A stretch of 64,000 bases of DNA from Adhaeribacter swui (GTDB lineage Bacteria; Bacteroidota; Bacteroidia; Cytophagales; Hymenobacteraceae): assembly GCF_014217805.1 (NCBI RefSeq), contig NZ_CP055156.1:248001-312000 (forward strand). Reading direction: 5' to 3'. Below are positions 1 through 64,000 of this stretch, piece by piece. The number at the start of each line of letters is the position of its first letter. Positions within the stretch are counted from its first letter, which is position 1. The notes below the pieces were generated by a model. The model saw only the letters and a list, made by a program, of their open reading frames with translations. It had not been told where the DNA came from and did no database searches. Position numbers and translations under genes: made by a program.

Positions 1-2
1 GC

Positions 3-248
3 GTTGGTTTTTCGTTGATAGCGGCCGGTTTTAACTATTTAATTTACTTATTAGCTTACGAAACGTGCTTGTATTTAACGTTAATCAGTCATCAAATTTT
101 AGTAAGTACCGCTTCGGAATGGACCATCTTGTTATTTTTTAAAAATTTGTCTGTTATTCCGTTTACCCTGGTATTTGAAGCCTTATTTTTTCTCTGGATT
201 ACCAATACCTTTCATTTAAATAAACCTTTTTTAAACCAAAGCTTGTAA
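3..248 (+). CDS. C-terminal part of an integral membrane protein (5' end outside window)
   Basis: The reading frame is open to the left window edge, so the true start is not visible; a TTG at 15 is only an internal possibility. The 80 or so residues are strongly hydrophobic, with about two membrane segments (around FNYLIYLLAYE and VIPFTLVFEALFFLW) and a short polar tail ending NKPFLNQSL. I do not recognise the family. A strong terminator follows 38 bp after the stop, so this is the end of a transcript. The call rests on hydrophobicity and the terminator only. Confidence 0.5.
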   Translation, partial: VGFSLIAAGFNYLIYLLAYETCLYLTLISHQILVSTASEWTILLFFKNLSVIPFTLVFEALFFLWITNTFHLNKPFLNQSL

Positions 249-285
249 AAGCTACCAAACGCTCTCTTGTAGGAACAGAAAACGA

Positions 286-313
286 AAAAGCCCCGTAACT
301 GGGGCTTTTTTTA
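286..313 (+). terminator. rho-independent terminator
   Basis: A 9-bp stem AAAAGCCCC/GGGGCTTTT with a 6-nt loop is followed by a T run. It lies just downstream of the truncated membrane protein gene. Confidence 0.85.
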
Positions 314-427
314 TTATTAACGCCAATGCCAGGGTTTACCTTATTTCTTTTAAGTAAAACTTTTAACAAAGGCATTTTTTAAATTTTTAAAATATTTCAG
401 TTATTTACATTTAATTAATGCACGCTT

Positions 428-895
428 ATGGGACTTTTTGATACGGTTTTAAAACCTAGCCAACCAACTGTTGTTTACACGCCGCAATCTGAAGCAGAAG
501 CCTGGATTGCTATTATGTTTAGTTGCATGGCCGTAGATGATGATATATCAAACGCGGAAACAGAGAAATTATCTCAGATCATGGTATATAAAGCTTTGTT
601 CCGTAACCATGATACCGTAGAGCTCTACAAAACCGCCATGACCCGCCAGTTACAACTGGGCAGCAAAGAATTAATCGACAGGAGCGTAGATAAAGTATCA
701 GCTGAAAACAAGCCTACACTTTTTGCTTTAATCGTAGAACTGCTACTCGCCGACGGGATTCTGGCAGATAAAGAAAAAGAAATTACCGATTACCTAGTTA
801 GTGCCCTGGATTTGGACGAAAGCTTAGCCACTAAAATTATTGAGGTTATATTGATTAAAAACAAAGGCAACTTTATTCTTCAATCCAAAGCATAA
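428..895 (+). CDS. TerB-like acidic helical protein (155 aa)
   Basis: A soluble, mostly helical protein of TerB type. Two acidic helix-loop segments (AVDDDISNAE near residues 36-45 and LLADGILADKEKE near 105-117) match the DG/E pattern of the TerB fold, which binds divalent metal in tellurite-resistance TerB. No signal peptide or membrane segment. The family name reflects the fold only; no other ter genes are nearby, and a general stress or scaffold role is as likely as tellurite resistance. It converges on a second TerB-like gene (966-1355) across a shared palindromic terminator. The ATG is the first in frame after a long A/T-rich leader. Confidence 0.75.
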   Translation: MGLFDTVLKPSQPTVVYTPQSEAEAWIAIMFSCMAVDDDISNAETEKLSQIMVYKALFRNHDTVELYKTAMTRQLQLGSKELIDRSVDKVSAENKPTLFALIVELLLADGILADKEKEITDYLVSALDLDESLATKIIEVILIKNKGNFILQSKA

Positions 896-900
896 AATAC

Positions 901-924
901 AAAAGCCGGTAATTACCGGCTTTT
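901..924. terminator. bidirectional terminator between convergent TerB-like genes
   Basis: A perfect 24-bp palindrome with AAAAGCCGGTAA as its half. It starts 5 bp after the plus-strand stop and ends 41 bp before the minus-strand stop. T tracts on both strands suit termination in both directions. Confidence 0.8.
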
Positions 925-965
925 GTACGTAAGTAAGAGTTAGTTTATTTTGGGCTTACCAACTA

Positions 966-1355
966 TTATCCGGCACTGTTTTGCCCTAATTGCTTAATAA
1001 AATCGTCGAGCATTTCTTTGCTGTAACCAATGCGCCGGGCATAATCTAAACACAAATTATATTCGGCATCGGCTACCTGGCCATCTTGCACCACCATCAT
1101 CACCAAGGTTTGCAGCTCCATGGTCTTTTGCAAGCCTTCTTCCGGTATAATAAAATTTAAAAGAGATAAATTATCGGCGATGGGCCGGGTATCTTCTTCC
1201 GTTAAATTTAACCTCTGACCAATAGATACTAAAAAATCACTTTCGGCTTTATCTAAATATTTATCGGCTACGGCTACCAAAACCAGATTCTGAAAAAAGG
1301 CCAATTTCTTTTGTTTGGTATTTAGTAATTCATCGAACGAAGTGCTGGTGGGCAT
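966..1355 (-). CDS. TerB-like protein (129 aa)
   Basis: A small soluble helical protein. Two acidic turns (AVADKYLDKAESDF near residues 28-41 and VVQDGQVADAEYN near 88-100) resemble the TerB repeat, so this is a second TerB-like protein facing the one at 428-895. The two differ in length and sequence and are not a recent duplication. A candidate promoter lies 62 bp upstream. Function is unknown; a metal-responsive or membrane-stress role is a guess from the fold. No enzymatic motif is visible. Confidence 0.7.
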   Translation of the reverse strand: MPTSTSFDELLNTKQKKLAFFQNLVLVAVADKYLDKAESDFLVSIGQRLNLTEEDTRPIADNLSLLNFIIPEEGLQKTMELQTLVMMVVQDGQVADAEYNLCLDYARRIGYSKEMLDDFIKQLGQNSAG

Positions 1356-1416
1356 AATTTTTAAATTTTATAAGTAAGAGTATACTATTTACCGGCCCAG
1401 GGGCTATAAAGTTTTG

Positions 1417-1448
1417 CAAATTTATATTCTGGCTCCACTTTCCTTAAA
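1417..1448 (-). promoter_or_regulatory. candidate Bacteroidota promoter of the TerB-like gene
   Basis: On the minus strand TAAATTTG (1417-1424) fits the -7 consensus TAnnTTTG. TTTA lies 20 nt further upstream (1445-1448) where TTTG is expected. The -7 is good and the -33 imperfect. Confidence 0.35.
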
Positions 1449-1476
1449 AACATTAACTAACCTGGTTTCTAATCAG

Positions 1477-2079
1477 CTATTTATCAAATATTCTTTTAAA
1501 AAATCCTTTTGGTTTTTCTTCTACCTTCTTTTTTTTCTTAAACCAGCCGCCCCGTTCTTCGTCTCTACTCTTGCGCTTATCCCGGTCATTATCTTTGCGG
1601 TTAAAAATACCAAACAGCTTTTTCTTTTCTTTTTTCTCTTTAACTAAAATATACCGGATAGAGAAACCGCTTCCTACCCCACCCCATTCTTCGTGGTTTA
1701 CGTGAAAAGTCGGCTTTAAATCAAAAGAAAGTACCAGGGGAGCAATGGGCAATTTTAACTCGGCGCCGGCAATTAAATCGCCGCCGTAAAAGGCGCCATT
1801 GTCTTTTAAATGGCCCACGTGCGCTCCGGCCCCTAAGTAAATATTAAATCCGGGCCCCAGTAACGGAAAATGCTGTTCTACTAAACCCGTGGCGCTTACT
1901 TCGCGGCCGCCAACAGCCCCAATAGCTTCGATAGTTGTTTTTTTTAAAATTTTTTGTTGCGCCGTAATTCCAAAATTATTACCCCCAAACCTTACCCCGG
2001 CGGCAGTACGGTATTTCTGCGCCTGAACTGATAAATGACAAGTAAAAAGAAATAAAAAAACAAAGATTACTTTATTCAT
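1477..2079 (-). CDS. small outer-membrane beta-barrel-type protein with lysine-rich tail
   Basis: Starts best at the ATG at 2079, which gives a clean signal peptide (MNKVIFVFLFLFTCHLSVQA, cut before QK); an upstream in-frame ATG at 2112 would add an unlikely basic leader. About 125 residues of alternating polar/hydrophobic strands follow, with Gly-rich turns (RFGGNNFGI, FNIYLGAGAHVGH), ending in an aromatic strand near GFSIRYILV, as in small outer-membrane barrels. Unusually, about 55 residues of very basic, low-complexity sequence rich in Lys, Arg, Asp and Glu follow the barrel (KKEKKKLFG, GWFKKKKK). The tail could face the periplasm and bind peptidoglycan or nucleic acid, but that is inference. 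No specific family recognised. Confidence 0.65.
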   Translation of the reverse strand: MNKVIFVFLFLFTCHLSVQAQKYRTAAGVRFGGNNFGITAQQKILKKTTIEAIGAVGGREVSATGLVEQHFPLLGPGFNIYLGAGAHVGHLKDNGAFYGGDLIAGAELKLPIAPLVLSFDLKPTFHVNHEEWGGVGSGFSIRYILVKEKKEKKKLFGIFNRKDNDRDKRKSRDEERGGWFKKKKKVEEKPKGFFKRIFDK

Positions 2080-2225
2080 AGTTTGTGTTTTTAGCCTCCA
2101 AATAAAAGGCAAATTACAGGCCAGGGCCTTTCTTTTATGGTTGTTTTTGTAATAGCGTTACCGGGTATAGCTCTTATCAGATGCTCCGTTAATTAAATTT
2201 AAAAAATATAATCCGGACAAAAGTG

Positions 2226-2233
2226 TATCTTTG
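2226..2233 (+). promoter_or_regulatory. candidate -7 element upstream of the M61 peptidase gene
   Basis: TATCTTTG matches TAnnTTTG and is oriented toward the gene starting 163 bp downstream. No TTTG sits 19 nt upstream, so only half the promoter is supported. The 316-bp gap from 2080 to 2395 between divergent genes holds nothing else I recognise. Confidence 0.3.
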
Positions 2234-2395
2234 AGTGAGGGAAAACCCATTTGTTTCATTCCTTGTTCTACTGCATCTGCTTGCAAGATGTTCCTGACCT
2301 GACCGCCACGCAAAACAAACCACCCCAACTCCTGTCGGTTTACTACCGCCTGCGAGAAAGTAAACTTATTAATTGTTTCACTTATTATTTTATTA

Positions 2396-4243
2396 ATGAA
2401 AAAAAATTATGCTTTAGCCGTTTTTTTCGCTTTCCTGATTACTCCCTTACTGGCGGCTACCAATTCATATCGTTTTACGATAGACCTGGTTCAGGTGCAG
2501 GACGATAAAATTAAGGTTAGTTTACAAACCCCTACCTTACAAACTACCGAAACCGTTTACAACATCCCCAAAATGGTACCCGGCACGTATTCCGTAGATA
2601 ATTTTGGCCGATACGTATCCGATTTTAAAGCATATGACCACACCAACCGTTTGCTTACTTCCGAAAAGCTGGATGATAACCGCTGGAGAATAAAAAATGC
2701 CACGCAGCTAGCCAAAATAACCTATCTGATTGATGATACTTTTCAGGATTTAGCGGCGGAGCATCAAATTTTTGAACCGGCGGGTACCAACATCGAGGCT
2801 AATCAAAATTTTTTAATTAACAACCACGGGTTTATGGGCTATTTCGATAACCTGAAGCGTCTGCCCTACGAGGTTACCGTTTTAAAACCCCAAAATTTTT
2901 ATGGTTCCACGGCTTTAAAGGCTATTAAAACCACGCCCACCGCCGACACTTACCTGGTGCCGGATTACATGGAACTGGTTGATTCGCCGATAATGTATAA
3001 CGTACCCGATACCACCGTTTTAAAAATTGGGGGCGCCGACGTTTTAGTTTCGGTGTATTCGCCCAGCAAAGTAGTAAAAGCCAACTACATTGGCACTACC
3101 ATCCGCTCTACGCTGGAAGCCCAAAAAAATTACTTAGGCGGCACCTTACCCGTAGAGCGTTACGCCTTTTTAATTTACTTATCGGATAAACCAAATAAAA
3201 CCGGGGCCTATGGTGCCTTGGAACATTCGTATTCGTCGGTTTATTACATGCCCGAAATGGCCCCGGAACGCATTGCCCAGTTAATAGTTAGTATTGCAGC
3301 CCACGAGTTTTTTCATATTGTTACCCCTTTAAGCATTCACGCGGAGCAAATTCATGATTTTGATTTTAATAACCCGCAAATGTCGCGGCACTTATGGTTG
3401 TACGAAGGCGTAACGGAGTATGCTGCTACGCACGTGCAGGTAAATCAAAAGTTAATTACGCTGGATGATTACTTAAATAAATTACGTGCTTACATTATCG
3501 GGGCCAGCCGCTACAACGACACCTTGCCTTTTACCACCATGAGCCAAGGCGTACTCGAAACGTACTCCCAGGAGTACGGCAATGTATACCAAAAAGGAGC
3601 CCTAATTGGCTTAGCCCTGGATCTTAAATTACGGGAATTATCCGGCGGGAATTATGGCGTCCGTAACCTTATGAATGCCTTAGCTGCTACTTACGGCAAG
3701 CATAAAGCATTTACCGACGAAGAATTGTTCGATAAGATTACCGCGCTTACCTATCCGGAAATCCGGGCTTTTTTCCGGCAGTACGTAGAAGGAAACCAGC
3801 CTTTGCCTTACACCGACTTATTTAAATTAGTGGGCATAAGCTACCAGCCGGTTGTTAAAGAAGAAAGAGTAAGTTTAGGTCCGTTTCATTTAAATTTTGA
3901 TCCGGAGTCGCAGAAATTTATAGTGGAAGAAGTAGCTGATGGCAGCACTCCCCCAATAAAATTAAATTTACGCTCCGGCGATCAGCTACTGGCTATAAAT
4001 CAAAGAACACTTACCCAAGAAACAGTCAATAATATCCTAAGAGACGAAGTTTACGCACATAAACCCGGCGATGAGATAAAAGTCTTAATTGGGCGGCCCA
4101 ATAAACGGGATAAAATAAAAATTAAAAAACTTACCACTCCATTGGTAGAAACCACTGAAGAGAAAAAGTATTTAATTGCCGTCGACCCTACAGCTACCCC
4201 CCAGCAAAAAATTTTAAGGGATACCTGGTTGTATAGCAATTAG
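2396..4243 (+). CDS. M61 family metallopeptidase with C-terminal PDZ domain
   Basis: An exported zinc aminopeptidase of the glycyl-aminopeptidase (M61) family. An N-terminal signal peptide runs to about residue 21 (ITPLLAA). An N-terminal beta domain precedes the catalytic domain, which carries HEFFH at residues 303-307. The downstream WLYEGVTEYAA supplies the third zinc ligand, probably Glu337 (Glu341 is the other candidate). A PDZ-like domain follows around residues 490-580, containing LRSGDQLLAIN. The length of 615 is typical for the family. It probably trims peptides in the periplasm; substrates are unknown. It stands alone, divergent from the barrel protein gene. A 9-bp hairpin lies 86 bp downstream. 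Confidence 0.93.
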   Translation: MKKNYALAVFFAFLITPLLAATNSYRFTIDLVQVQDDKIKVSLQTPTLQTTETVYNIPKMVPGTYSVDNFGRYVSDFKAYDHTNRLLTSEKLDDNRWRIKNATQLAKITYLIDDTFQDLAAEHQIFEPAGTNIEANQNFLINNHGFMGYFDNLKRLPYEVTVLKPQNFYGSTALKAIKTTPTADTYLVPDYMELVDSPIMYNVPDTTVLKIGGADVLVSVYSPSKVVKANYIGTTIRSTLEAQKNYLGGTLPVERYAFLIYLSDKPNKTGAYGALEHSYSSVYYMPEMAPERIAQLIVSIAAHEFFHIVTPLSIHAEQIHDFDFNNPQMSRHLWLYEGVTEYAATHVQVNQKLITLDDYLNKLRAYIIGASRYNDTLPFTTMSQGVLETYSQEYGNVYQKGALIGLALDLKLRELSGGNYGVRNLMNALAATYGKHKAFTDEELFDKITALTYPEIRAFFRQYVEGNQPLPYTDLFKLVGISYQPVVKEERVSLGPFHLNFDPESQKFIVEEVADGSTPPIKLNLRSGDQLLAINQRTLTQETVNNILRDEVYAHKPGDEIKVLIGRPNKRDKIKIKKLTTPLVETTEEKKYLIAVDPTATPQQKILRDTWLYSN

Positions 4244-4616
4244 TACCGCAACACCGTAGCAAATTTTTGAAAGCTAGAATTTAGTGGAATAACGTAGTAA
4301 AGTTGTTATGCATTTTGCTGCAAAAATTTAAAATCAGCTATAAGCAATTACTTTTATTTGATTAATCCGCTGATTTTTAAAAGTGAAAGCATGAAGTCTA
4401 AATCAGAAAATTTTAAAATTTTATCGTGTTTTAGCTACTATGGTAATAAAAAGCAGAATAGTTAAAATCTACTCCGCTTTCGCCGGGAAAGACTTAAACA
4501 GATATTCCGTTTAAATTGCCAGCTCCGTTCAAACAACTAACTCCCGAAAGCGTTTATTTGTTGAGTATTTCTTACTCAAACCCATTTACCAGGTATTACA
4601 TCAGAATTGCCTTCGC
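4244..4616. other. intergenic region, no gene seen
   Basis: 373 bp, A/T-rich. AAAATCAGC (4330-4338) pairs with GCTGATTTT (4369-4377) across a 30-nt loop and is followed by TTAAAAG, a weak terminator candidate for the M61 gene. A/T-only palindromes lie near 4410-4425. No convincing promoter or cobalamin-type riboswitch was found before the TonB receptor. Confidence 0.5.
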
Positions 4617-6929
4617 ATGCGCCATTATTTTTACCTATTAATTACGTTTATTAGTTCGTGGGCGATTGGCTTACCGGCCGTCGCTCAAAAACAATTTACC
4701 ATTAGCGGCACCATTCGGGCCGATGATAACAACGAAAGCTTAATTGGCGCTTCGGCTTATGTTGCCGGCAGCAACGTGGGCGCTACTACCAACGCCGAAG
4801 GATTTTACATGTTCCGGGTAGTGCCCGGTACTTACACCCTACAATTCTCCTACATTGGCTACGAAACCGTTACGCGGCAAATTACGGTGTCGCGCAACCT
4901 AAAGCTCAATATAAACCTGCCCACTGCCGGTAACCAGTTAAAAGAAGTAGTAGTGGAAGGCAGCGGTTTGCAGCAAAAATTTTCGGGGGCGCAAATGAGC
5001 GTAGAACAACTTTCCATCCGCGAAGCCAAGTTATTACCTGCCTTGTTCGGCGAAGTAGATATTTTAAAAACTTTGCAATTAAAGCCGGGCGTGCAGTCGG
5101 GTGGTGAGGGAACTTCGGGTTTATACGTGCGCGGTGGTGGCCCCGATCAAAACTTATTTTTGCTCGACGAAGCTACCGTTTACAATGCCTCGCATTTATT
5201 TGGTTTTTTCAGCGTGTTTAACTCCGATGCGGTGCGTAGCGTGGATTTGTACAAAGGTGGTTTTCCGGCGCAGTTTGGGGGGCGCTTATCCTCGGTGGTA
5301 GATGTAAAATTACGCGAAGGCGATAAACAAAAGTTTGGCGCAACGGGCGGTATTGGCCTGATTGCTTCGCGGTTAACCCTGGAAGGCCCGATAAAAAAAG
5401 GTAAATCGTCGTTTATTATTTCGGGGCGACGCACCTACGTTGATGTATTTACGCGCATGGCCAACCGGGCCAACGAAGACGATCCGGAATACAACCCAAT
5501 TCCGGATTATTACTTTTACGACTTAAACGCCAAAGCTACTTTTGATCTCTCGCCGAAAGATCGTTTGTTTGTGAGTGGTTACTTAGGCAACGATATTTTT
5601 GGGTTCCGGAACAGTGGTTTTAAATTTGATTTCGGTTGGGGCAACAAAGCCGCTACGCTTCGCTGGAACCATACTTTTCACCCGAAATTATACGCTAATA
5701 CCAGCCTATCTACCTCGAGTTATAAGTATTCCATCGCTAATAAATTGGATATTTTTAGCTTTAACCTACGCTCCGATATTCAGGATTACGCCGCAAAAGT
5801 TGATTTTGATTATCTACCCAATAACGCACATAAGGTAAAATTCGGAGCGCATTATACTTACCACAAGTTCTTGGTGGGCCGATTGCAGGCGGGAGCCGCG
5901 GATAACAGCTTTAATTTTGGCGCCGGATCTAAGTACCGCGGCAATGAAATTGGCGTGTACCTGGCCGATGATTTTCAACCTTCCCCTATCTGGTCGTTCC
6001 AGTATGGTTTGCGTTATTCCGGATTTTTAAATGGCAATACGTATTATCATGCTTTAGAACCCCGGGCGGCCGTGCGTTACAGCCTCTCCGAAAATACGGC
6101 TTTAAAAACCAGCTTTACCAGCATGCGGCAATACATCCATCTGGTAAGTAATTCGGGTGCCAGCTTACCTACCGATATTTGGTATCCTTCTAACCCGGTA
6201 GTTAAGCCGCAACGTTCTACGCAGGTAGCTTTAGGGTTTAGCCATTTATTTAATGGCGGACAGTTTCTGTTTACCCACGAGTTGTACTACAAATGGATGA
6301 AAAACCAGATTGATTTTCGGGATGGCGCACAACTTTTTGTGAATGATAACTTGGATGAAGAATTTTTATTTGGCCGTGGCGATAGTTACGGCAGCGAATT
6401 TTACCTCGAAAAAAAAGAAGGTCGCACCACGGGTTGGCTCGGCTACACCTTGTCGTGGTCTAACCGGAAGTTTGCCGAAATCAACAATGGCGTGCGCTTT
6501 CCTACGCGTGCCGATCGGCGCCACGATATAACCGCCGTGGTACTGCACCAACTTAATAAAAGCTGGCAAATAACGGGCACCTGGGTTTATGGCACGGGTA
6601 GCGCTTATTCTTTGCCGGTAGGGCGTTTTGGCTTGCAAGGCCAACCCGGCGACGATATTTCGGTGGTGCCGGTTTACCTCAACCGCAATTCTTTCCGGCA
6701 GGCAGCTTACCACCGCATGGATATAGGCGCAGTTTACAAGTTACGCCCGCGGCACGGCGAGTCGGATTTAACTTTCAGCGTGTACAATGCCTATAACCGC
6801 CGCAACCCATACTTTGTGTATTTCGACGAAGAAAAAGACAAACAGACCGATTTGCCTTTGGCTTTTAAAGCCAAGCAGGTTTCCTTGTTCCCGGTAATTC
6901 CATCTATAACATATAATTTTAAATTTTAA
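4617..6929 (+). CDS. TonB-dependent outer-membrane receptor
   Basis: A 770-residue receptor for TonB-driven uptake. Signal peptide about 1-23 (GLPAVAQ), then a carboxypeptidase-regulatory-like beta-sandwich (about 25-105, with GASAYVAGSNVGATTNAEG). Next come the plug (about 140-240, with LYVRGGGPDQNLFLLDEA and FPAQFGGRLSSVVDVK) and a 22-strand-type barrel ending in aromatic YNFKF. It is shorter than SusC proteins and lacks a SusD partner. Its partner is the DUF4249 lipoprotein gene 6 bp downstream, a common Bacteroidota pairing that suggests one transcript. The ligand cannot be told from sequence; peptide, siderophore or other organics are possible. Confidence 0.93.
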   Translation: MRHYFYLLITFISSWAIGLPAVAQKQFTISGTIRADDNNESLIGASAYVAGSNVGATTNAEGFYMFRVVPGTYTLQFSYIGYETVTRQITVSRNLKLNINLPTAGNQLKEVVVEGSGLQQKFSGAQMSVEQLSIREAKLLPALFGEVDILKTLQLKPGVQSGGEGTSGLYVRGGGPDQNLFLLDEATVYNASHLFGFFSVFNSDAVRSVDLYKGGFPAQFGGRLSSVVDVKLREGDKQKFGATGGIGLIASRLTLEGPIKKGKSSFIISGRRTYVDVFTRMANRANEDDPEYNPIPDYYFYDLNAKATFDLSPKDRLFVSGYLGNDIFGFRNSGFKFDFGWGNKAATLRWNHTFHPKLYANTSLSTSSYKYSIANKLDIFSFNLRSDIQDYAAKVDFDYLPNNAHKVKFGAHYTYHKFLVGRLQAGAADNSFNFGAGSKYRGNEIGVYLADDFQPSPIWSFQYGLRYSGFLNGNTYYHALEPRAAVRYSLSENTALKTSFTSMRQYIHLVSNSGASLPTDIWYPSNPVVKPQRSTQVALGFSHLFNGGQFLFTHELYYKWMKNQIDFRDGAQLFVNDNLDEEFLFGRGDSYGSEFYLEKKEGRTTGWLGYTLSWSNRKFAEINNGVRFPTRADRRHDITAVVLHQLNKSWQITGTWVYGTGSAYSLPVGRFGLQGQPGDDISVVPVYLNRNSFRQAAYHRMDIGAVYKLRPRHGESDLTFSVYNAYNRRNPYFVYFDEEKDKQTDLPLAFKAKQVSLFPVIPSITYNFKF

Positions 6930-6935
6930 ATTTTT

Positions 6936-7760
6936 ATGCGATTTCGCTATTATATATATGCATTTTTAGTGGGGTTAATAGCTTTTGCAATGCATGGCTG
7001 TAACCTGGAAAAAGATATTGAAGTAGAGTTACCGTCTTACGAGAGACAATTGGTAGTTGAATGTTACCTGGAACAAGGCAAACCAGCCCGGCTTACATTA
7101 CTGGAAAGCACCGGTTACCTAGATCCGCCTTCGCTGGATTTAATTCCGGACGCTACCGTAACTATTTCGCACCACGGCATTACCGAAAATTTAAAATATG
7201 AGCCGGCGCTGGATGATAGTACCGGTAAATACTACACCCATACCTCAGATTATATTGTACAAGGCCAACCCGGCGATGTTTTTACTTTATCTATTACCGA
7301 TCCGAAAGGGCGAAAACTAACCGGGACCACTACTATTTTGCCTCCCGTTCCTATCGATACCATTGAATTTAACTTTAACGATAGAAACAAAGCCATAGTA
7401 GTAACCCGTTTTAAAGACAACGCAGATACCGAAGATTATTACCGCTATTCTATTCACCGCGACAGTTTGCAAGGCGGAACCGAAATAAGTTACGCGACTT
7501 CGGATGAATTAAGCAACGGCGAGCCTTTTGTTTTTGGTACCGGCTACGACTTTGAAACTGGCGACGTTATCGTTGTTACTCTCCATCACTTAGATAAAGC
7601 TTTCTTTGATTTTCAGGAGTCGGTGGATGAGGCGAAGAGTGCCAACGGCAATCCTTTTTCACAACCTGGGCGGGTAAAATCTACCGTACAAGGCGGTTTA
7701 GGCGTATTCACCAATTTGGTTTACGACCGACGAAAATTAGTAGTGCCCGCCAAAAAGTAA
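6936..7760 (+). CDS. DUF4249 domain lipoprotein, TonB receptor partner
   Basis: A 274-residue lipoprotein. The N-terminal hydrophobic segment ends in a lipobox-like AMHGC with Cys22. It has the DUF4249 layout: an Ig-like N-terminal part beginning LPSYERQLVVECYLEQGK, then TVTISHHG and a C-terminal half with RYSIHRDS and a conserved late segment NPFSQPGRVKSTVQGGLGVF. DUF4249 proteins usually follow TonB receptors like the one 6 bp upstream and are presumed surface or periplasmic accessory lipoproteins. The biochemical role of the family is not known. Translation is probably coupled to the receptor. Confidence 0.9.
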   Translation: MRFRYYIYAFLVGLIAFAMHGCNLEKDIEVELPSYERQLVVECYLEQGKPARLTLLESTGYLDPPSLDLIPDATVTISHHGITENLKYEPALDDSTGKYYTHTSDYIVQGQPGDVFTLSITDPKGRKLTGTTTILPPVPIDTIEFNFNDRNKAIVVTRFKDNADTEDYYRYSIHRDSLQGGTEISYATSDELSNGEPFVFGTGYDFETGDVIVVTLHHLDKAFFDFQESVDEAKSANGNPFSQPGRVKSTVQGGLGVFTNLVYDRRKLVVPAKK

Positions 7761-7929
7761 AACGAAGTAGATTTTCCGCGTTGATATAATTCCAGAAATG
7801 AAAAAATTTAAATCTTAAACGCTTGTTTTAGGTGGAGAATAATTTAGAGTTATTTTATAGAGGCTTGGTAAAAGCTAAAGTTAAAAACCACTAGAGTTAG
7901 TATCAAAGAACTAAACTGCTGGAGAATAA

Positions 7930-7960
7930 AAAAGGCTTCTGATTTACCCAGAAGCCTTTT
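7930..7960. terminator. bidirectional terminator, DUF4249 gene / gltD
   Basis: A 12-bp perfect stem AAAAGGCTTCTG/CAGAAGCCTTTT with a 7-nt loop lies 22 bp past the gltD stop and about 170 bp past the DUF4249 stop. T tracts on either strand allow termination from both sides. Confidence 0.85.
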
Positions 7961-7982
7961 TAGTTTTCAAAATAAAACGCTT

Positions 7983-9464
7983 TTAAGCGAGCATCGCAGT
8001 ATTTAACATAGAAATATCGCGAGCCTCTAACTTAGTAGAACCAGTCAGGTAAATATCAATATTGCGGGCAGCCTCGCGGCCTTCCGAAATAGCCCAAACT
8101 ACTAAAGACTGTCCACGGCGCATGTCACCGGCTGCAAATACTTTAGGAACCGTAGTCTGGAAGTTATCCGCCGATTTCACGTTTCCCCGCTCGTCCAACG
8201 CCACACCTAACTCTTGAATCATGCCGTTATGCTGCGGATGCACAAAGCCAATGGCCAACAATGCTAACTCGCATGGAATTACGCGTTCGGTGCCGGGCAC
8301 TTCCTGGAATTTTGGTTTTTCGCCGGGCGCGGAAGTTACCCAATCCATTTGCGCAATTTTCAGGCTTACCAAATTACCATTTTCATCGCCAATAAATTCC
8401 TTGGTGGTTAAAGCCCAGTTCCGGTCGCAACCTTCTTCGTGCGAGGTAGAAGTACGCAACTGCATTGGCCAGTTGGGCCAAGGGGTAGAAGGATCTCTAT
8501 CTTGCGGTGGTTTAGCTAAAACTTCAATTTGCGTAACTGATTTTGCCCGGTGCCGGTTAGACGTTCCTACGCAGTCGGAGCCGGTATCACCGCCCCCGAT
8601 TACTACCACATTTTTACCGGTAGCCCAGATTTCGGTTTCCGGAGCGAATTCTTTACCGCTCACCCGGCCGTTTTGCTGGGTTAAAAAGTCCATAGCAAAA
8701 TGAACGCCTTTTAAATGCCGGCCCGGAATATTTAAATCTCTGGGTACGGTAGATCCTCCGGTTAAAAGAACGGCATCGAAAGACCGCATAACATCGGCAA
8801 CTTTAATGTTATCACCCACGTTAGCGTTAGTTTTAAAAACTACGCCTTCGTCTTCCATTACCCGGATACGACGATCCACTACCCATTTTTCCAGTTTAAA
8901 ATCCGGAATACCGTAGCGCAGCAAACCGCCCACTTTGTCAGCCCGTTCAAAAACAGTTACTGAATGGCCTACTTTATTTAACTGAGCAGCAGCGGCTAAA
9001 CCAGCCGGACCAGAACCAATTATGGCCACTTTTTTACCGGTACGCACCGCCGGTTCTTTGGCGCGCACGTAACCTCTTTCAAAAGCTACTTCAGCAATAT
9101 TTTTTTCAATTTCCTCGATAGCTACCGGGGGTTTATTGATACCTAACACGCAAGCCGATTCGCAGGGAGCCGGGCAAATACGGCCGGTAAACTCCGGAAA
9201 GTTGTTAGTCGAAAACAATACTTCAGCCGCTAACTCCCAGTTTTGCTCGTACACGGCATCGTTAAACTCCGGAATGATATTCCCCAGCGGGCAACCGCTG
9301 TGGCAAAATGGCACGCCGCAATCCATGCAACGGGCAGCTTGTGTTTGTACTTTCTCTTCGCTAAAAGGTTCGTACAGCTCGTTATAATCGTTTACCCGTG
9401 TTTTGGGGTCTCTTTTTTTCGGCAGTTCTCTGCCGTATTCCATAAATCCGGTTGGCTTACCCAT
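7983..9464 (-). CDS. gltD: glutamate synthase small subunit
   Basis: The NADPH-oxidising beta subunit of glutamate synthase (GOGAT). It passes electrons through Fe-S clusters to the large subunit, making two glutamates from glutamine and 2-oxoglutarate. Visible motifs: N-terminal cluster ligands CMDCGVPFCHSGCP (Cys46, 49, 54, 58), a second set CPAPCESAC (Cys97, 101, 105), the FAD motif GSGPAG (150-155) and a second Rossmann motif IGGGDTGSD for NADPH. 493 residues is a normal length. Its ATG overlaps the end of gltB by 8 bp, so translation is probably coupled. The terminator at 7930-7960 closes the operon. Confidence 0.97.
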   Translation of the reverse strand: MGKPTGFMEYGRELPKKRDPKTRVNDYNELYEPFSEEKVQTQAARCMDCGVPFCHSGCPLGNIIPEFNDAVYEQNWELAAEVLFSTNNFPEFTGRICPAPCESACVLGINKPPVAIEEIEKNIAEVAFERGYVRAKEPAVRTGKKVAIIGSGPAGLAAAAQLNKVGHSVTVFERADKVGGLLRYGIPDFKLEKWVVDRRIRVMEDEGVVFKTNANVGDNIKVADVMRSFDAVLLTGGSTVPRDLNIPGRHLKGVHFAMDFLTQQNGRVSGKEFAPETEIWATGKNVVVIGGGDTGSDCVGTSNRHRAKSVTQIEVLAKPPQDRDPSTPWPNWPMQLRTSTSHEEGCDRNWALTTKEFIGDENGNLVSLKIAQMDWVTSAPGEKPKFQEVPGTERVIPCELALLAIGFVHPQHNGMIQELGVALDERGNVKSADNFQTTVPKVFAAGDMRRGQSLVVWAISEGREAARNIDIYLTGSTKLEARDISMLNTAMLA

Positions 9465-12400
9465 TGATTGCTACCTCCATATTTCCTACTTCTACTTCGT
9501 GTACCAGCTTGCGATTTTGCAGCACCACTTTGTAGTCGCTTGGCATAACTTTAATAAATTGTTTAATTGTATTTTCCCAGTTGCCCAATAAAGCGGCGGC
9601 TACATCGCTACCGGTATATTGGTGATGGTTACTGATTAAGCGGTGTAATTCTTGCAAATCTTCTTCTTCCATGGCATCGAACTCTACCATTTCCATGTTG
9701 CAACGGCCCGCAAATTGTTGGTTCGGGTCGAAAACGTAAGCAATACCACCACTCATACCGGCGGCAAAGTTACGACCCGTTTCACCCAGAATTACGGCCA
9801 CCCCGCCGGTCATGTATTCGCAACCGTGATCGCCTACTCCTTCCACTACCGCTTTGGCACCAGAGTTCCGCACGCAGAAACGTTCCCCGGCCTGGCCGCG
9901 AATATAAGCTTCGCCGGAAGTAGCCCCGTAAAAAGCAACGTTACCCACAATAATGTTTTCGTTAGCCTTAAAGCGGGAAGTTTTAGGCGGATATAAGATT
10001 AAATGACCACCAGATAAACCTTTACCGAAATAATCGTTGGCTTCGCCTTCTAATTCAAATTTAATTCCTGGTGCACCAAAGGCGCCGAAGCTTTGCCCGG
10101 CAGAACCAATAAATTTAAAATGAATGGTACCGGCTGGTAAACCTACACCTTTGTATTTTTTAGAAATTTCGTGCGACAGCATGGTGCCGGTAGCCCGGTC
10201 GGTATTGGTAATTCTGAAATCACCGGTTACTGGGTCGGCATTTTCCAGCGCAGCTTTAGCAGCTTCAATTAAGTCCACATCCAGCACTACGTCCAGCATG
10301 TGTTCTTGCTCTTCTTGCTTGTAAATACCTACTTCCGGACCTACGTTTTCTTTGTACAATACGCGGCTTAAATCAATGGATTTATGTTTCCAGTTGGTAA
10401 TATCATCGCGCATTTCCAACATATCAACCTGGCCTACCATTTCGTTGATCGTCCGGAAACCTAATTCCGCCATAATCTCGCGCAATTCTTCGGCTAAGAA
10501 ATGGAACAAGTTTACCACGTGCTCCGGCTTGCCGGTAAATAAGGCACGTAATTCTTTGTTCTGGGTAGCAACCCCTACCGGGCAGGTATTTAAATGGCAT
10601 TTACGCATCATAATACAGCCGGAAGTAACCAGAGCAGCCGTAGCTACGCCCCATTCTTCCGCACCCAGTAAAGCCGCAATCGCTAAATCCCGACCAGTTT
10701 TCATCTGACCATCGGCCTGCAGCACAATACGGCTACGCAGTTTGTTACGTACTAAGGTTTGGTGCGCTTCGGCTACACCTAATTCCCAAGGCAAACCAGC
10801 GTGTTTAATCGAAGAAATTGGTGAAGCACCGGTACCTCCATCAAAACCGGAGATTAAAACAACATCCGAGAAAGCTTTAGCCACTCCAGCGGCTACTGTA
10901 CCTACACCAGCTTCCGAAACCAGCTTCACGTTAATTCGGGCTTTCGGATTCGAATTTTTTAAATCGAAAATCAACTGCGCTAAATCTTCGATGGAGTAAA
11001 TATCGTGGTGCGGCGGTGGTGAAATTAAACCTACACCTGGCGTAGAATGACGTACCCGGCCAATCCAATCGTCTACTTTATGACCAGGCAACTGGCCACC
11101 TTCGCCGGGCTTAGCGCCCTGCGCCATTTTAATTTGTAGTTCGTCGGCGTTTGCTAAATAATAGCTGGTTACCCCAAAACGGCCCGAAGCTACCTGCTTA
11201 ATAGCCGAACGTTCCCAATCGCCGTTCGGCTTCCGCTCAAAACGGATTTCGTCTTCGCCGCCTTCGCCGCAGTTACTTTTACCACCAATACGGTTCATGG
11301 CAATAGCTAACGTTGTATGCGCTTCGTGCGAAATAGACCCGAAAGACATGGCTCCAGTAGCGAAACGTTTAAATATATTTTCTACGGGCTCTACTTCGCT
11401 TAACGGAATAGACTTGCAGGTATTTTTAAATTTAACTAAACTCCGCAGCGTAGCGGCTTTGGCACTTTGCTCATTTACCAGACTTGAGTATTTTTTAAAT
11501 ACCTGATAATCGTTGGTCTTGGTAGCATGCTGCAGCAAGTGAATCGTTTGCGGATTAAACAAGTGGAATTCGCCGCGGCGTTTCCACTGGTAAATACCAC
11601 CCACTTCCAACTTCGGATTCGGAATAAATTTCTCGGGATAACCTAAGCGGTGTTTCACCAAAGCTTCTTTGGCAATTCCTTCTAAAGTTAAACCACCTAT
11701 CCGGGAAACCGTACGTGGGAAATATTTATCGATAACTTCCTGGCTTATACCTAAGGCCTCAAAAATTTGGGCGCCCTGGTACGATTGCAAGGTAGAAATA
11801 CCCATTTTGGAGAATACTTTCAACAACCCATCGCTAATAGCTTTGATGTAGTTATAGAACATTTTCTCCTGCGTTAAATCAGCTTTAATTAAGCCGTTGG
11901 CCCGCATTTGCACAATGGTTTCGAAAGCCAGGTACGGGTTAACTGCAGAAGCACCGTAGCTAATTAAAGTAGCAAAATGATGTACTTCCCACGCATCGCC
12001 GGCTTCCACCACAATACCTACTTTACCGCGTAAACCTTTACGCATTAAATGGTGATGCACCGCCGAAGTAGCCAATAAGGTTGGGATAGGCGCGTGGCTG
12101 CTATCAATGCTGCGGTCAGAAAGCAGAATGATGGAGAAACCATCTTCTACGGCATCGGCAGCGTATTGGCAAATGCGTTTTAAAGCGCGTTCCAGCGAAT
12201 CTGCCTGGCCATCGGCTTTGAAATATGTGTATATAGTTTTGGTCTGGAAGTAAGATTGATCCAGGAACCGTAATTTTTCGAGTTCGTTATTAGTTAATAC
12301 CGGTGTATGCAACTCTACCTGGCGACAGTGCAGCGGACTTTCTTCCAGTAAGTTTAAACCACCACCTACGTAGGATACCAGCGACATTACCATCCGCTCC

Positions 12401-14016
12401 CGAATCGGGTCGATAGGCGGGTTAGTTACCTGGGCAAATAATTGCTTAAAGTAGCTGGAAATATGCTGGCTTTGATCCGATAAAATGGCCAAAGGCGTAT
12501 CAGTACCCATAGATCCTAATGGCTCTTTACCCGTTTCGGCCATTTCGGCAAGAATGGTTTGCAAATCTTCGGAAGTATACCCGAAAGCTTGCTGGCGTTT
12601 TAATAAGGCTTGCTGGCCCGGCTGGTGAAAAGCACCGAGCGGCTCCGGCAAATCTTTGATTTTCATTTTATTTTTCAGCCATTCTTTGTAAGGCTGACGC
12701 GTACAGATATCGCGTTTTACTTCTTCGTCCGAAATAATACGGCCTTGCTCTAAATCAGCCACGAACATTTTACCCGGTTGCAAGCGGCCTTTCTTCACGA
12801 TTCTGGCCGGATCTACTTCTAATACACCGGCTTCCGAAGCCATGATAATTTTATCGTCGTCAGTTACTAAATAACGCGACGGACGCAAACCATTCCGGTC
12901 CAGGGTAGCTCCTACAATTTTACCATCGGTGAACGAAATAGAAGCCGGACCATCCCATGGCTCCATTAACGCGGCGTGGTATTCGTAGAAAGCCCGCTTG
13001 TCTTCATCCATGTCTTTGTTGCCATCCCAGGCTTCCGGAATCAGCATCATCATTACGTGCGGTAAAGAACGGCCCGACAGCACCAATAATTCAATTACGT
13101 TATCCAGGTTAGCCGAGTCGGATTGGGTAGGATCGCACAATGGCAATATCATATCCAGTTCTTCGCGGGTAAAATATTTAGAAGAAAGAACGGCTTCGTT
13201 GGCACCAATCCAGTTAATATTTCCTTTAACCGTGTTAATTTCCCCGTTATGAGCAATGTAGCGGAAAGGCTGTGCTAAACGGAAAGCAGGGAAAGTATTG
13301 GTAGAAAAACGCGAGTGCACCACCGCTAAAGCAGTACAAACGTTTTCGTGGTGTAAATCCGGGAAATAAGAACGTACCTGCGAAGTAGTAAACTGCCCTT
13401 TGTACGCAATGGTTTTATAAGATAAACACGCGATATGGAAAGCGTTATTTACGTCCGGCATTTGCACCGATTCGCGCACGAGCCGGGTAGTGTAATTGCG
13501 TAGAATAAACAGTTTCCGCTCAAAATCATCATTGGTCGTAATGTGGTCGGGCCGTCTAATAAAAACGTGTTCCATTTGTGGTTCTACGGCTAATGCGCTA
13601 GGTCCAATTTCGCTGTTGTTGGTGGGTACCTGGCGGTAACCTAACAATTGCATGCCTAGTTTTTCAATGTTCCGGTTAAAAATAGAACGGCATTCTTCGC
13701 GCAAGCGCTTATCCTGCGGAAAGAAAACCAAGCCCACTCCGTATTGGCCGAAAGCCGGCAACTTAATACCTAATTTTACACACTCATCCACAAAAAATTC
13801 GTGCGGAATTTGCAGGAGAATACCTGCCCCATCACCGGTGTTTTTTTCACAGCCGCAGGCCCCGCGGTGTTCCATCCGGGCCAGCATGTGCAAAGCTTCT
13901 TCTACAATATCGTGCGACTTTCTGCCTTTTAAATGCGCAACAAATCCGATACCACACGAGTCGTGCTCGAACTCGGGATCGTACAAACCGGTTTTTACTT
14001 GATCAGACATGAACAT
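9457..14016 (-). CDS. gltB: glutamate synthase large subunit
   Basis: The alpha subunit of NADPH-GOGAT. The N-terminal glutaminase domain has its nucleophile at Cys21 (DSCGIGF), implying removal of the first 20 residues as in other GltB proteins. The central and FMN-binding synthase domains follow, with 3Fe-4S ligands CIMMRKCHLNTCPVG near residue 1135 and a C-terminal GXGXG beta-helix region (GGHLILYPP, GATSGEAYIRGQAGERF). 1519 residues is the usual length. Two ATGs lie close together (14016 and 14010); the second has AGG seven bases upstream and may be the real start. A long A/T-rich leader precedes it. Confidence 0.97.
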   Translation of the reverse strand: MFMSDQVKTGLYDPEFEHDSCGIGFVAHLKGRKSHDIVEEALHMLARMEHRGACGCEKNTGDGAGILLQIPHEFFVDECVKLGIKLPAFGQYGVGLVFFPQDKRLREECRSIFNRNIEKLGMQLLGYRQVPTNNSEIGPSALAVEPQMEHVFIRRPDHITTNDDFERKLFILRNYTTRLVRESVQMPDVNNAFHIACLSYKTIAYKGQFTTSQVRSYFPDLHHENVCTALAVVHSRFSTNTFPAFRLAQPFRYIAHNGEINTVKGNINWIGANEAVLSSKYFTREELDMILPLCDPTQSDSANLDNVIELLVLSGRSLPHVMMMLIPEAWDGNKDMDEDKRAFYEYHAALMEPWDGPASISFTDGKIVGATLDRNGLRPSRYLVTDDDKIIMASEAGVLEVDPARIVKKGRLQPGKMFVADLEQGRIISDEEVKRDICTRQPYKEWLKNKMKIKDLPEPLGAFHQPGQQALLKRQQAFGYTSEDLQTILAEMAETGKEPLGSMGTDTPLAILSDQSQHISSYFKQLFAQVTNPPIDPIRERMVMSLVSYVGGGLNLLEESPLHCRQVELHTPVLTNNELEKLRFLDQSYFQTKTIYTYFKADGQADSLERALKRICQYAADAVEDGFSIILLSDRSIDSSHAPIPTLLATSAVHHHLMRKGLRGKVGIVVEAGDAWEVHHFATLISYGASAVNPYLAFETIVQMRANGLIKADLTQEKMFYNYIKAISDGLLKVFSKMGISTLQSYQGAQIFEALGISQEVIDKYFPRTVSRIGGLTLEGIAKEALVKHRLGYPEKFIPNPKLEVGGIYQWKRRGEFHLFNPQTIHLLQHATKTNDYQVFKKYSSLVNEQSAKAATLRSLVKFKNTCKSIPLSEVEPVENIFKRFATGAMSFGSISHEAHTTLAIAMNRIGGKSNCGEGGEDEIRFERKPNGDWERSAIKQVASGRFGVTSYYLANADELQIKMAQGAKPGEGGQLPGHKVDDWIGRVRHSTPGVGLISPPPHHDIYSIEDLAQLIFDLKNSNPKARINVKLVSEAGVGTVAAGVAKAFSDVVLISGFDGGTGASPISSIKHAGLPWELGVAEAHQTLVRNKLRSRIVLQADGQMKTGRDLAIAALLGAEEWGVATAALVTSGCIMMRKCHLNTCPVGVATQNKELRALFTGKPEHVVNLFHFLAEELREIMAELGFRTINEMVGQVDMLEMRDDITNWKHKSIDLSRVLYKENVGPEVGIYKQEEQEHMLDVVLDVDLIEAAKAALENADPVTGDFRITNTDRATGTMLSHEISKKYKGVGLPAGTIHFKFIGSAGQSFGAFGAPGIKFELEGEANDYFGKGLSGGHLILYPPKTSRFKANENIIVGNVAFYGATSGEAYIRGQAGERFCVRNSGAKAVVEGVGDHGCEYMTGGVAVILGETGRNFAAGMSGGIAYVFDPNQQFAGRCNMEMVEFDAMEEEDLQELHRLISNHHQYTGSDVAAALLGNWENTIKQFIKVMPSDYKVVLQNRKLVHEVEVGNMEVAING

Positions 14017-14600
14017 ACCTAATTAAAATATCTTGCAGTAACTTTTCTCTCTGGCGAAAACATCCCCTTAACACTTGATTTCCTTACAGTTACAAAATAA
14101 GGCCACTATCTTTTATATAGACTTGGTTTAATATCCTGGGTGCAGTGATGCGAACAGTATAATTAAGTTATTGGAACCTTAAACTAATGATAAAAATATT
14201 TAAACAAAAATTTTAAAATATTTTACTTTAAATAAAATGGGTATTTAGCGGGATATTTTTTAGTAAAATGCTAAACAATTTGCAAAATGAGCCATCAGAA
14301 TTACCCAAAATTGAAAAAATCATTTTTACACCGGACGCTTTTTGAATATTTTTAAAATTTTTGTACTAATCATACTTTCCTCTAAAATTCGGTAAAAAAT
14401 GTACCTGTTTCATTGATTTAATTGTCTCAATTGCTTTGCAGGCTAGTTATAGTAAAAGGAAACTTTGCGCAAAATAGTGCCTTTAAACAAGAATAATCTA
14501 TAAATTAATTAAGAACGTTTTACGAAGGCGGTAAATCGGCTAAAAATTAAAAAGGGCAGCCACGGTAGCTGCCCTTTTTAATCCGGCATTTAAACTATTA
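14017..14600. other. intergenic region between gltB start and PNP gene end
   Basis: 584 bp holding the gltB promoter region and the PNP terminator (14550-14578). It is very A/T-rich from about 14190 to 14400 with repeated TTTAAAAT blocks. I see no gene, no clear -7/-33 pair and no recognisable riboswitch. Confidence 0.5.
14550..14578 (-). terminator. terminator of the PNP gene
   Basis: An 11-bp stem AAAAGGGCAGC/GCTGCCCTTTT with a 7-nt loop. On the minus strand it is followed by a T-rich tract, 22 bp past the stop codon. Confidence 0.85.
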
Positions 14601-15431
14601 TTATTTTGCAATGGGTGGGCTTTGTAACTTTATTAACTCTTTTATTAATAGCGTTAAGTTGGGCTCTGCGGTGGCTGCTGCTGCCAGAATATCCGAGATA
14701 ACTACTTTTTGAATTTTACCGGGCACGCATAGATCAGTAATCACCGACACGGCAAAGCACGGCAAGTCCATGTGGCGGGCAGCAATAATTTCGGGCACCG
14801 TAGACATACCCACGGCATCGGCCCCAATTAGAGTTAAATACCGGTATTCGGCTTTGGTCTCCAGCATAGGCCCAGGCACGCTCACGTAAACGCCGGTTTT
14901 AACGGGTAATTGATTAGCCGCCGCAATTTGCTTTGCCTGAGAAATCATATTCTCATCATATACTTCGCTCATGTCCGGGAAACGCGGGCCAAGGACATTC
15001 TTGTTCGGGCCAATTAAGGGGTTAGTGGGTTGTAAGTTAATGTGATCCGTAATAATCATTAAGTCGCTGGTATTAAATTCCGGATTTAAACCACCAGCCG
15101 CGTTAGATACCAACAGCTTTTGGATGCCCAACATTTTCATGACCCGAACCGGAAAAACTACTTGTTCCATGCTGTAGCCTTCGTAATAATGAAACCGGCC
15201 CTGCATTACTACAACCGGGCGATCGGCTAGTTGGCCAAAGATTAATTTACCCGAGTGGCTCTCTACAGTAGAAACCGGAAAATGCGGAATCTCGTGATAC
15301 GGAATGCTGTACTGGATATCAATTTCGTTCACCAATGCGCCTAAACCCGTACCCAGAATAATACCGTAAGCGGGCACAAAACTATTCGTTTGCTGAATCA
15401 GGTAATCGGTGGCGTCTTGCAGTTGCTGCAT
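14601..15431 (-). CDS. punA: purine-nucleoside phosphorylase, trimeric type
   Basis: Cleaves purine nucleosides with phosphate to the free base and (deoxy)ribose-1-phosphate in purine salvage. Family marks: [11 protein letters not shown] at the phosphate loop, [28 protein letters not shown], and ETKAEYRYL plus [12 protein letters not shown], which includes the base-contacting Glu. The 276-residue length fits the trimeric PNP/MTAP superfamily. At the position aligning with human PNP Asn243 (SLITN) this protein reads SVITD. An Asp there is associated with 6-aminopurine or methylthioadenosine preference, so substrate choice is less certain than the family call. Confidence 0.9.
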
Positions 15432-15501
15432 GAGTTAGTTGCGTAGTTGGAAGGTTGAAAAGTTGCAGGTTATTGGTTGCATGTTGAAAATTTGCAACTT
15501 G

Positions 15502-15560
15502 TATTCTAGTAGAACGCACTGATGAACCTGGTTCAACAACAAGTGCGCTCCGCTAGAATA
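15502..15560. repeat. nested imperfect palindrome between PNP and sppA
   Basis: Arms 15502-15520 and 15542-15560 pair over their outer 8 bp (TATTCTAG/CTAGAATA) and inner 6 bp (CGCACT/AGTGCG), with a 5-bp mismatched middle. The centre holds a second palindrome TGAACCTGGTTCA (15523-15535). It has no T run, so it is not a standard terminator. It may be a small dispersed palindromic element or an mRNA structure. Confidence 0.55.
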
Positions 15561-15571
15561 GTATAACCTTG

Positions 15572-15596
15572 AAAATTTTAAATTTTTAAAAATTAC
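15572..15596. repeat. A/T palindromic element, copy identical to 25559-25583
   Basis: A 25-bp string of A/T with a final C that occurs identically at 25559-25583. Here it lies just 3' of the sppA stop on the minus strand; the other copy abuts the lpdA stop. It is largely self-complementary. Confidence 0.6.
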
Positions 15597-15600
15597 TTGC

Positions 15601-17364
15601 CTATTGCACTTTTAGCTCAAATGGCAAGCGGGCCTGGATGCCTTGCAGGTGCGACACTTTTTTGAGTTGTTCGAAATAAGGATACAGTTCTCCTAATTCA
15701 GCGCGCATGCTGCGGGTTTTTACTTCTTTGGTAGCATCACCCATTAACTCGTCCAGGAACGAACGTTGAGCCGGCAATTTTTTAAGGCGGTAATCATTTT
15801 TTAAATTAGCCCGGGCCGCCGCAATTTTAATGGCTTCGTCTAAACCACCCAGTACATCTACCAAACCCCGTTCTTTGGCCTCGATGCCCGACCACACCCG
15901 GCCCGAAGCAATTTTTTGTAATTCAGCCAGCGACATGTCGCGGCCTTTGGCGGCTTTAGAGGTAAAATCGGTATAAATTTTTTCTACTTCGCGCTGTACA
16001 ATACGTTTTTCAAAATCAGTCATCTGGCGGGTAACGGTAGGTAAATCCGAGAATTTACCAGTTTTAACCCGGTCTAGGGTAATGCCTAATTTATCGTTTA
16101 AAAAACCCTGGAAGTTAGGTACTACGCCAAAAACGCCAATGCTGCCGGTAATGGTGTTGGGATGCGCCACAATGGTATCGCAGGCCATGGCAATGTAATA
16201 ACCACCCGATGCCGCGTAATCCGACATAGAGGCAATAACCGGTTTTTCTTTGCGGGCCAGCATTACTTCGCGCCAGATTACATCTGAAGCCATGGCGCTA
16301 CCGCCCGGCGAATTTACGCGTAACACAATGGCTTTTACGTTTTTATCTTTACGGGCTTTTCTTATTTCGCTGGCAAACTTAGTTCCGCCAATCGATTCGT
16401 CGTCGCCTTCGCCATTTACAATGTCGCCGGAAGCGTAAATTACCGCAATGCGGTTTTTAGAATAATCGCCCTCTGCGGTACCGGCTACTTTGCGGTATTT
16501 TTTTAAAGAAACCAAAGTCATTTTAGCATCTTCTTTTAAACCCGAGCGCTTTTTGATATAATCTAAAGCTTCGTCGTAGTAACCTACGTTCGTTACTAAG
16601 CCGTATTTTAAAGCATCTTCGGGGCTATGCACCAGCATCGAGTCCGAAATATTTTTTAATTCAGCCACCGATTTGTTCCGCGATTTAGCCACATTTTGCA
16701 AGTAGTAATCATTTAAGGAATTTAAAAAAGAAGTAACTTGCAAGCGGTTGGGCTCGCTCATTTTATCGAGGAACAAAGGCTCCACGGCACTTTTAAATTC
16801 GCCTACTTTAAAAATATTCACGTCGATGTTCAGCTTTTCGAGCATATTTTTAAAAAACATGGTTTCGGCACTTAAACCATTCAGTTCAAAAGCCCCCTGC
16901 GGATTAATGTACATTTTATCGGCTACCGAAACCAGGTAATAAGCTTTTTCGGAGCAGATATCGTTGTAGGCCACTACAAACTTTTTGGATTGTTTAAAGG
17001 CCACCAGTTCTTTCCGGATTTCTTCCAGGGTAGCCATGCCGGCATCCACCATTTCTACATTCAGGAAAATACCTTTAATGTTTTTGTCATTTTTCGCTTT
17101 GCGGATAGAAGCTTTAATCTCATCAAGACCGTAACCGCCCGAACCAAAACCACCCGGCAGACCTAATTCATCGAAAGGATCTTTCGCCTGTCGCTCCGTA
17201 ATGGGTTGATCGAGTTTTAACTCCAGAACCGAATTTTTGCTAATGGTAACTTCGTCGCTGGAAGCAGTAGAAGCCGCAATCCCAATAATGATTAAAAAAA
17301 AGAGGAGGAAAAATAAAAATAAGCCCACAACCGTGGCTAGCGTATATTTTAGAAACTGTACCAT
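15601..17364 (-). CDS. sppA: signal peptide peptidase SppA, long (67K) form
   Basis: A membrane-anchored serine protease that degrades cleaved signal peptides. One N-terminal membrane helix (about residues 7-31) precedes two tandem S49 domains. The Ser/Lys dyad is visible: Lys191 in FKSAVEP of the first half and Ser356 in NSPGGSAMAS of the second, as in E. coli-type SppA. The length of 587 fits the tandem form. It is a single gene without a hairpin terminator; only the A/T-only element at 15572-15596 follows its stop. Confidence 0.95.
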   Translation of the reverse strand: MVQFLKYTLATVVGLFLFFLLFFLIIIGIAASTASSDEVTISKNSVLELKLDQPITERQAKDPFDELGLPGGFGSGGYGLDEIKASIRKAKNDKNIKGIFLNVEMVDAGMATLEEIRKELVAFKQSKKFVVAYNDICSEKAYYLVSVADKMYINPQGAFELNGLSAETMFFKNMLEKLNIDVNIFKVGEFKSAVEPLFLDKMSEPNRLQVTSFLNSLNDYYLQNVAKSRNKSVAELKNISDSMLVHSPEDALKYGLVTNVGYYDEALDYIKKRSGLKEDAKMTLVSLKKYRKVAGTAEGDYSKNRIAVIYASGDIVNGEGDDESIGGTKFASEIRKARKDKNVKAIVLRVNSPGGSAMASDVIWREVMLARKEKPVIASMSDYAASGGYYIAMACDTIVAHPNTITGSIGVFGVVPNFQGFLNDKLGITLDRVKTGKFSDLPTVTRQMTDFEKRIVQREVEKIYTDFTSKAAKGRDMSLAELQKIASGRVWSGIEAKERGLVDVLGGLDEAIKIAAARANLKNDYRLKKLPAQRSFLDELMGDATKEVKTRSMRAELGELYPYFEQLKKVSHLQGIQARLPFELKVQ

Positions 17365-17513
17365 GATAATTTAAATTTAACGGCTATAGTTTTGCCGATA
17401 GCAATACCGGCTCAAGCTACTAATAGTTTAACGAAAATAGTAGTTTTAGTTTTATATTATTCCGGAAAGCATCAGCCTGAAAATTTTTAAATTTTTGCTT
17501 TTTCCATAACCTG

Positions 17514-18785
17514 TTAATACCCGTATTTATCGCCCCACATGTTATGCAGGATTTTGCGGGTTTCGTTTTCGCGGGGGTTATTGCCGGGTTCGTAAAATAC
17601 CTTGCCTTTGATTTCGTCGGGCAAAAATTCCTGGGCTACAAAATTATGAGCGTAATCGTGGGCGTATTTGTAACTTTCGCCGTAACCAATTTCCTTCATC
17701 AGTTTGGTGGGCGCATTGCGCAGATGTAAGGGCACCGGCAGCGCCCCGTTTTTGCGAACGTGCTCCTGCGCCGCCCAAATAGCCGTGTAGGTAGAATTAC
17801 TTTTGGGCGAAGTAGCCAGAAAAACGGCAGTTTGTGAAAGAATAATGCTGCTTTCGGGATAGCCAATTACATTTACCGACTGAAAACACGCATTGGCCAT
17901 TAACAAAGCGTTGGGGTTGGCATTCCCAATATCTTCCGAGGCTAGAATGAGCATGCGCCGGGCAATAAATTTCGGATCTTCGCCCCCTTCAATCATGCGG
18001 GCCAGCCAGTACAGGGCTGCATTAGGATCGGAGCCGCGCATGGATTTAATAAATGCCGAGATGATATCGTAATGGTTTTCGCCGGATTTATCGTACAGCA
18101 CAATGTTTTGCTGGGCAATTTCTTTTACTTTTTCATCTGTAATTATCACATCGGTTTCCGGCGAAGCTTCCACCACAATATCAAGTAAGTTCAGCAGTTT
18201 GCGGGCATCGCCACCCGAAATGGTTAATAAGGCATCGTACTGTTCAATCGTAATATTTTTCTTTTTTAAATATTCGTCTTCCCGAATGGCTTTGTTAATC
18301 AGTTCAATTAACTCGTCTTTGCCCAGGGATTTTAAAATATAAACCTGTGCCCGCGACAATAAAGCCGAAATTACTTCGAAGGACGGATTTTCGGTGGTAG
18401 CGCCAATTAACGTAATTATTCCTTTTTCTACGGCGCCCAACAAAGCATCTTGCTGCGATTTATTAAACCGGTGAATTTCGTCGATAAACAAAACGGTGCC
18501 CTGGCGTTTTTTGGCTTGGTCAATGACTTCCCGGATATCTTTTACCCCGGAGTTAATGGCGCTGAGCGCCACAAAAGGTTGTTTTAGCTGCGAGGCAATA
18601 ATGTTGGCTAAAGTGGTTTTGCCCACGCCCGGCGGACCCCACAAAATTATCGACGGAATCATGCCCGATTCCAGGTAGCGGCGCAGTACGCCGTTAGGTC
18701 CAACCAAGTGCTGCTGCCCGGCAAATTGATCCAGCGAATGCGGACGCATGCGTTCGGCCAACGGAATTTTAGCGGTATGTATCAT
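17514..18785 (-). CDS. rarA: replication-associated recombination ATPase RarA (MgsA)
   Basis: An AAA+ ATPase of the RarA/Mgs1/WRNIP1 family that acts at stalled replication forks. Walker A GPPGVGKT at 50-57, Walker B LFIDEIHRF with DE at 102-103, sensor 1 in GATTENPSF, and the family-specific C-terminal region (YWLARMIEGGEDP, RRMLILASEDIGNANP, HLRNAPTKLM). 423 residues is normal. It lies downstream of a doubtful 51-62 residue frame and divergent from the NamZ gene. With recA, dinB and uvrA elsewhere in the window it belongs to the repair set. Confidence 0.96.
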   Translation of the reverse strand: MIHTAKIPLAERMRPHSLDQFAGQQHLVGPNGVLRRYLESGMIPSIILWGPPGVGKTTLANIIASQLKQPFVALSAINSGVKDIREVIDQAKKRQGTVLFIDEIHRFNKSQQDALLGAVEKGIITLIGATTENPSFEVISALLSRAQVYILKSLGKDELIELINKAIREDEYLKKKNITIEQYDALLTISGGDARKLLNLLDIVVEASPETDVIITDEKVKEIAQQNIVLYDKSGENHYDIISAFIKSMRGSDPNAALYWLARMIEGGEDPKFIARRMLILASEDIGNANPNALLMANACFQSVNVIGYPESSIILSQTAVFLATSPKSNSTYTAIWAAQEHVRKNGALPVPLHLRNAPTKLMKEIGYGESYKYAHDYAHNFVAQEFLPDEIKGKVFYEPGNNPRENETRKILHNMWGDKYGY

Positions 18786-18821
18786 GTAGTTATTTAAATA
18801 AAGTTTTAGGAAAAGCGGCCT

Positions 18822-18977
18822 CTATTTGCATAACAAATGAGCCAACAGTTTTACCGGAAGAACCAGATTTTTAGAAATTTTCTTAAAAAGAGCAAGCACT
18901 TTCCGTTTCTCACCCCCGGAAAACATTGTACCGGTGGGCAAATTTACGATCGCTACAACATAATCTTGTACATTCAT
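18822..18977 (-). CDS. possible small basic protein (51 aa) upstream of rarA
   Basis: An ATG at 18977 opens a 51-residue frame, starting MNVQDYVVAIVNLPTG and ending in a basic helix-like tail (KRKVLALFKKI, LPVKLLAHLL). It ends 36 bp before rarA on the same strand. It could be a leader or a real small protein; an in-frame ATG at 19010 would lengthen it to 62. No family recognised and no ribosome site, so coding is uncertain. Confidence 0.3.
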   Translation of the reverse strand: MNVQDYVVAIVNLPTGTMFSGGEKRKVLALFKKISKNLVLPVKLLAHLLCK

Positions 18978-19104
18978 AACTTCAGGTTGCCTTGTTTTAA
19001 TTAAGAACAAGTAAGAGGCGAGCGAATTATTTAAAAATTAATTTCTTTACCTTCGCTAATACGTCCGGGTAAATCTTTTAAAATTGAATTGGTAAAATTT
19101 AGAA

Positions 19105-20370
19105 ATGAAAGTAAACAAAATATTCTTCAGCGGCTTCATCTTACTGGTCTTTTTCATTTCGGCAGCTATTACCTGCCGAAATGAAACTACGCCATTAGTT
19201 GCACCGCCCGTTGCTCCTTCCCCAGCTCCAAAAGCCACTAAACCAATTACGGGGGCCGATCAAACAGAAAAGTACATCTCGTATTTACGCGGCAAGCGCG
19301 TGGGCTTGGTAGCTAACCCTACCTCCATCATCGGCAAACAAGCCAGCGCGGATAGTTTATTGGCTTTGGGCATAAATTTAAAAAAAGTGTTCGGCCCCGA
19401 ACACGGTTTCCGGGGCAATGCCAGCAACGGCGCCAAAGTACAAGACGAGGTGGATGAAAAAACCAAACTGCCCATTATTTCTTTGTATGGCAAAACGGCC
19501 AAACCCACCAAAGAACACTTAGCCGATATTGACGTGATGGTGTTTGACATACAAGATGTAGGTTGCCGGTTTTATACCATTATAAATACGCTGGAATACG
19601 TAATGGAAGCCTGCGCGGAGAATAACAAAGAACTGGTAATCCTGGACCGGCCTAACCCGAACGGCTATTTCGTAGACGGTCCCATTCTGGAAGATTCGCT
19701 GCGCTCCGGCATTGGCAAGCACCGGATTCCGATTACGCACGGCTTAACCATTGGCGAATTTGCGCAATTTTTAAACGGCGAAGGCTACATTGAAGGTAAA
19801 AATAAATGCAAGCTTAAAATTATTAAAATTGCCAATTACACGCACGCTACCCCTTACGTATTGCCCGTGAACCCATCGCCTAATTTAAATACGCCACAAT
19901 CTATTTTGCTGTACCCGAGTTTGTGTTTGTTCGAAGGTACCATTATTAGCCAGGGCCGTGGTACCCGCATGCCTTTTACCGTATTAGGCGCTCCGGCTTT
20001 AAAAGGTAAATATCCGTTCTCGTTCCGGCCAGTAAGCATTCCGGGAATGTCCGAAACACCGTTGCACCAAAACCAGGATTGCTACGGCCTAGACTTACGC
20101 AATTACGACGTGAACTTACTCCGGAAAAATGGTCAAGTAAACTTAAAATGGTTGATGGAACTGTATCAAGCCTACCCGCAAAAGGAAAAGTTTTTTGATT
20201 ATACCCAAAGCAAACAAATGGGCAATTTTGATAAACTGGCCGGCACCACCAAACTGCGCAAACAAATAATAGCGGGTTTATCCGAAGCCGAAATCCGAAA
20301 AAGCTGGGAGCCCGGTTTAAGTAATTACAAACAGCTTCGTAAGAAGTATTTACTGTATCCGGAAAGTTAA
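19105..20370 (+). CDS. namZ: DUF1343/NamZ-type exo-beta-N-acetylmuramidase, probable lipoprotein
   Basis: The PF07075 (DUF1343) family, whose NamZ members remove terminal MurNAc from peptidoglycan fragments. The N-terminus has a hydrophobic segment ending FFISAAITC, so Cys24 may be lipidated. Conserved family blocks are present: GKRVGLVANPTS, KVFGPEHGFRG, DVMVFDIQDVGCRFYT, LVILDRPNPNG, HGLTIGEFA, NLNTPQSILLYPSLCLFEGT and RGTRMPF. The full length of 421 is normal for the family with a signal. A role in cell-wall recycling fits the dacB and lytic transglycosylase genes elsewhere, though they are not linked. It ends at a shared 20-bp-stem terminator. Confidence 0.9.
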   Translation: MKVNKIFFSGFILLVFFISAAITCRNETTPLVAPPVAPSPAPKATKPITGADQTEKYISYLRGKRVGLVANPTSIIGKQASADSLLALGINLKKVFGPEHGFRGNASNGAKVQDEVDEKTKLPIISLYGKTAKPTKEHLADIDVMVFDIQDVGCRFYTIINTLEYVMEACAENNKELVILDRPNPNGYFVDGPILEDSLRSGIGKHRIPITHGLTIGEFAQFLNGEGYIEGKNKCKLKIIKIANYTHATPYVLPVNPSPNLNTPQSILLYPSLCLFEGTIISQGRGTRMPFTVLGAPALKGKYPFSFRPVSIPGMSETPLHQNQDCYGLDLRNYDVNLLRKNGQVNLKWLMELYQAYPQKEKFFDYTQSKQMGNFDKLAGTTKLRKQIIAGLSEAEIRKSWEPGLSNYKQLRKKYLLYPES

Positions 20371-20480
20371 AAATTTAAAATTGTAAGTTCATTGGTAGTA
20401 CCACCAGATTTTACCAGTTTATTATTTTCTTAAGCAATTATTTTTTTCACGTTTAGGTTAACAACTTTTCATTTTTTATT

Positions 20481-20540
20481 AAAAGAGAAACCAGTTAAAG
20501 ACAAAATTTTAGAATTTTGCCTTTAACTGGTTTCTCTTTT
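20481..20540. terminator. very long bidirectional terminator hairpin
   Basis: A perfect 20-bp stem (20481-20500 with 20521-20540) has an inner CAAAATT/AATTTTG helix in the loop and A/T tracts at both ends. It lies between the convergent namZ and repeat-protein genes. Confidence 0.85.
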
Positions 20541-20569
20541 AGAGAATTATTAAAAAAGCATTCCCCGGT

Positions 20570-23500
20570 TTACCGATTGAGCAGTAGCTTGGATGTGAGC
20601 ACTTCATCTGCCGCTTGCACCCGTATAAAATACAAGCCATTAAGCAGTTTAACATCTGGTTGCCACTCCCATTGTTTTTCCTGACCCGCTTCTACTGAGC
20701 CTTGGTACAAACGAGCCACTTCTCTTCCTTGGCTATCATAAACCAGCACGTTTATTAATTGGGTTTGCGGTGCGGTATATTGCACCGTTAGTTTATCCTG
20801 TAATGGATTAGGATAGGCTCTTACAGGTTCCGGTAAAATTTGCGTTTCCGTTTGCGTGGTAGTTCTCGTTATGATTTCGGTATTTTCCTTTAAATCAGGA
20901 GAAATCTGTAAAAGCCAGTAATCCATGTTTCCCCAACTAGCCTCGGTTTTATCGCCACCGATGCCGGAGTTAGAACGTCCGCCCAGCACATAAGCTCCTT
21001 CTTTCGTCTGCCAAACCCCACGTAGTTCATCCGTTTTGTCGCCGCCGTACCGTTGATCCCATTGGCGGTTTCCTTGGGCATCGGTTTTAATCAGCCAGTA
21101 ATCACTTTCTCCCTGACTTTCCTGACTTTTGTCGCCGCTCACTCCTGAGGTAGAACTGCCCGCGAGTACGTATTCTTTATTTGGTGTTTCCATTAAAGCT
21201 TGTAAGGTTTCGGTACCCTGGCCTCCGAAGCGCTTATCCCATATTTTAGAGCCGGCAGAGGTAATTTTAATAACCCAATAATCTTGTTCCCCTTGATTGG
21301 CCTGACTTTTATCACCGCCTTTTCCGGAAGTTGAGCTTCCCGCTAGTAAGTAATTATTATCCGAAGTTATTAAAAACGCATTTAGCTTGTCGTTGCTGGG
21401 TCCGCCGTATCGTTTCTCCGTTATCAGCGATCCTGATTCATCAATTTCTACTAACCAGTAATCCCAACCGCCCCGTTTATCTTGCGAAATATTGCCACTG
21501 GGGCCTGAATTGGTGCTGCCACCCAACAATATATTGCCCAATTTGGTGATAGCCAATGTTTCCAGTTCTTCTTCCTCGCTACCGCCAAAACGTTTGTCCC
21601 AAACCTTTTCCCCGGCCGGTGTAACCCGAACGACCCAGTAATCTTTTTTACCTTGAGTTGGTTGCGATTTGTCGCCGCCTGCCGGCGAATCGCTGTAACC
21701 GCCCAACAAATAATCGCCATTTTTTAAAATAGTAATTGCCCGTAAATCTTCGAACCCACTACCGCCATAACGTTTATCCCACAATTTGGTACCATGGCTA
21801 TTTATCTTCACAATCCAGAAATCCCGGTCGCCCCTACTGCCTTGGCTTTTATCGCCGCTTTGGTTCGAATTAGAACTACCGCCTAAAATATATCCACCAT
21901 CTTGAGTTGGCATTATTACGTTTAAATAATCGTTTGCCGTGCCGCCGTATCGTTTATCCCAAACTTGTTTTCCATTTTTATCGGTTTTTACTACCCAAAA
22001 GTCGTAACCGCCAAAGCTGGCTTGGGTTTTAGTACCGTTTTTACCGGAAAGCGAATGCCCACCCAGCAAATAACCGCCATCCGTTGTTGGTACGGCTGTA
22101 GTAAAGCCATCTAAATTAGTACCGCCGTAAGTTTTGTTCCAGACAAGTTGATGGGATGCTGCTTTTTCCTGAACGAGCAGCATCCAGTAATCCGTAAGCC
22201 CTTTGTTGGGAGCAGTTTTATCATTATTTACCTCAGAATCGGAAGAACCACTTAGTAAATAATTGTTTTCTGCAGTAAGAAGTAAAGCAGTAAGGTTATC
22301 GTTTTTATTGCCACCATAAGTTTTTTCCTGGATTTTAACTCCATTGGTGCTGATGGTGACTAACCAGATATCGGACAAGCCCCGGTTATCTTCTTGTTTA
22401 TCCCCATCCTTGCCCGAATACGAAGTACCACCCAAAACATAATTGCCATTGGCCGAAATTAAAATTTGGGACATATTTTCGTGGTTGGTACCCCCAAAAG
22501 TTTTATCCCAGATTTTATTACCTTGTAAATCAGTTTTTACCACCCAGAAGTCAGTAAAAAACTCCCGACGGTACATTTCACCCTTTTCGCCGCTTATACC
22601 GGAGGTAGAGCTACCGCCAAGTAAATATCCGTCTGCGGTTTCTTGTAAAGCCCGCAACTGATCTGAGCCATTGCCGCCAATGGTTTTGTCCCATAACTTT
22701 TTACCTTGTCCATCTATTTTGATAATCCAGTAATCGAAAAATCCTCGGCTTGGCTCACTTTTGTCCATGCTGGCTCCTGACCAAGAATAACCACCTAATA
22801 GGTAACCTCCATCCTGAAGAACCAAAATATTTGTTAAATTATCAACGCCATTATTCGTACCGTTAACACTGCCGCCAAAAACTTTATCCCATATTTTGTG
22901 GCCTTGCTCGTCAATTTTTAAAATCCAGTAATCTTCGGCTCCCTTATTAGCCTGGCTTTTTTCGGCGCCAGAGCCGGAGTTAGAAGTACCGCCGAGTAAA
23001 TACCCACCGCCCGGTGCAGCCACCATGGTAGTAAGTAAATCACCGTTATTACTTGTTTCGTTGTTTTTACCCCCGTAGGTATTATCCCAAACTTTATTCC
23101 CGGATGCATCCAGCTTTACAATCCAGTAATCGTAAGTATTTAGCGGCCCGCGGTTAGCTTCACTTTTATCCCCGTTTTTGCCGGAAGAAGAATATCCCCC
23201 GATCAGGTATCCGCCATCCGGAGTAAGCAATAAACTAGTAAGGTGATCGGCCTTTGTTCCGCCTAAGGTTTTATCCCAGATTTTGTTGCCTGCTTTATCT
23301 GTTTTTATAACCCAATAATCGTAATCATTGCTTTTATTCGCCTCGCTTTTATCCTGGTTTTTACCCGATAGGGAACTACCACCTAGCAGATAGCCGCCAT
23401 CTGGGGTTTTTATAGTAGCTGTAAGATAATCCTGGTTGTTTCCACCAAATGTTTTGTCCCATTGTTTGCTGATACTGCCCACCATAAATGTTTTAATTAC

Positions 23501-25111
23501 CAGCGGGGCAGCCAAATAGGTGGCATTTCCGGACTGGGAAGCTTTTACGGTAACCAGGCCGGCACCCGTTAATGTTACTACGTTATTCTTTATGGTGGCC
23601 GGACCAGATACAATGGTTAAAGCAACCGGAAGATTAGAACTGGCGCTCGCTTGTAAATTAAAGGGTTTATCGGTGATTAACTTACTTACCGGAACATCAA
23701 ACGTGATTGCCTGCCCATTTTTGCCTTCATCTTTTATTTTAACTATCCAGAAATCTCCGCGTAAATTTTCGTCGGAACTAATATCCCGGCTAGCTTCTGA
23801 TTTATCAGCAGTTTTACCCGATTTAGAAGAACCACCCAATAAATAATTACCATCGCGGGTAGTTATAATGGTAGTTAAAGCGTCTTTGGAGGTACCACCA
23901 AGGGTTTTATCCCAAATTATTTGGCCATTGGCATCTAATTTCAGGAGCCAGTAATCAAAACCGCCGCGGCTCGCCTCACTTTTTTCTGCTGATACCGGCG
24001 ATTCAGAATAACCGGCAACTAAATAGCCTCCATCCGTACTGGCAACCAGACTAGATGGGAAATCGTAATTTTGGCCACCGTACGTTTTATCCCAGATTTT
24101 ATTTCCTTTCGGATCTAATTTTAACAGCCACATATCGGAGGCTCCCCGGCTCGAATCACTTTTAACACCACCTATCCCCGATTCTGACCAACCAGCTACT
24201 ACATAATTACCATCAGGCGTAGCCAAAAGAGCCTGTATAATATCTAATCCGGTTTCATTATACTCTGTTAGTAAATACCTGCCCCATTCCGGATTGCCTT
24301 TTCCATCAATTTTTGTTAAAAAATAATATTCCTGCGACATTCCTCCGGCTAAAAAACCATTATCCGGGGTGGGTATCAAAGCCGTTAGTTCATCCATAGC
24401 TTCTGTACCCAAGGTTTTATCCCATTGCTTTATACCGGATTCATCAATTTTTAAAATCCAAAAGTCATAAACGCCATCTGCGGAGTAGCCAATAGTGCCC
24501 TCACTTTTATCTCCACTTTTGCCAGATGTAGAAGTACCACCCAGTACAAATCCACCATCGGGCGTGGCCACTATAGTTGCCAATCGATCATAGGCCTTAC
24601 CACCGTAACTCTTATCCCACATTTTCTGGCCTTCGGCGTTTATTTTAACTACCCAGTAATCATACAAACCTTTACTGGGCGCTGTTTTATCGCCACCTTC
24701 TCTGGACAGGGAGCTGCCGGCTAATAAATAGCCACCATCTTTGGTAGGCACAATTCCCACCAATTCGTCCGAACCCGTTCCTCCAAAGGTTTTATCCCAA
24801 ACTTTCTGTCCTTTATCATCGACCCGCACAACCCAGTAATCCTCCTTTCCGCGGTAAGCTTCACTTTTATCTTTGCTAACACCAGATAACGAAGTCCCAC
24901 CTAATAAATAGCCCCCTTGTGCGGCCAGTACAATTGTATTAAGATTATCAGCCTTATCTCCGCCAAAGGTTTTATCCCAAATTTTAGTTTGAGCAAAGGT
25001 GTTATAATTAAAGTAAAGGCAAAGCGCAAGAGTAAACGCAGGTCGTAGTAACCAGGAAAGCAGGTTAATTGCTATTACTGATGGATTGATTGGAATTAAT
25101 TTTGTTTTCAT
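20570..25111 (-). CDS. giant secreted repeat protein with type IX sorting domain
   Basis: 1513 residues. A signal peptide ends near residue 40 (NTFAQ). Then 21 repeats of about 60 residues follow the pattern WDKTFGG..D.L..I..T.DGGYLLGG.S.SG..GDKSE...G..DYW.VK.D..G.K. Repeats 1-7 span 45-466. An Ig-like linker (467-550, with TGAGLVTVKASQSGNATY) interrupts, and repeats 8-21 span 551-1410. The C-terminal 85 or so residues are a type IX sorting domain (AYPNPLQDKLTV to LTSKLLLNR). Each repeat looks like one beta-propeller blade; 7 and 14 repeats fit one plus two seven-bladed propellers (inference). Repeat 4 is shortened and repeats 14 and 19 lose the first Trp. Function is unknown; surface adhesion or glycan binding is plausible. 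It is a single gene. Confidence 0.88.
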   Translation of the reverse strand: MKTKLIPINPSVIAINLLSWLLRPAFTLALCLYFNYNTFAQTKIWDKTFGGDKADNLNTIVLAAQGGYLLGGTSLSGVSKDKSEAYRGKEDYWVVRVDDKGQKVWDKTFGGTGSDELVGIVPTKDGGYLLAGSSLSREGGDKTAPSKGLYDYWVVKINAEGQKMWDKSYGGKAYDRLATIVATPDGGFVLGGTSTSGKSGDKSEGTIGYSADGVYDFWILKIDESGIKQWDKTLGTEAMDELTALIPTPDNGFLAGGMSQEYYFLTKIDGKGNPEWGRYLLTEYNETGLDIIQALLATPDGNYVVAGWSESGIGGVKSDSSRGASDMWLLKLDPKGNKIWDKTYGGQNYDFPSSLVASTDGGYLVAGYSESPVSAEKSEASRGGFDYWLLKLDANGQIIWDKTLGGTSKDALTTIITTRDGNYLLGGSSKSGKTADKSEASRDISSDENLRGDFWIVKIKDEGKNGQAITFDVPVSKLITDKPFNLQASASSNLPVALTIVSGPATIKNNVVTLTGAGLVTVKASQSGNATYLAAPLVIKTFMVGSISKQWDKTFGGNNQDYLTATIKTPDGGYLLGGSSLSGKNQDKSEANKSNDYDYWVIKTDKAGNKIWDKTLGGTKADHLTSLLLTPDGGYLIGGYSSSGKNGDKSEANRGPLNTYDYWIVKLDASGNKVWDNTYGGKNNETSNNGDLLTTMVAAPGGGYLLGGTSNSGSGAEKSQANKGAEDYWILKIDEQGHKIWDKVFGGSVNGTNNGVDNLTNILVLQDGGYLLGGYSWSGASMDKSEPSRGFFDYWIIKIDGQGKKLWDKTIGGNGSDQLRALQETADGYLLGGSSTSGISGEKGEMYRREFFTDFWVVKTDLQGNKIWDKTFGGTNHENMSQILISANGNYVLGGTSYSGKDGDKQEDNRGLSDIWLVTISTNGVKIQEKTYGGNKNDNLTALLLTAENNYLLSGSSDSEVNNDKTAPNKGLTDYWMLLVQEKAASHQLVWNKTYGGTNLDGFTTAVPTTDGGYLLGGHSLSGKNGTKTQASFGGYDFWVVKTDKNGKQVWDKRYGGTANDYLNVIMPTQDGGYILGGSSNSNQSGDKSQGSRGDRDFWIVKINSHGTKLWDKRYGGSGFEDLRAITILKNGDYLLGGYSDSPAGGDKSQPTQGKKDYWVVRVTPAGEKVWDKRFGGSEEEELETLAITKLGNILLGGSTNSGPSGNISQDKRGGWDYWLVEIDESGSLITEKRYGGPSNDKLNAFLITSDNNYLLAGSSTSGKGGDKSQANQGEQDYWVIKITSAGSKIWDKRFGGQGTETLQALMETPNKEYVLAGSSTSGVSGDKSQESQGESDYWLIKTDAQGNRQWDQRYGGDKTDELRGVWQTKEGAYVLGGRSNSGIGGDKTEASWGNMDYWLLQISPDLKENTEIITRTTTQTETQILPEPVRAYPNPLQDKLTVQYTAPQTQLINVLVYDSQGREVARLYQGSVEAGQEKQWEWQPDVKLLNGLYFIRVQAADEVLTSKLLLNR
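20882..23461 (-). repeat. coding tandem repeats 8-21 (14 units of 180-198 bp)
   Basis: Fourteen in-frame units encoding residues 551-1410. Units 15-21 are all exactly 60 codons (180 bp) and form the most regular block; units 8-14 vary from 60 to 66 codons. Confidence 0.85.
23714..24979 (-). repeat. coding tandem repeats 1-7
   Basis: Seven in-frame units encoding residues 45-466, with lengths 60, 60, 65, 46, 64, 60 and 67 codons. They are separated from the later array by the 252-bp linker at 23462-23713. Confidence 0.85.
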
Positions 25112-25579
25112 TTTTATTTCATAGTTTATTAGAAAAGGGTATACACTAGGTAAAAAGAATAAGCTTGTAACAACCTTTAGGAGATAAAACTTAGAGCTGG
25201 GATAGCAGAGCGCATCAGGTTATAAGCAGGTAAAATGGCTGCTAGTTTATAAAAAGCATATACTTGTTATATAGTTAAATACTACAATTCACTATTGATA
25301 CATCCCTTTGATGGAGATACTATTTTGTAAATATCAGGATGCTTAATGGAGCAGCAACTTATTAGTAGAAATGCACGGTACACATAATTAACAGTAAAAA
25401 GAATTATTGTAGTTAAGATTCCAATTTATTCTTTTTGGTTGCGTTGCTTAGCTTTATTTTTTTCACCAGTTACTTTATATTCCATTTAAATTAAATTTCA
25501 GCAATCGGATAAAAAGCAAAAGGCCGGAAGATTGCTCTCCCGGCCTTATTATGCATGTAAAATTTTAAATTTTTAAAAA
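25112..25579. other. intergenic region between repeat-protein gene and lpdA
   Basis: 468 bp containing the leader of the repeat-protein gene, the lpdA terminator (25520-25547) and an A/T element. I see no gene and no clear -7/-33 pair for the repeat-protein gene. Confidence 0.5.
25520..25547 (-). terminator. lpdA terminator
   Basis: An 8-bp stem AAGGCCGG/CCGGCCTT; on the minus strand it is followed by TTGCTTTTT. It lies 33 bp past the lpdA stop. Confidence 0.75.
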
Positions 25580-25583
25580 TTAC
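25559..25583. repeat. A/T palindromic element, copy identical to 15572-15596
   Basis: A 25-bp identical copy of the element behind sppA. Here it overlaps the lpdA stop codon, which starts at 25582 on the minus strand. Confidence 0.6.
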
Positions 25584-26974
25584 AAGTGAATTACCTCATC
25601 GTAAGCAGCAGCGGCGGCTTCCATAATCGCTTCCGACATGGTGGGGTGCGGGTGAACCGATTTTATGATTTCGTGACCAGTGGTTTCTAATTTACGGGCT
25701 ACTACTACTTCGGCAATCATTTCGGTTACGTTGGCGCCAATCATGTGGGCACCTAACCATTCGCCGTACTTGGCATCAAAAATTACTTTTACAAAACCAT
25801 CTTTCACGCCGCCGGCGCTGGCTTTGCCCGAAGCCGAGAACGGGAATTTACCTACTTTAATGTCAATACCTTGCTCGCGGGCTTGTTTTTCGGTTAAACC
25901 CACCGAAGCAATCTCGGGCGAGCAATAGGTACAACCCGGTATATTTTTGTAATTAAGCGGCTCCGGATGATGACCGGCAATTTTCTCTACGCAAATAATA
26001 CCTTCGGCCGAAGCCACGTGCGCCAAAGCAGGACCCATTACAATATCACCGATAGCGTAAACACCCGGCACATTGGTCCGGTAAAATTCGTCTACTATTA
26101 CGCGGCCTTTTTCTACTTTTACGCCAGTTTCTTCTAAGCCAATGCCTTCCAGGTTAGTAGCTACACCTACCGCCGATAAAACCACGTCGCAGGTAATCGT
26201 CTCTTCGCCTTTCTGGGTTTTAATTTTAACAACACAACCTTCGCCGCTGGTATCTACCGCTTCTACCGAAGAGTTAGTTAAAATATCAATGCCGGATTTT
26301 TTAAAAGATTTTTCGAGTTGCTTCGATACTTCCTCGTCTTCTACCGGAACTACGTTAGGCATGTATTCCACGATAGTTACTTTGGTGCCCATGGCATTGT
26401 AGAAATAAGCAAACTCTACCCCAATAGCGCCAGAACCCACCACTACCATGGATTTAGGTTGTTTTTCGAGCACCATAGCTTGGCGGTAGCCCACAATTTT
26501 TTTACCATCGATGGGTAGGTTGGGCAACTCGCGCGAGCGGGCACCAGTGGCCAATATAATATGTGGCGTTTCGTACACTTCTTTTTTACCGTCGGCAGCA
26601 GTTACTTCTACTTTTTTATTTCCTAGCAATTTACCAGTACCGGCAATATGGTCGATTTTATTTTTCCGGAACAAAAACTGAATACCCTTGCTCATGCCAC
26701 TCGCTACGCCACGGCTACGGGCAACCACTGCCGCAAAATCTGGGCTGGCCTCGCCTACGTTAATGCCATAGTCCTGAGCGTGTTTAATATATTCAAAAAC
26801 CTGGGCGCTTTTTAGTAAAGCTTTCGTGGGAATACAACCCCAGTTTAAGCAAATTCCACCTAGTTCTGCTTTTTCCACTACACCTACTTTCAGGCCAAGT
26901 TGCGAAGCCCGGATAGCGGCTACATAACCACCCGGTCCGCTGCCAATCACTATCAAATCGTATGCTGATGCCAT
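25580..26974 (-). CDS. lpdA: dihydrolipoyl dehydrogenase (E3)
   Basis: The flavoprotein that reoxidises dihydrolipoamide in 2-oxoacid dehydrogenase complexes and the glycine cleavage system. FAD motif GSGPGG at 11-16, redox pair Cys42/Cys47 in GGICLNWGCIPTK, NAD motif VGSGAIGVEF, second FAD block VYAIGDIV, and the C-terminal active-site pair His443/Glu448 in HPHPTMSE. 464 residues is standard. It stands alone; E1/E2 genes are not in the window. A textbook Bacteroidota promoter lies 33 bp upstream and a hairpin follows. Confidence 0.97.
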   Translation of the reverse strand: MASAYDLIVIGSGPGGYVAAIRASQLGLKVGVVEKAELGGICLNWGCIPTKALLKSAQVFEYIKHAQDYGINVGEASPDFAAVVARSRGVASGMSKGIQFLFRKNKIDHIAGTGKLLGNKKVEVTAADGKKEVYETPHIILATGARSRELPNLPIDGKKIVGYRQAMVLEKQPKSMVVVGSGAIGVEFAYFYNAMGTKVTIVEYMPNVVPVEDEEVSKQLEKSFKKSGIDILTNSSVEAVDTSGEGCVVKIKTQKGEETITCDVVLSAVGVATNLEGIGLEETGVKVEKGRVIVDEFYRTNVPGVYAIGDIVMGPALAHVASAEGIICVEKIAGHHPEPLNYKNIPGCTYCSPEIASVGLTEKQAREQGIDIKVGKFPFSASGKASAGGVKDGFVKVIFDAKYGEWLGAHMIGANVTEMIAEVVVARKLETTGHEIIKSVHPHPTMSEAIMEAAAAAYDEVIHL

Positions 26975-27007
26975 TTATTTTGGAATTATGTTTCTGATTG
27001 AGTGGCG

Positions 27008-27038
27008 CAAAGTTAGGCTATAATCTGTATTTCCCAAA
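27008..27038 (-). promoter_or_regulatory. lpdA promoter, full Bacteroidota consensus
   Basis: On the minus strand TTTG (27035-27038), a 19-nt spacer, then TAACTTTG (27008-27015). This matches the -33 TTTG / -7 TAnnTTTG consensus in sequence and spacing, 33 bp before the lpdA ATG. Confidence 0.7.
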
Positions 27039-27255
27039 CAGATATTTAGCCGGCCCCTATCTCATAAAATATAAACTTTATCGGGAGAATTTTATATTTT
27101 AAATAACTAATATTACATAATTAGAGTAGATACAATTATAAAGGAAAAATGTTTGGTCGTGTAAAATTAAAAGCACCCTGGCACGAAAATTTCACTTTAT
27201 ATCCCGTTAGGAATTTCATCTAGCCCTAACTGATTATGCGGATTTTTTAAAAAAT

Positions 27256-27963
27256 ATGAGATACCTGTTTATTCTATTTTTAGCATTAACTTTTTTTACG
27301 GCCTGTTCGCCGCGGAACTATAAGCACTATTCGCGCCAGGCCGCCCATAAATTTAATAAACAAGATTACCAGGGCGCCGTGGAAGAGTGGACGAAAGCAA
27401 TTGAACGCAAATCTGATGTGGCCCACGCGTATAAACAACGCGGTATTGCGCGCTACGAGTTAAAAGATTACCAAAATGCTTTATTGGATCTAAATCAAGC
27501 AATTATTTTAAATAAAAACGATGCCGAAACCTTTAAGTACCGCGGCGATGTGCAGATGAATCTGACTAACTTAAAAGAAGCTATTCAGGAGTACAACCAA
27601 GCAATTAACTTAAATAAAGAATATGCCAACGCTTATAATAACCGCGGCATTTGTAAAGCCCGCTTAAAAGACCATGCCGGCGCTGTAAATGATTTTAATA
27701 AAGCCATTATATTTAAACCGGATTATGCGGTAGCCTATCAAAACAGAGCCAATGCCCGTTTCCGAGTAAAAGCTTACCGCGAAGCGCTGGAGGATTATAA
27801 TAAAGCTTTAATGTATAACAGCAATTTACCGGAAGCTTACTTTAACCGCGCTTTAATTAATAAAACTTTAAAACAAGATCAGGATGCCTGCCGCGATTGG
27901 GCCAAAGCCGAAGAATTAGGCGTACCGAAAGCGGGCGATTACCGCAAGCGTTATTGCAAGTAA
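27256..27963 (+). CDS. TPR-repeat lipoprotein
   Basis: 235 residues. The signal sequence ends in a lipobox (LTFFTAC, Cys17), so it is probably lipidated and membrane-attached. Six or so tetratricopeptide repeats of 34 residues fill the rest; each shows the A-x-x-x-R/G and DY..A..D..KAI signature (for example AYNNRGICKARLKDHAGAVN). TPR proteins act as scaffolds for protein complexes; a partner cannot be inferred. It is monocistronic: promoters diverge from lpdA and a 14-bp hairpin follows 12 bp after the stop. The tail has two late cysteines (DACRDW and RKRYCK). Confidence 0.85.
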   Translation: MRYLFILFLALTFFTACSPRNYKHYSRQAAHKFNKQDYQGAVEEWTKAIERKSDVAHAYKQRGIARYELKDYQNALLDLNQAIILNKNDAETFKYRGDVQMNLTNLKEAIQEYNQAINLNKEYANAYNNRGICKARLKDHAGAVNDFNKAIIFKPDYAVAYQNRANARFRVKAYREALEDYNKALMYNSNLPEAYFNRALINKTLKQDQDACRDWAKAEELGVPKAGDYRKRYCK

Positions 27964-27975
27964 TTGTAAATAAAA

Positions 27976-28013
27976 ATGCCAGCCCGGATGATATTGCCTA
28001 TCCGGGCTGGCAT
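27976..28013. terminator. hairpin between convergent TPR and lyase genes
   Basis: A perfect 14-bp stem ATGCCAGCCCGGAT/ATCCGGGCTGGCAT with a 10-nt loop. T tracts are modest, with TTTTTA on the minus side, so it probably terminates the minus-strand gene and blocks read-through from the plus strand. Confidence 0.7.
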
Positions 28014-28074
28014 CATAAAACTCAGCTTTTTAATAGCGCTATAAATACCTGAGCGATCCGATTTTTAAAATTTA

Positions 28075-29295
28075 TTAGTAATACCGGGAAGTTAACATTT
28101 CTGAATACGCTCCTGACATAAAACGGGCGTGATCTTTAGCCAAAACAGTTTGCAGATTTAAATCTTTGTAGATAGCCGAACCGGTCCGGGCAGCTATAGT
28201 AAAGTATTCGATTTTAAAGGTCCCGATTTGGTCGAAAGACCAGGACTTTGTACCGGCACCGTAAGGAATCATCCACTGAAAAGCTTTTTTCAAACTCTTA
28301 CCGGACGGAGTAGTATAGTCCCATAAGTTTACTCCGGCACTTTCGGCCACACTCGCCAGATTAAACCAGCCTTTTAAGTTTTTGTTGCAGTAAGTCCAGG
28401 AGTTAGTGCGGGCAAGTTCGTAGGTTTGTTCGCCGCTTGCTTTGAATTGACCATCCAGGCGATTAAAGGCTTGGGTTTCTACTAAAGATTTAGCTAATGT
28501 TTTATTTCCCACAAACAAGGCGTAAGTAACTACCTGCAGATTATAATGCGTACCAATGTTGTTAGGGGCTGCATTGGCTTCTTTGCCGCCATCGCTGGTC
28601 ATTAACCAGTTTAAGTATTGATTAAACCAATTTTGCAAAGCTGCATGATTTGCCGCTGTCCAGGAGTTAGAACCCACTATTAACTGTACGCCATCCAGTA
28701 GCTCCGGAAATTGCTCTGTATCAATAGTACCGGTACCGTATACTTTATTGTCGCCTTTAATCATTTGGGCATACTTTAAATGCGGGTTCATGCGGGTAGC
28801 GCTATTCAAAAAGAATACTTTTAACATTTCTGTTGCCTTACTCGCGTATTTTTCATCATTGGTAAAGTAATAGCAAAGGCCTAACAGGCGAATGTCTTTG
28901 CAGAGGTCCCGGAGGTAGGCGTTATCTTTAATAGCATTGGCTTCCGGGTTAGTTTGCCCATCTTTCCGAATGTAGGGCAGCTTAGAAGCGGTTTTAGGAT
29001 TTGGCCACCAATAAGTAGCTAAGCTGGTGTAATCGTGCTTATCGCCACTGGGCGGGGTAAAAGATTTATTAACGATGGTGGTGGGAGTTTTAGAAAGTGA
29101 TGGTGCGGTAGCAGCTATCAACTGCTTCAGAGCCGCCAAACACTGTTCGTTACCTGCATTAATTTTAAATTTGTTTTCCATTAAAAGATCTCCACTCATT
29201 AAAAAAGTATTGGGTCTTACCTGCGCAATTATTGAAAATGAAACTGCTAGTGTAAAGGTTAAAGAGAGAGAAATAACTTGTAAAAATTTTTTCAT
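28075..29295 (-). CDS. secreted alginate-lyase-family polysaccharide lyase
   Basis: About 406 residues from the ATG at 29295. That start gives a normal signal peptide (MKKFLQVISLSLTFTLAVSF, cut after SIIAQ); an in-frame ATG at 29343 would put the -7 element at 29322-29329 inside the gene. The body is an (alpha/alpha) toroid of the PF05426 type: DYTSLATYWWPNP, PYIRKDGQTNPEA, ANAAPNNIGTHYNLQV (with the His/Asn of the active-site region) and QTYELARTNSWTYCN. Members act on alginate or glucuronan-like polyuronates; the exact substrate is not readable. No SusC/SusD pair or sugar kinase is adjacent, so it is an isolated lyase rather than part of a utilisation locus. Confidence 0.85.
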   Translation of the reverse strand: MKKFLQVISLSLTFTLAVSFSIIAQVRPNTFLMSGDLLMENKFKINAGNEQCLAALKQLIAATAPSLSKTPTTIVNKSFTPPSGDKHDYTSLATYWWPNPKTASKLPYIRKDGQTNPEANAIKDNAYLRDLCKDIRLLGLCYYFTNDEKYASKATEMLKVFFLNSATRMNPHLKYAQMIKGDNKVYGTGTIDTEQFPELLDGVQLIVGSNSWTAANHAALQNWFNQYLNWLMTSDGGKEANAAPNNIGTHYNLQVVTYALFVGNKTLAKSLVETQAFNRLDGQFKASGEQTYELARTNSWTYCNKNLKGWFNLASVAESAGVNLWDYTTPSGKSLKKAFQWMIPYGAGTKSWSFDQIGTFKIEYFTIAARTGSAIYKDLNLQTVLAKDHARFMSGAYSEMLTSRYY

Positions 29296-29321
29296 GGATA
29301 CTTTGTTGTTTTTTAACAATG

Positions 29322-29329
29322 CAAAAATA
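29322..29329 (-). promoter_or_regulatory. candidate -7 element of the lyase gene
   Basis: TATTTTTG on the minus strand fits TAnnTTTG, 26 bp before the chosen ATG. The -33 box is not a clear match at 19 nt. Confidence 0.4.
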
Positions 29330-29512
29330 CAAACCAACACCAATACAATGAAAGGGGTTAAGTAAATTAAAATTGCACTTTTTCGTTAAATAAACTGAAC
29401 AAAAGCCTAAAAACACTTATTTAAGCCTTTTTACCACTTTTTAATTATAACTAAACACAGCACACCCAACAAAACCATACAACAACCATATTAATAAAAT
29501 ACAAATATTATT

Positions 29513-29653
29513 ATGTTTAAAATCTGTACCCTCACTTGTTTACTACAAATCCGGAATTACTTTATTGTTATTCTGCCCTATTATATAGTTTCCATTACTT
29601 TAGTTTTAATCCTTATCTGTAATGTGATTTTAAGGCTTAAAATAAAAATGTAG
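29513..29653 (+). CDS. possible 46-residue hydrophobic peptide
   Basis: An ATG at 29513 opens a frame almost wholly hydrophobic from residue 15 to 40 (YFIVILPYYIVSITLVLI in part) with a basic end RLKIKM, like a small membrane peptide. The DNA is very A/T-rich and no ribosome site is visible, so a chance frame is quite possible. It is listed because two more tiny frames and a strong terminator follow on the same strand. Confidence 0.2.
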   Translation: MFKICTLTCLLQIRNYFIVILPYYIVSITLVLILICNVILRLKIKM

Positions 29654-29731
29654 TAATTGCAAGAGCATGCAAAAGATGGCATAATATTTAATATTCAATA
29701 TATAACATTATTATTTACATCTATCCCGATA

Positions 29732-29983
29732 ATGCATTTATTCCAACATTACTCTATTTACCCTGAACCAAGCGGACTACAGCAGAGAGCGCAGGTTAAA
29801 TTTTTAAAATCAGCTACCTATTTTACCAAAAACACCAGTAAGGTTTTTACTGATCTTACAATAAGCCAACTCGCAGATCTAAGAACAATACATAACCCTG
29901 ACGCTAATAATACTGAGTTTAAGGAAAGCATGCTGCTCCCTAGTTTTTGTACCCCATCTATTTTAAAAAAATTTAAAAATTAA
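29732..29983 (+). CDS. possible small protein of unknown family (83 aa)
   Basis: From the ATG at 29732 (a TTG at 29657 would give 108 residues). Mixed polar sequence with several Lys and Ser/Thr residues, beginning MHLFQHYSIYPEPSGLQQ and ending PSILKKFKN; no signal, membrane segment or known motif. Its stop is only 4 bp before the next small frame, an arrangement typical of coupled genes. I do not recognise it. Confidence 0.35.
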   Translation: MHLFQHYSIYPEPSGLQQRAQVKFLKSATYFTKNTSKVFTDLTISQLADLRTIHNPDANNTEFKESMLLPSFCTPSILKKFKN

Positions 29984-29987
29984 CACA

Positions 29988-30113
29988 ATGGAATGGGTAC
30001 AATGGCCTTTGACTTTAATTTTTGTAGCCGGGGCAATCAGGGCAATCTATGAATGGGCAAAACAAAGATGGCGACCAAAATCAGATAGAAGAGAAAAATA
30101 CAACGATTATTAA
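29988..30113 (+). CDS. possible 41-residue single-pass membrane peptide
   Basis: An ATG 4 bp after the previous stop opens a 41-codon frame. It has a short hydrophobic helix (PLTLIFVAGAIRAIYEW) flanked by tryptophans and a charged cytoplasmic-type tail rich in Arg/Lys (QRWRPKSDRREKY). The composition is characteristic of real small membrane proteins. A perfect G+C-rich terminator lies 123 bp downstream on the same strand and there is no other gene it could serve. Function unknown. Confidence 0.45.
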   Translation: MEWVQWPLTLIFVAGAIRAIYEWAKQRWRPKSDRREKYNDY

Positions 30114-30235
30114 CTGCTACCAGCCTCTTTTAATTATTTAACCCTATTCACAAGCAACAACTTATATACAAAACAAGGTTACCTGTTACATTTAAATCTG
30201 GTTTAACAGGCAATTGTATGGAACAAGCTACTCCT

Positions 30236-30274
30236 AAAAACAAGTGGGCGCCCGATAAGCGCCCACTTGTTTTT
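30236..30274 (+). terminator. strong terminator after the small-ORF run
   Basis: A perfect 16-bp stem (30236-30251 with 30259-30274, core CAAGTGGGCGC) has a 7-nt loop and a T tail. The nearest annotated gene upstream on the plus strand would otherwise be the TPR gene 2.3 kb away. A smaller structured segment lies at about 30173-30226 (ATACAA/TTGTAT and CCTGTT/AACAGG). Confidence 0.8.
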
Positions 30275-30754
30275 AAACCTTAAGCAACCTACTTATTTCG
30301 CTTAAAGCCATCAGAATTCCCGGCAATAATTTCTTAAACAATGATTTAAGAAGATATAACCCCAAGCGCAGGTAGTCTAATCGGAGTAATGCAACACGTT
30401 AGGGTTTAAATCAGGAACTCTAAAAAAGCAAAGATTTAAAAATTTTCTTGTTGCTGCTTTTTACCACCATCGCTACTAGTTCCTTAGTTCTCTCAATTTA
30501 GCACAATTCAACCATCGCGGGTATTCCTATTGTAGTATATGTTATCCGTTGTTAAAATCGCCTTTTATTTCTAAGATAAACTTTAATTAGATTTGCCTTT
30601 ATTTGCATCTTGGTTTCGGCTATTCATAGTAAAACCAGCCAGTAATACAGTAATCTTTTTAAAATTTAACTTAAAACCAAACCCATCAGAAACGAAGTGC
30701 TTCTACTTTATAAGTTAAAGCCTGGATTTTGTTTTTGATACAAGATAACCCCCT
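30275..30754. other. intergenic leader of fabG
   Basis: 480 bp, no gene seen. TAGATTTG at about 30590 fits the -7 consensus and faces fabG, 157 bp upstream of its ATG; TTTTAT occupies the -33 position, so the promoter is only half matched. Confidence 0.4.
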
Positions 30755-31501
30755 ATGAAATTACTCGAAGGAAAAACAGCCTTAATTACCGGCGCCTCCA
30801 AAGGTATTGGTCGCGCTATTGCTCAAAAGTTCGTCGAAATGGGAGCCCAGGTAGCTTTCACGTACTTATCTAGCGTGGAAAAAGGCCAGGCTTTAGAACA
30901 GGAACTAGCGGCTAGCGGCGTTAAAGTAAAAGGCTACCGCTCCGATGCCTCGGTTTTTACCGAAGCCGAAAAGTTAGTTGAAAACGTAGTGGCTGATTTT
31001 GGCCGCCTGGATATTTTAATTAACAATGCCGGTATCACCAAAGACGGTTTACTTATGCGCATGAGCGAAGAGCAATGGGATGCCGTGTTAAACGTTAATT
31101 TAAAATCCGTATTTAACCTTACCAAAGCCGCTACCAAAGTAATGATGCGCCAAAAATACGGCTCCATCGTAAACATGACCTCTGTAGTTGGGATTAAAGG
31201 AAATGCGGGCCAGGCTAATTATGCGGCTTCAAAAGCAGGTATCATTGGTTTTACCAAATCGGTTGCATTAGAACTAGGCTCACGTAATATCCGGTGTAAT
31301 GCTATTGCACCCGGCTTTATAGAAACCGAAATGACCGGCGAACTGGGCGAGGCCGTAGTGGAAGAATGGAAAAAAGCCATTCCGCTGAAACGTGGTGGCA
31401 CTCCCGAAGACGTAGCGAACTGCGCTGTTTTCCTGGGTTCCGACCAATCGGCTTACATTACCGGACAAGTATTACAGGTAGATGGCGGTTTATTAACCTA
31501 A
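30755..31501 (+). CDS. fabG: 3-oxoacyl-ACP reductase
   Basis: An SDR-family NADPH reductase of fatty-acid elongation. Cofactor loop TGASKGIG at 12-19, NNAG at 90-93, catalytic Ser143, Tyr156 and Lys160 (NYAASKAG), and the C-terminal GQVLQVDGG block. 248 residues is the standard FabG length. No other fab genes adjoin, so it is an isolated copy; it could also be a paralogue for another 3-oxoacyl substrate, but the match to FabG is close throughout. Confidence 0.93.
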   Translation: MKLLEGKTALITGASKGIGRAIAQKFVEMGAQVAFTYLSSVEKGQALEQELAASGVKVKGYRSDASVFTEAEKLVENVVADFGRLDILINNAGITKDGLLMRMSEEQWDAVLNVNLKSVFNLTKAATKVMMRQKYGSIVNMTSVVGIKGNAGQANYAASKAGIIGFTKSVALELGSRNIRCNAIAPGFIETEMTGELGEAVVEEWKKAIPLKRGGTPEDVANCAVFLGSDQSAYITGQVLQVDGGLLT

Positions 31502-31513
31502 ATTTAAATTTTC

Positions 31514-31678
31514 TGGTTGTTAGTTATTGGGTATTTGTTGCTTGAGATAAAATTTATTTTTTATCTTACTACTTAAAATAAAGGTTTATTATCAATTAAA
31601 AACGGTTTTCTGCGTTTAAGGTAGTAAATAGACCTACTCGTTGGTAGCAAGCAACGAGCCACGAATAACTAACAACCA
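31514..31678. repeat. long-armed inverted repeat between fabG and the VWA gene
   Basis: 31-bp arms at 31514-31544 and 31648-31678 agree at the outer 15 bp (TGGTTGTTAGTTATT) and inner 8 bp (GTTGCTTG) with a divergent middle, around 103 bp of A/T-rich DNA. The right arm lies just before the VWA gene start, suggesting an inserted or folding element. Confidence 0.6.
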
Positions 31679-31682
31679 AATT

Positions 31683-33767
31683 TTGAATCAATTTAAACTT
31701 TCATTAACCTATTCGCCCTGGCTTATTGTTGTTTGTTTGGTGCTGGGAGCGGTTTATGCCTGGCTGTTGTATTCCAGAACAGCTACCTGGCCACGATTTA
31801 TCAACTATTTACTGGCGGGCCTGCGGTTCCTGGTAGTTTCTTTTTTAGCTTTTCTGCTGTTGGGGCCTTTTGTGCGGGCTATTACCAATACTACTCAAAA
31901 ACCCACCCTGGTACTGGCCATTGATAATTCCGAATCGGTAAAGTTATTTACTCAGCCAGCTTTGTTGAATTCCTTGCTCGACCGTCTGAACAAGTTAAAA
32001 TCGTCTTTAGCCGATAAAGATTTACAAATTGCGGTTCGTACGTTAAGCGGCCGTTCCAACACCAACGAAGATTTATCTAAACTGGCCTTTACCGCGCCGG
32101 CTACCAACTTAGACCAAATGCTCGCAGGCGTGCAGGAAGAATACGAAAGCCGCAATCTGGCCGGGGTAGTGTTACTATCGGATGGTATTATTAATCAAGG
32201 CAAGTCACCCGCTTTTTCGGATTACAATTACCGGCTTTTTCCGGTAGCGGTAGGCGACACCATCCCGAAGAAAGATTTAAGTATTCCGGCCTTATCTTAC
32301 AACAAAGTAGCTTACAGTGGCAACCGCTTCCCAATAATTGCGGAGATCAATAACCAAGGTTTTATCGGTCAAACCGCTACAGTACTGCTGCGCGAAAACA
32401 ACAAAACGCTGGAACGAAAAACAGTTAAGTTAACTGATAAACCGGCCAATGTAGAATTTGCAGTTACGGCTGCCCAACCAGGCAAAAAGCATTACGAAAT
32501 TTTACTCGAAGCCAAGAACGGCGAGTTTACCAAACTAAACAACCTGAAGCACGCCTATCTGGATATTGTAAAAGGAAAATTAAAAATTTTGTTGGCAGCG
32601 GCTACTCCTCACCCGGATATAAAAGCCATAAAAAGCGCCATTGAAACCAACGAAAATTTTCAAACCGAACTGTATATTCCGGGCGTGTTTCCCCTGAAGG
32701 CCGCTACCAAATACGATTTAGTCATTCTGCACCAGTTACCATCGCGCTTAGGAACCGGCAACGAAGTTTTATCTTTAATTAAACAACAGAAAGTACCGGC
32801 TTTTTATATTATTGGCGCCCAGAGCGATTTAGCTGGTTTTAACCGCCAGAATGCCGGATTGGCCATTACGCGCAAAAGCAACCAGGTCGATGAAGTAGTG
32901 CCGGTGTTTAACGTGAGTTTTACAAAATTTAAAGTAGATGCCTCGGCGCCGGAACGCCTTTCGAAATACCCGCCGGCCGAAGCTCCTTTTGCGGATATAA
33001 AACTGGCTCCAAACGCCGAAGTTATTTTGTCGCAGCAAATTGGTAAATTAAAAACTACCCGCCCTTTACTCATTGCACAGGTTTCCGGCGAAACCCGTTC
33101 AGCCACGCTGTTGGCCGATGGCTCCTGGCAATGGCGTTTAACGGAAGCGGCGAATTATGAAAAGCCCGATGTTTTTGACAAAATTATCGTGAGTACAGCC
33201 CAGCTTTTAACCTCGGCCACCGATAAAAAACGCTTAAATGTTTATCCGGTGCAAGATGAATATTTAGTACAAGACGATATCCGTTTTGAAGCCGAAACTT
33301 ATAACTCGATTTACGAAAAGATTTACGGGCAGAAGATAACCTTGCGCTTAACCGACGAGAAAAACAAAGTACGCTCTTTCTCTTTCGAAAACGGCGAAGG
33401 CTTTTCGGGTTTAAACATTGGCAATTTACCTGGTGGCGTGTATAAATACGAAGGTTCCGCTACCCTCGATGGCCGCGTGTACCGCGACCGCGGCGAGTTT
33501 GTGGTGCAAGATGTACAACTGGAAGCCGTAGCCTCGCTGGCCGATTTAAACTTATTACACCAGGCTGCGCAAAAATCAGATTCGCGGGTGTATTACCCCA
33601 ACCAAATTGACCAACTAGAATCTGATATCCTGAAAGCCGACTTTAAAAACGTGATTTACTCATCGGAAAACATTCAGGAATTGATCAACCAGAAGTGGAT
33701 CTTCTTTGTGTTGCTGGCATTTATTACCGCCGAGTGGCTCATCCGGAAATATAACGGCGCAGTGTAA
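31683..33767 (+). CDS. VWA-domain membrane protein
   Basis: About 694 residues from the TTG at 31683 (MNQFKLSLTYSPWL); a TTG at 31641 is possible but would place the inverted-repeat arm inside the gene. Two N-terminal membrane helices (WLIVVCLVLGAVYAWLLY; LLAGLRFLVVSFLAFLLLG) precede a VWA domain with the metal-site motif DNSES (Asp81) and VVLLSDG. A long periplasmic-type region follows with Ig-like beta repeats, then a final membrane helix (WIFFVLLAFITAEWLI). The layout resembles the large VWA proteins near BatA/aerotolerance loci or glutamine-amidotransferase-like membrane proteins of Bacteroidota. No partner MoxR gene is nearby; exact role unknown. Confidence 0.8.
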   Translation: MNQFKLSLTYSPWLIVVCLVLGAVYAWLLYSRTATWPRFINYLLAGLRFLVVSFLAFLLLGPFVRAITNTTQKPTLVLAIDNSESVKLFTQPALLNSLLDRLNKLKSSLADKDLQIAVRTLSGRSNTNEDLSKLAFTAPATNLDQMLAGVQEEYESRNLAGVVLLSDGIINQGKSPAFSDYNYRLFPVAVGDTIPKKDLSIPALSYNKVAYSGNRFPIIAEINNQGFIGQTATVLLRENNKTLERKTVKLTDKPANVEFAVTAAQPGKKHYEILLEAKNGEFTKLNNLKHAYLDIVKGKLKILLAAATPHPDIKAIKSAIETNENFQTELYIPGVFPLKAATKYDLVILHQLPSRLGTGNEVLSLIKQQKVPAFYIIGAQSDLAGFNRQNAGLAITRKSNQVDEVVPVFNVSFTKFKVDASAPERLSKYPPAEAPFADIKLAPNAEVILSQQIGKLKTTRPLLIAQVSGETRSATLLADGSWQWRLTEAANYEKPDVFDKIIVSTAQLLTSATDKKRLNVYPVQDEYLVQDDIRFEAETYNSIYEKIYGQKITLRLTDEKNKVRSFSFENGEGFSGLNIGNLPGGVYKYEGSATLDGRVYRDRGEFVVQDVQLEAVASLADLNLLHQAAQKSDSRVYYPNQIDQLESDILKADFKNVIYSSENIQELINQKWIFFVLLAFITAEWLIRKYNGAV

Positions 33768-34034
33768 ATGACACGCAATGTCATTCCTGATTTTTTAAAA
33801 TTTTAAATTTTGAGTAAGCGTCCGGATTATGGTAACCGCCATTTTCTGGCTCTTACTTTGTACTTTGAGAAATGGAAAATATTAAAATTCTCTCTAAACT
33901 CTGCGTTCGTTATTGGTATGGCGCAATCAATAATAGGTAGAGCAGAATGTATTTTATAGCTTACCTCCTATTTTAAGTATTAGTACATTTCAAAAATAGC
34001 TGTACCTTAAGGCCTGCTAAAACTCACGCCAATT

Positions 34035-34703
34035 ATGATATCCTTACGTAACATTGAAAAGTATTACTCTTCCGGTTTTTCCCGCGCGTACGTGCTGCGG
34101 CACATTAATTTAGAAGTGCAGGAAGGCGAATTTATTTCTATTATGGGCCCATCGGGCTCGGGTAAATCTACCTTGCTTAATATTATCGGCTTGCTGGAAC
34201 AACCCTCTGATGGCGAATATTACTTTCTGGATAAACCGGTTCATAAAATTAAAGATTCGGAAAAGAGCGAGCTACACAAAAACTTTATCGGTTTTGTTTT
34301 CCAGAGCTACCACTTGATTGATGAATTAACGGTGTACGAAAACATTGAAACGCCGCTTTTGTACAAAAACATGAAATCATCGGAGCGCAAATCGTTGGTG
34401 GCCGATATCCTGGACCGTTTTCAGATTGTAGGGAAAAAAGATTTGTTTCCGCACCAATTATCCGGTGGGCAGCAACAATTGGTGGGTATTGCCCGGGCAG
34501 TAGTAGCTTCGCCTAAACTGATTCTGGCCGATGAACCTACCGGTAATTTAAATTCGCGGCAAGGTGAAGAAATTATGGAGCTTTTTAAACGGTTAAACCA
34601 AGAAGGTACCACCATTATACAAGTAACCCACTCCGAAAAAAATGCGACTTACGGCACCCGCATCTTAAATTTATTAGATGGCCGCATCGAACAAAATGGT
34701 TAA
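34035..34703 (+). CDS. ABC transporter ATP-binding protein, MacB/LolD type
   Basis: A 222-residue nucleotide-binding subunit: Walker [10 protein letters not shown] at 38-46, Q-loop near VFQSYHLID, signature LSGGQQQ, Walker [13 protein letters not shown] and the H-loop VTHSE. It matches the LolD/MacB/FtsE clade that energises FtsX-like permeases. No permease gene is adjacent. The FtsX-type permease at 56129-57376, also without an ATPase, is a possible partner only by inference. Its stop codon is directly next to the pnuC stop on the other strand (TAATTA). Confidence 0.92.
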
Positions 34704-35279
34704 TTAGGCAAGCTGGGCCACCTGAAAGGCCCGGCGCCATTTTATATAACCATCGGTAGCTAAAATTAAAAATACGAAGTATAAACCCGCCAGTAGGTAG
34801 AGTTCTTTGTACAAATAAATGCCCACGTAAACCGAATCTACCAAAAGCCACACCAGCCAGTTCTCCAGTTTTTTACGGGCCATCATCCAATAACCCGCTA
34901 AACTCACGCCCGTAGTTGCTGAATCGGTGTACGACAAATCGGCATTGGTAAAATGCGTTAAAAAGTAACCTAAAGCTCCAGTAAAAATCAAGGAAAAAGC
35001 TAACAGGCCTAACCATTGCTGGGGTAGCGTACGGGTCACGGGCAATTCTTCGCGGGTATTATCCGGATTAGCGTGCAGCCAGGCGTACCAACCATAGCCA
35101 CTCGTAACAAAGTAAAAAATGTTCAAGCCAACATCGGCGTACAAACGAGCATCGTAACACACGTAAATCAACATAATGGTACTCAGCATGCCCATGGGCC
35201 AAGTCCAGATATTCTCCCGCGCAGCCAACCACACGCCCGCCACTCCGGTAACGGTACCTATTATTTCGTAAATCGTCAT
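34704..35279 (-). CDS. pnuC: nicotinamide riboside transporter PnuC
   Basis: A 191-residue inner-membrane facilitator that imports nicotinamide riboside for NAD synthesis. Seven or so membrane helices are visible, with PnuC marks IWTWPMGMLSTIMLIY, ADVGLNIFYFVTSGYGWYAWL and a late W-rich helix (ARKKLENWLVWLLVDSVYV). Length and pattern fit the family. No NadR or kinase gene is nearby, and the upstream 247 bp show no recognisable NAD riboswitch. Confidence 0.93.
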   Translation of the reverse strand: MTIYEIIGTVTGVAGVWLAARENIWTWPMGMLSTIMLIYVCYDARLYADVGLNIFYFVTSGYGWYAWLHANPDNTREELPVTRTLPQQWLGLLAFSLIFTGALGYFLTHFTNADLSYTDSATTGVSLAGYWMMARKKLENWLVWLLVDSVYVGIYLYKELYLLAGLYFVFLILATDGYIKWRRAFQVAQLA

Positions 35280-35526
35280 TATTTTTTAAGTACCAAAATC
35301 AGCAGCTTTAGTTTTTAAATTTTTGCTGATCTACTTGGTTTCATTCGGCTATTCAGGAACAATATTAAAAAATTATCCGCATATGTTACCTGAAACTACA
35401 GCTATCTGCTTTAAAACGCTAGTTTAATACTACTCATGTCGAGAAATTTAAATCGATTTAGTTTTTTAACATTGCTAGCTTAATGCAACCATAGAAGCAA
35501 CATATGGGTCGTTATAAAAAAAAGTT

Positions 35527-36009
35527 ATGAAAAATCTGTGGTTATTGCTTTTTGTGGTTTTTTTATTTTCCTGCGACAAAGAAGATCAAACTAATACGCC
35601 AGCAAAGGCAAATACTTTTTCCATGAAAAATAATGGCGTAAAATACATTGGTAATACCGAGGTGTACTTAAATAATCAATCAGATACTTTAACAATGTGG
35701 TGTATTGCTGATCGCCCAAGTGAAGCAGTATTAGTCCTGAATATAAAATTTCAGGGCATCGGCACTTATGCCCTGACCCAGAATCTAGCTGGCTACTATA
35801 CTACGGTAGGTCGAGATGTACTTTTAAGTAATTACAGGCTTCTTCCTGGCTCAATCGGGCAATTAGATATATTAAAATACAATGCGGAGAAAAAACAAAT
35901 AGTGGGTAGTTTTAACCTAGACTTAAAGCTCATTAATAGTTATTCGGGGCAGGATGCCGATACCATCCATATAACGGATGGTAGTTTTACCGGTACTTTT
36001 AGAGAATAA
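35527..36009 (+). CDS. small lipoprotein, DUF6252-like
   Basis: 160 residues with a lipoprotein signal (LLLFVVFLFSC, Cys16) and an acidic start (DKEDQTN). The mature part is beta-rich, with an early SMKNNGVKYIGN strand pair and a late DTIHITDGSFTGTFRE, a layout seen in Bacteroidota lipoproteins of the DUF6252 kind. Family assignment is tentative and function unknown. It is a single gene convergent with the SRPBCC gene, with 21 bp between stops. Confidence 0.6.
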   Translation: MKNLWLLLFVVFLFSCDKEDQTNTPAKANTFSMKNNGVKYIGNTEVYLNNQSDTLTMWCIADRPSEAVLVLNIKFQGIGTYALTQNLAGYYTTVGRDVLLSNYRLLPGSIGQLDILKYNAEKKQIVGSFNLDLKLINSYSGQDADTIHITDGSFTGTFRE

Positions 36010-36030
36010 TGATTTCTGTTAGCTGGAACT

Positions 36031-36507
36031 TTAAAATTTCTTTCCGGTTTTATCAGCTATACTCTCTGCGGTGCCTTTAATTACCTGGTTGCGCTTTTCT
36101 AATAAACGCCGCATGTAGCTGGTTAAAAATAAGGCATTTGTTAGTTCGCCTAGCCAACCTAAAGGCGAAATAAAAGTAAAAACATCCGTCATGGTAGTTC
36201 CGGTTGCGGTATTTTTAAAATAATGCTCGTGCCGGAACGATTGAAAGGCACCGGAAACCATTTCATCTACAAAGTAATCGGGGTATTTAAATTCGGTAAT
36301 TTGGGTGGTTAAGTTTTGCCAAATTCCCAAGTGTTTGGCCCGCCAAGTTACAGTTTCACCTAGTTCTATGAAACCACTGGTTCTGCCAGCAATGGCTCTT
36401 TCTCCGGTATGTGCCGTGGATTTTACGTGTAAGTCAATGCTGCGCGATAAATCAAAACAAACTGCTTTGGGCGCTTGAATAAAAGTTTGCAACTGGATGG
36501 TCGGCAT
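36031..36507 (-). CDS. SRPBCC-fold protein
   Basis: 158 residues with the START/polyketide-cyclase-like fold: an opening IQLQTFIQAPKAVCFDLS, a helix, then beta strands including ETVTWRAKHLG, and FRHEHYFKNTATGTTMTDVFTFISPLG before the long C-terminal helix. Such proteins bind hydrophobic ligands; the ligand is unknown. It lies 14 bp downstream of the SpmAB gene and is probably co-transcribed with it. Confidence 0.8.
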   Translation of the reverse strand: MPTIQLQTFIQAPKAVCFDLSRSIDLHVKSTAHTGERAIAGRTSGFIELGETVTWRAKHLGIWQNLTTQITEFKYPDYFVDEMVSGAFQSFRHEHYFKNTATGTTMTDVFTFISPLGWLGELTNALFLTSYMRRLLEKRNQVIKGTAESIADKTGKKF

Positions 36508-36521
36508 CTGCTCCTACTCGC

Positions 36522-37754
36522 CTAATGAAAAAACAGGTAACTCATTAAAATGGCAATAATTACCCCGGCTAAATCGGCTAATAGCCCGCAAGCTGCGGCG
36601 TATCGGGTTTTCCGGATGCCTACCGAGCCAAAATAAACCGCCAGAATATAAAAAGTAGTTTCGGTTCCGCCTTGGATGATACAAGCCACCCGGCCCACAA
36701 ACGAATCGGCACCGTAGGTTTTCATAACGTCGAGCATCAGGCCACGAGCGCCGCTGCCGCTGAGTGGTTTCATAAAAGCAACGGGCAAAGCAGGTACAAA
36801 TTCGGTATTAAACCCGAGCTGCGCGAAAATCCAGGCAATGCCATTTACCAGCATATCTAGTGCTCCCGAAGCTCGGAAAACGCCAATGGCCACCAGAATA
36901 GCCACTAAATACGGTATAATATTAATGGCTACCTGAAAACCTTCTTTAGCGCCTTCGATAAATGCATCGTACACGTTTATTTTTTTAATTAAAGCCAGGG
37001 TAATAAACGCTACAAACAACCCGAACAAAATAAAATTACTGACCACCCGGGAAATTACCGCAATTTGCTCCTGCGGAATGGTAGAAAAATAATAAATAAG
37101 TGCCCCCAGAAAAAGGCTAATGGTGCCGATATACGCAAAAATAACTTTATCGAATAAGTTGATGCGCTGGTAAATAGCCACCGTAATTAACCCAATTAAA
37201 GCGCCCAGAAAAGTAGTAATGAGTACCGGCAAGAAAATATCTGAAGGATCTTTGGCGCCCATTTGCGCCCGGAATACCATTACGCTAATTGGTATAATGG
37301 TTAAGCCGGCGGTGTTGAGCACCAGAAACATAATTTGCGGATTGCTGGCCGTATCTTTTACCAGGTTTAGTTCCTGCATTTCTTTCATGGCTTTTAGGCC
37401 TAGAGGCGTAGCAGCGTTATCCAGCCCCAGCATATTCGCTGAAAAATTCATGAGGATAGAACCAAATACCGGGTGGTTTTTGGGTAAATCCGGAAACAGG
37501 CGATTAAAAAATGGTCCCACCAACCGGGCGAAAACCGCAATAATTCCGGCGTTTTCGCCTATTTTCATCAAGCCCAGAAACAAAGTCATGACACCAGTTA
37601 AACCCAACGATATCTCGAAACCAGTTTTTGCCATATCAAACATGCTGGTTACTAAAGCGGCAAAAATCTCCGTGTCCTGGAAAAAGATGAGTTTAAATAA
37701 GGCAATCGCAAACGCAATCAGGAAAAAGGCAATCCAGAGGTAATTTAAAACCAT
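36522..37754 (-). CDS. fused SpmA-SpmB-type membrane protein (nucleoside recognition/Gate domains)
   Basis: 410 residues with about ten membrane helices and two Gate (PF07670) domains. The N-terminal half resembles SpmA (GLNNAATPLG-type block read here as GLDNAATPLGLKAMKEM; FLVLNTAGLTIIPISVMVFRAQMGA). The C-terminal half resembles SpmB (PALPVAFMKPLSGSGARGLM; IIQGGTETTFYILAVYFGSVGIRKTRYA). Fusion of the two is usual in Bacteroidota, which do not sporulate, so the name spore maturation is historical. A transporter role is likely but unproved. It forms a two-gene unit with the SRPBCC gene. Confidence 0.88.
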   Translation of the reverse strand: MVLNYLWIAFFLIAFAIALFKLIFFQDTEIFAALVTSMFDMAKTGFEISLGLTGVMTLFLGLMKIGENAGIIAVFARLVGPFFNRLFPDLPKNHPVFGSILMNFSANMLGLDNAATPLGLKAMKEMQELNLVKDTASNPQIMFLVLNTAGLTIIPISVMVFRAQMGAKDPSDIFLPVLITTFLGALIGLITVAIYQRINLFDKVIFAYIGTISLFLGALIYYFSTIPQEQIAVISRVVSNFILFGLFVAFITLALIKKINVYDAFIEGAKEGFQVAINIIPYLVAILVAIGVFRASGALDMLVNGIAWIFAQLGFNTEFVPALPVAFMKPLSGSGARGLMLDVMKTYGADSFVGRVACIIQGGTETTFYILAVYFGSVGIRKTRYAAACGLLADLAGVIIAILMSYLFFH

Positions 37755-37990
37755 ATAACGGGCAATCCGGTAAAACGTACAGAATACGAGCCAATATACT
37801 GCTAAAGCCGTAAAGTTGAGTTACCAAATAAAAAGTTTATCCCGGAAAAAAGCAGACAACAAAGAAGCTTTGCGGCTATAATTTTTAAAATTTATAGCAA
37901 TGTGTGTTAGCAAGTTTATTTTTTAAAATTTAAGTTAATTTCAGGCAAATAACTATTATGTAGCGGCCGCACTGGCTTTAAAGTACTTTT

Positions 37991-39400
37991 ATGCTTCACC
38001 GGATTTTTGATTTGCATCAACCCCAAATTTTCTTCCTGCGCCTGGTTTTTAAGAATTTGTTTTTCTTTTTGCTGCTGGCGAGCGCCTGCCAAACAGCTAA
38101 ACCCGTTGCCACTTCTGCGCCGGCACCTACCCCAACTACTCCGGCAATATCACCAAAACCTAGCTGGAACCAGGTAAAAGAGCAACTAGAGCAGTCGCCG
38201 GTATTTGCCCAACATTTTACCGGTTTTGCTTTGTACGATCTGGATTCGAGCAAAATGGTGGTGGAGCATAATGCGCATAAGTATTTTACACCCGCTTCTA
38301 ATACCAAAATCCTGACGCTTTATGCCGGGCTCAAAATTTTAAAAGATTCTATTCCGGCCTTGCGCTACCAGGTGCGCCGAGATTCGCTGATTTTTTGGGG
38401 TACCGGCGACCCTACCCTGCTGCATCCGGATTTAAAGAACAACCGCGTTTTTAATTTTTTAAAAAATCGGCGGGAGAAGCTGTTTTTCTCGGCAGCTAAT
38501 TTTGCCGTAGATGCTTTGGGACCGGGTTGGTCGTGGCAGGATTACAACGATTATTATTCCGCCGAAAGATCGTCGCTGCCGGTCTATGGCAATGTGGTGC
38601 GGTTCACCGGTAAATTTGGTTCTTCGCAGGTGCAAGTACAACCCCGTTATTTTCGTAATGTGCTAAAAACCAGCATTTTAACCACATCAAAAAATTATAT
38701 CGTTCTGCGCGAACCAGATAAGAATCAGTTTACTTTTTACCCCAGGCGGGTTACGAAAGATTTTGCTGTAGATGTTCCTCTTAAATTATCAACGGAGCTA
38801 ACCCGACAATTATTAGGCGATACCTTGCGAAAACCCGTTAAAATACTAAACCGGCGCCTACCCATGAATGCCCACACCTTGTACGCTACCCCCGCGGATA
38901 CGCTGTATAAACGCATGATGCAGGACAGTGATAATATGTTTGCGGAACATCTCCTGCTCCTTTGCTCAGCCACCGTTTTTGATTCGCTGAATACTTCTTT
39001 GATCATAAACCACGTAAAGAAAACCTTTCTTCTGGATTTACCTGATCAGCCCAACTGGGTAGATGGCTCAGGATTGTCGCGGTTTAATTTAATTACGCCG
39101 CGTAGCATTGTAGCCCTATGGCTGAAAATTTACCAGGAAGTACCCCGCGACCGGCTTTTTTCCTTGCTCACCATAGGCGGTAAAACCGGCACTCTAAAAA
39201 GATTTTACCAATCGGAAGCACCGTTTGTATTTGGTAAAACTGGTTCGTTAAGCAACAATTACAGCCAGAGCGGTTTTATTACGGGTAAAAGCGGCCGAAC
39301 CTACATTTTCGCTTTTATGAATAACAATTACACCCGATCGTCCGCGGAGATACAACTCGAGATGGAACGCATTGTGACCCAAATTCACCAGAATTTTTAA
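37991..39400 (+). CDS. dacB: PBP4-type D-Ala-D-Ala carboxypeptidase/endopeptidase
   Basis: An S13 family penicillin-binding protein that trims peptidoglycan stem peptides or cross-links. The N-terminal hydrophobic segment ends LLLASAC (Cys33), so it may be lipid-anchored; a Pro/Ala/Thr-rich spacer follows. Catalytic motifs: SNTK at 103-106 (nucleophile Ser103), SDN in MQDSDNMFAEH, and KTG in GGKTGTLKRF. Family blocks GTGDPTL and WVDGSGLSR are present. 469 residues fits DacB. A further KTG (VFGKTGSLSN) follows the first, as is common in the family. Confidence 0.93.
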   Translation: MLHRIFDLHQPQIFFLRLVFKNLFFFLLLASACQTAKPVATSAPAPTPTTPAISPKPSWNQVKEQLEQSPVFAQHFTGFALYDLDSSKMVVEHNAHKYFTPASNTKILTLYAGLKILKDSIPALRYQVRRDSLIFWGTGDPTLLHPDLKNNRVFNFLKNRREKLFFSAANFAVDALGPGWSWQDYNDYYSAERSSLPVYGNVVRFTGKFGSSQVQVQPRYFRNVLKTSILTTSKNYIVLREPDKNQFTFYPRRVTKDFAVDVPLKLSTELTRQLLGDTLRKPVKILNRRLPMNAHTLYATPADTLYKRMMQDSDNMFAEHLLLLCSATVFDSLNTSLIINHVKKTFLLDLPDQPNWVDGSGLSRFNLITPRSIVALWLKIYQEVPRDRLFSLLTIGGKTGTLKRFYQSEAPFVFGKTGSLSNNYSQSGFITGKSGRTYIFAFMNNNYTRSSAEIQLEMERIVTQIHQNF

Positions 39401-39424
39401 AAATTTCAAATTTCGGCGGCTAAT

Positions 39425-40498
39425 TTATGCTACTACCGAAGCACTAAAAGCATTGATAGCAGCGGCCAGTTGTTCAATGTCTGAAGGAGTATGCAAACTA
39501 TTCAGGATAACCCTGGTAATGGGCGGATCGGTGGGCCTTGGGTAAGGGAAGTGGGAAATTAAAATGTAGCGGTTCAGCAGAAATAAGTACAAATCATGTT
39601 GCGGCGTGTAAAAAACCGGATATCCGGGAAAAGAAGAAAATATAGTTGGCTGATGCAGCAAACCAGTAAAGTACCGGATATTTGCTTGCAAACGCTGCCG
39701 GGCTTGCTGATACAAAGTTTCTGCTTGTAAAAAGGCCGCCAGGTAAGCCGGAATAATCGGGGAACCACTCCCAAAAAAGGCGATATTTTTTATTTCGGCC
39801 ATTAAGCGGGCATTACTCAGAATTACCCCGCCCGGAATACCCAAAGCTTTGCCCAAAGAACTCACCACTACCACCTGTACGTAGTCGGGCAAAGCCGGCA
39901 ATTGCGTAATTATTCCCGCTCCGTTAACCCCCGTTATTCCAAACCCATGCGAATCATCTATTACAATGGTGTATGTTTTATTTGCGGGTAATTGGTTTAG
40001 CCAGGTAAAGTCGTAAGCTTGCGCGTATAAAGCATCTAAAGAATTAGTTAGAATAACTACATTCTTGCTACGTGTTTGGCCAACCTGAAAAGCAATTTCC
40101 TGCGCCCAATCGGCGTAGTTGCCTTGGTAACAATCGGCGGGGGTGCGCCACAAAGCCGGATGTACCCGCGGGCTGTAAAAAAAAGTACCGGAACCTTCTA
40201 AGGCTTTTACAACCATTTGTCCGGCTATTAAGCCCGACGAAACCGTTAGAGCAGCTTCCGCACCGACCCAGGCAGCGATATAGTTTTCGGTTTCGGCGTA
40301 TATTTCTAGCTGTACATTAGAAAGGCGCGAACTGGAGTAGTTGGTACCATACGCTGCAAAGCTGGCTTGGATTAACTTTTCAAAAGCTTCGTTTCGGGCC
40401 ATTCCCAGGTAAGAAGTACCACTACCATACAGGTACGTACCATTGGCCGTAACTAAAGTACGACCGGGCAACTCCGTAGTAACAAAGGTGGTTTCCAA
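39425..40498 (-). CDS. 8-amino-7-oxononanoate synthase-like PLP enzyme
   Basis: 357 residues of the alpha-oxoamine synthase group (BioF/Kbl/SPT), fold-type I. The PLP-binding lysine is Lys217 in SSLGKALGIPGG, with DDSHGFG (Asp181, His184) contacting the cofactor and an early YGTNYSSSRLSN block. It is shorter than BioF (about 385), mainly at the N-terminus. No biotin genes adjoin, so the acyl-CoA/amino acid pair is unknown; BioF, KBL or a lipid-type synthase are all possible. Its 24-bp convergent gap to dacB has no hairpin. Confidence 0.85.
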   Translation of the reverse strand: METTFVTTELPGRTLVTANGTYLYGSGTSYLGMARNEAFEKLIQASFAAYGTNYSSSRLSNVQLEIYAETENYIAAWVGAEAALTVSSGLIAGQMVVKALEGSGTFFYSPRVHPALWRTPADCYQGNYADWAQEIAFQVGQTRSKNVVILTNSLDALYAQAYDFTWLNQLPANKTYTIVIDDSHGFGITGVNGAGIITQLPALPDYVQVVVVSSLGKALGIPGGVILSNARLMAEIKNIAFFGSGSPIIPAYLAAFLQAETLYQQARQRLQANIRYFTGLLHQPTIFSSFPGYPVFYTPQHDLYLFLLNRYILISHFPYPRPTDPPITRVILNSLHTPSDIEQLAAAINAFSASVVA

Positions 40499-40695
40499 TC
40501 CGGTAAAAGCTAGATTTACATTCAGGAGTTTCTGGCCAAGATGGCTTAAAACTTATCCCAAAATAAAAAATATTTTAAAATTCTTCCAGCTTTATTAAAC
40601 AATATCTAACAGTTTTCCTTTTTATCTAAAATTGACGATTAGCTTCCAAAAAGTTTTTTTTAAAATTTTTATTTTCCAGCATACATTACTTCAAC

Positions 40696-40725
40696 AAAAA
40701 AGGCTGCTCCGGGAGCAGCCTTTTT
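40696..40725 (-). terminator. terminator of the RluA-family gene
   Basis: A stem AAAAAGGCTGCT with AGCAGCCTTTTT and a short C/G-rich tip; T run on the minus strand, 32 bp past the stop. Confidence 0.85.
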
Positions 40726-40757
40726 AGAGTAAATAGTTCATCCGGCTTTAATACCAA

Positions 40758-41471
40758 TCAGGCGTATTGTTGCAACGTTTTAACGAGCACCTGAAAATCT
40801 TTCGGGTACGGAGCTTGCACTTCGATAGGTTCTCCGTTAAGTAAGGTAAAACCCAGTTTAGTAGAGTGTAGGGCAAAACGTTTGATAAAAGGCTGTTCTT
40901 CGGCGTCCTTTTTCAAATTAAACTTTCTTTTTAAATCCGATAAATACACGTGCTCGCCGCCGTATAACAAATCGCTCACAATGGGCGCATTTAGGTAAGC
41001 TAAGTGCAAGCGAATTTGGTGCATGCGGCCCGTAATGGGTTTACAAGCTACTAAGGTATGTTTCGCGTATTTTTCGAGCGTAGTAAAGTAAGTTTCGGCG
41101 GGTTTGCCTTTGTACGCCAGTTTAGCGGAGCCTTTTAAGCCCGGCTGAATGGAGCGATCTACTAACTGATCTTCGAACTGGTGCACGCCCCAAACTACAG
41201 CGTGGTACAATTTTGCGACCTCGCGGTGCTCAAACTGCATGGACAAATGCCGGTAAGCCTCGTTGTTTTTAGCTAAAGCCAAAGCGCCGGAAGTTTCTTT
41301 ATCTAAGCGGTGACAGGCTTGCACATCGGGGTGGTACTGACGGGCCAGCTTTAAAACGTTGGTGGTGTGCAAAGCCCGGTCTTCGAGCGTTGCCAGAAAA
41401 GGGGGTTTATTTATCAGAATATAATCGTCGTTCTCAAATATGATTAAGTCTTTAAATACGGGGTATTTCAT
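40758..41471 (-). CDS. RluA-family pseudouridine synthase
   Basis: 237 residues. The catalytic aspartate is Asp57 in HRLDKETSG, with the RluA blocks ILINKPPFLAT, AKLYHAVVWG and GRMHQIRLHLAYLNAPIVSD. It lacks an N-terminal S4 domain, so it resembles RluA/RluC-like short forms rather than RluD. The target U in rRNA or tRNA cannot be assigned. TACTTTTG on the minus strand at 41556-41563 is a candidate -7, 85 bp upstream. Confidence 0.93.
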   Translation of the reverse strand: MKYPVFKDLIIFENDDYILINKPPFLATLEDRALHTTNVLKLARQYHPDVQACHRLDKETSGALALAKNNEAYRHLSMQFEHREVAKLYHAVVWGVHQFEDQLVDRSIQPGLKGSAKLAYKGKPAETYFTTLEKYAKHTLVACKPITGRMHQIRLHLAYLNAPIVSDLLYGGEHVYLSDLKRKFNLKKDAEEQPFIKRFALHSTKLGFTLLNGEPIEVQAPYPKDFQVLVKTLQQYA

Positions 41472-41636
41472 ATTTACATTTTACCGCTAAACCAATGGGT
41501 TTTAATACCGCCAAGGTTTGCCCGGGTGTTTTTCAGTTACAATTTATTTTAATCACAAAAGTAACAGTTACAACCATAGAAACAGTTTAATAATTTTTGA
41601 TTAAGCCGCCGACCAGCGCACCCTATTTTTTAAAAT

Positions 41637-42677
41637 TTACAAAACCTTTGGCTTAGATAGTTTAAACTGCAAAGAAGTACCTTTGCCTAATTCGCTATTT
41701 ACGAGTATTGTAGACCGGTGCGCTTCGATGATGTGTTTGGAGATAGCTAAACCTAGACCGGAGCCGCCGCTATCGCGCGAGCGGCTTTTATCAATGCGGT
41801 AAAAACGTTCGAAAATACGGTTTTGGTGTTCTTTAGCTATACCGGGTCCATCGTCGGTTACCGAGATTAATACTTTGCGTTTGCCATCGATTAAGGCCAC
41901 CCAGATATTACCGTTTTCGCTGCCATATTTAATGGCGTTGTCCACTAAGTTAATTAATACCTGCTTTATCCGGTTATGGTCGGCGTGTACCATTATTTGC
42001 TGGTGGCCGTTTTGCTGCAGGTGCAACTTTATTTGCCTGGTTTGGGCTTTCATTTCGAGCTCCTCAAACACTTCGCGGCAAAGTGGCAGCATATCCATAG
42101 GGCGCTTGTTCATTTTTACTACGCCCTTTTCGAGTTGCGAAATACTGATTAAATCCTGCACCAGGGCATCTAAGCCATCCAGACTTTTGGCCGCTTTTTT
42201 TAAAAATTTATCGCGCACCCGTTCGTCGTCCATGGCCCCATCCAGCAAGGTATGAATAAAGCCTTGCGCGGCAAAAATGGGGGTTTTCAGCTCATGCGAT
42301 ACGTCGGCCAGGAACTCGCGCCGGAGTACTTGTAAGCGTTTAAGCTCATCTATTTCTTTTTGCTTTTGTTCGGCCATAAACAAAATTTCGTCTTTAATCC
42401 GCTGTAAGGGATCGGGCCGGAACAAAAATTTATTGCTCATTTTCCGGAACTCTTTGCGCTTAATATGCTCGAGCCCCGCGTAAATGTTGTTAATTTCTTT
42501 AAAAATTAAAATCTCAAAAGAAAAATAGATTAATAAGAAGCAAGCCGAAAAAGCAATGGCCAAAGTAAGAACCCGCGTGCGGAAAGGCAGGTAAGGGCCA
42601 ATAAATAAGCCCGCCAAAATAACGGCTGCCACTGCCAACGAAATAAGGATAGCAATGGTGCGGGAAGAAAAGCCCAT
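41637..42677 (-). CDS. sensor histidine kinase, PhoR-like
   Basis: 346 residues. Two N-terminal membrane helices (about 9-30 and 36-57) leave almost no periplasmic loop, so the sensor input is probably the membrane or cytoplasmic side. A short coiled linker leads to the DHp domain with phospho-acceptor His128 (DVSHELKTP) and the ATPase domain (N box LVDNAIKYG, G1 DDGPGI, F box, G2 GSGLGLAI). It is 5 bp downstream of its response regulator and co-transcribed. Phosphate control is the usual role of this clade but there are no pst genes here to confirm it. Confidence 0.93.
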   Translation of the reverse strand: MGFSSRTIAILISLAVAAVILAGLFIGPYLPFRTRVLTLAIAFSACFLLIYFSFEILIFKEINNIYAGLEHIKRKEFRKMSNKFLFRPDPLQRIKDEILFMAEQKQKEIDELKRLQVLRREFLADVSHELKTPIFAAQGFIHTLLDGAMDDERVRDKFLKKAAKSLDGLDALVQDLISISQLEKGVVKMNKRPMDMLPLCREVFEELEMKAQTRQIKLHLQQNGHQQIMVHADHNRIKQVLINLVDNAIKYGSENGNIWVALIDGKRKVLISVTDDGPGIAKEHQNRIFERFYRIDKSRSRDSGGSGLGLAISKHIIEAHRSTILVNSELGKGTSLQFKLSKPKVL

Positions 42678-42682
42678 ACGTA

Positions 42683-43375
42683 TTAATCGGTATTAAACTT
42701 ATACCCCACGCCTTTAATGGTTTTAATGTGATCTTCGCCAATTTTCTCGCGCACTTTCCGGATGTGTACATCTACGGTGCGGGCAATCACGTACACATCG
42801 GTTCCCCAAACGTTGTTTAATAACTCTTCGCGGTTAAAAACTTTGTTGGGAGTAGCAGCCAGGAAGGAAAGTAATTCAAATTCTTTTTTGGGCAAGGTAA
42901 TTTTCTCGTTGTCTTTAAAAACCGAAAAACTGGTGCGATCGATGCGGATATTGCCAATTTGAATAACCTTATTTTCTTCGCCGGTTTGTTGGTTGCCCCG
43001 CCGAACGTATGCCGCTAAGCGGCTTATTAAAGCCCGCGGTTTTATGGGTTTGGTAATAAAATCATCGGCGCCGGCATCAAAAGCAGCAATTTCCGAAAAT
43101 TCTTCGGAGCGGGCCGTTAAGAACAAGATGTAGGTTTCCCGGAATTCCGGCTTTTCGCGCAGTTGCCGGCAAGCGGTAATGCCATCCATTACGGGCATCA
43201 TTACATCCATCAAAATAATATCCGGATTAAATTTGGCGGCCTTCTCCAGGGCTTCTTTCCCGTTTTCGGCGCTGGTTACTTCGTAACCTTCTTTTTCTAA
43301 ATTGTACTGCAACAACTCGGTAATATCCGGATCATCGTCCACTACCAAAACTTTGTACTGATTTGTATTCTGCAC
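42683..43375 (-). CDS. OmpR/PhoB-family response regulator
   Basis: 230 residues: receiver domain with Asp57 (IILMDVMMPVMDG), acidic pocket VVDDD, switch Lys in DDFITKPIKP, then a winged-helix DNA-binding domain (SVFKDNEKITLPKKEFELL; RTVDVHIRKVREKIG; IKTIKGVGYKF). First gene of the operon with the kinase. TATCTTTG 90 bp upstream is a candidate promoter -7. Confidence 0.95.
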   Translation of the reverse strand: MQNTNQYKVLVVDDDPDITELLQYNLEKEGYEVTSAENGKEALEKAAKFNPDIILMDVMMPVMDGITACRQLREKPEFRETYILFLTARSEEFSEIAAFDAGADDFITKPIKPRALISRLAAYVRRGNQQTGEENKVIQIGNIRIDRTSFSVFKDNEKITLPKKEFELLSFLAATPNKVFNREELLNNVWGTDVYVIARTVDVHIRKVREKIGEDHIKTIKGVGYKFNTD

Positions 43376-43464
43376 GTTTTTATTGGTTAAGTAAGTAATA
43401 GGTTTAAGGGGTGGGCGGTGAGAAAAAATTTAAAATTTACAATAGATAGTCTCAGATTGTAGAA

Positions 43465-43472
43465 CAAAGATA
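43465..43472 (-). promoter_or_regulatory. candidate -7 element of the two-component operon
   Basis: TATCTTTG on the minus strand; ATTT/TTTT lies at the -33 position, a partial match to TTTG. Confidence 0.4.
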
Positions 43473-43547
43473 AAGGAATTCGCTGATTTTAAAATTATGT
43501 GGCTAAGTTCTTCTGTTGCATGATTTTTTAAAATTTAAAATTTGGGC

Positions 43548-43576
43548 GTAAAAAAAGACGATCTTGTGATCGTCTT
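43548..43576 (-). terminator. terminator of the DUF3108 gene
   Basis: A 9-bp stem AAGACGATC/GATCGTCTT with a 4-nt loop; on the minus strand a T7 run follows. It lies 9 bp past the stop. Confidence 0.85.
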
Positions 43577-43585
43577 GTCAGGGGG

Positions 43586-44386
43586 TTAATCGCTGGTGGC
43601 AAAATTTAATCGGTATTTTAAACCGCTGTATTCGTAGAGGTCTACCTTAACGGCTCCTACCAGTAAATTGGCTTTAATAAGTACCGGAACTTTATTTTTA
43701 TCATCGGATAAATAAACGCTTACCGAACTTTCGCCGGCAAACAAATCGGTGCTGGGCATTTTGGGTACCAGCTTAAAAGCTTTAAATGTTCCGGCTTTGG
43801 TATCTATGGTTTCGCGGCCTTTATAAACCACCTGCATATCGTATATTTTTTTATAAAAATAACCTTTCATCCGGATTACATCGCCGGGGCGGTAACGGTC
43901 GAAATCTAAAGTACGCAGGTAATAAAAACCGCTTACCACATCTTGCACCCGGTCCGGAATTTTTAAAGTTAAGGTTTGCTTGGTTTCTACGAGAGCAGTT
44001 TTGCTGTTATGATTAAAGGTTACGTTTTCTTTTTTGCGGTACTTTCCTTCTTCTACGTTGCGGTAGTATTTTTGGGGCACAATTAAGCTGGTATCAATAA
44101 ACGAGCGCCAGGTATCGCGGATGCGCAGAAAAAAATCAAAGGAGCCCACGGTTTTGCCAAACACATTAGCGCGGTAGCAAGGCCGGTTATTTACGTGGTG
44201 GATTTCAGGGGCAATTTCAATTTCGGCTTCGGCGGCGTTAATTAATCCATAATGTACTTTGTATTTTAAAACTTCGCCGGTACCAAAGTGCGGGCGTTCT
44301 TCTGTTGGAATATCTAGAGGTTGCTGCACCACAAAGCCCGAAACAATCAAGAACATCGTGGCGATAGCCAGATAAAATTTGTTCAT
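43586..44386 (-). CDS. DUF3108 exported protein
   Basis: 266 residues with a signal peptide (IATMFLIVSGFVV). The mature part follows the DUF3108 pattern: FGTGEVLKYKVHYGLINAAEAEI, then RPCYRANVFGKTVGSFDFFLRIRDTW, a middle ETKQTLTLKIPDRVQDVVSGFYYLR and the late VSVYLSDDKNKVPVLIKANLLVGAVKVDL. The family is thought to form a periplasmic beta-rich fold; its role is not known. TACCTTTG at 44444-44451 (minus) is a possible -7. A terminator follows directly. Confidence 0.88.
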   Translation of the reverse strand: MNKFYLAIATMFLIVSGFVVQQPLDIPTEERPHFGTGEVLKYKVHYGLINAAEAEIEIAPEIHHVNNRPCYRANVFGKTVGSFDFFLRIRDTWRSFIDTSLIVPQKYYRNVEEGKYRKKENVTFNHNSKTALVETKQTLTLKIPDRVQDVVSGFYYLRTLDFDRYRPGDVIRMKGYFYKKIYDMQVVYKGRETIDTKAGTFKAFKLVPKMPSTDLFAGESSVSVYLSDDKNKVPVLIKANLLVGAVKVDLYEYSGLKYRLNFATSD

Positions 44387-44495
44387 AGAAAACAGAGTAT
44401 GATGTACCAGTAATCATCAACTAGTGTACCAACAAATTGCTGGCAAAGGTATAACGAATTTCGCTTGTTCGTATTGGTACTCATACTTAAAAACA

Positions 44496-44525
44496 CAAAA
44501 AAAGGTGCCTGTTAGGGCACCTTTT
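44496..44525 (-). terminator. recA terminator
   Basis: A 10-bp stem AAAAGGTGCC/GGCACCTTTT with a 6-nt loop; T run on the minus strand, 23 bp past the recA stop. Confidence 0.88.
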
Positions 44526-44548
44526 AATTTAAATTAAGTTAAAATGGG

Positions 44549-45583
44549 TTACTCATTATCCATCATGGCAGCGGCCACTTTCTCGGGTTCGCCTTTAATC
44601 ATGTTCCGGATTTTGGTTTCAATTTCTTCCATTAAACCTTCGTTATCCAGCAGTAAATTCTTCACCGCATCACGGCCCTGGCCTAATTTCTCGCCGTTAT
44701 ACGAGAACCAGGAACCAGATTTCTGAATAATGTTTAGCTCTACGCCTAAGTCCAGGATTTCGCCTACTTTCGAAATACCTTCGCCGTACATAATATCAAA
44801 CTCTACTACTTTAAACGGCGGCGCCACTTTATTTTTAACTACTTTTACTTTAGTACGGTTACCGGTTACATTATCGGCACCTTCTTTAATCTGGCCAATC
44901 CGGCGGATATCTAAACGGACCGAAGCGTAGAACTTAAGGGCGTTACCACCGGTGGTTGTTTCGGGGTTACCGAACATAACACCAATTTTCTCGCGCAGCT
45001 GGTTAATAAAAATACAGCAGCAGCCGGTTTTGTTAATGGTACCGGTTAATTTACGCAAAGCCTGGCTCATTAAACGGGCTTGTAAACCCATTTTGCTATC
45101 GCCCATATCGCCTTCTAATTCCCCTTTTGGTACTAAGGCCGCTACGGAGTCAATAACAATAATATCGATAGCGCCAGACGAAATTAAATGGTCAGCAATT
45201 TCTAAAGCCTGCTCGCCATTATCGGGCTGCGAAATTAATAAGTTAGTAGTGTCGATACCTAACTTCTCGGCATAAGCCCGGTCAAAGGCGTGTTCGGCAT
45301 CAATAAAAGCGGCTAAACCACCTCTTTTTTGCGCTTCGGCAATACAGTGTAAAGTTAAAGTTGTTTTACCAGATGATTCCGGGCCGTAAATCTCTACAAC
45401 GCGGCCCCGGGGCAAGCCCCCGATACCCAAAGCGATGTCCAGTCCAAGCGAGCCTGTGGAGATAGCCGGAATATCTTCTACTTTATTATCGCTCAATCTC
45501 ATAACAGTACCTTTACCAAAGGTTTTGTCGAGCTTGTCCATGGTTAACTGGAGAGCTTTCAGTTTATCGTTGTTTGCACTCAT
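44549..45583 (-). CDS. recA: RecA recombinase
   Basis: The strand-exchange protein of homologous recombination and SOS signalling. Walker [10 protein letters not shown] at 66-74 region, Walker [11 protein letters not shown], loop motifs ([43 protein letters not shown]), and the usual acidic tail. 344 residues is normal. No LexA-box-like palindrome was recognised in the 161-bp divergent gap to the next gene, which also holds a T-rich segment. It is monocistronic with its own terminator. Confidence 0.98.
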
Positions 45584-45744
45584 GTTAGTGGTTTTAATAA
45601 TTGCTTATTTTTAGGTGAAATTACAATTTTTTGCGCCAACTTGCAAGCATTATACCGGGTATTTACGCCCGCTAATCCGCCACAAATAGGGTCAAATTTA
45701 AACAGAATCTTGGCGCTTTTTGTGCCATTTATCCGTGTTATTTT

Positions 45745-46878
45745 ATGCCAAAATACCTGTTATTTTCGCTTATTTTCAGCCTATTGATTATCAATAAAGT
45801 ACAGGCCCAATTAGATAATACAGCCCTGGAATATCACTTACCGATTAAGTCGGAATACAATCAGGATTTCCGGTTTGGCCTGAATGCTTTTGGCTTTACC
45901 CGCAACAACGAGTACTTCAACGATATTGCCGATGGCTATACCTTATTTGGTTATCATTTCAATCCGAAACTGGTTTATTTTCCTTCCGATTTTGTACGCC
46001 TGGAAGCCGGTGTTTTTCTGTGGCAGGACTTCGGCAACAACCGGTTTACTCAAATTCGGCCCACCTTTACTTTAAAAGTGCAGAAGAAAAATTACGCTTT
46101 ACTTTTTGGCAACCTGGAGGGAAATTTAAACCACGGCTACATTGAGCCGCTCTACGATTTTGAAAAAGTAATAAATGATAACCTGGAAACCGGCGTGCAG
46201 TTTTTGTTAACCCGCGAACGCACCAAGTTGGATGCTTACATCGACTGGGAGCGCATGATTTACCCCCGTGACCCCTTCCGAGAAGAAATAGCCGGCGGCT
46301 TAACTTTTGAACATACTGCCTGGCAAACCGAAAATGGCTGGCGCTTAGGTTTACCTATCCAGTTTACCGCCCAGCACAAAGGCGGCCAAATTGACTCCAG
46401 CGACTTGCCTTTGCTCACGGTTTTTAACGGCGCCACGGGTTTTAACCTGGAGAAGAAATTACCCGGCCGTTTCTGGCAGGGCGTGTACACAAAAAACTAC
46501 TACGTAGTTAATAAAGAATTCTCGAACGTGCCCCAACTGGCTTTTGAACAAGGTCACGGCTTGTACCTAAATGCCGGCGTAAAAACTAAACTCGCTAACG
46601 TGATGCTGAGCTATTGGCAAGGGAAAAACTATGTCGCCGAAAAAGGCGGGCGTTTGTTTCAGTCGGCCACCACCTCGTTTTTGCACCCCGGTTACCAGGA
46701 GCCTAACCGGAAGTTGCTTATTCTGCGGGTGATGACGGATGTAAAGTTGCTGGATAATTTATTTCTGACTTTGCGCTTAGAGCCGATTTACGATTTTCAG
46801 AATCCGGCTTTTGAATTTTCGAACGGCTTTTACCTGCATTATTACACGGATTTGTTTGTGAGTAAGGTGAAGCCGTAA
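45745..46878 (+). CDS. outer-membrane barrel-type protein of unknown function
   Basis: 377 residues with a signal peptide (LIFSLLIINKVQA, cut before QLD). The mature part is a long series of amphipathic strands with aromatic girdle residues (FRFGLNAFGFTRNNEYF; RLEAGVFLWQDFG; FNLEKKLPGRFWQGVYTKNYYV; GFYLHYYTDLFV), typical of a porin-like barrel of about 16 strands. I cannot place it in a named family. It reads divergently from recA and ends at the unusual 706-bp convergent gap. Confidence 0.7.
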   Translation: MPKYLLFSLIFSLLIINKVQAQLDNTALEYHLPIKSEYNQDFRFGLNAFGFTRNNEYFNDIADGYTLFGYHFNPKLVYFPSDFVRLEAGVFLWQDFGNNRFTQIRPTFTLKVQKKNYALLFGNLEGNLNHGYIEPLYDFEKVINDNLETGVQFLLTRERTKLDAYIDWERMIYPRDPFREEIAGGLTFEHTAWQTENGWRLGLPIQFTAQHKGGQIDSSDLPLLTVFNGATGFNLEKKLPGRFWQGVYTKNYYVVNKEFSNVPQLAFEQGHGLYLNAGVKTKLANVMLSYWQGKNYVAEKGGRLFQSATTSFLHPGYQEPNRKLLILRVMTDVKLLDNLFLTLRLEPIYDFQNPAFEFSNGFYLHYYTDLFVSKVKP

Positions 46879-47584
46879 TTTTTTAAATTTTTTATTTTTT
46901 GAAAGTGATTTCCGTCTCCTTACAACTGGCGCATCTGCTTTTGTAACTGCACACTGTTTAACTTTGGAGCCTTTTCCAGCTATTTTCTCTGGCGCAAGTT
47001 TTCAAACTTGGGCCTTCGTACAAGGTAAAGTCTCTGACTTTATTCCGGCCAAAAACCGGAGCCATTAATTGCTTTGGCAAGCTGCTAACAGAGAGTTTTA
47101 GTAATTTTATTCTTTACCTTCATTACTTGGAGCCTTTTCAAGTCTCCATGCTCAGGTTCTATCTTGTTTGAACAGGCTGCGTTTGCCTCATGGCCGGCGG
47201 GCCTCGTTTGGCTCTTTCGGGCGGTATAAGCTTCCTTTCCTCCTATCGTCGAAATTCTGCTTCGCAGAACCGGAACCTTAGAAGGCCCTCAATAACCAAA
47301 CTGGTGTCTTTATTCTTAGCTACTGCTTTTCCTTAATTCGACTTATACTACTTAGGTTTAAGCCCTAAGTGTATGCCTTAGTTGTCTATTATTCATTGCT
47401 TTAACGATTCATATCAATCGAAATCCTTTCAATTTAATTAGTCGACAGCATCTCCTTCCCTGTTTTAGGGAAGGTGCCGCAGGCGGAATGGTAAAGACGC
47501 CTAAGCTTAGAAAGCAGGAGTAATTGATTTCACACCTTACAAGGCACTTATTTTACATGTTTCTTTATCAACTTACAAGCTAAT
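46879..47584. repeat. repeat- and hairpin-rich island between convergent genes
   Basis: 706 bp without a credible gene although both flanking genes end here. Features seen: ACTTTGGAGCCTTTTCCA (46961) echoed by ACTTGGAGCCTTTTCA (47125); CAAGTTT/AAACTTG around 46995-47010; nested helices AAGGTAAAG (47022-47030)/CTTTACCTT (47112-47120), TCTCTG/CAGAGA and TCCGG/CCGGA; hairpins at 47255-47269 (TTCTGC/GCAGAA), 47350-47370 (ACTTAGG/CCTAAGT) and 47454-47474 (CCTTCCC/GGGAAGG). It is more G+C-rich near 47180-47225 than other gaps. This looks like a mosaic of dispersed repeats or a structured RNA. Confidence 0.6.
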
Positions 47585-48652
47585 TTATTGCTCTTCCGTG
47601 ATAAACCGGTTTTCCAGCAATTGCTCTTGCCGGAAGTAAGTAATTTTAAAATCCGGGTTAAAGCGCACGCGCACGGCAGCCTTGGTTTCCTGTTTTTGAT
47701 TTTTTGATTTTCGGAACGCCGAGCCGTTCTCGAGGTAGGTTAGCTCGTAGCTGTTATTGCCTACATTTACTACAGCCATAGAACCTTCCTGAATGCTGCT
47801 CTTCCCGTCCAGAAATTCAGGAAAATGATAGGTGTTAACGTTTTCGTTAATGGCGGCCGGCGTGGTATTGGATAAAGTGTAATAACGCTCTACCTGCGGC
47901 GCAAAATAATTACTGGCGTCAAAAGGAGCGGCTTCCATATCGGTGTAGTACGCATTGAGTTGCTGCTGCGCCTTCCGGATAATTTCTTCTTTATCAGTAA
48001 TTAAACCTGCTGTTGCTGCACTCGTAGCTTGGGTAGTTGGCTCTGCGGAGGTAACGGTTGGATTTTGTAAGGTAGCATTACCCGTGGCAGTACTATCGGA
48101 ACCAGCTACCGGAATTTGGTCGGAGCGTAGCAAAGCACTATCCGTTGGTTGCACCGGAGTTTCTTCGGCTCCTGGCCCGGTGGGTATAACTTCTTCTGTT
48201 TCGGGTCCGGATAAACTAGATATCCGCTCCGAATTAGGTTTATTTAAAAATTGATAGGCTAGCAAACCACCCAACAACAAAACCCCCAAAACAACCAACG
48301 AAATTAAAAGCCAATCTTTTTTAGGAGCCGGCCTTACTCCTATTTCGGACTCCTCCGCTTCGTTTAACGAGCCTTCGTCGGTTAAGGGCGGAGTAGTAAC
48401 GGGCGGTTCCGAAACCGGCTCGCCCGTGTATCCGGTTGGATAAATTACTTTGGTTTCGAGGGGAGCACCCAAAGGATTAGAAACAGGCGCCACGGGTTCT
48501 GGGTTCGGCAACTCACTGGGTTCTGAGGCAGTAGAAGTGCCAAAAATAATCCGCTTTTTTAAAGTTTCGTATTCTTCCTGCGTAATCGCTCCGGAATCGA
48601 ACAAGGTTTTAAGTTCGTTCAGGGAGCGGATGGTGGAATTTTCGTTATCCAT
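47585..48652 (-). CDS. SHOCT-domain membrane protein
   Basis: 355 residues. The N-terminal SHOCT motif (residues 8-36: SLNELKTLFDSGAITQEEYE then LKKRII) is followed by a Pro/Glu-rich linker, one membrane helix (about 114-136), a Thr/Ala/Pro-rich spacer and a C-terminal domain of about 130 residues that resembles NTF2/stress-type sensing folds (AQQQLNAYYTDMEAAPFDAS; VRFNPDFKITYFRQEQLL). SHOCT segments mediate oligomerisation. The topology puts the SHOCT end in the cytoplasm and the C-terminal domain outside. Function unknown. The next gene upstream on the same strand (48730) is 77 bp away. Confidence 0.75.
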   Translation of the reverse strand: MDNENSTIRSLNELKTLFDSGAITQEEYETLKKRIIFGTSTASEPSELPNPEPVAPVSNPLGAPLETKVIYPTGYTGEPVSEPPVTTPPLTDEGSLNEAEESEIGVRPAPKKDWLLISLVVLGVLLLGGLLAYQFLNKPNSERISSLSGPETEEVIPTGPGAEETPVQPTDSALLRSDQIPVAGSDSTATGNATLQNPTVTSAEPTTQATSAATAGLITDKEEIIRKAQQQLNAYYTDMEAAPFDASNYFAPQVERYYTLSNTTPAAINENVNTYHFPEFLDGKSSIQEGSMAVVNVGNNSYELTYLENGSAFRKSKNQKQETKAAVRVRFNPDFKITYFRQEQLLENRFITEEQ

Positions 48653-48729
48653 ATTTTTAATTTCTCGGCTGGGTTTTCTAGCTTTTACGGAATTTTTAAA
48701 AATTAGACCTATTGCCCCATTTTATTCTG

Positions 48730-48972
48730 TTACTCTGCCCGTTCCAACGCGGCCATCAGGTGTTGGTGCATTTGCTGAAACAGGCTTACCGCTTCATTTA
48801 TAAATGTTTCATCCAGCATTTGCTTGATGGTTTCATCGCCAGCTACTTCCATCTCACTTATTTTGTAAGTTTGTTCGTAAGGCCCACGTTCCAGCTTAAT
48901 CAAATATTTTCCGTTCCAGGCAAACACCGTAATCTTAACCGCCGCATGCGGAATTTCAGTAACTACGCGCAT
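48730..48972 (-). CDS. small conserved protein (80 aa), unknown function
   Basis: 80 residues, no signal or membrane helix: MRVVTEIPHAAVKITVFAWN, then YLIKLERGPYEQTYKISE and a helical end FQQMHQHLMAALERAE. Proteins like this are widespread in Bacteroidota as uncharacterised short proteins, as far as I recall. It may be co-transcribed with the SHOCT gene downstream. The upstream gap carries the low-complexity repeats at 48976-49200. Confidence 0.75.
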   Translation of the reverse strand: MRVVTEIPHAAVKITVFAWNGKYLIKLERGPYEQTYKISEMEVAGDETIKQMLDETFINEAVSLFQQMHQHLMAALERAE

Positions 48973-48975
48973 AGT

Positions 48976-49204
48976 ATTTAGGTTGTAAGTTTTAAGTGAT
49001 AGGTTTTAAGTAGTAAGTATTATGTAGTAAGTAGTAAGTTTTAGTTTTATATGGTTTTAAGTAATTGGTTTTAAGCTCTAGGAAGGAAGTATAAGCGGTA
49101 TAGCCTATATAAAAATAAAAACAACATTCGCCTTTGGGGGTGTCTCCACCACCAAAACGGGCCTAAAACCTACAACCTATAACCTACAACCTATAACCTA
49201 AACT
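48976..49204. repeat. low-complexity quasi-tandem repeats facing each other
   Basis: On the left (48976-49075) G/T/A-rich units such as TAGGTTTTAAG and GTAGTAAGTA recur; on the right (49165-49201) CCTACAACCTATAA occurs twice in tandem. The right block reads as TTATAGGTTGTAGG on the other strand, so the two blocks form a rough inverted repeat round about 90 bp that includes GGTGTCTCCACCACC. Confidence 0.6.
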
Positions 49205-49780
49205 CTACCAGAACTGCTCAATGGTTTTTAGTCGGTTACGCTCGTTTATTTTGTACGTTCGGTTGCGGCTGGTGCTGGTGATTATGGTTCCCGCCACAAA
49301 TGCTCCGGCCGAATATTTTAAAAAAGTAAGGGTATTATCGCCGGGCTCTACGTTTAGCGCGTAATTGCCGGCGGCAATTACCGAAAAAAACAGGCCGCCG
49401 TTTTTCAAAAGCCGCCCCAGCAACTGCAAGCCCGTAGAAGCCGGGCTGGTGTTGGTTAAGCGTATTTTCCGGATATCGCGGAGCGGGATTTCAGTATCCC
49501 ACATCACCAAGGAGTATTTATTGATGTCGGTAATCTGGCCGGAGTAAGCGCGTTTTTCGCCGACCAGTTTAAAGGTAATTTTGTTGCCGGTAAAAAAACG
49601 GAGGCGGCTTACTCTTCCGGGTTTATCCAGTACTAAAAAATATTTAGGGGCAATGGGCGCCGCATTTTCGGTGGCGGTAGCTTGGGTAGAATCTGCGGTT
49701 TGGCTAAAGCAGGAAAAAGCAACTGCAGGAAAAATAAAGGCGAGTACTAGTAAAAATTTAACCATTCCGTTTTCGTGCAA
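49205..49780 (-). CDS. exported protein of unknown function (191 aa)
   Basis: A signal peptide is clear if translation starts at the second Met (49765; MVKFLLVLAFIFPAVAFSCF). The mature part has a beta-rich domain (KYFLVLDKPGRVSRLRFFTGNKITF; YSGQITDINKYSLVMWDTEIPLRDIRKIRL) and a hydrophobic C-terminal half (GLFFSVIAAGNYAL; YSAGAFVAGTIITS), perhaps two membrane segments. I recognise it only as a Bacteroidota-type hypothetical. It follows the MutS-like gene on the same strand, 78 bp downstream. Confidence 0.7.
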   Translation of the reverse strand: MHENGMVKFLLVLAFIFPAVAFSCFSQTADSTQATATENAAPIAPKYFLVLDKPGRVSRLRFFTGNKITFKLVGEKRAYSGQITDINKYSLVMWDTEIPLRDIRKIRLTNTSPASTGLQLLGRLLKNGGLFFSVIAAGNYALNVEPGDNTLTFLKYSAGAFVAGTIITSTSRNRTYKINERNRLKTIEQFW

Positions 49781-49858
49781 AAATTCGTTACCTGTTCTGG
49801 TTAACGGATGTAAATAGCAAAGGCAAGGTTGCTTTTATTAATTTTAAAAAAATAAAGA

Positions 49859-51661
49859 TTATTCCATCCGGATGCCCATTTGCTGCATTAATTTACTGGC
49901 ATTAAAACTGTTGCAAACCCCAGGATGCAACTTGTAATCAAACAATATTTTATCTCCTTCAATGGTACTGTTAAACGAATAATTCTGGATATAATCGGCA
50001 TTTTCTTCGGCCATGTTGCCCAGTTCCAAGTCGTGAGTAGAAACCAACCCGGAGGCATTTTGTTCGTGCAACTGCCGGATTAAAGCTTGCGCGCCCAAAT
50101 GCCGGTCGCGGGAATTGGTGCCTTTTAAAATTTCATCCAGGAAATAATACACTGGCGTGCCGGCGGCGGTTACGTCCAGCAACATTTTCAACCGTTTTAA
50201 TTCAGCGTAGAACGACGACGTACTTTCGGCCAGATTATCTTCGGTGCGCATGGCCGTGTATACCTGGGCCGGGTAAGCCCGCATGCGCCGGGCGCTCACC
50301 GCCGAACCCGCAAAAGCCAGCACCAAATTAATGGCTAACGTGCGCAGAAAAGTACTTTTCCCCGACATGTTTGACCCCGTAATAATAAAAGTTTGGCCCG
50401 CCCCATCCATGGCAAAATTATTCGTTACACGGTACTTGGTAAAAATAAGCGGGTGCCCCAGCTCGGTAGCTTCCACTTCAAACGCTTGCTGACTAATTTC
50501 GGGTAAGGAATAATCCGGGTTAGCAAATTGAAAAGCGGCTAAACTGGCTAAGGCTTCCACTTCGGCTACTGCCAGCAACACGGGTTCCAAGTTGGCAGCC
50601 ATGTTTTTTTTCCATTTTTCGAGCCGGAACATCCAGTAATAATCCCACATTAGAGTGCCATTCAGCAAAATGTTCATGTATACGTTAAGCCGCGCCGAAA
50701 TGTACTGGATAATACCGGCCAGTTCGCTTAAGTAGCCGGAGGCGGTTTTAGATTTTAGCTGGAGTTGCTGCTGCAATGCCAGTAACCTGGGCGAGGTAAA
50801 AGTATGCGTTTCGATTTGGGCCAGCAAGGCCGTATAACTTTTTAATACTTCGTACATGCCGCTGCTTTGCTCGTAATATTGCTCCCGAAACATGGCGTAC
50901 CGCGCATTTAAAATATACTGCACCAACATAAAACCCAATATAGGATAAGATGGAGTATCGAAGAACCACCAAGCCAAAATGCTGCCCACCGTTAAAACCG
51001 GTAAAACAAACAGCAAAACTTTTAGCCAGCCTTTATTTTTAAAAAAATCGGGGGCGTGCAGCCATTCAAAGAACAAGTTAGAATTTTGCTTCTCGTGTTT
51101 GTAGTGTAAGGCTTTTGCCTGTAATTCTTGCCGCCAACCGAGTTGCAGTGTTAATTCGGCCACGGCGGCCTGTCGCTCCCGGATAATTGCTTCGGTAGCC
51201 GGCGCTTTTAACCAACTAGCTAACTTATCCTTCCCGATGGCCGTAACGGCCCGGTTAAGTAACTGAAACAGAGAATGATTGCCAAAAATATCTAAGTCGG
51301 AAGTATATAAATGTTGCGGATTTACGTAGCGCTGGCCATTGTCGAAGCCAGCTAATTTGCCTTTCAAGCGTTCCGTTTCTTCGGCATTGATTTTTTTTAA
51401 AAATTCGTGATGGTATTGGTTATACCGCAACCGTTGGTGCCAGCGCAGCACTACTAAAAAAATCACGTAAAAAAACAGCACAGCCCCCCAGGCTAATCCG
51501 GTTAGATCTTGCTGGAAAAAATACACGATACTGCCAATACCCGCTATAAAAATAAACAAGCGCAACCACCCCACCTGGCTGCACTTTTGGCGGTACCGTT
51601 GTTCTTGTTGTTGGTTATCCTGGGTTAATTTTTGAAATATCTCGGAAGGTGATGCCTGCAT
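49859..51661 (-). CDS. membrane-associated MutS-family ATPase
   Basis: 600 residues. The C-terminal half is a MutS ATPase: Walker A GSNMSGKSTFL near residue 430, the MutS loop TAMRTEDNLAESTSSFYAEL, Walker B YYFLDEILKGTNSRD and the switch VSTHDLEL. The N-terminal mismatch-binding and connector domains of MutS are absent. Instead there are two N-terminal membrane helices (WLRLFIFIAGIGSIVYFF; AWGAVLFFYVIFLVVL) and two more in the middle (WLKVLLFVLPVLTVGSIL; PILGFMLVQYIL), with a lever-like helical region. It therefore cannot be a standard mismatch repair protein; the membrane role is unknown. It is divergent from dinB across 209 bp. Confidence 0.88.
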   Translation of the reverse strand: MQASPSEIFQKLTQDNQQQEQRYRQKCSQVGWLRLFIFIAGIGSIVYFFQQDLTGLAWGAVLFFYVIFLVVLRWHQRLRYNQYHHEFLKKINAEETERLKGKLAGFDNGQRYVNPQHLYTSDLDIFGNHSLFQLLNRAVTAIGKDKLASWLKAPATEAIIRERQAAVAELTLQLGWRQELQAKALHYKHEKQNSNLFFEWLHAPDFFKNKGWLKVLLFVLPVLTVGSILAWWFFDTPSYPILGFMLVQYILNARYAMFREQYYEQSSGMYEVLKSYTALLAQIETHTFTSPRLLALQQQLQLKSKTASGYLSELAGIIQYISARLNVYMNILLNGTLMWDYYWMFRLEKWKKNMAANLEPVLLAVAEVEALASLAAFQFANPDYSLPEISQQAFEVEATELGHPLIFTKYRVTNNFAMDGAGQTFIITGSNMSGKSTFLRTLAINLVLAFAGSAVSARRMRAYPAQVYTAMRTEDNLAESTSSFYAELKRLKMLLDVTAAGTPVYYFLDEILKGTNSRDRHLGAQALIRQLHEQNASGLVSTHDLELGNMAEENADYIQNYSFNSTIEGDKILFDYKLHPGVCNSFNASKLMQQMGIRME

Positions 51662-51870
51662 GCTGAACAGATAACGACTAGATGTTAACGGAATATATAA
51701 GTACCCCGCCGGTAAAACAGGATAAATTTAAAAATCCAGCAATGTTAGTTAATTTAATCGGAAGTGAGGATTGGCAAATAGCTAATATTTCTTCGGCAGC
51801 TTAATTACTGCTTTTATCTGCTGTTTTTCTGAACTACATTTACTTAGTAAATTTTTAAATTTCTGCTGTT

Positions 51871-52950
51871 TTGACCACTGCCATCCGCAAAATTATCCAC
51901 ATCGACATGGACGCATTTTACGCGTCGGTGGAGCAGCGCGATAATCCGGAGTTGCGTGGCAAGCCCGTGGCCGTGGGCGGCTCCCGGGCCCGGGGTGTGG
52001 TAGCCGCGGCTAGCTATGAAGCCCGGCAATATGGCGTACATTCGGCTTTGGCTTCGCGTATTGCTATTCAGAAATGCCCCAACTTAATTTTTGTAAAGCC
52101 CCGTTTTGAGGTGTACAGCGCTATATCCCGGCAAATCCGGGAAATATTTTACCGCTACACTGACTTGGTAGAACCGCTTTCGCTAGACGAAGCTTACCTG
52201 GACGTAACCGAAAATAAAGTAGGTATGCCCTCGGCCTCCATAATCGCCAAAGAAATAAAAGCCAGCATTCTAACCGAAACCGGCTTAACTGCCTCGGCCG
52301 GCGTTTCTTTTAATAAATTTCTAGCCAAAATTGCCTCCGACCTGAATAAGCCCAACGGCTTTACTTTGGTAACACCCGATAAAGCCGCCGCTTTGGTAGC
52401 CAGTTTGCCCATCGAAAAATTTCATGGCATTGGCAAAGTAACAGCCGCTAAAATGCAACAATTAGGCATTAGTACCGGCGCCGACTTGCGCGAACGTTCC
52501 GAAGAAGAACTATTTAGGCTTTTTGGTAAAACCGGTCAGTATTATTACCGCATTGCCCGCGTGCAAGACGACCGGCCGGTGCAACCCCATCGCATCCGAA
52601 AATCTATCGGCTCGGAGCGCACCTTCGACGTAGATTTAGTGCAGGAAGAAGATTTGCTGGATAAGCTGCAATTTCTGGCCCAGGAAGTAGCCCAGGACAT
52701 GGCACGTCTGCAAACGGCAGCCAAAACCGTTACTTTGAAATTAAAATATTTCGATTTTACCCAGCAAACCCGCAGTAAAACCTTACTGAGTTATTTAAAT
52801 TCGTCGGATGCCCTATTTACCGTAGCCCGCGATTTATTGCGCACGCCCGCTTTACCACTTTACCCGGTGCGCTTACTGGGTATATCGGTTTCTAATTTAC
52901 TCTACGCCCACGACCAACCCGTTTCACGCCAACTTACTTTCGACTTCTAA
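51871..52950 (+). CDS. dinB: DNA polymerase IV
   Basis: A Y-family translesion polymerase. The start is TTG (MTTAIRKIIHIDMDAFYASVE), since no upstream ATG fits and the first internal ATG would remove catalytic residues. Metal ligands Asp12, Asp106 and Glu107 (LSLDEAYLDV) are present, with the Tyr17 steric gate and thumb/little-finger domains (KFHGIGKVTAAKMQQLG). The C-terminus ends QLTFDF, a sliding-clamp binding motif. 359 residues is normal. Confidence 0.95.
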   Translation: MTTAIRKIIHIDMDAFYASVEQRDNPELRGKPVAVGGSRARGVVAAASYEARQYGVHSALASRIAIQKCPNLIFVKPRFEVYSAISRQIREIFYRYTDLVEPLSLDEAYLDVTENKVGMPSASIIAKEIKASILTETGLTASAGVSFNKFLAKIASDLNKPNGFTLVTPDKAAALVASLPIEKFHGIGKVTAAKMQQLGISTGADLRERSEEELFRLFGKTGQYYYRIARVQDDRPVQPHRIRKSIGSERTFDVDLVQEEDLLDKLQFLAQEVAQDMARLQTAAKTVTLKLKYFDFTQQTRSKTLLSYLNSSDALFTVARDLLRTPALPLYPVRLLGISVSNLLYAHDQPVSRQLTFDF

Positions 52951-53055
52951 ACCTTGATTTAAAGGATTAAAGGATTCTCAGGAGTGTTTCGAGATTTTGA
53001 TTTTTGGGATTATTAAATTTATCCAGATTTTTAAAATTTATATTTTTTAAAATTC

Positions 53056-53910
53056 TTAATCGATCCACACGCCCATTTTGCCCATTTGGTAATCGCGCAT
53101 GGCTTGCATGATCTCGGCCTGGGTATTCATCACAAAAGGGCCTTGGGCTACTACCGGCTCGTTATACGGTTCGCCATGCCCCAGAATAAGTGTGGTATAT
53201 TCGGTAGCTTCTATCCGGATTTCTTCTTCATCCTGATTAAATTGAACTAAGTTATGCGTGCCCGCGGGTTCGCCATTTACGTTTACCTTACCCCGCACCA
53301 CGTAACATAAAATACTGCGGTTGGCAGGCACTTGAGTGGTAAAAACGCCACCAGCTAGCAGTTCTAACCGGACAATTTGAATATCCGTCAGGGACGCTAC
53401 GGGTCCTGGAGTGCCCGCCCAGTTACCCGAAACCGCATGGATGGTAACTTTACCTTCGTCCTGCACTACCGCCGGAATTTCTTCTTGCTGCAAGCCTACG
53501 TAATGCGGGGCTACCATTTTAAGTTTTGCGGGCAAATTAAACCACAACTGAATTACCTCTACGTTGCCGCCGTGTTCTTTAAAATCTTCCGACGAAACTT
53601 CCGCATGAATTAAACCCCGGCCCGCCGTCATCCATTGAATACCGCCGGCGCCAATAACACTTTCGCCGCTGCCGGTATCGCGGTGCACGATGTCGCCGGC
53701 CAGCACAAAGGTTAGCGTTTCAAAGCCCCGGTGCGGGTGCGGCCCAAAAGGCAATCCCCGGTTAAATGGCGGGTAAACCTGCGGACCATGATGGTTTAAA
53801 AATAAAAAAGGATCCAGGTAGTCGATTTGGTTTGAAGGCAAGGCCCGGTAAGTAACCAAATCGTGAATAGGAGCATAAACCGCCGTATGTATTTTTTTGA
53901 TGGTGCGCAT
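53056..53910 (-). CDS. pirin-family protein
   Basis: 284 residues, double cupin. The metal site is intact: His58, His60 (PFGPHPHRGFETLTFVL), His102 and Glu104 (GGIQWMTAGRGLIHAE). Bacterial pirins are mostly uncharacterised or quercetinase-like; exact activity is unknown. It is convergent with dinB across a 105-bp A/T-rich gap of repeated TTTTTAAAATTT-type strings rather than a G+C hairpin. Confidence 0.92.
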   Translation of the reverse strand: MRTIKKIHTAVYAPIHDLVTYRALPSNQIDYLDPFLFLNHHGPQVYPPFNRGLPFGPHPHRGFETLTFVLAGDIVHRDTGSGESVIGAGGIQWMTAGRGLIHAEVSSEDFKEHGGNVEVIQLWFNLPAKLKMVAPHYVGLQQEEIPAVVQDEGKVTIHAVSGNWAGTPGPVASLTDIQIVRLELLAGGVFTTQVPANRSILCYVVRGKVNVNGEPAGTHNLVQFNQDEEEIRIEATEYTTLILGHGEPYNEPVVAQGPFVMNTQAEIMQAMRDYQMGKMGVWID

Positions 53911-54150
53911 AATAAATTAATCAGCAGATTTTTTAAAATTTTAAAATATAACCATAAATACACGCAATTGTTGATTAAGCTTGTTTCAAAAATAGGTAAC
54001 CAAACTCCCGAATAGGAAGTGTTGCTACCTTTTACCCAGGTACAAGCACCCGATTACTATTAATTAATGCAGCTATTAGTTTTATCTAATCTAGGTGAAT
54101 ACTCCGGTTTATTCTATTTATTAACCTTTTATCAATTAGAAGTGAATCAA

Positions 54151-54834
54151 TTACTTACCCATTTTTAAAAAACTTTCGGCCCAGATTAAATCTTCGGGAG
54201 TGGTAATTTTTAAATTTTCGTAAGCTCCCGCAACCAGATTAATTTTTTTGCCCAGCCGTTCTACTACCGAGGCATCATCGGTAAAAGAGGATTCCTCCGG
54301 TAATTGATAGGCCTGTCGCAGCAATGCAAGCTGAAAGCATTGGGGCGTTTGCACCAAGCGGTATTCGGTCCGGTCCAGGGCTTCGCTGGTATTATTTTTT
54401 AAAATTCGGATAGATTCTTTTAAAGGTACGGCTACTACGGCATTGCCTTTTTGAGCGGCTACGGCAAAAGCCTCCTGAATAACCGCTACAGGCGCAAAAG
54501 GCCGCACGCCGTCGTGCACCGCCACTACGCCGTCGCCTGAAATTACGGCTAAACCATTTTTAACCGAAGCAAACCGCGAAGCGCCGCCCGCTACTACCTG
54601 GTGTGTTATAGTAAAATTATTATCAACGCAGAGTTTCTGCCAGAATAAAATCTGATCGGAGGGTAATACCAGTATTATTTTTATCTCTGGATTGTAGTCG
54701 TAAAATCGTTGAATGGTGTGCATTAAAATGGGTCGCCCTCCTACGGAGATAAACTGTTTAGGCAACTGGCTTTGCATGCGGGTACCCGAGCCTCCGGCTA
54801 CCAAAATAACGAATTCCTGATTATTAATCGACAT
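54151..54834 (-). CDS. ispD: 2-C-methyl-D-erythritol 4-phosphate cytidylyltransferase
   Basis: The MEP-pathway enzyme making CDP-ME from MEP and CTP. Motifs: GGSGTRMQSQLPKQF (CTP-binding loop), VAVHDGVRPF, LDRTEYRLVQTPQCF and FTDDASVVE. Starting at the ATG at 54834 gives 227 residues, the usual length. An earlier in-frame ATG at 54876 would lie within the queA terminator (54857-54888), so it is rejected. Confidence 0.96.
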   Translation of the reverse strand: MSINNQEFVILVAGGSGTRMQSQLPKQFISVGGRPILMHTIQRFYDYNPEIKIILVLPSDQILFWQKLCVDNNFTITHQVVAGGASRFASVKNGLAVISGDGVVAVHDGVRPFAPVAVIQEAFAVAAQKGNAVVAVPLKESIRILKNNTSEALDRTEYRLVQTPQCFQLALLRQAYQLPEESSFTDDASVVERLGKKINLVAGAYENLKITTPEDLIWAESFLKMGK

Positions 54835-54856
54835 AAGGCCAAATATACAAAAACAA

Positions 54857-54888
54857 AAAACCCGCCGGCTAAACAACCAACGGGTTTT
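54857..54888 (-). terminator. queA terminator
   Basis: An 8-bp stem AAAACCCG/CGGGTTTT; on the minus strand TTTTTTGTTTTTG follows. It separates queA from ispD, which therefore has its own promoter in the short remaining gap. Confidence 0.75.
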
Positions 54889-54906
54889 CAGAATAACTGT
54901 TTTACT

Positions 54907-54955
54907 GTCTAAATACCAGAATCTAACATCTAATATCTAACATCCAAAATCTAAT
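54907..54955. repeat. short quasi-tandem repeat TCTAACATC
   Basis: ATCTAACATCTAATATCTAA and following copies form a degenerate 9-10 bp tandem array just 3' of queA. Its complement core AGATGTTAGA recurs in the last 30 bp of the window. Confidence 0.55.
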
Positions 54956-54956
54956 T

Positions 54957-56003
54957 TTAAATAATCAACATGGCATCGCCGTAGCTAAAGAAATTGTATT
55001 TCTCTTTTACGGCTGCATTATAGGCTTCCATAATAAGTTCGTAACCACCAAAAGCCGCCGCCATCATTAATAACGTAGATTCGGGCATGTGGAAGTTGGT
55101 TAACAAAGCATTGGCAATCCGGAAATCGTGCGGCGGGAAAATAAATTTATCGGTCCAGCCTTGGTTGGGCTTCAACCGGCCGTTCGCCGATACCGATGAC
55201 TCCAGCGCCCGCAAAGTGGTAGTACCAATAGAGCAAACGCGTTTTTTATTATCCAGCGCCTGGTTTACCAAAGTAGCGGTTTCTTCGGGCACAATAAAGC
55301 TTTCGGAATCCATTTTGTGCTTGGTTAAGTCTTCCACGTCTACGGGTCGGAAAGTTCCTAAACCAACGTGCAGCGTTACAGGAGTTACATTTACCCCTTT
55401 AAATTCCAGACGTTTTAACACTTCTTTGGTAAAGTGCAAACCAGCGGTGGGAGCAGCCACGGCGCCTACGTGTTTGGCGTAAACGGTTTGGTAGCGTTCG
55501 CGGTCTTCGGGTTGTGCTTCGCGCTTAATGTATTTGGGCAGCGGGGTTTCGCCGAGTTCGTTAATGGTTTTGTAAAATTCTTCGTCGGTGCCATCAAATA
55601 AAAACTTAATGGTACGACCACGGGAAGTAGTGTTATCAATTACTTCGGCTACTAAATCGCTTTCGCCGAAATACAGCTTATTACCCACCCGGATTTTCCG
55701 GGCCGGATCCACGAGAACATCCCACAGGTGAATGTCTTTATTTAGTTCACGGAGCAAAAATACTTCTATCTTGGCTCCGGTTTTTTCTTTGTTGCCGTAC
55801 ATGCGGGCCGGAAACACTTTGGTATCGTTAATTACCATGGTGTCGCCGTCGTCAAAATAATTTAAAATTTCTTTAAATATTTTATGTTCTATCTTGCCGC
55901 TATCGCGGTGTACCACCATCATGCGCGCTTCGTCGCGTTCTTTGGCGGGGTGCATGGCAAGAAGGTTGGCGGGCAGGTCAAATTTAAATTCGGAGAGCTT
56001 CAT
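54957..56003 (-). CDS. queA: S-adenosylmethionine:tRNA ribosyltransferase-isomerase
   Basis: Makes epoxyqueuosine in tRNA from preQ1 by transfer of the AdoMet ribosyl group. Blocks: [73 protein letters not shown] and [18 protein letters not shown]. 348 residues is standard. TAACTTTG at 56060-56067 (minus) is a good -7 candidate 57 bp upstream. Confidence 0.97.
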
Positions 56004-56128
56004 ATTTAATATTAACAGTATTAATTTAATATTACGGTATTAAATTTTAAAAAGAGGCGCAAAGTTAGTTAGTTTAGCGCAATTATTATTATTTTTAGAA
56101 AAATTACTTCAAAATCTCTTCAAAAAGA

Positions 56129-57376
56129 ATGATTTACCTCCGACTCATTCTGGAAAGTTTCCGGTTCGCCGGACAAGCCTTACGCGCTAACTTGCTGCGT
56201 ACCATACTTTCGTTGTTGGGGGTAACCATTGGCATTTTTGCTATTATTTCGGTTTTTACCATCGTGGATTCGCTGGAACGCAGCATTCGCAACAGTATGA
56301 ACTTTTTAGGTAATAACGTAATTTACGTGCAAAAGTGGCCTTGGTCGTTTGGCGGCGAGTATCCGTGGTGGAAATATTTTCAGCGGCCGGCTCCCAGTAT
56401 TCGCGAGTTTCGATTACTTGAGCGGCGCCTGGAAAATGCCCAGGGCGTAGCTATTTTCTGGGATAACGGCAACAATACGCTCAAGTACCGCAACAACAAT
56501 ATTTCGGATATTAATTTAATCGGCGTATCCTACGCCTACAATTTGGTTTCGGATATTCCTACCGCCGAAGGCCGTTATTTTACTACCCAGGAAGTGGATG
56601 CGGCCCGCAACGTAATTATCATTGGCGCTACCATCGCCGAAAATTTATTCCGGAATCAATCGGCTTTAGGCAAACCCATCCGGATTAAAGGATTAAAATT
56701 TACGGTGATTGGCGTAATGGAAAAGCAAGGCGAAAACATGCTGGGTGCGCCTACCAACGACAAAAATGCCATTATTCCGTACGGCGCCTTTAGTAAATTA
56801 TTTTCGATTGGCCGCGGCGGCGTAGAACCTACCATTGCCCTGAAAGGCTTTGACTCCGATCCGGGTTTGCTGGAACTGGAATACGAAGCTAAAGGCGTAA
56901 TGCGCAACATCCGGGGTCAGAAACCCCGCGAGGAAGATAGCTTTGCTTTAAACCGTCCCGAAATGGTAGCCGAAGCTATTTCCAGTTTGTTTAATGTAAT
57001 TGGGGTGGCCGGTTGGGTAATTGGCGGGTTCTCCATTTTGGTGGGTGGCTTTGGCATTGCCAACATCATGTTTGTATCGGTAAAAGAACGCACTAATATC
57101 ATCGGCATTCAAAAATCGCTGGGCGCTAAAAACTACTTTATCTTGTTTCAGTTTTTATTCGAGTCGGTTTTTTTAAGTCTAATTGGCGGTGGCGTGGGTA
57201 TTTTTATTGTTTTCCTGATTACGCTCATTCCGCAGGATGCTTTAAAATTACTGCTGAGCATTGCCAATATTTCGCTGGGTCTAGGTGTTTCGGTAGTAAT
57301 TGGCGTACTGTCGGGTATTATTCCAGCGGTACTGGCATCTAACCTCGACCCGGTAATTGCCATTCGCTCGAAGTAA
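56129..57376 (+). CDS. MacB/FtsX-type ABC permease
   Basis: 415 residues with four membrane helices: one at the N-terminus (LLRTILSLLGVTIGIFAIISV), then a periplasmic MacB_PCD domain, and three at the C-terminus with the FtsX core (GGFGIANIMFVSVKERTNIIGIQKSLGA, ESVFLSLIGGGVGIFIVFL and a PAVLASNLDPVIAIRSK end). No ATPase gene adjoins. The orphan ATPase at 34035-34703 is one candidate partner but there will be others outside the window. Possibly a lipoprotein- or peptide-release exporter. Confidence 0.92.
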   Translation: MIYLRLILESFRFAGQALRANLLRTILSLLGVTIGIFAIISVFTIVDSLERSIRNSMNFLGNNVIYVQKWPWSFGGEYPWWKYFQRPAPSIREFRLLERRLENAQGVAIFWDNGNNTLKYRNNNISDINLIGVSYAYNLVSDIPTAEGRYFTTQEVDAARNVIIIGATIAENLFRNQSALGKPIRIKGLKFTVIGVMEKQGENMLGAPTNDKNAIIPYGAFSKLFSIGRGGVEPTIALKGFDSDPGLLELEYEAKGVMRNIRGQKPREEDSFALNRPEMVAEAISSLFNVIGVAGWVIGGFSILVGGFGIANIMFVSVKERTNIIGIQKSLGAKNYFILFQFLFESVFLSLIGGGVGIFIVFLITLIPQDALKLLLSIANISLGLGVSVVIGVLSGIIPAVLASNLDPVIAIRSK

Positions 57377-57739
57377 GCCAGTCTGCTATTCTAATTTTTA
57401 AAATTTTAAATTTTCTGGCCAACCTTTTGGGGTACTGTGTCCTGGCACTTTATTATCCTTTCTATAGCACCATTAAGTTTATAGCAAACCCAAACACAGG
57501 TTTAAGCAAAATCCGGTGAAAGCCCGAAAACGGCTTTATTTTACTCTGTTTGCTATTTTCTAAGTTTTTATTAATCCCCAAACCGCAACTTTTCCGCAGA
57601 ATTCGAGTTGTTATAAATCGGCCTTGTCCAATAAAAACAAGCTATTTGCAACTGCGACAACCGATTTTTAAAATTTTTAATTTCTAGAATACATTATACC
57701 ACGGCAACGCCACCCGGCATTGCTTGATTTTGATTACCT
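57377..57739. other. intergenic region, no gene seen
   Basis: 363 bp. Contains A/T-only palindromic strings at 57392-57411 (20 bp shared with 33792-33811) and about 57666-57683. No hairpin terminator with G+C content and no clear -7/-33 pair was found. Confidence 0.45.
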
Positions 57740-58603
57740 ATGGCTAAACTCAGTAAAACCAGCAAAACCAAACTTCAGGAAGAAACTACCAACACTGGTA
57801 GTGGACAAACTATTATTCAACCCGATGTAAACGAAAATAAGGCGAAATCGATTAAAGAAGCCAAAAAGCAAGCTTTAAAAGAAAACCGCACTATTTCCGA
57901 CGACGATAGTAAGATCCGGAAAGCATTTGTAGACAAAGACTGGAACGAAATCCGGGTTGCCGATTCCTGGCAGATTTTTAAAGTAATGGCCGAATTTGTA
58001 GAGGGCTTCGAGAAACTATCACGCATCGGGCCTTGCGTTTCAATCTTTGGTTCGGCGCGTACCAAGCGCGATAGCCCTTATTACAAAATGACGGAAGAAA
58101 TTGCGGCCAAACTGGTGCGGCACGGTTACGGTGTAATTACCGGCGGCGGTCCCGGCATTATGGAAGCGGGTAACAAAGGCGCCCATTCCGAAGGGGGTAA
58201 ATCAGTGGGTTTAAACATTGAATTGCCGTTCGAACAATTTCATAATATTTACATCGACCACGATAAGCTGCTGGACTTTGATTACTTCTTCGTGCGGAAA
58301 GTAATGTTTGTGAAATACGCGCAAGGTTTTGTGGTAATGCCCGGCGGCTTTGGCACCCTCGACGAGTTATTCGAAGCGATTACCTTAATTCAAACCAAGA
58401 AAATTGGCAGGTTCCCGATTATTCTAGTGGGTAAAAAATATTGGCAAGGCTTATTCGATTGGATTGAAGACGTGATGCTGAACTCCGAAAGCAATATCAG
58501 TCCGGAAGATTTAAATTTAGTGCACCTGGTAGATAATGCCACCGACGCCGTAAAAGTAATCGACGAGTTCTATAGCAAATACTTGTTATCGCCGAACTTC
58601 TAG
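57740..58603 (+). CDS. LOG-family (TIGR00730) Rossmann protein
   Basis: 287 residues. A Lys/Gln/Glu-rich N-terminal extension of about 70 residues precedes a nucleotide-binding domain with VSIFGSARTKRD, ITGGGPGIMEAGNKGA, and PGGFGTLDELFEAITLIQT (the PGGxGTxxE signature). Such proteins hydrolyse nucleoside monophosphates (cytokinin-riboside phosphoribohydrolase activity in LOG enzymes); the substrate here is inferred only from the motif. Single gene. Confidence 0.9.
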   Translation: MAKLSKTSKTKLQEETTNTGSGQTIIQPDVNENKAKSIKEAKKQALKENRTISDDDSKIRKAFVDKDWNEIRVADSWQIFKVMAEFVEGFEKLSRIGPCVSIFGSARTKRDSPYYKMTEEIAAKLVRHGYGVITGGGPGIMEAGNKGAHSEGGKSVGLNIELPFEQFHNIYIDHDKLLDFDYFFVRKVMFVKYAQGFVVMPGGFGTLDELFEAITLIQTKKIGRFPIILVGKKYWQGLFDWIEDVMLNSESNISPEDLNLVHLVDNATDAVKVIDEFYSKYLLSPNF

Positions 58604-59031
58604 ACTTTTTTCTAATTTAAATCTCACCCAAAAACATCTATTCTTCAAAGTTCCAGAGCACCATCGCAGCCAATTTCCTGATAAAAAATATGAACGGGAT
58701 GAAAAATCCCGTTCAAGTAAGAAGCTTACGCTCGAGAAAATAAAAAATTTAAAATTTTAGCTGATAAGCTAATAAGCGACCGTTCTGGTTTTTTTTCTAA
58801 AATTTAAAACTAAAATTAATTGACAATATAGTTTACTCAAACAGAATTGCTTAAGCTGGAAGCATTGCCAATTAGCCGGTTTAATCAATAAAATAATTCG
58901 GAATACATCCGCTTCAATACTAACTTTTATGATAATTTCAGAAAAGTGATTGTTTTAAAATTATCCGGAAACCCGAACCAACCTTAAATTATAGGGGTTG
59001 TTACAAATCAAAACCGGTAAAAGTACTTCGC
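58604..59031. other. intergenic region with 10-bp hairpin
   Basis: 428 bp. TGAACGGGAT/ATCCCGTTCA (58691-58715, loop GAAAA) is a perfect hairpin 87 bp past the LOG gene. No T run follows on the plus strand, so it may be weak or regulatory. An A/T element lies at about 58741-58759. No gene seen; TAACTTTTATG near 58920 is a weak -7-like site. Confidence 0.5.
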
Positions 59032-59949
59032 ATGGCACACCTCATTTCTTATACAAAATACTTATTTTTTGCTGCTTGTTTATTAGGTGTTGTAAATTTA
59101 TGTAGCCAGCAAGTAAGCCCCAGCCAGATCGCTAATTTAGGTCATCGGCCTTTTCCTTTGCCTCAATCATTGTCTTTTGCTGGTGAGCCAGTTCCTTTTG
59201 ATGTGCCCGATGTAGCCGAACGCCTTGACCGCGAATTACAATCGAATGCCTACTTTCACTCGAACGTATTACTGGCGCTAAAACGCTTACAACGTTCGTT
59301 ACCCGAAATGGAACGATTACTGGAGGCCAACGGTTTACCCGCCGATTTTAAGTATGTAGCTTTAGCGGAAAGTTTACTGGGCAATGTTATTTCGCCGAAA
59401 GGCGCAGTAGGTGTATGGCAGTTTATGCCGGCTACCGCCCGGGAATTAAAACTTACCATTAACGACGAAGTAGACGAACGGTACCATTTCGAAAAATCAA
59501 CTATTGCGGCTTGTACTTATTTTAAAAAGGCAAAGCAACGTTTCGGTTCCTGGACTAACGCGGCTGCTTCGTACAACCGGGGCATGGGTGGTTTACAAGC
59601 TGCTTTAAAAGCCCAAAAAGTTACCTCGTATTACGATTTGTACCTGAACGAAGAAACTTCACGGTACTTGTTCCGGATTTTAGCGTTAAAAGAAATTCTG
59701 GAGAACCCGAAGCGTTACGGTTTTGATTTGCTGCAAGCCGATGCGTACGCCAATGTACCTACTCGATCCATAACCGTATCCAATACCATTGATGATTTAC
59801 CACAGTTTGCTTTGGAACAAGGCATTAACTATAAAACTCTGCGCCTGCAAAACCCTTGGTTGCGTGGTTACAAATTAACTGTAGCCGATACCACCTCCGT
59901 TTACTCGTTACAAATTCCGCAAACTTCGGTAAACTCGGCGCGGGATTAA
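59032..59949 (+). CDS. exported lytic transglycosylase (family 1, MltD-like)
   Basis: 305 residues. Signal peptide about 1-24 (FFAACLLGVVNLC). The SLT domain has the catalytic Glu113 in ALAESLL, then SPKGAVGVWQFMPATARELK and ASYNRGMGGL. A C-terminal segment (TIDDLPQFALEQGINYKTLRLQNPWLRG in parts) resembles a single degenerate LysM-like module. It cleaves peptidoglycan between MurNAc and GlcNAc. An A/T-only hairpin 21 bp past the stop may terminate it. Cys24 could be a lipidation site but the lipobox is poor. Confidence 0.9.
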   Translation: MAHLISYTKYLFFAACLLGVVNLCSQQVSPSQIANLGHRPFPLPQSLSFAGEPVPFDVPDVAERLDRELQSNAYFHSNVLLALKRLQRSLPEMERLLEANGLPADFKYVALAESLLGNVISPKGAVGVWQFMPATARELKLTINDEVDERYHFEKSTIAACTYFKKAKQRFGSWTNAAASYNRGMGGLQAALKAQKVTSYYDLYLNEETSRYLFRILALKEILENPKRYGFDLLQADAYANVPTRSITVSNTIDDLPQFALEQGINYKTLRLQNPWLRGYKLTVADTTSVYSLQIPQTSVNSARD

Positions 59950-59970
59950 GAGATCTGCTTTCTAGGTAGC

Positions 59971-60007
59971 ATTTTTTAAATTTTAAGATTTTCAAAATTT
60001 AAAAAAT
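59971..60007 (+). terminator. A/T-only hairpin after the transglycosylase gene
   Basis: 14-bp arms ATTTTTTAAATTTT and AAAATTTAAAAAAT around a 9-nt loop. It has no G/C, so it is an unusual terminator candidate, but its position 21 bp after the stop fits. Confidence 0.4.
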
Positions 60008-60010
60008 TTG

Positions 60011-60094
60011 TTTGTGAAGACACAAATGATGGCAAAGATGGTAAACAGGGGCACTAAGATGCCGCCGTTATGCCGCCGTTTGTGTCTTCACAAA
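60011..60094. repeat. paired palindromes TTTGTG-N4-CACAAA in inverted array
   Basis: TTTGTGAAGACACAAA (60011-60026) and its exact complement at 60079-60094 flank 52 bp. Each arm is also a palindrome by itself. The middle carries ATGCCGCCGTT twice in tandem (60059-60069, 60070-60080). Confidence 0.7.
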
Positions 60095-60327
60095 TGGCTT
60101 TTATGCACGTCTTCGTACTATTAACCAACTATCTTCTACCTAATTTCCAAATCTAAAAAGGCTTTATTCCGGTTTATTCAGTTCATTAAAAAGTAAAATT
60201 TTTAAAAATGTTCTGATTACAGGCTACACTCCCACCCAGCAGAACACCGCATTTAAATTAAACTAAAACGGCCGAAAATTGGTTAAGATATGATTAACCT
60301 TAACCTGCTAATACGCGGTATTTTGCG

Positions 60328-60335
60328 TATCTTTG
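60328..60335 (+). promoter_or_regulatory. candidate uvrA -7 element
   Basis: TATCTTTG 20 bp before the uvrA ATG matches TAnnTTTG; the -33 TTTG is not conserved at 19 nt. The rest of the 406-bp gap 59950-60355 holds the A/T hairpin and paired palindromes. Confidence 0.45.
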
Positions 60336-60355
60336 CGGATTAATTAAGCCCCACA

Positions 60356-63256
60356 ATGGCCTCAGAAAAAGAAGCAAATCTACTTATTGATAATGGGACC
60401 GCCACGGCGGAAACACCCGAAACACCCTCTACCACCGAAGCGCCTTTAATTGAAGTTTACGGTGCCCGGGAACATAATTTAAAAAATATTAGCCTGAAAA
60501 TTCCACGCAACAAGCTGGTAGTTTTTACCGGCATTAGCGGCAGCGGCAAGTCGTCGTTGGCGTTTGATACCATTTACGCCGAAGGCCAGCGCCGCTACAT
60601 GGAAACCTTTTCGGCGTACGCGCGCTCCTTCCTGGGCGGATTGGAGCGGCCCAACGTAGACAAGATTGAAGGCTTAAGCCCGGTTATTTCCATTGAGCAA
60701 AAAACCACTAGCCGTAACCCGCGCTCCACGGTAGGCACCATCACCGAAATTTACGATTTCCTGCGTTTACTCTACGCCCGTACTGCCGAAGCATTTAGTT
60801 ATGTTACTGGCGAACGCATGATCCGGCAGTCCGATGATCAGATTGTAAACCATATTCTCGAAAACCACGACAAGAAAAAGCTGATTATTCTGGCACCGGT
60901 GGTAAAAGGTCGCAAAGGGCACTACCGCGAATTATTCGAGCAAATTCGGAAAATGGGCTTTGTGCGCGTACGGGTTGATGGTGATTTAATGGAACTGGTG
61001 CCTAAAATGCAGGTCGACCGTTACAAAATTCACGACATCGAAATTGTCATCGATAAGATTATCGTGAACACGGAAGATCGTTACCGGCTGTCGAGCTCCA
61101 TTCAAAATGCGCTGACACACGGCAAAGGTACCGTTACCATTCTGGATCCGGATACCAACGCATCGCACTTTTTCTCACGCCACCTCATGGACCCGGCTAC
61201 TGGTATTGCTTACGACGATCCGGCGCCTAACACGTTCTCGTTTAACTCGCCTTATGGCGCTTGCCCGAATTGCAATGGATTAGGGGAAATTCAGGAAATT
61301 ACCGAAGAATCGATTATTCCGGATAAAACTTTAAGTATTAGCCGCGGCGGCATTGCGCCCCTCGGTGAGTTTCGCGACATCTGGATTTTTAACCAGATTC
61401 AAACCATCCTGAAACAAAACAAACTCAGCATTTCTACGCCGATTCAGGATATTCCGGCACCCGTTTTAAACCAGTTGCTGCACGGCATCGACGAAGATAT
61501 TATTGTAAAAGCCAAGGGGCAGAACTTTATTACCCAATTTGAAGGCATTATTAATTTCCTGCGCAAACAAATGGATTCGGATTCGGATGCTATCCGGACC
61601 TGGATTAATGAGTTTACGCAAACCAGCGTGTGTCCCGAGTGCCAAGGTTACCGGCTGAAGAAAGAATCGCTGCATTTTAAAATTGACGGCTTGCACATCG
61701 GCCAACTGGCGCAGTTTAACATTGGCAAGCTAGCCGATTGGTTTACGAACCTGGAAGACCGGTTAACCGAACGCCAGAATTTAATTGGCCGGGAATTGCT
61801 CAAAGAAATCCGGAAGCGGATTAAGTTTTTGTTAGACGTGGGTCTGGAATATCTGAACCTGCACCGCTCCGTACGCACCTTATCCGGCGGCGAATCGCAA
61901 CGTATCCGGTTGGCTACCCAAATTGGTACGCAGTTGGTGGGCGTATTGTACATTATGGATGAGCCCAGCATTGGCTTGCACCAGCGCGACAACGAAAAAC
62001 TGATTAATGCTCTTAAAAACCTGCGCGATATCGGTAACTCCGTAATTGTGGTGGAGCACGACAAGGACATGATTCTGCACGCCGATCATGTGCTGGATAT
62101 TGGTCCGGGGGCTGGTATTCACGGGGGCCATATCGTAGCGGCGGGTTCGCCCACCGAAATTTTTAACTCGGGCAGTTTAACCTCGCAGTATTTAAGCGGC
62201 CAGAAACACATTGAAGTACGCCGGGAAAAACGGCCCGGTAATGGCAAGTTCCTGGAACTACGCGGTGCCAAAGGTCATAATTTAAAAAATCTATCGGTTA
62301 CGTTTCCGTTAGGCAAATTGATTGCGGTTACCGGCGTGTCGGGCAGTGGTAAATCTACGTTAATCCACGATACTTTATTCCCGATTTTAAATCAGCATTT
62401 TTTTAATGCTAAACGCGATCCGCTTGCCTACCAGGCCATCGAAGGTCTGGAGCACCTGGATAAAGTAATTGAAGTAGATCAGTCGCCGATTGGCCGTACG
62501 CCGCGTTCCAATCCGGCTACGTACACCGGCATGTTCACGGATATCCGGGCTTTGTTCGCGCAATTACCCGAAGCTAAAATCCGGGGCTATTCGGCGGGAC
62601 GTTTTTCTTTTAACGTAAAAGGCGGTCGCTGCGAAACCTGCGAAGGCGCCGGCATGCGCACCATCGAAATGAATTTCTTACCGGACGTATACGTACCTTG
62701 CGAAACCTGCAAGGGCAAACGCTACAACCGTGAAACCCTGGAAGTACGCTTTAAAGGCAAATCCATTACCGATGTGCTGGACATGACCGTAGAAAAAGCG
62801 GTAGAGTTTTTCGATAACCAGCCGCGCATTTTGCGCAAAGTGCAAATTTTAAACGAAGTAGGTTTAGGCTACATTACTTTGGGGCAACAAGCCACTACCC
62901 TATCGGGCGGCGAGGCACAACGGGTAAAATTATCTACCGAGTTAGCTAAAAAAGATACCGGTAAAACGTTTTATATTCTGGATGAACCAACCACTGGTTT
63001 GCATTTCGAAGACATTAAGCATTTGGCCGATGTGATTCATAAGCTCGTGGACAAAGGCAACACGGTACTGCTCATTGAGCATAATTTGGATATGATTAAA
63101 GTTGCCGACCACATTATTGATATTGGTCCGGAAGGTGGCGACGCGGGCGGCACCATTGTGGCCCAAGGTACACCCGAAGAAGTAGCTGCCTGCAATAAAG
63201 GCTATACCGCCCGGTTCCTGCGCGAAGAATTACGTACCAGCCAATATTTGCCTTAA
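60356..63256 (+). CDS. uvrA: excinuclease ABC subunit A
   Basis: The damage-recognition ATPase of nucleotide excision repair. It is a tandem ABC protein with Walker A GISGSGKSS at 59-67 and GVSGSGKST in the second half, and signatures LSGGESQRIRLA and LSGGEAQRVKLS. The insertion zinc module is intact: CETC (Cys759, 762) and a later CETCKG. The earlier module has only the second pair, CPNCNG (Cys303, 306); where E. coli UvrA has a first CxxC this protein reads RHLMDPATG. An N-terminal extension of about 28 Glu/Thr-rich residues explains the length of 966. A terminator follows. Confidence 0.97.
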   Translation: MASEKEANLLIDNGTATAETPETPSTTEAPLIEVYGAREHNLKNISLKIPRNKLVVFTGISGSGKSSLAFDTIYAEGQRRYMETFSAYARSFLGGLERPNVDKIEGLSPVISIEQKTTSRNPRSTVGTITEIYDFLRLLYARTAEAFSYVTGERMIRQSDDQIVNHILENHDKKKLIILAPVVKGRKGHYRELFEQIRKMGFVRVRVDGDLMELVPKMQVDRYKIHDIEIVIDKIIVNTEDRYRLSSSIQNALTHGKGTVTILDPDTNASHFFSRHLMDPATGIAYDDPAPNTFSFNSPYGACPNCNGLGEIQEITEESIIPDKTLSISRGGIAPLGEFRDIWIFNQIQTILKQNKLSISTPIQDIPAPVLNQLLHGIDEDIIVKAKGQNFITQFEGIINFLRKQMDSDSDAIRTWINEFTQTSVCPECQGYRLKKESLHFKIDGLHIGQLAQFNIGKLADWFTNLEDRLTERQNLIGRELLKEIRKRIKFLLDVGLEYLNLHRSVRTLSGGESQRIRLATQIGTQLVGVLYIMDEPSIGLHQRDNEKLINALKNLRDIGNSVIVVEHDKDMILHADHVLDIGPGAGIHGGHIVAAGSPTEIFNSGSLTSQYLSGQKHIEVRREKRPGNGKFLELRGAKGHNLKNLSVTFPLGKLIAVTGVSGSGKSTLIHDTLFPILNQHFFNAKRDPLAYQAIEGLEHLDKVIEVDQSPIGRTPRSNPATYTGMFTDIRALFAQLPEAKIRGYSAGRFSFNVKGGRCETCEGAGMRTIEMNFLPDVYVPCETCKGKRYNRETLEVRFKGKSITDVLDMTVEKAVEFFDNQPRILRKVQILNEVGLGYITLGQQATTLSGGEAQRVKLSTELAKKDTGKTFYILDEPTTGLHFEDIKHLADVIHKLVDKGNTVLLIEHNLDMIKVADHIIDIGPEGGDAGGTIVAQGTPEEVAACNKGYTARFLREELRTSQYLP

Positions 63257-63280
63257 GATACTTTTGCTGAATGAAGCTGT

Positions 63281-63327
63281 AGCAGCCGTTGTGCTTTCAA
63301 ATAGAAACGCAACGGCTGCTTTTTTTA
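63281..63327 (+). terminator. uvrA terminator
   Basis: An 11-bp stem AGCAGCCGTTG/CAACGGCTGCT with an 18-nt loop and a T7 run, 25 bp past the uvrA stop. Confidence 0.88.
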
Positions 63328-63646
63328 AAATTATTTTATTTCACCTGGTTTCTCGCTGTAATGCACCCTTGTGGCAAACGCCACTCTAGCTATCATCTTA
63401 AATTACATCTACTTATATACCAGTAAATTACAACACATACTTTCAGTAATTTTTTTTCAAACTAACTTATTTAAAAGCTTTTAATTTTTGTTTATTACTT
63501 TAATTTTTAATTATTTTTAAAAAAGACGGAAATATTAATCTTTAATATATTTCGTTCGTACTAGTGAAAAATTTAATTTACCGCGTAATTTCTGAGTTCG
63601 ACTTTTCAGCTTTCGTCAGATATTATTAGTGAGGAGAATTTCCTAG
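63328..63646. other. A/T-rich leader of the last gene
   Basis: 319 bp, no gene. It ends with GAGGAG at 63631-63636, 10 bp before the ATG, one of the few Shine-Dalgarno-like sites in the window. Confidence 0.5.
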
Positions 63647-63943
63647 ATGAAAGAGACTACCTTTTTAAATTTAATTACCACCAACACCGGCCAGCAGTAC
63701 GTTATCGATCACCTGGACCAGGTTGCTTTAGGCATTGTAAGCAATACGAGTGCTACTTCTAACCCGGCTTTTATTCCTACCACTTACTCCGTGTATAAAA
63801 CCATTATTGCAGACGAGTACTTGCTGGAAATAACCCAATACAACAGCGACGAAGATACCCTGCATACCTCTTACCAGGTTATTTCGGAAGAAGAAGCTTT
63901 ACCGTACCTGGATAATGGCAATACCAATATGCTATTCTATTAA
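63647..63943 (+). CDS. small protein of unknown function (98 aa)
   Basis: 98 residues, soluble and acidic, with no signal peptide: MKETTFLNLITTNTGQQYVI, then a Ser/Thr/Asn-rich stretch (VSNTSATSNPAF) and an acidic end (EISQY-type strand read EITQYNSDEDTLHTSYQVIS, then EEEALPYLDNGNTNMLFY). I do not recognise it. A GAGGAG ribosome site 10 bp upstream supports translation. It lies alone at the end of the window; the next gene is not visible. Confidence 0.65.
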   Translation: MKETTFLNLITTNTGQQYVIDHLDQVALGIVSNTSATSNPAFIPTTYSVYKTIIADEYLLEITQYNSDEDTLHTSYQVISEEEALPYLDNGNTNMLFY

Positions 63944-64000
63944 TTTTATATAGACACAAGTATCAAGATATTAGATGTTAGACTTTTGCTAATTAACCAA

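Follow-up and report, generated by a model that had tools for sequence, protein, structure and literature searches.

A type IX cargo protein of Adhaeribacter swui with a predicted triple seven-bladed propeller

An intact open reading frame on the minus strand of a 64,000-nucleotide stretch of Adhaeribacter swui DNA (NZ_CP055156.1, positions 248,001 to 312,000; hereafter the window) starts with ATG and encodes a protein of 1513 residues, for which a triple seven-bladed propeller with the order 7 + Ig-like + 7 + 7 is the best reading. This architecture, proposed in an earlier note on the same DNA, is well supported, resting on predicted models for propellers 2 and 3 and, for propeller 1, on alignment of its seven units to those of propeller 3. 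The propellers are of a kind already known (SBBP/CylK), and their triple arrangement on a type IX cargo is a variant of it. On balance, we consider it probable that this protein is anchored at the cell surface after type IX export and presents three CylK-type propellers that bind ligands via one loop face. The gene and its parts are as follows.

20570..25111, minus strand: triple-propeller type IX cargo gene, 1513 aa (open frame)
24992..25111, minus strand: signal peptide, residues 1-40, predicted cleavage before Gln41 under the Q-rule (by-eye reading)
23714..24979, minus strand: propeller 1, residues 45-466, seven units (unit HMM and seven-unit alignment with propeller 3)
23462..23713, minus strand: probable Ig-like linker, residues 467-550 (free of units, same place in paralogues, weak intimin matches)
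22151..23461, minus strand: propeller 2, residues 551-987, seven units (unit HMM and predicted model)
20888..22141, minus strand: propeller 3, residues 991-1408, seven units (unit HMM, predicted model, junction statistics and nearest-neighbour test)
20579..20815, minus strand: type A type IX sorting domain, residues 1433-1511 (PF18962 and TIGR04183 above cut-off)

The earlier note had counted seven WDK..GG units before the linker and fourteen after it. An HMM of the unit returned the same numbers, with seven units at residues 45-464 (envelope to 466) and fourteen at 551-1404, and the 21 units gave independent E-values of 1e-9 to 1.6e-31 in a search of the window protein alone. Because the HMM was built from 17 of the protein's own repeats, those 17 match by construction; the units outside the seed (4, 5, 7 and 21) were found at E-values of 1e-9, 5.6e-18, 1.9e-24 and 5e-22, respectively. 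The count of exactly seven before the linker stands by HMM but not by motif alone, as a loosened WDK..GG pattern recovered 20 of the 21 unit starts (6 + 14) because unit 5 (about residues 283-339) is devoid of the motif and unit 4, judged by eye, is short with its long loop gone. Each unit is predicted to run from a K-I-W-D-K-T-F strand through a loop, a second strand and a DGG turn to a Y-L-L-G-G strand, followed by a long loop, a D-Y-W-V-V-K strand and a turn. Like other propellers, the repeat block opens with a strand that would serve to close the last blade. The repeat part had no Pfam model above cut-off, and the earlier note did not recognise it as a named family. However, it is of the SBBP/CylK kind, with CylK being found by phmmer at E 7e-26 and by a profile of the seven-unit alignment at E 3e-44, while the same profile matched proteins named 'Bagel' and 'Cell surface protein' less strongly. 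The repeats also match the SBBP repeat beta-propeller lipoproteins of the LipL53 family (NF047494) with 127.4 bits in six stretches, although this score lies below the cut-off of 400 and the window protein differs in being a type IX cargo with three propellers.

Structure prediction, which the earlier note had suggested for its inferred propellers, gave seven-bladed rings for propellers 2 and 3. The model of propeller 3 with the sorting domain (m561758a0a8a4) was built on an alignment of seven sequences taken from the window and from four loci with seven units each (L001-L004), and formed a closed seven-bladed ring of 28 propeller strands with a mean pLDDT of 82.6, reaching about 90 over the propeller. 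Compared with solved structures, its best five rows were all CylK (Z 45.3-46.1, 2.2-2.3 A, 380-391 residues), with the top match at Z 46.1 and 2.2 A over 390 residues and the next structure at Z 30.6. A second model (meba80f917bec) comprised propellers 2 and 3 and the sorting domain with an input alignment covering propeller 2 only; its mean pLDDT was 73.2 and its pTM 0.51, with propeller 2 being stronger and propeller 3, without alignment rows, moderate. Residues 4-438 of this model (propeller 2) matched CylK at Z 43.8 (next best 30.7), and residues 452-862 (propeller 3) matched Photorhabdus lectins at Z about 28. Propeller 1 shares 43% identity with propeller 3 across seven aligned units.

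That the fourteen-unit block is continuous, and that confidence in the second half of the two-propeller model is only moderate, raises the question of whether the block forms one larger ring or a solenoid rather than two rings; designed relatives named 'Bagel8' suggest, by name only, that other blade numbers are possible. However, the two parts of the model match solved seven-bladed propellers separately and hence represent two separate rings, and relatives exist with single seven-unit blocks. Moreover, among 93 fourteen-unit blocks a gap of at least two residues was found at the junction of units 7 and 8 in 96%, compared with 0 to 3% at each of the twelve other junctions. In the window protein this short junction insert corresponds to residues 988-990, directly before propeller 3. 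The position of these extra residues indicates two rings, and we regard the single larger ring or solenoid as very improbable.

The stretch between propellers 1 and 2 (residues 467-550), the linker of the earlier note, is free of units, and its Ig-like nature is probable. A profile of 12 linker sequences matched intimin, an Ig-like protein, at a weak E-value of 0.021 (6tpl). The window copy had no match to a Pfam family, and among the 12 copies two families were matched weakly, in two copies and one copy, so that no named Ig family could be assigned from Pfam. The Ig-like identity is kept at probable because the intimin match is weak and Pfam is empty for the window copy. Such a domain might serve as a hinge between propellers. 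Tandem copies of the Ig-like linker were also seen near single-propeller genes in two other genomes (G001 contig 12, 33458-34732; G006 contig 7, 52589-53854).

The sorting domain proposed in the earlier note was confirmed as type A by curated cut-offs in both Pfam (PF18962, 33.7 bits against a cut-off of 27) and NCBIfam (TIGR04183, 35.3 bits against 23), and the genome encodes type IX components, with SprA at 2392 bits and the PorU sortase at 1413 bits, both above cut-off. The signal peptide was called by eye from the translation, with its cleavage site set by the Q-rule given in literature abstracts. The protein would cross the inner membrane via this signal peptide and the outer membrane via the type IX system, where the PorU sortase would cut it and the product would probably stay anchored on the cell surface.

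In line with the three-propeller proposal, and contrary to the outcome that the earlier note had named as refuting it, unit numbers in relatives fell predominantly on multiples of seven. Stretches of four genus genomes and two loci of a fifth contained 248 unit-bearing ORFs, of which 94 touched stretch ends and were dropped. Among the resulting 154, seven units were found in 20, 14 in 32, 21 in 51 and 28 in one (104 of 154 being multiples of seven), while 20 units were found in 18 and other values in 32; some of the 7 and 14 counts may be halves of broken 21-unit genes, and the counts do not represent independent events because the proteins share ancestry. Two adjacent ORFs, 936833 (7 units) and 938626 (14 units), in an array described below look like such halves of one broken gene. 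When a sorting domain and a signal-like start, loosely defined, were also required, 124 ORFs were left, the adjacent pair not among them, and 92 of these have 7, 14, 21 or 28 units. Nine of the 32 others have their first unit before residue 25 and were counted as fragments because there is no room for a signal peptide. The remaining 23 carry 12 (one), 13 (three), 19 (one), 20 (seventeen) or 22 (one) units, and in 20 of them the missing degenerate unit or units can be seen by eye in gaps. By the same inspection, one of the two missing units is visible in the 12-unit ORF and none in one 13-unit ORF, while the 22-unit ORF has one unit split in two.

The same preference was seen outside these genomes. 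Low-copy members of the genus had seven units in seven of eight ORFs and six with a gap in the other. Other genera of the family contributed 29 unit-bearing ORFs, of which the 15 complete in their locus comprised 13 with seven and two with fourteen units, the 14 cut ORFs left out having counts that include 8, 13 and 15. Across a phylum-wide draw, 34 of 296 genomes (own one included) matched at E <= 1e-20, and 29 loci from other genomes across the phylum had seven units in 27 cases and six in two, as counted with an HMM re-estimated on those same ORFs. Four distant loci with weakly scored units (12, 6, 6 and 5 in L005, L006, L007 and L008) and the locus L239, which has an Ig-like match and sub-threshold unit scores, were left out of the counts. 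The latter shows 13 sub-threshold unit-like matches with about 50-residue spacing (2623-5658) and perhaps represents another, distant propeller type. Architectures among relatives include 7, 14, 7+Ig+7, 7+Ig+14, 7+Ig+7+Ig+14, GEVED+7 and FG-GAP+TIG+14, all in steps of seven. One locus (L141 4048-7209) combines GEVED domains, a single propeller and a sorting domain with a partial match to peptidase M6, and in another (L119 2353-7440) FG-GAP repeats, which are another propeller type, are fused to TIG domains and 14 units. In a published survey, highly repetitive propellers include such numbers as 15 and 47 (PMC9218822).

Conservation of blade position was compared in the 46 proteins with exactly 21 units among the 124. 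In propeller 3, 314 of 322 units had their nearest neighbour in another protein at an identical blade position; propeller 2 reached 174 of 322 and propeller 1 reached 112 of 322. The ratio of within-position to pooled entropy was 0.71 in propeller 3 (0.93 in blade-order shuffles), compared with 0.88 in propeller 2 and 0.90 in propeller 1 (0.92 in shuffles). All units with a partner at least 80% identical (34, 45 and 179 in propellers 1, 2 and 3) had that partner at the same position, indicating a blade order preserved among close relatives. Of the 60 repeat columns, the eight that vary most in propellers 1 and 2 (45, 12, 10, 31, 46, 9, 8 and 41) fall in the blade-to-blade loops and the loops between the second and third strand, and all lie within the 23 loop columns assigned to one face (hypergeometric 2e-4, with the assignment made after the fact and from strand order and the CylK description rather than coordinates). 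In propellers 1 and 2 those loops averaged 2.35 bits of entropy, whereas the opposite turns averaged 1.74 bits and the other columns 1.32 bits. Counting against a ligand-binding reading, it is in the loops that most propellers vary most, and in the three closest protein pairs propellers 1 and 2 were not clearly faster than propeller 3.

Agreement at four-fold codon sites is 0.345-0.372 among units of one gene and only slightly lower, 0.321-0.364, among units of different genes, and this small difference indicates that most divergence is old. Recent blade shuffling, blade amplification or gene conversion found little support, both from these sites and from the best within-gene unit pair being only 81% identical in DNA. 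Old homogenisation is possible because adjacent blades within a protein are more alike than blades between proteins in propeller 1 (0.553 vs 0.511) and propeller 2 (0.527 vs 0.472), the corresponding values in propeller 3 being 0.477 and 0.476. Whole-propeller duplication left no visible signal, as mean identities among propellers 1, 2 and 3 in register 0 and in shifted registers differ by at most about one point.

The family is expanded in its own genome, where a hand list holds 32 repeat-bearing loci, broken ones included, and 31 of the 94 type A sorting-domain matches (93 above cut-off) sit on repeat-family loci. One same-strand array (L065-L068, contig 3, 933592-981836) consists of 13 family ORFs, each carrying 7, 14 or 21 units, and contains no other ORF of at least 90 aa in between. 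The closest paralogue (L206 6491-11038), about 78 kb away, is 57% identical over its full length and has the same 7 + 14 units. Three loci of this genome (L081, L083 and L078) hold broken or truncated family copies, one of them interrupted by a stop codon. In the stretches examined, ORFs of five or more units numbered 32 in G000, at least 33 in G003, at least 29 in G004 and at least 48 in G005, while G001, G002, G006 and G007 had 5 to 29 matches; within the genus, matches range from 5 to 246 per genome. At the locus itself, LpdA and NamZ of G004, the closest genome by LpdA identity, are 97% and 90% identical to their counterparts and lie about 300 bases apart without a propeller gene (window 20371-25579; L195 4776-5071), indicating that the gene is present or absent within the genus. 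No propeller gene was found across the 16 kb surrounding LpdA in six genus genomes. A clean mobile insertion was rejected, as the intergenic sequences agree only at their ends and no target-site duplication was seen. Neither a defence gene (PADLOC empty at E 0.01) nor a phage gene (one PHROGs match of unknown function, E 1.4e-4) was supported. Just downstream of the propeller gene, between it and NamZ, a long near-perfect inverted repeat (window about 20481-20540) looks terminator-like by eye. Related repeats are also encoded in two phage records (MT838419 and KF114878; one a 5.3 kb record, one a Leptospira phage) and on plasmids of halophilic archaea (Halorussus, Haladaptatus and relatives), where some carry an annotated PGF-CTERM sorting domain; for many related plasmid genes the annotation is merely hypothetical protein.

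The closest solved relative, the C-terminal propeller of CylK (7fh6, 7fh7, 7fh8, 7ron, 7roo), likewise has seven four-stranded blades and long internal loops, and passages of the CylK literature describe a calcium site at each blade junction and a requirement for Arg105 from the N-terminal calcium domain (PMC8916777). The phmmer alignment, with numbering anchored on residues named in such passages, pairs column 46 with CylK Tyr473, column 12 with both Glu374 and Phe499, and the conserved acid of column 11 with Asp440, and it places Leu438 in an insertion. Columns 46 (Tyr473) and 12 (Glu374) rank fifth and second of 60 in variability. By the face assignment above, the variable loops of propellers 1 and 2 lie on the side that holds the active site in CylK. 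The overlap of that site with the variable columns is not a simple one, because Asp440 is on conserved column 11 and Leu438 in an insertion. A secreted enzyme that uses its propeller face as CylK does would fit with this kinship, the conserved acid aligned with Asp440 and the relative with a partial peptidase M6 match. However, the enzyme CylK pairs a single propeller with an N-terminal calcium domain, whereas the window protein has three propellers without such a domain: its first unit starts at residue 45, four residues past the predicted N-terminus Gln41, leaving the domain with the needed Arg105 absent. In addition, propeller 3 has Arg in the aligned blade where CylK has Tyr473, in a column that is variable. 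The Asp440 match does not speak for the CylK enzyme in particular because the column 11 acid is kept in most units (Asp 78%, Glu 11% in propellers 1 and 2, where column 47 is Asp in 94%). We therefore regard a CylK-like enzyme as quite unlikely.

A structural surface material, in which triple propellers build a surface layer, matrix or stalk and loop variation is neutral drift, seems somewhat unlikely to us. It would account for the many copies that a genome encodes of large, repetitive and exported proteins, for the mostly old divergence at codon sites and for an Ig-like spacer that adds length, but not as readily for the clustering of variation in loops on one face, for the blade identity preserved in propeller 3, or for match numbers differing so strongly within the genus. 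The surface ligand-binding function that we favour instead would proceed as follows. The cell surface would present propeller 1, the Ig-like spacer and then propellers 2 and 3 in direct succession, and in each propeller the first strand (K-I-W-D-K) would complete the last blade and so close the ring. Calcium may stabilise the rings via the acidic column 11 of most blade-to-blade loops, because this acid sits in the loop where CylK has its blade-bridging calcium. Ligand contact would likely be made by repeat columns 6-12 and 31-46, which form the loops on one face. About 30 sister proteins may bind different ligands, such as a glycan, a matrix or a neighbour-cell molecule, given that the loops of propellers 1 and 2 vary widely between paralogues, while the more constrained propeller 3, adjoining the sorting domain, may be a constant stem or docking part.

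Two systems offer functional analogies for such binding. The seven-bladed PLL/PHL lectins of Photorhabdus, for which a passage describes sugar sites between blades (PMC12203525), share the fold (Z about 28-29 on propellers 2 and 3); they show only 8-14% identity in fold alignments and are absent from the sequence searches that found CylK. The HNWD sensors of Podospora (het-d, het-e) are described, in part of a published account (PMC12222747), as paired predicted seven-bladed propellers with hypervariable sites on the binding face. By contrast with the window family, which steps in sevens and shows mostly old divergence, these are WD40 receptors inside the cell whose repeats vary in number and undergo strong concerted evolution. 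Among the open-licence papers listed in literature searches, no title or abstract opening describes a type IX cargo of several propellers or such an expansion, and the sole propeller mentioned in PMC9143113 is that of PorE.

A bolder extension, which we consider unlikely, is that of a bacterial repertoire of variable and constant receptors, in which dozens of surface proteins, many in tandem, would each display a pair of diversified propellers on a third, more constant one at the anchor side, with ring number shifting by whole sevens, and recognise neighbours, prey or glycans. As about one third of the type A type IX sorting domains of one genome sit on one family, the surface role of this family represents a testable question. 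The family also provides a natural experiment in propeller evolution, in that one genus steps through 7, 14, 21 and 28 units with the values between largely skipped.
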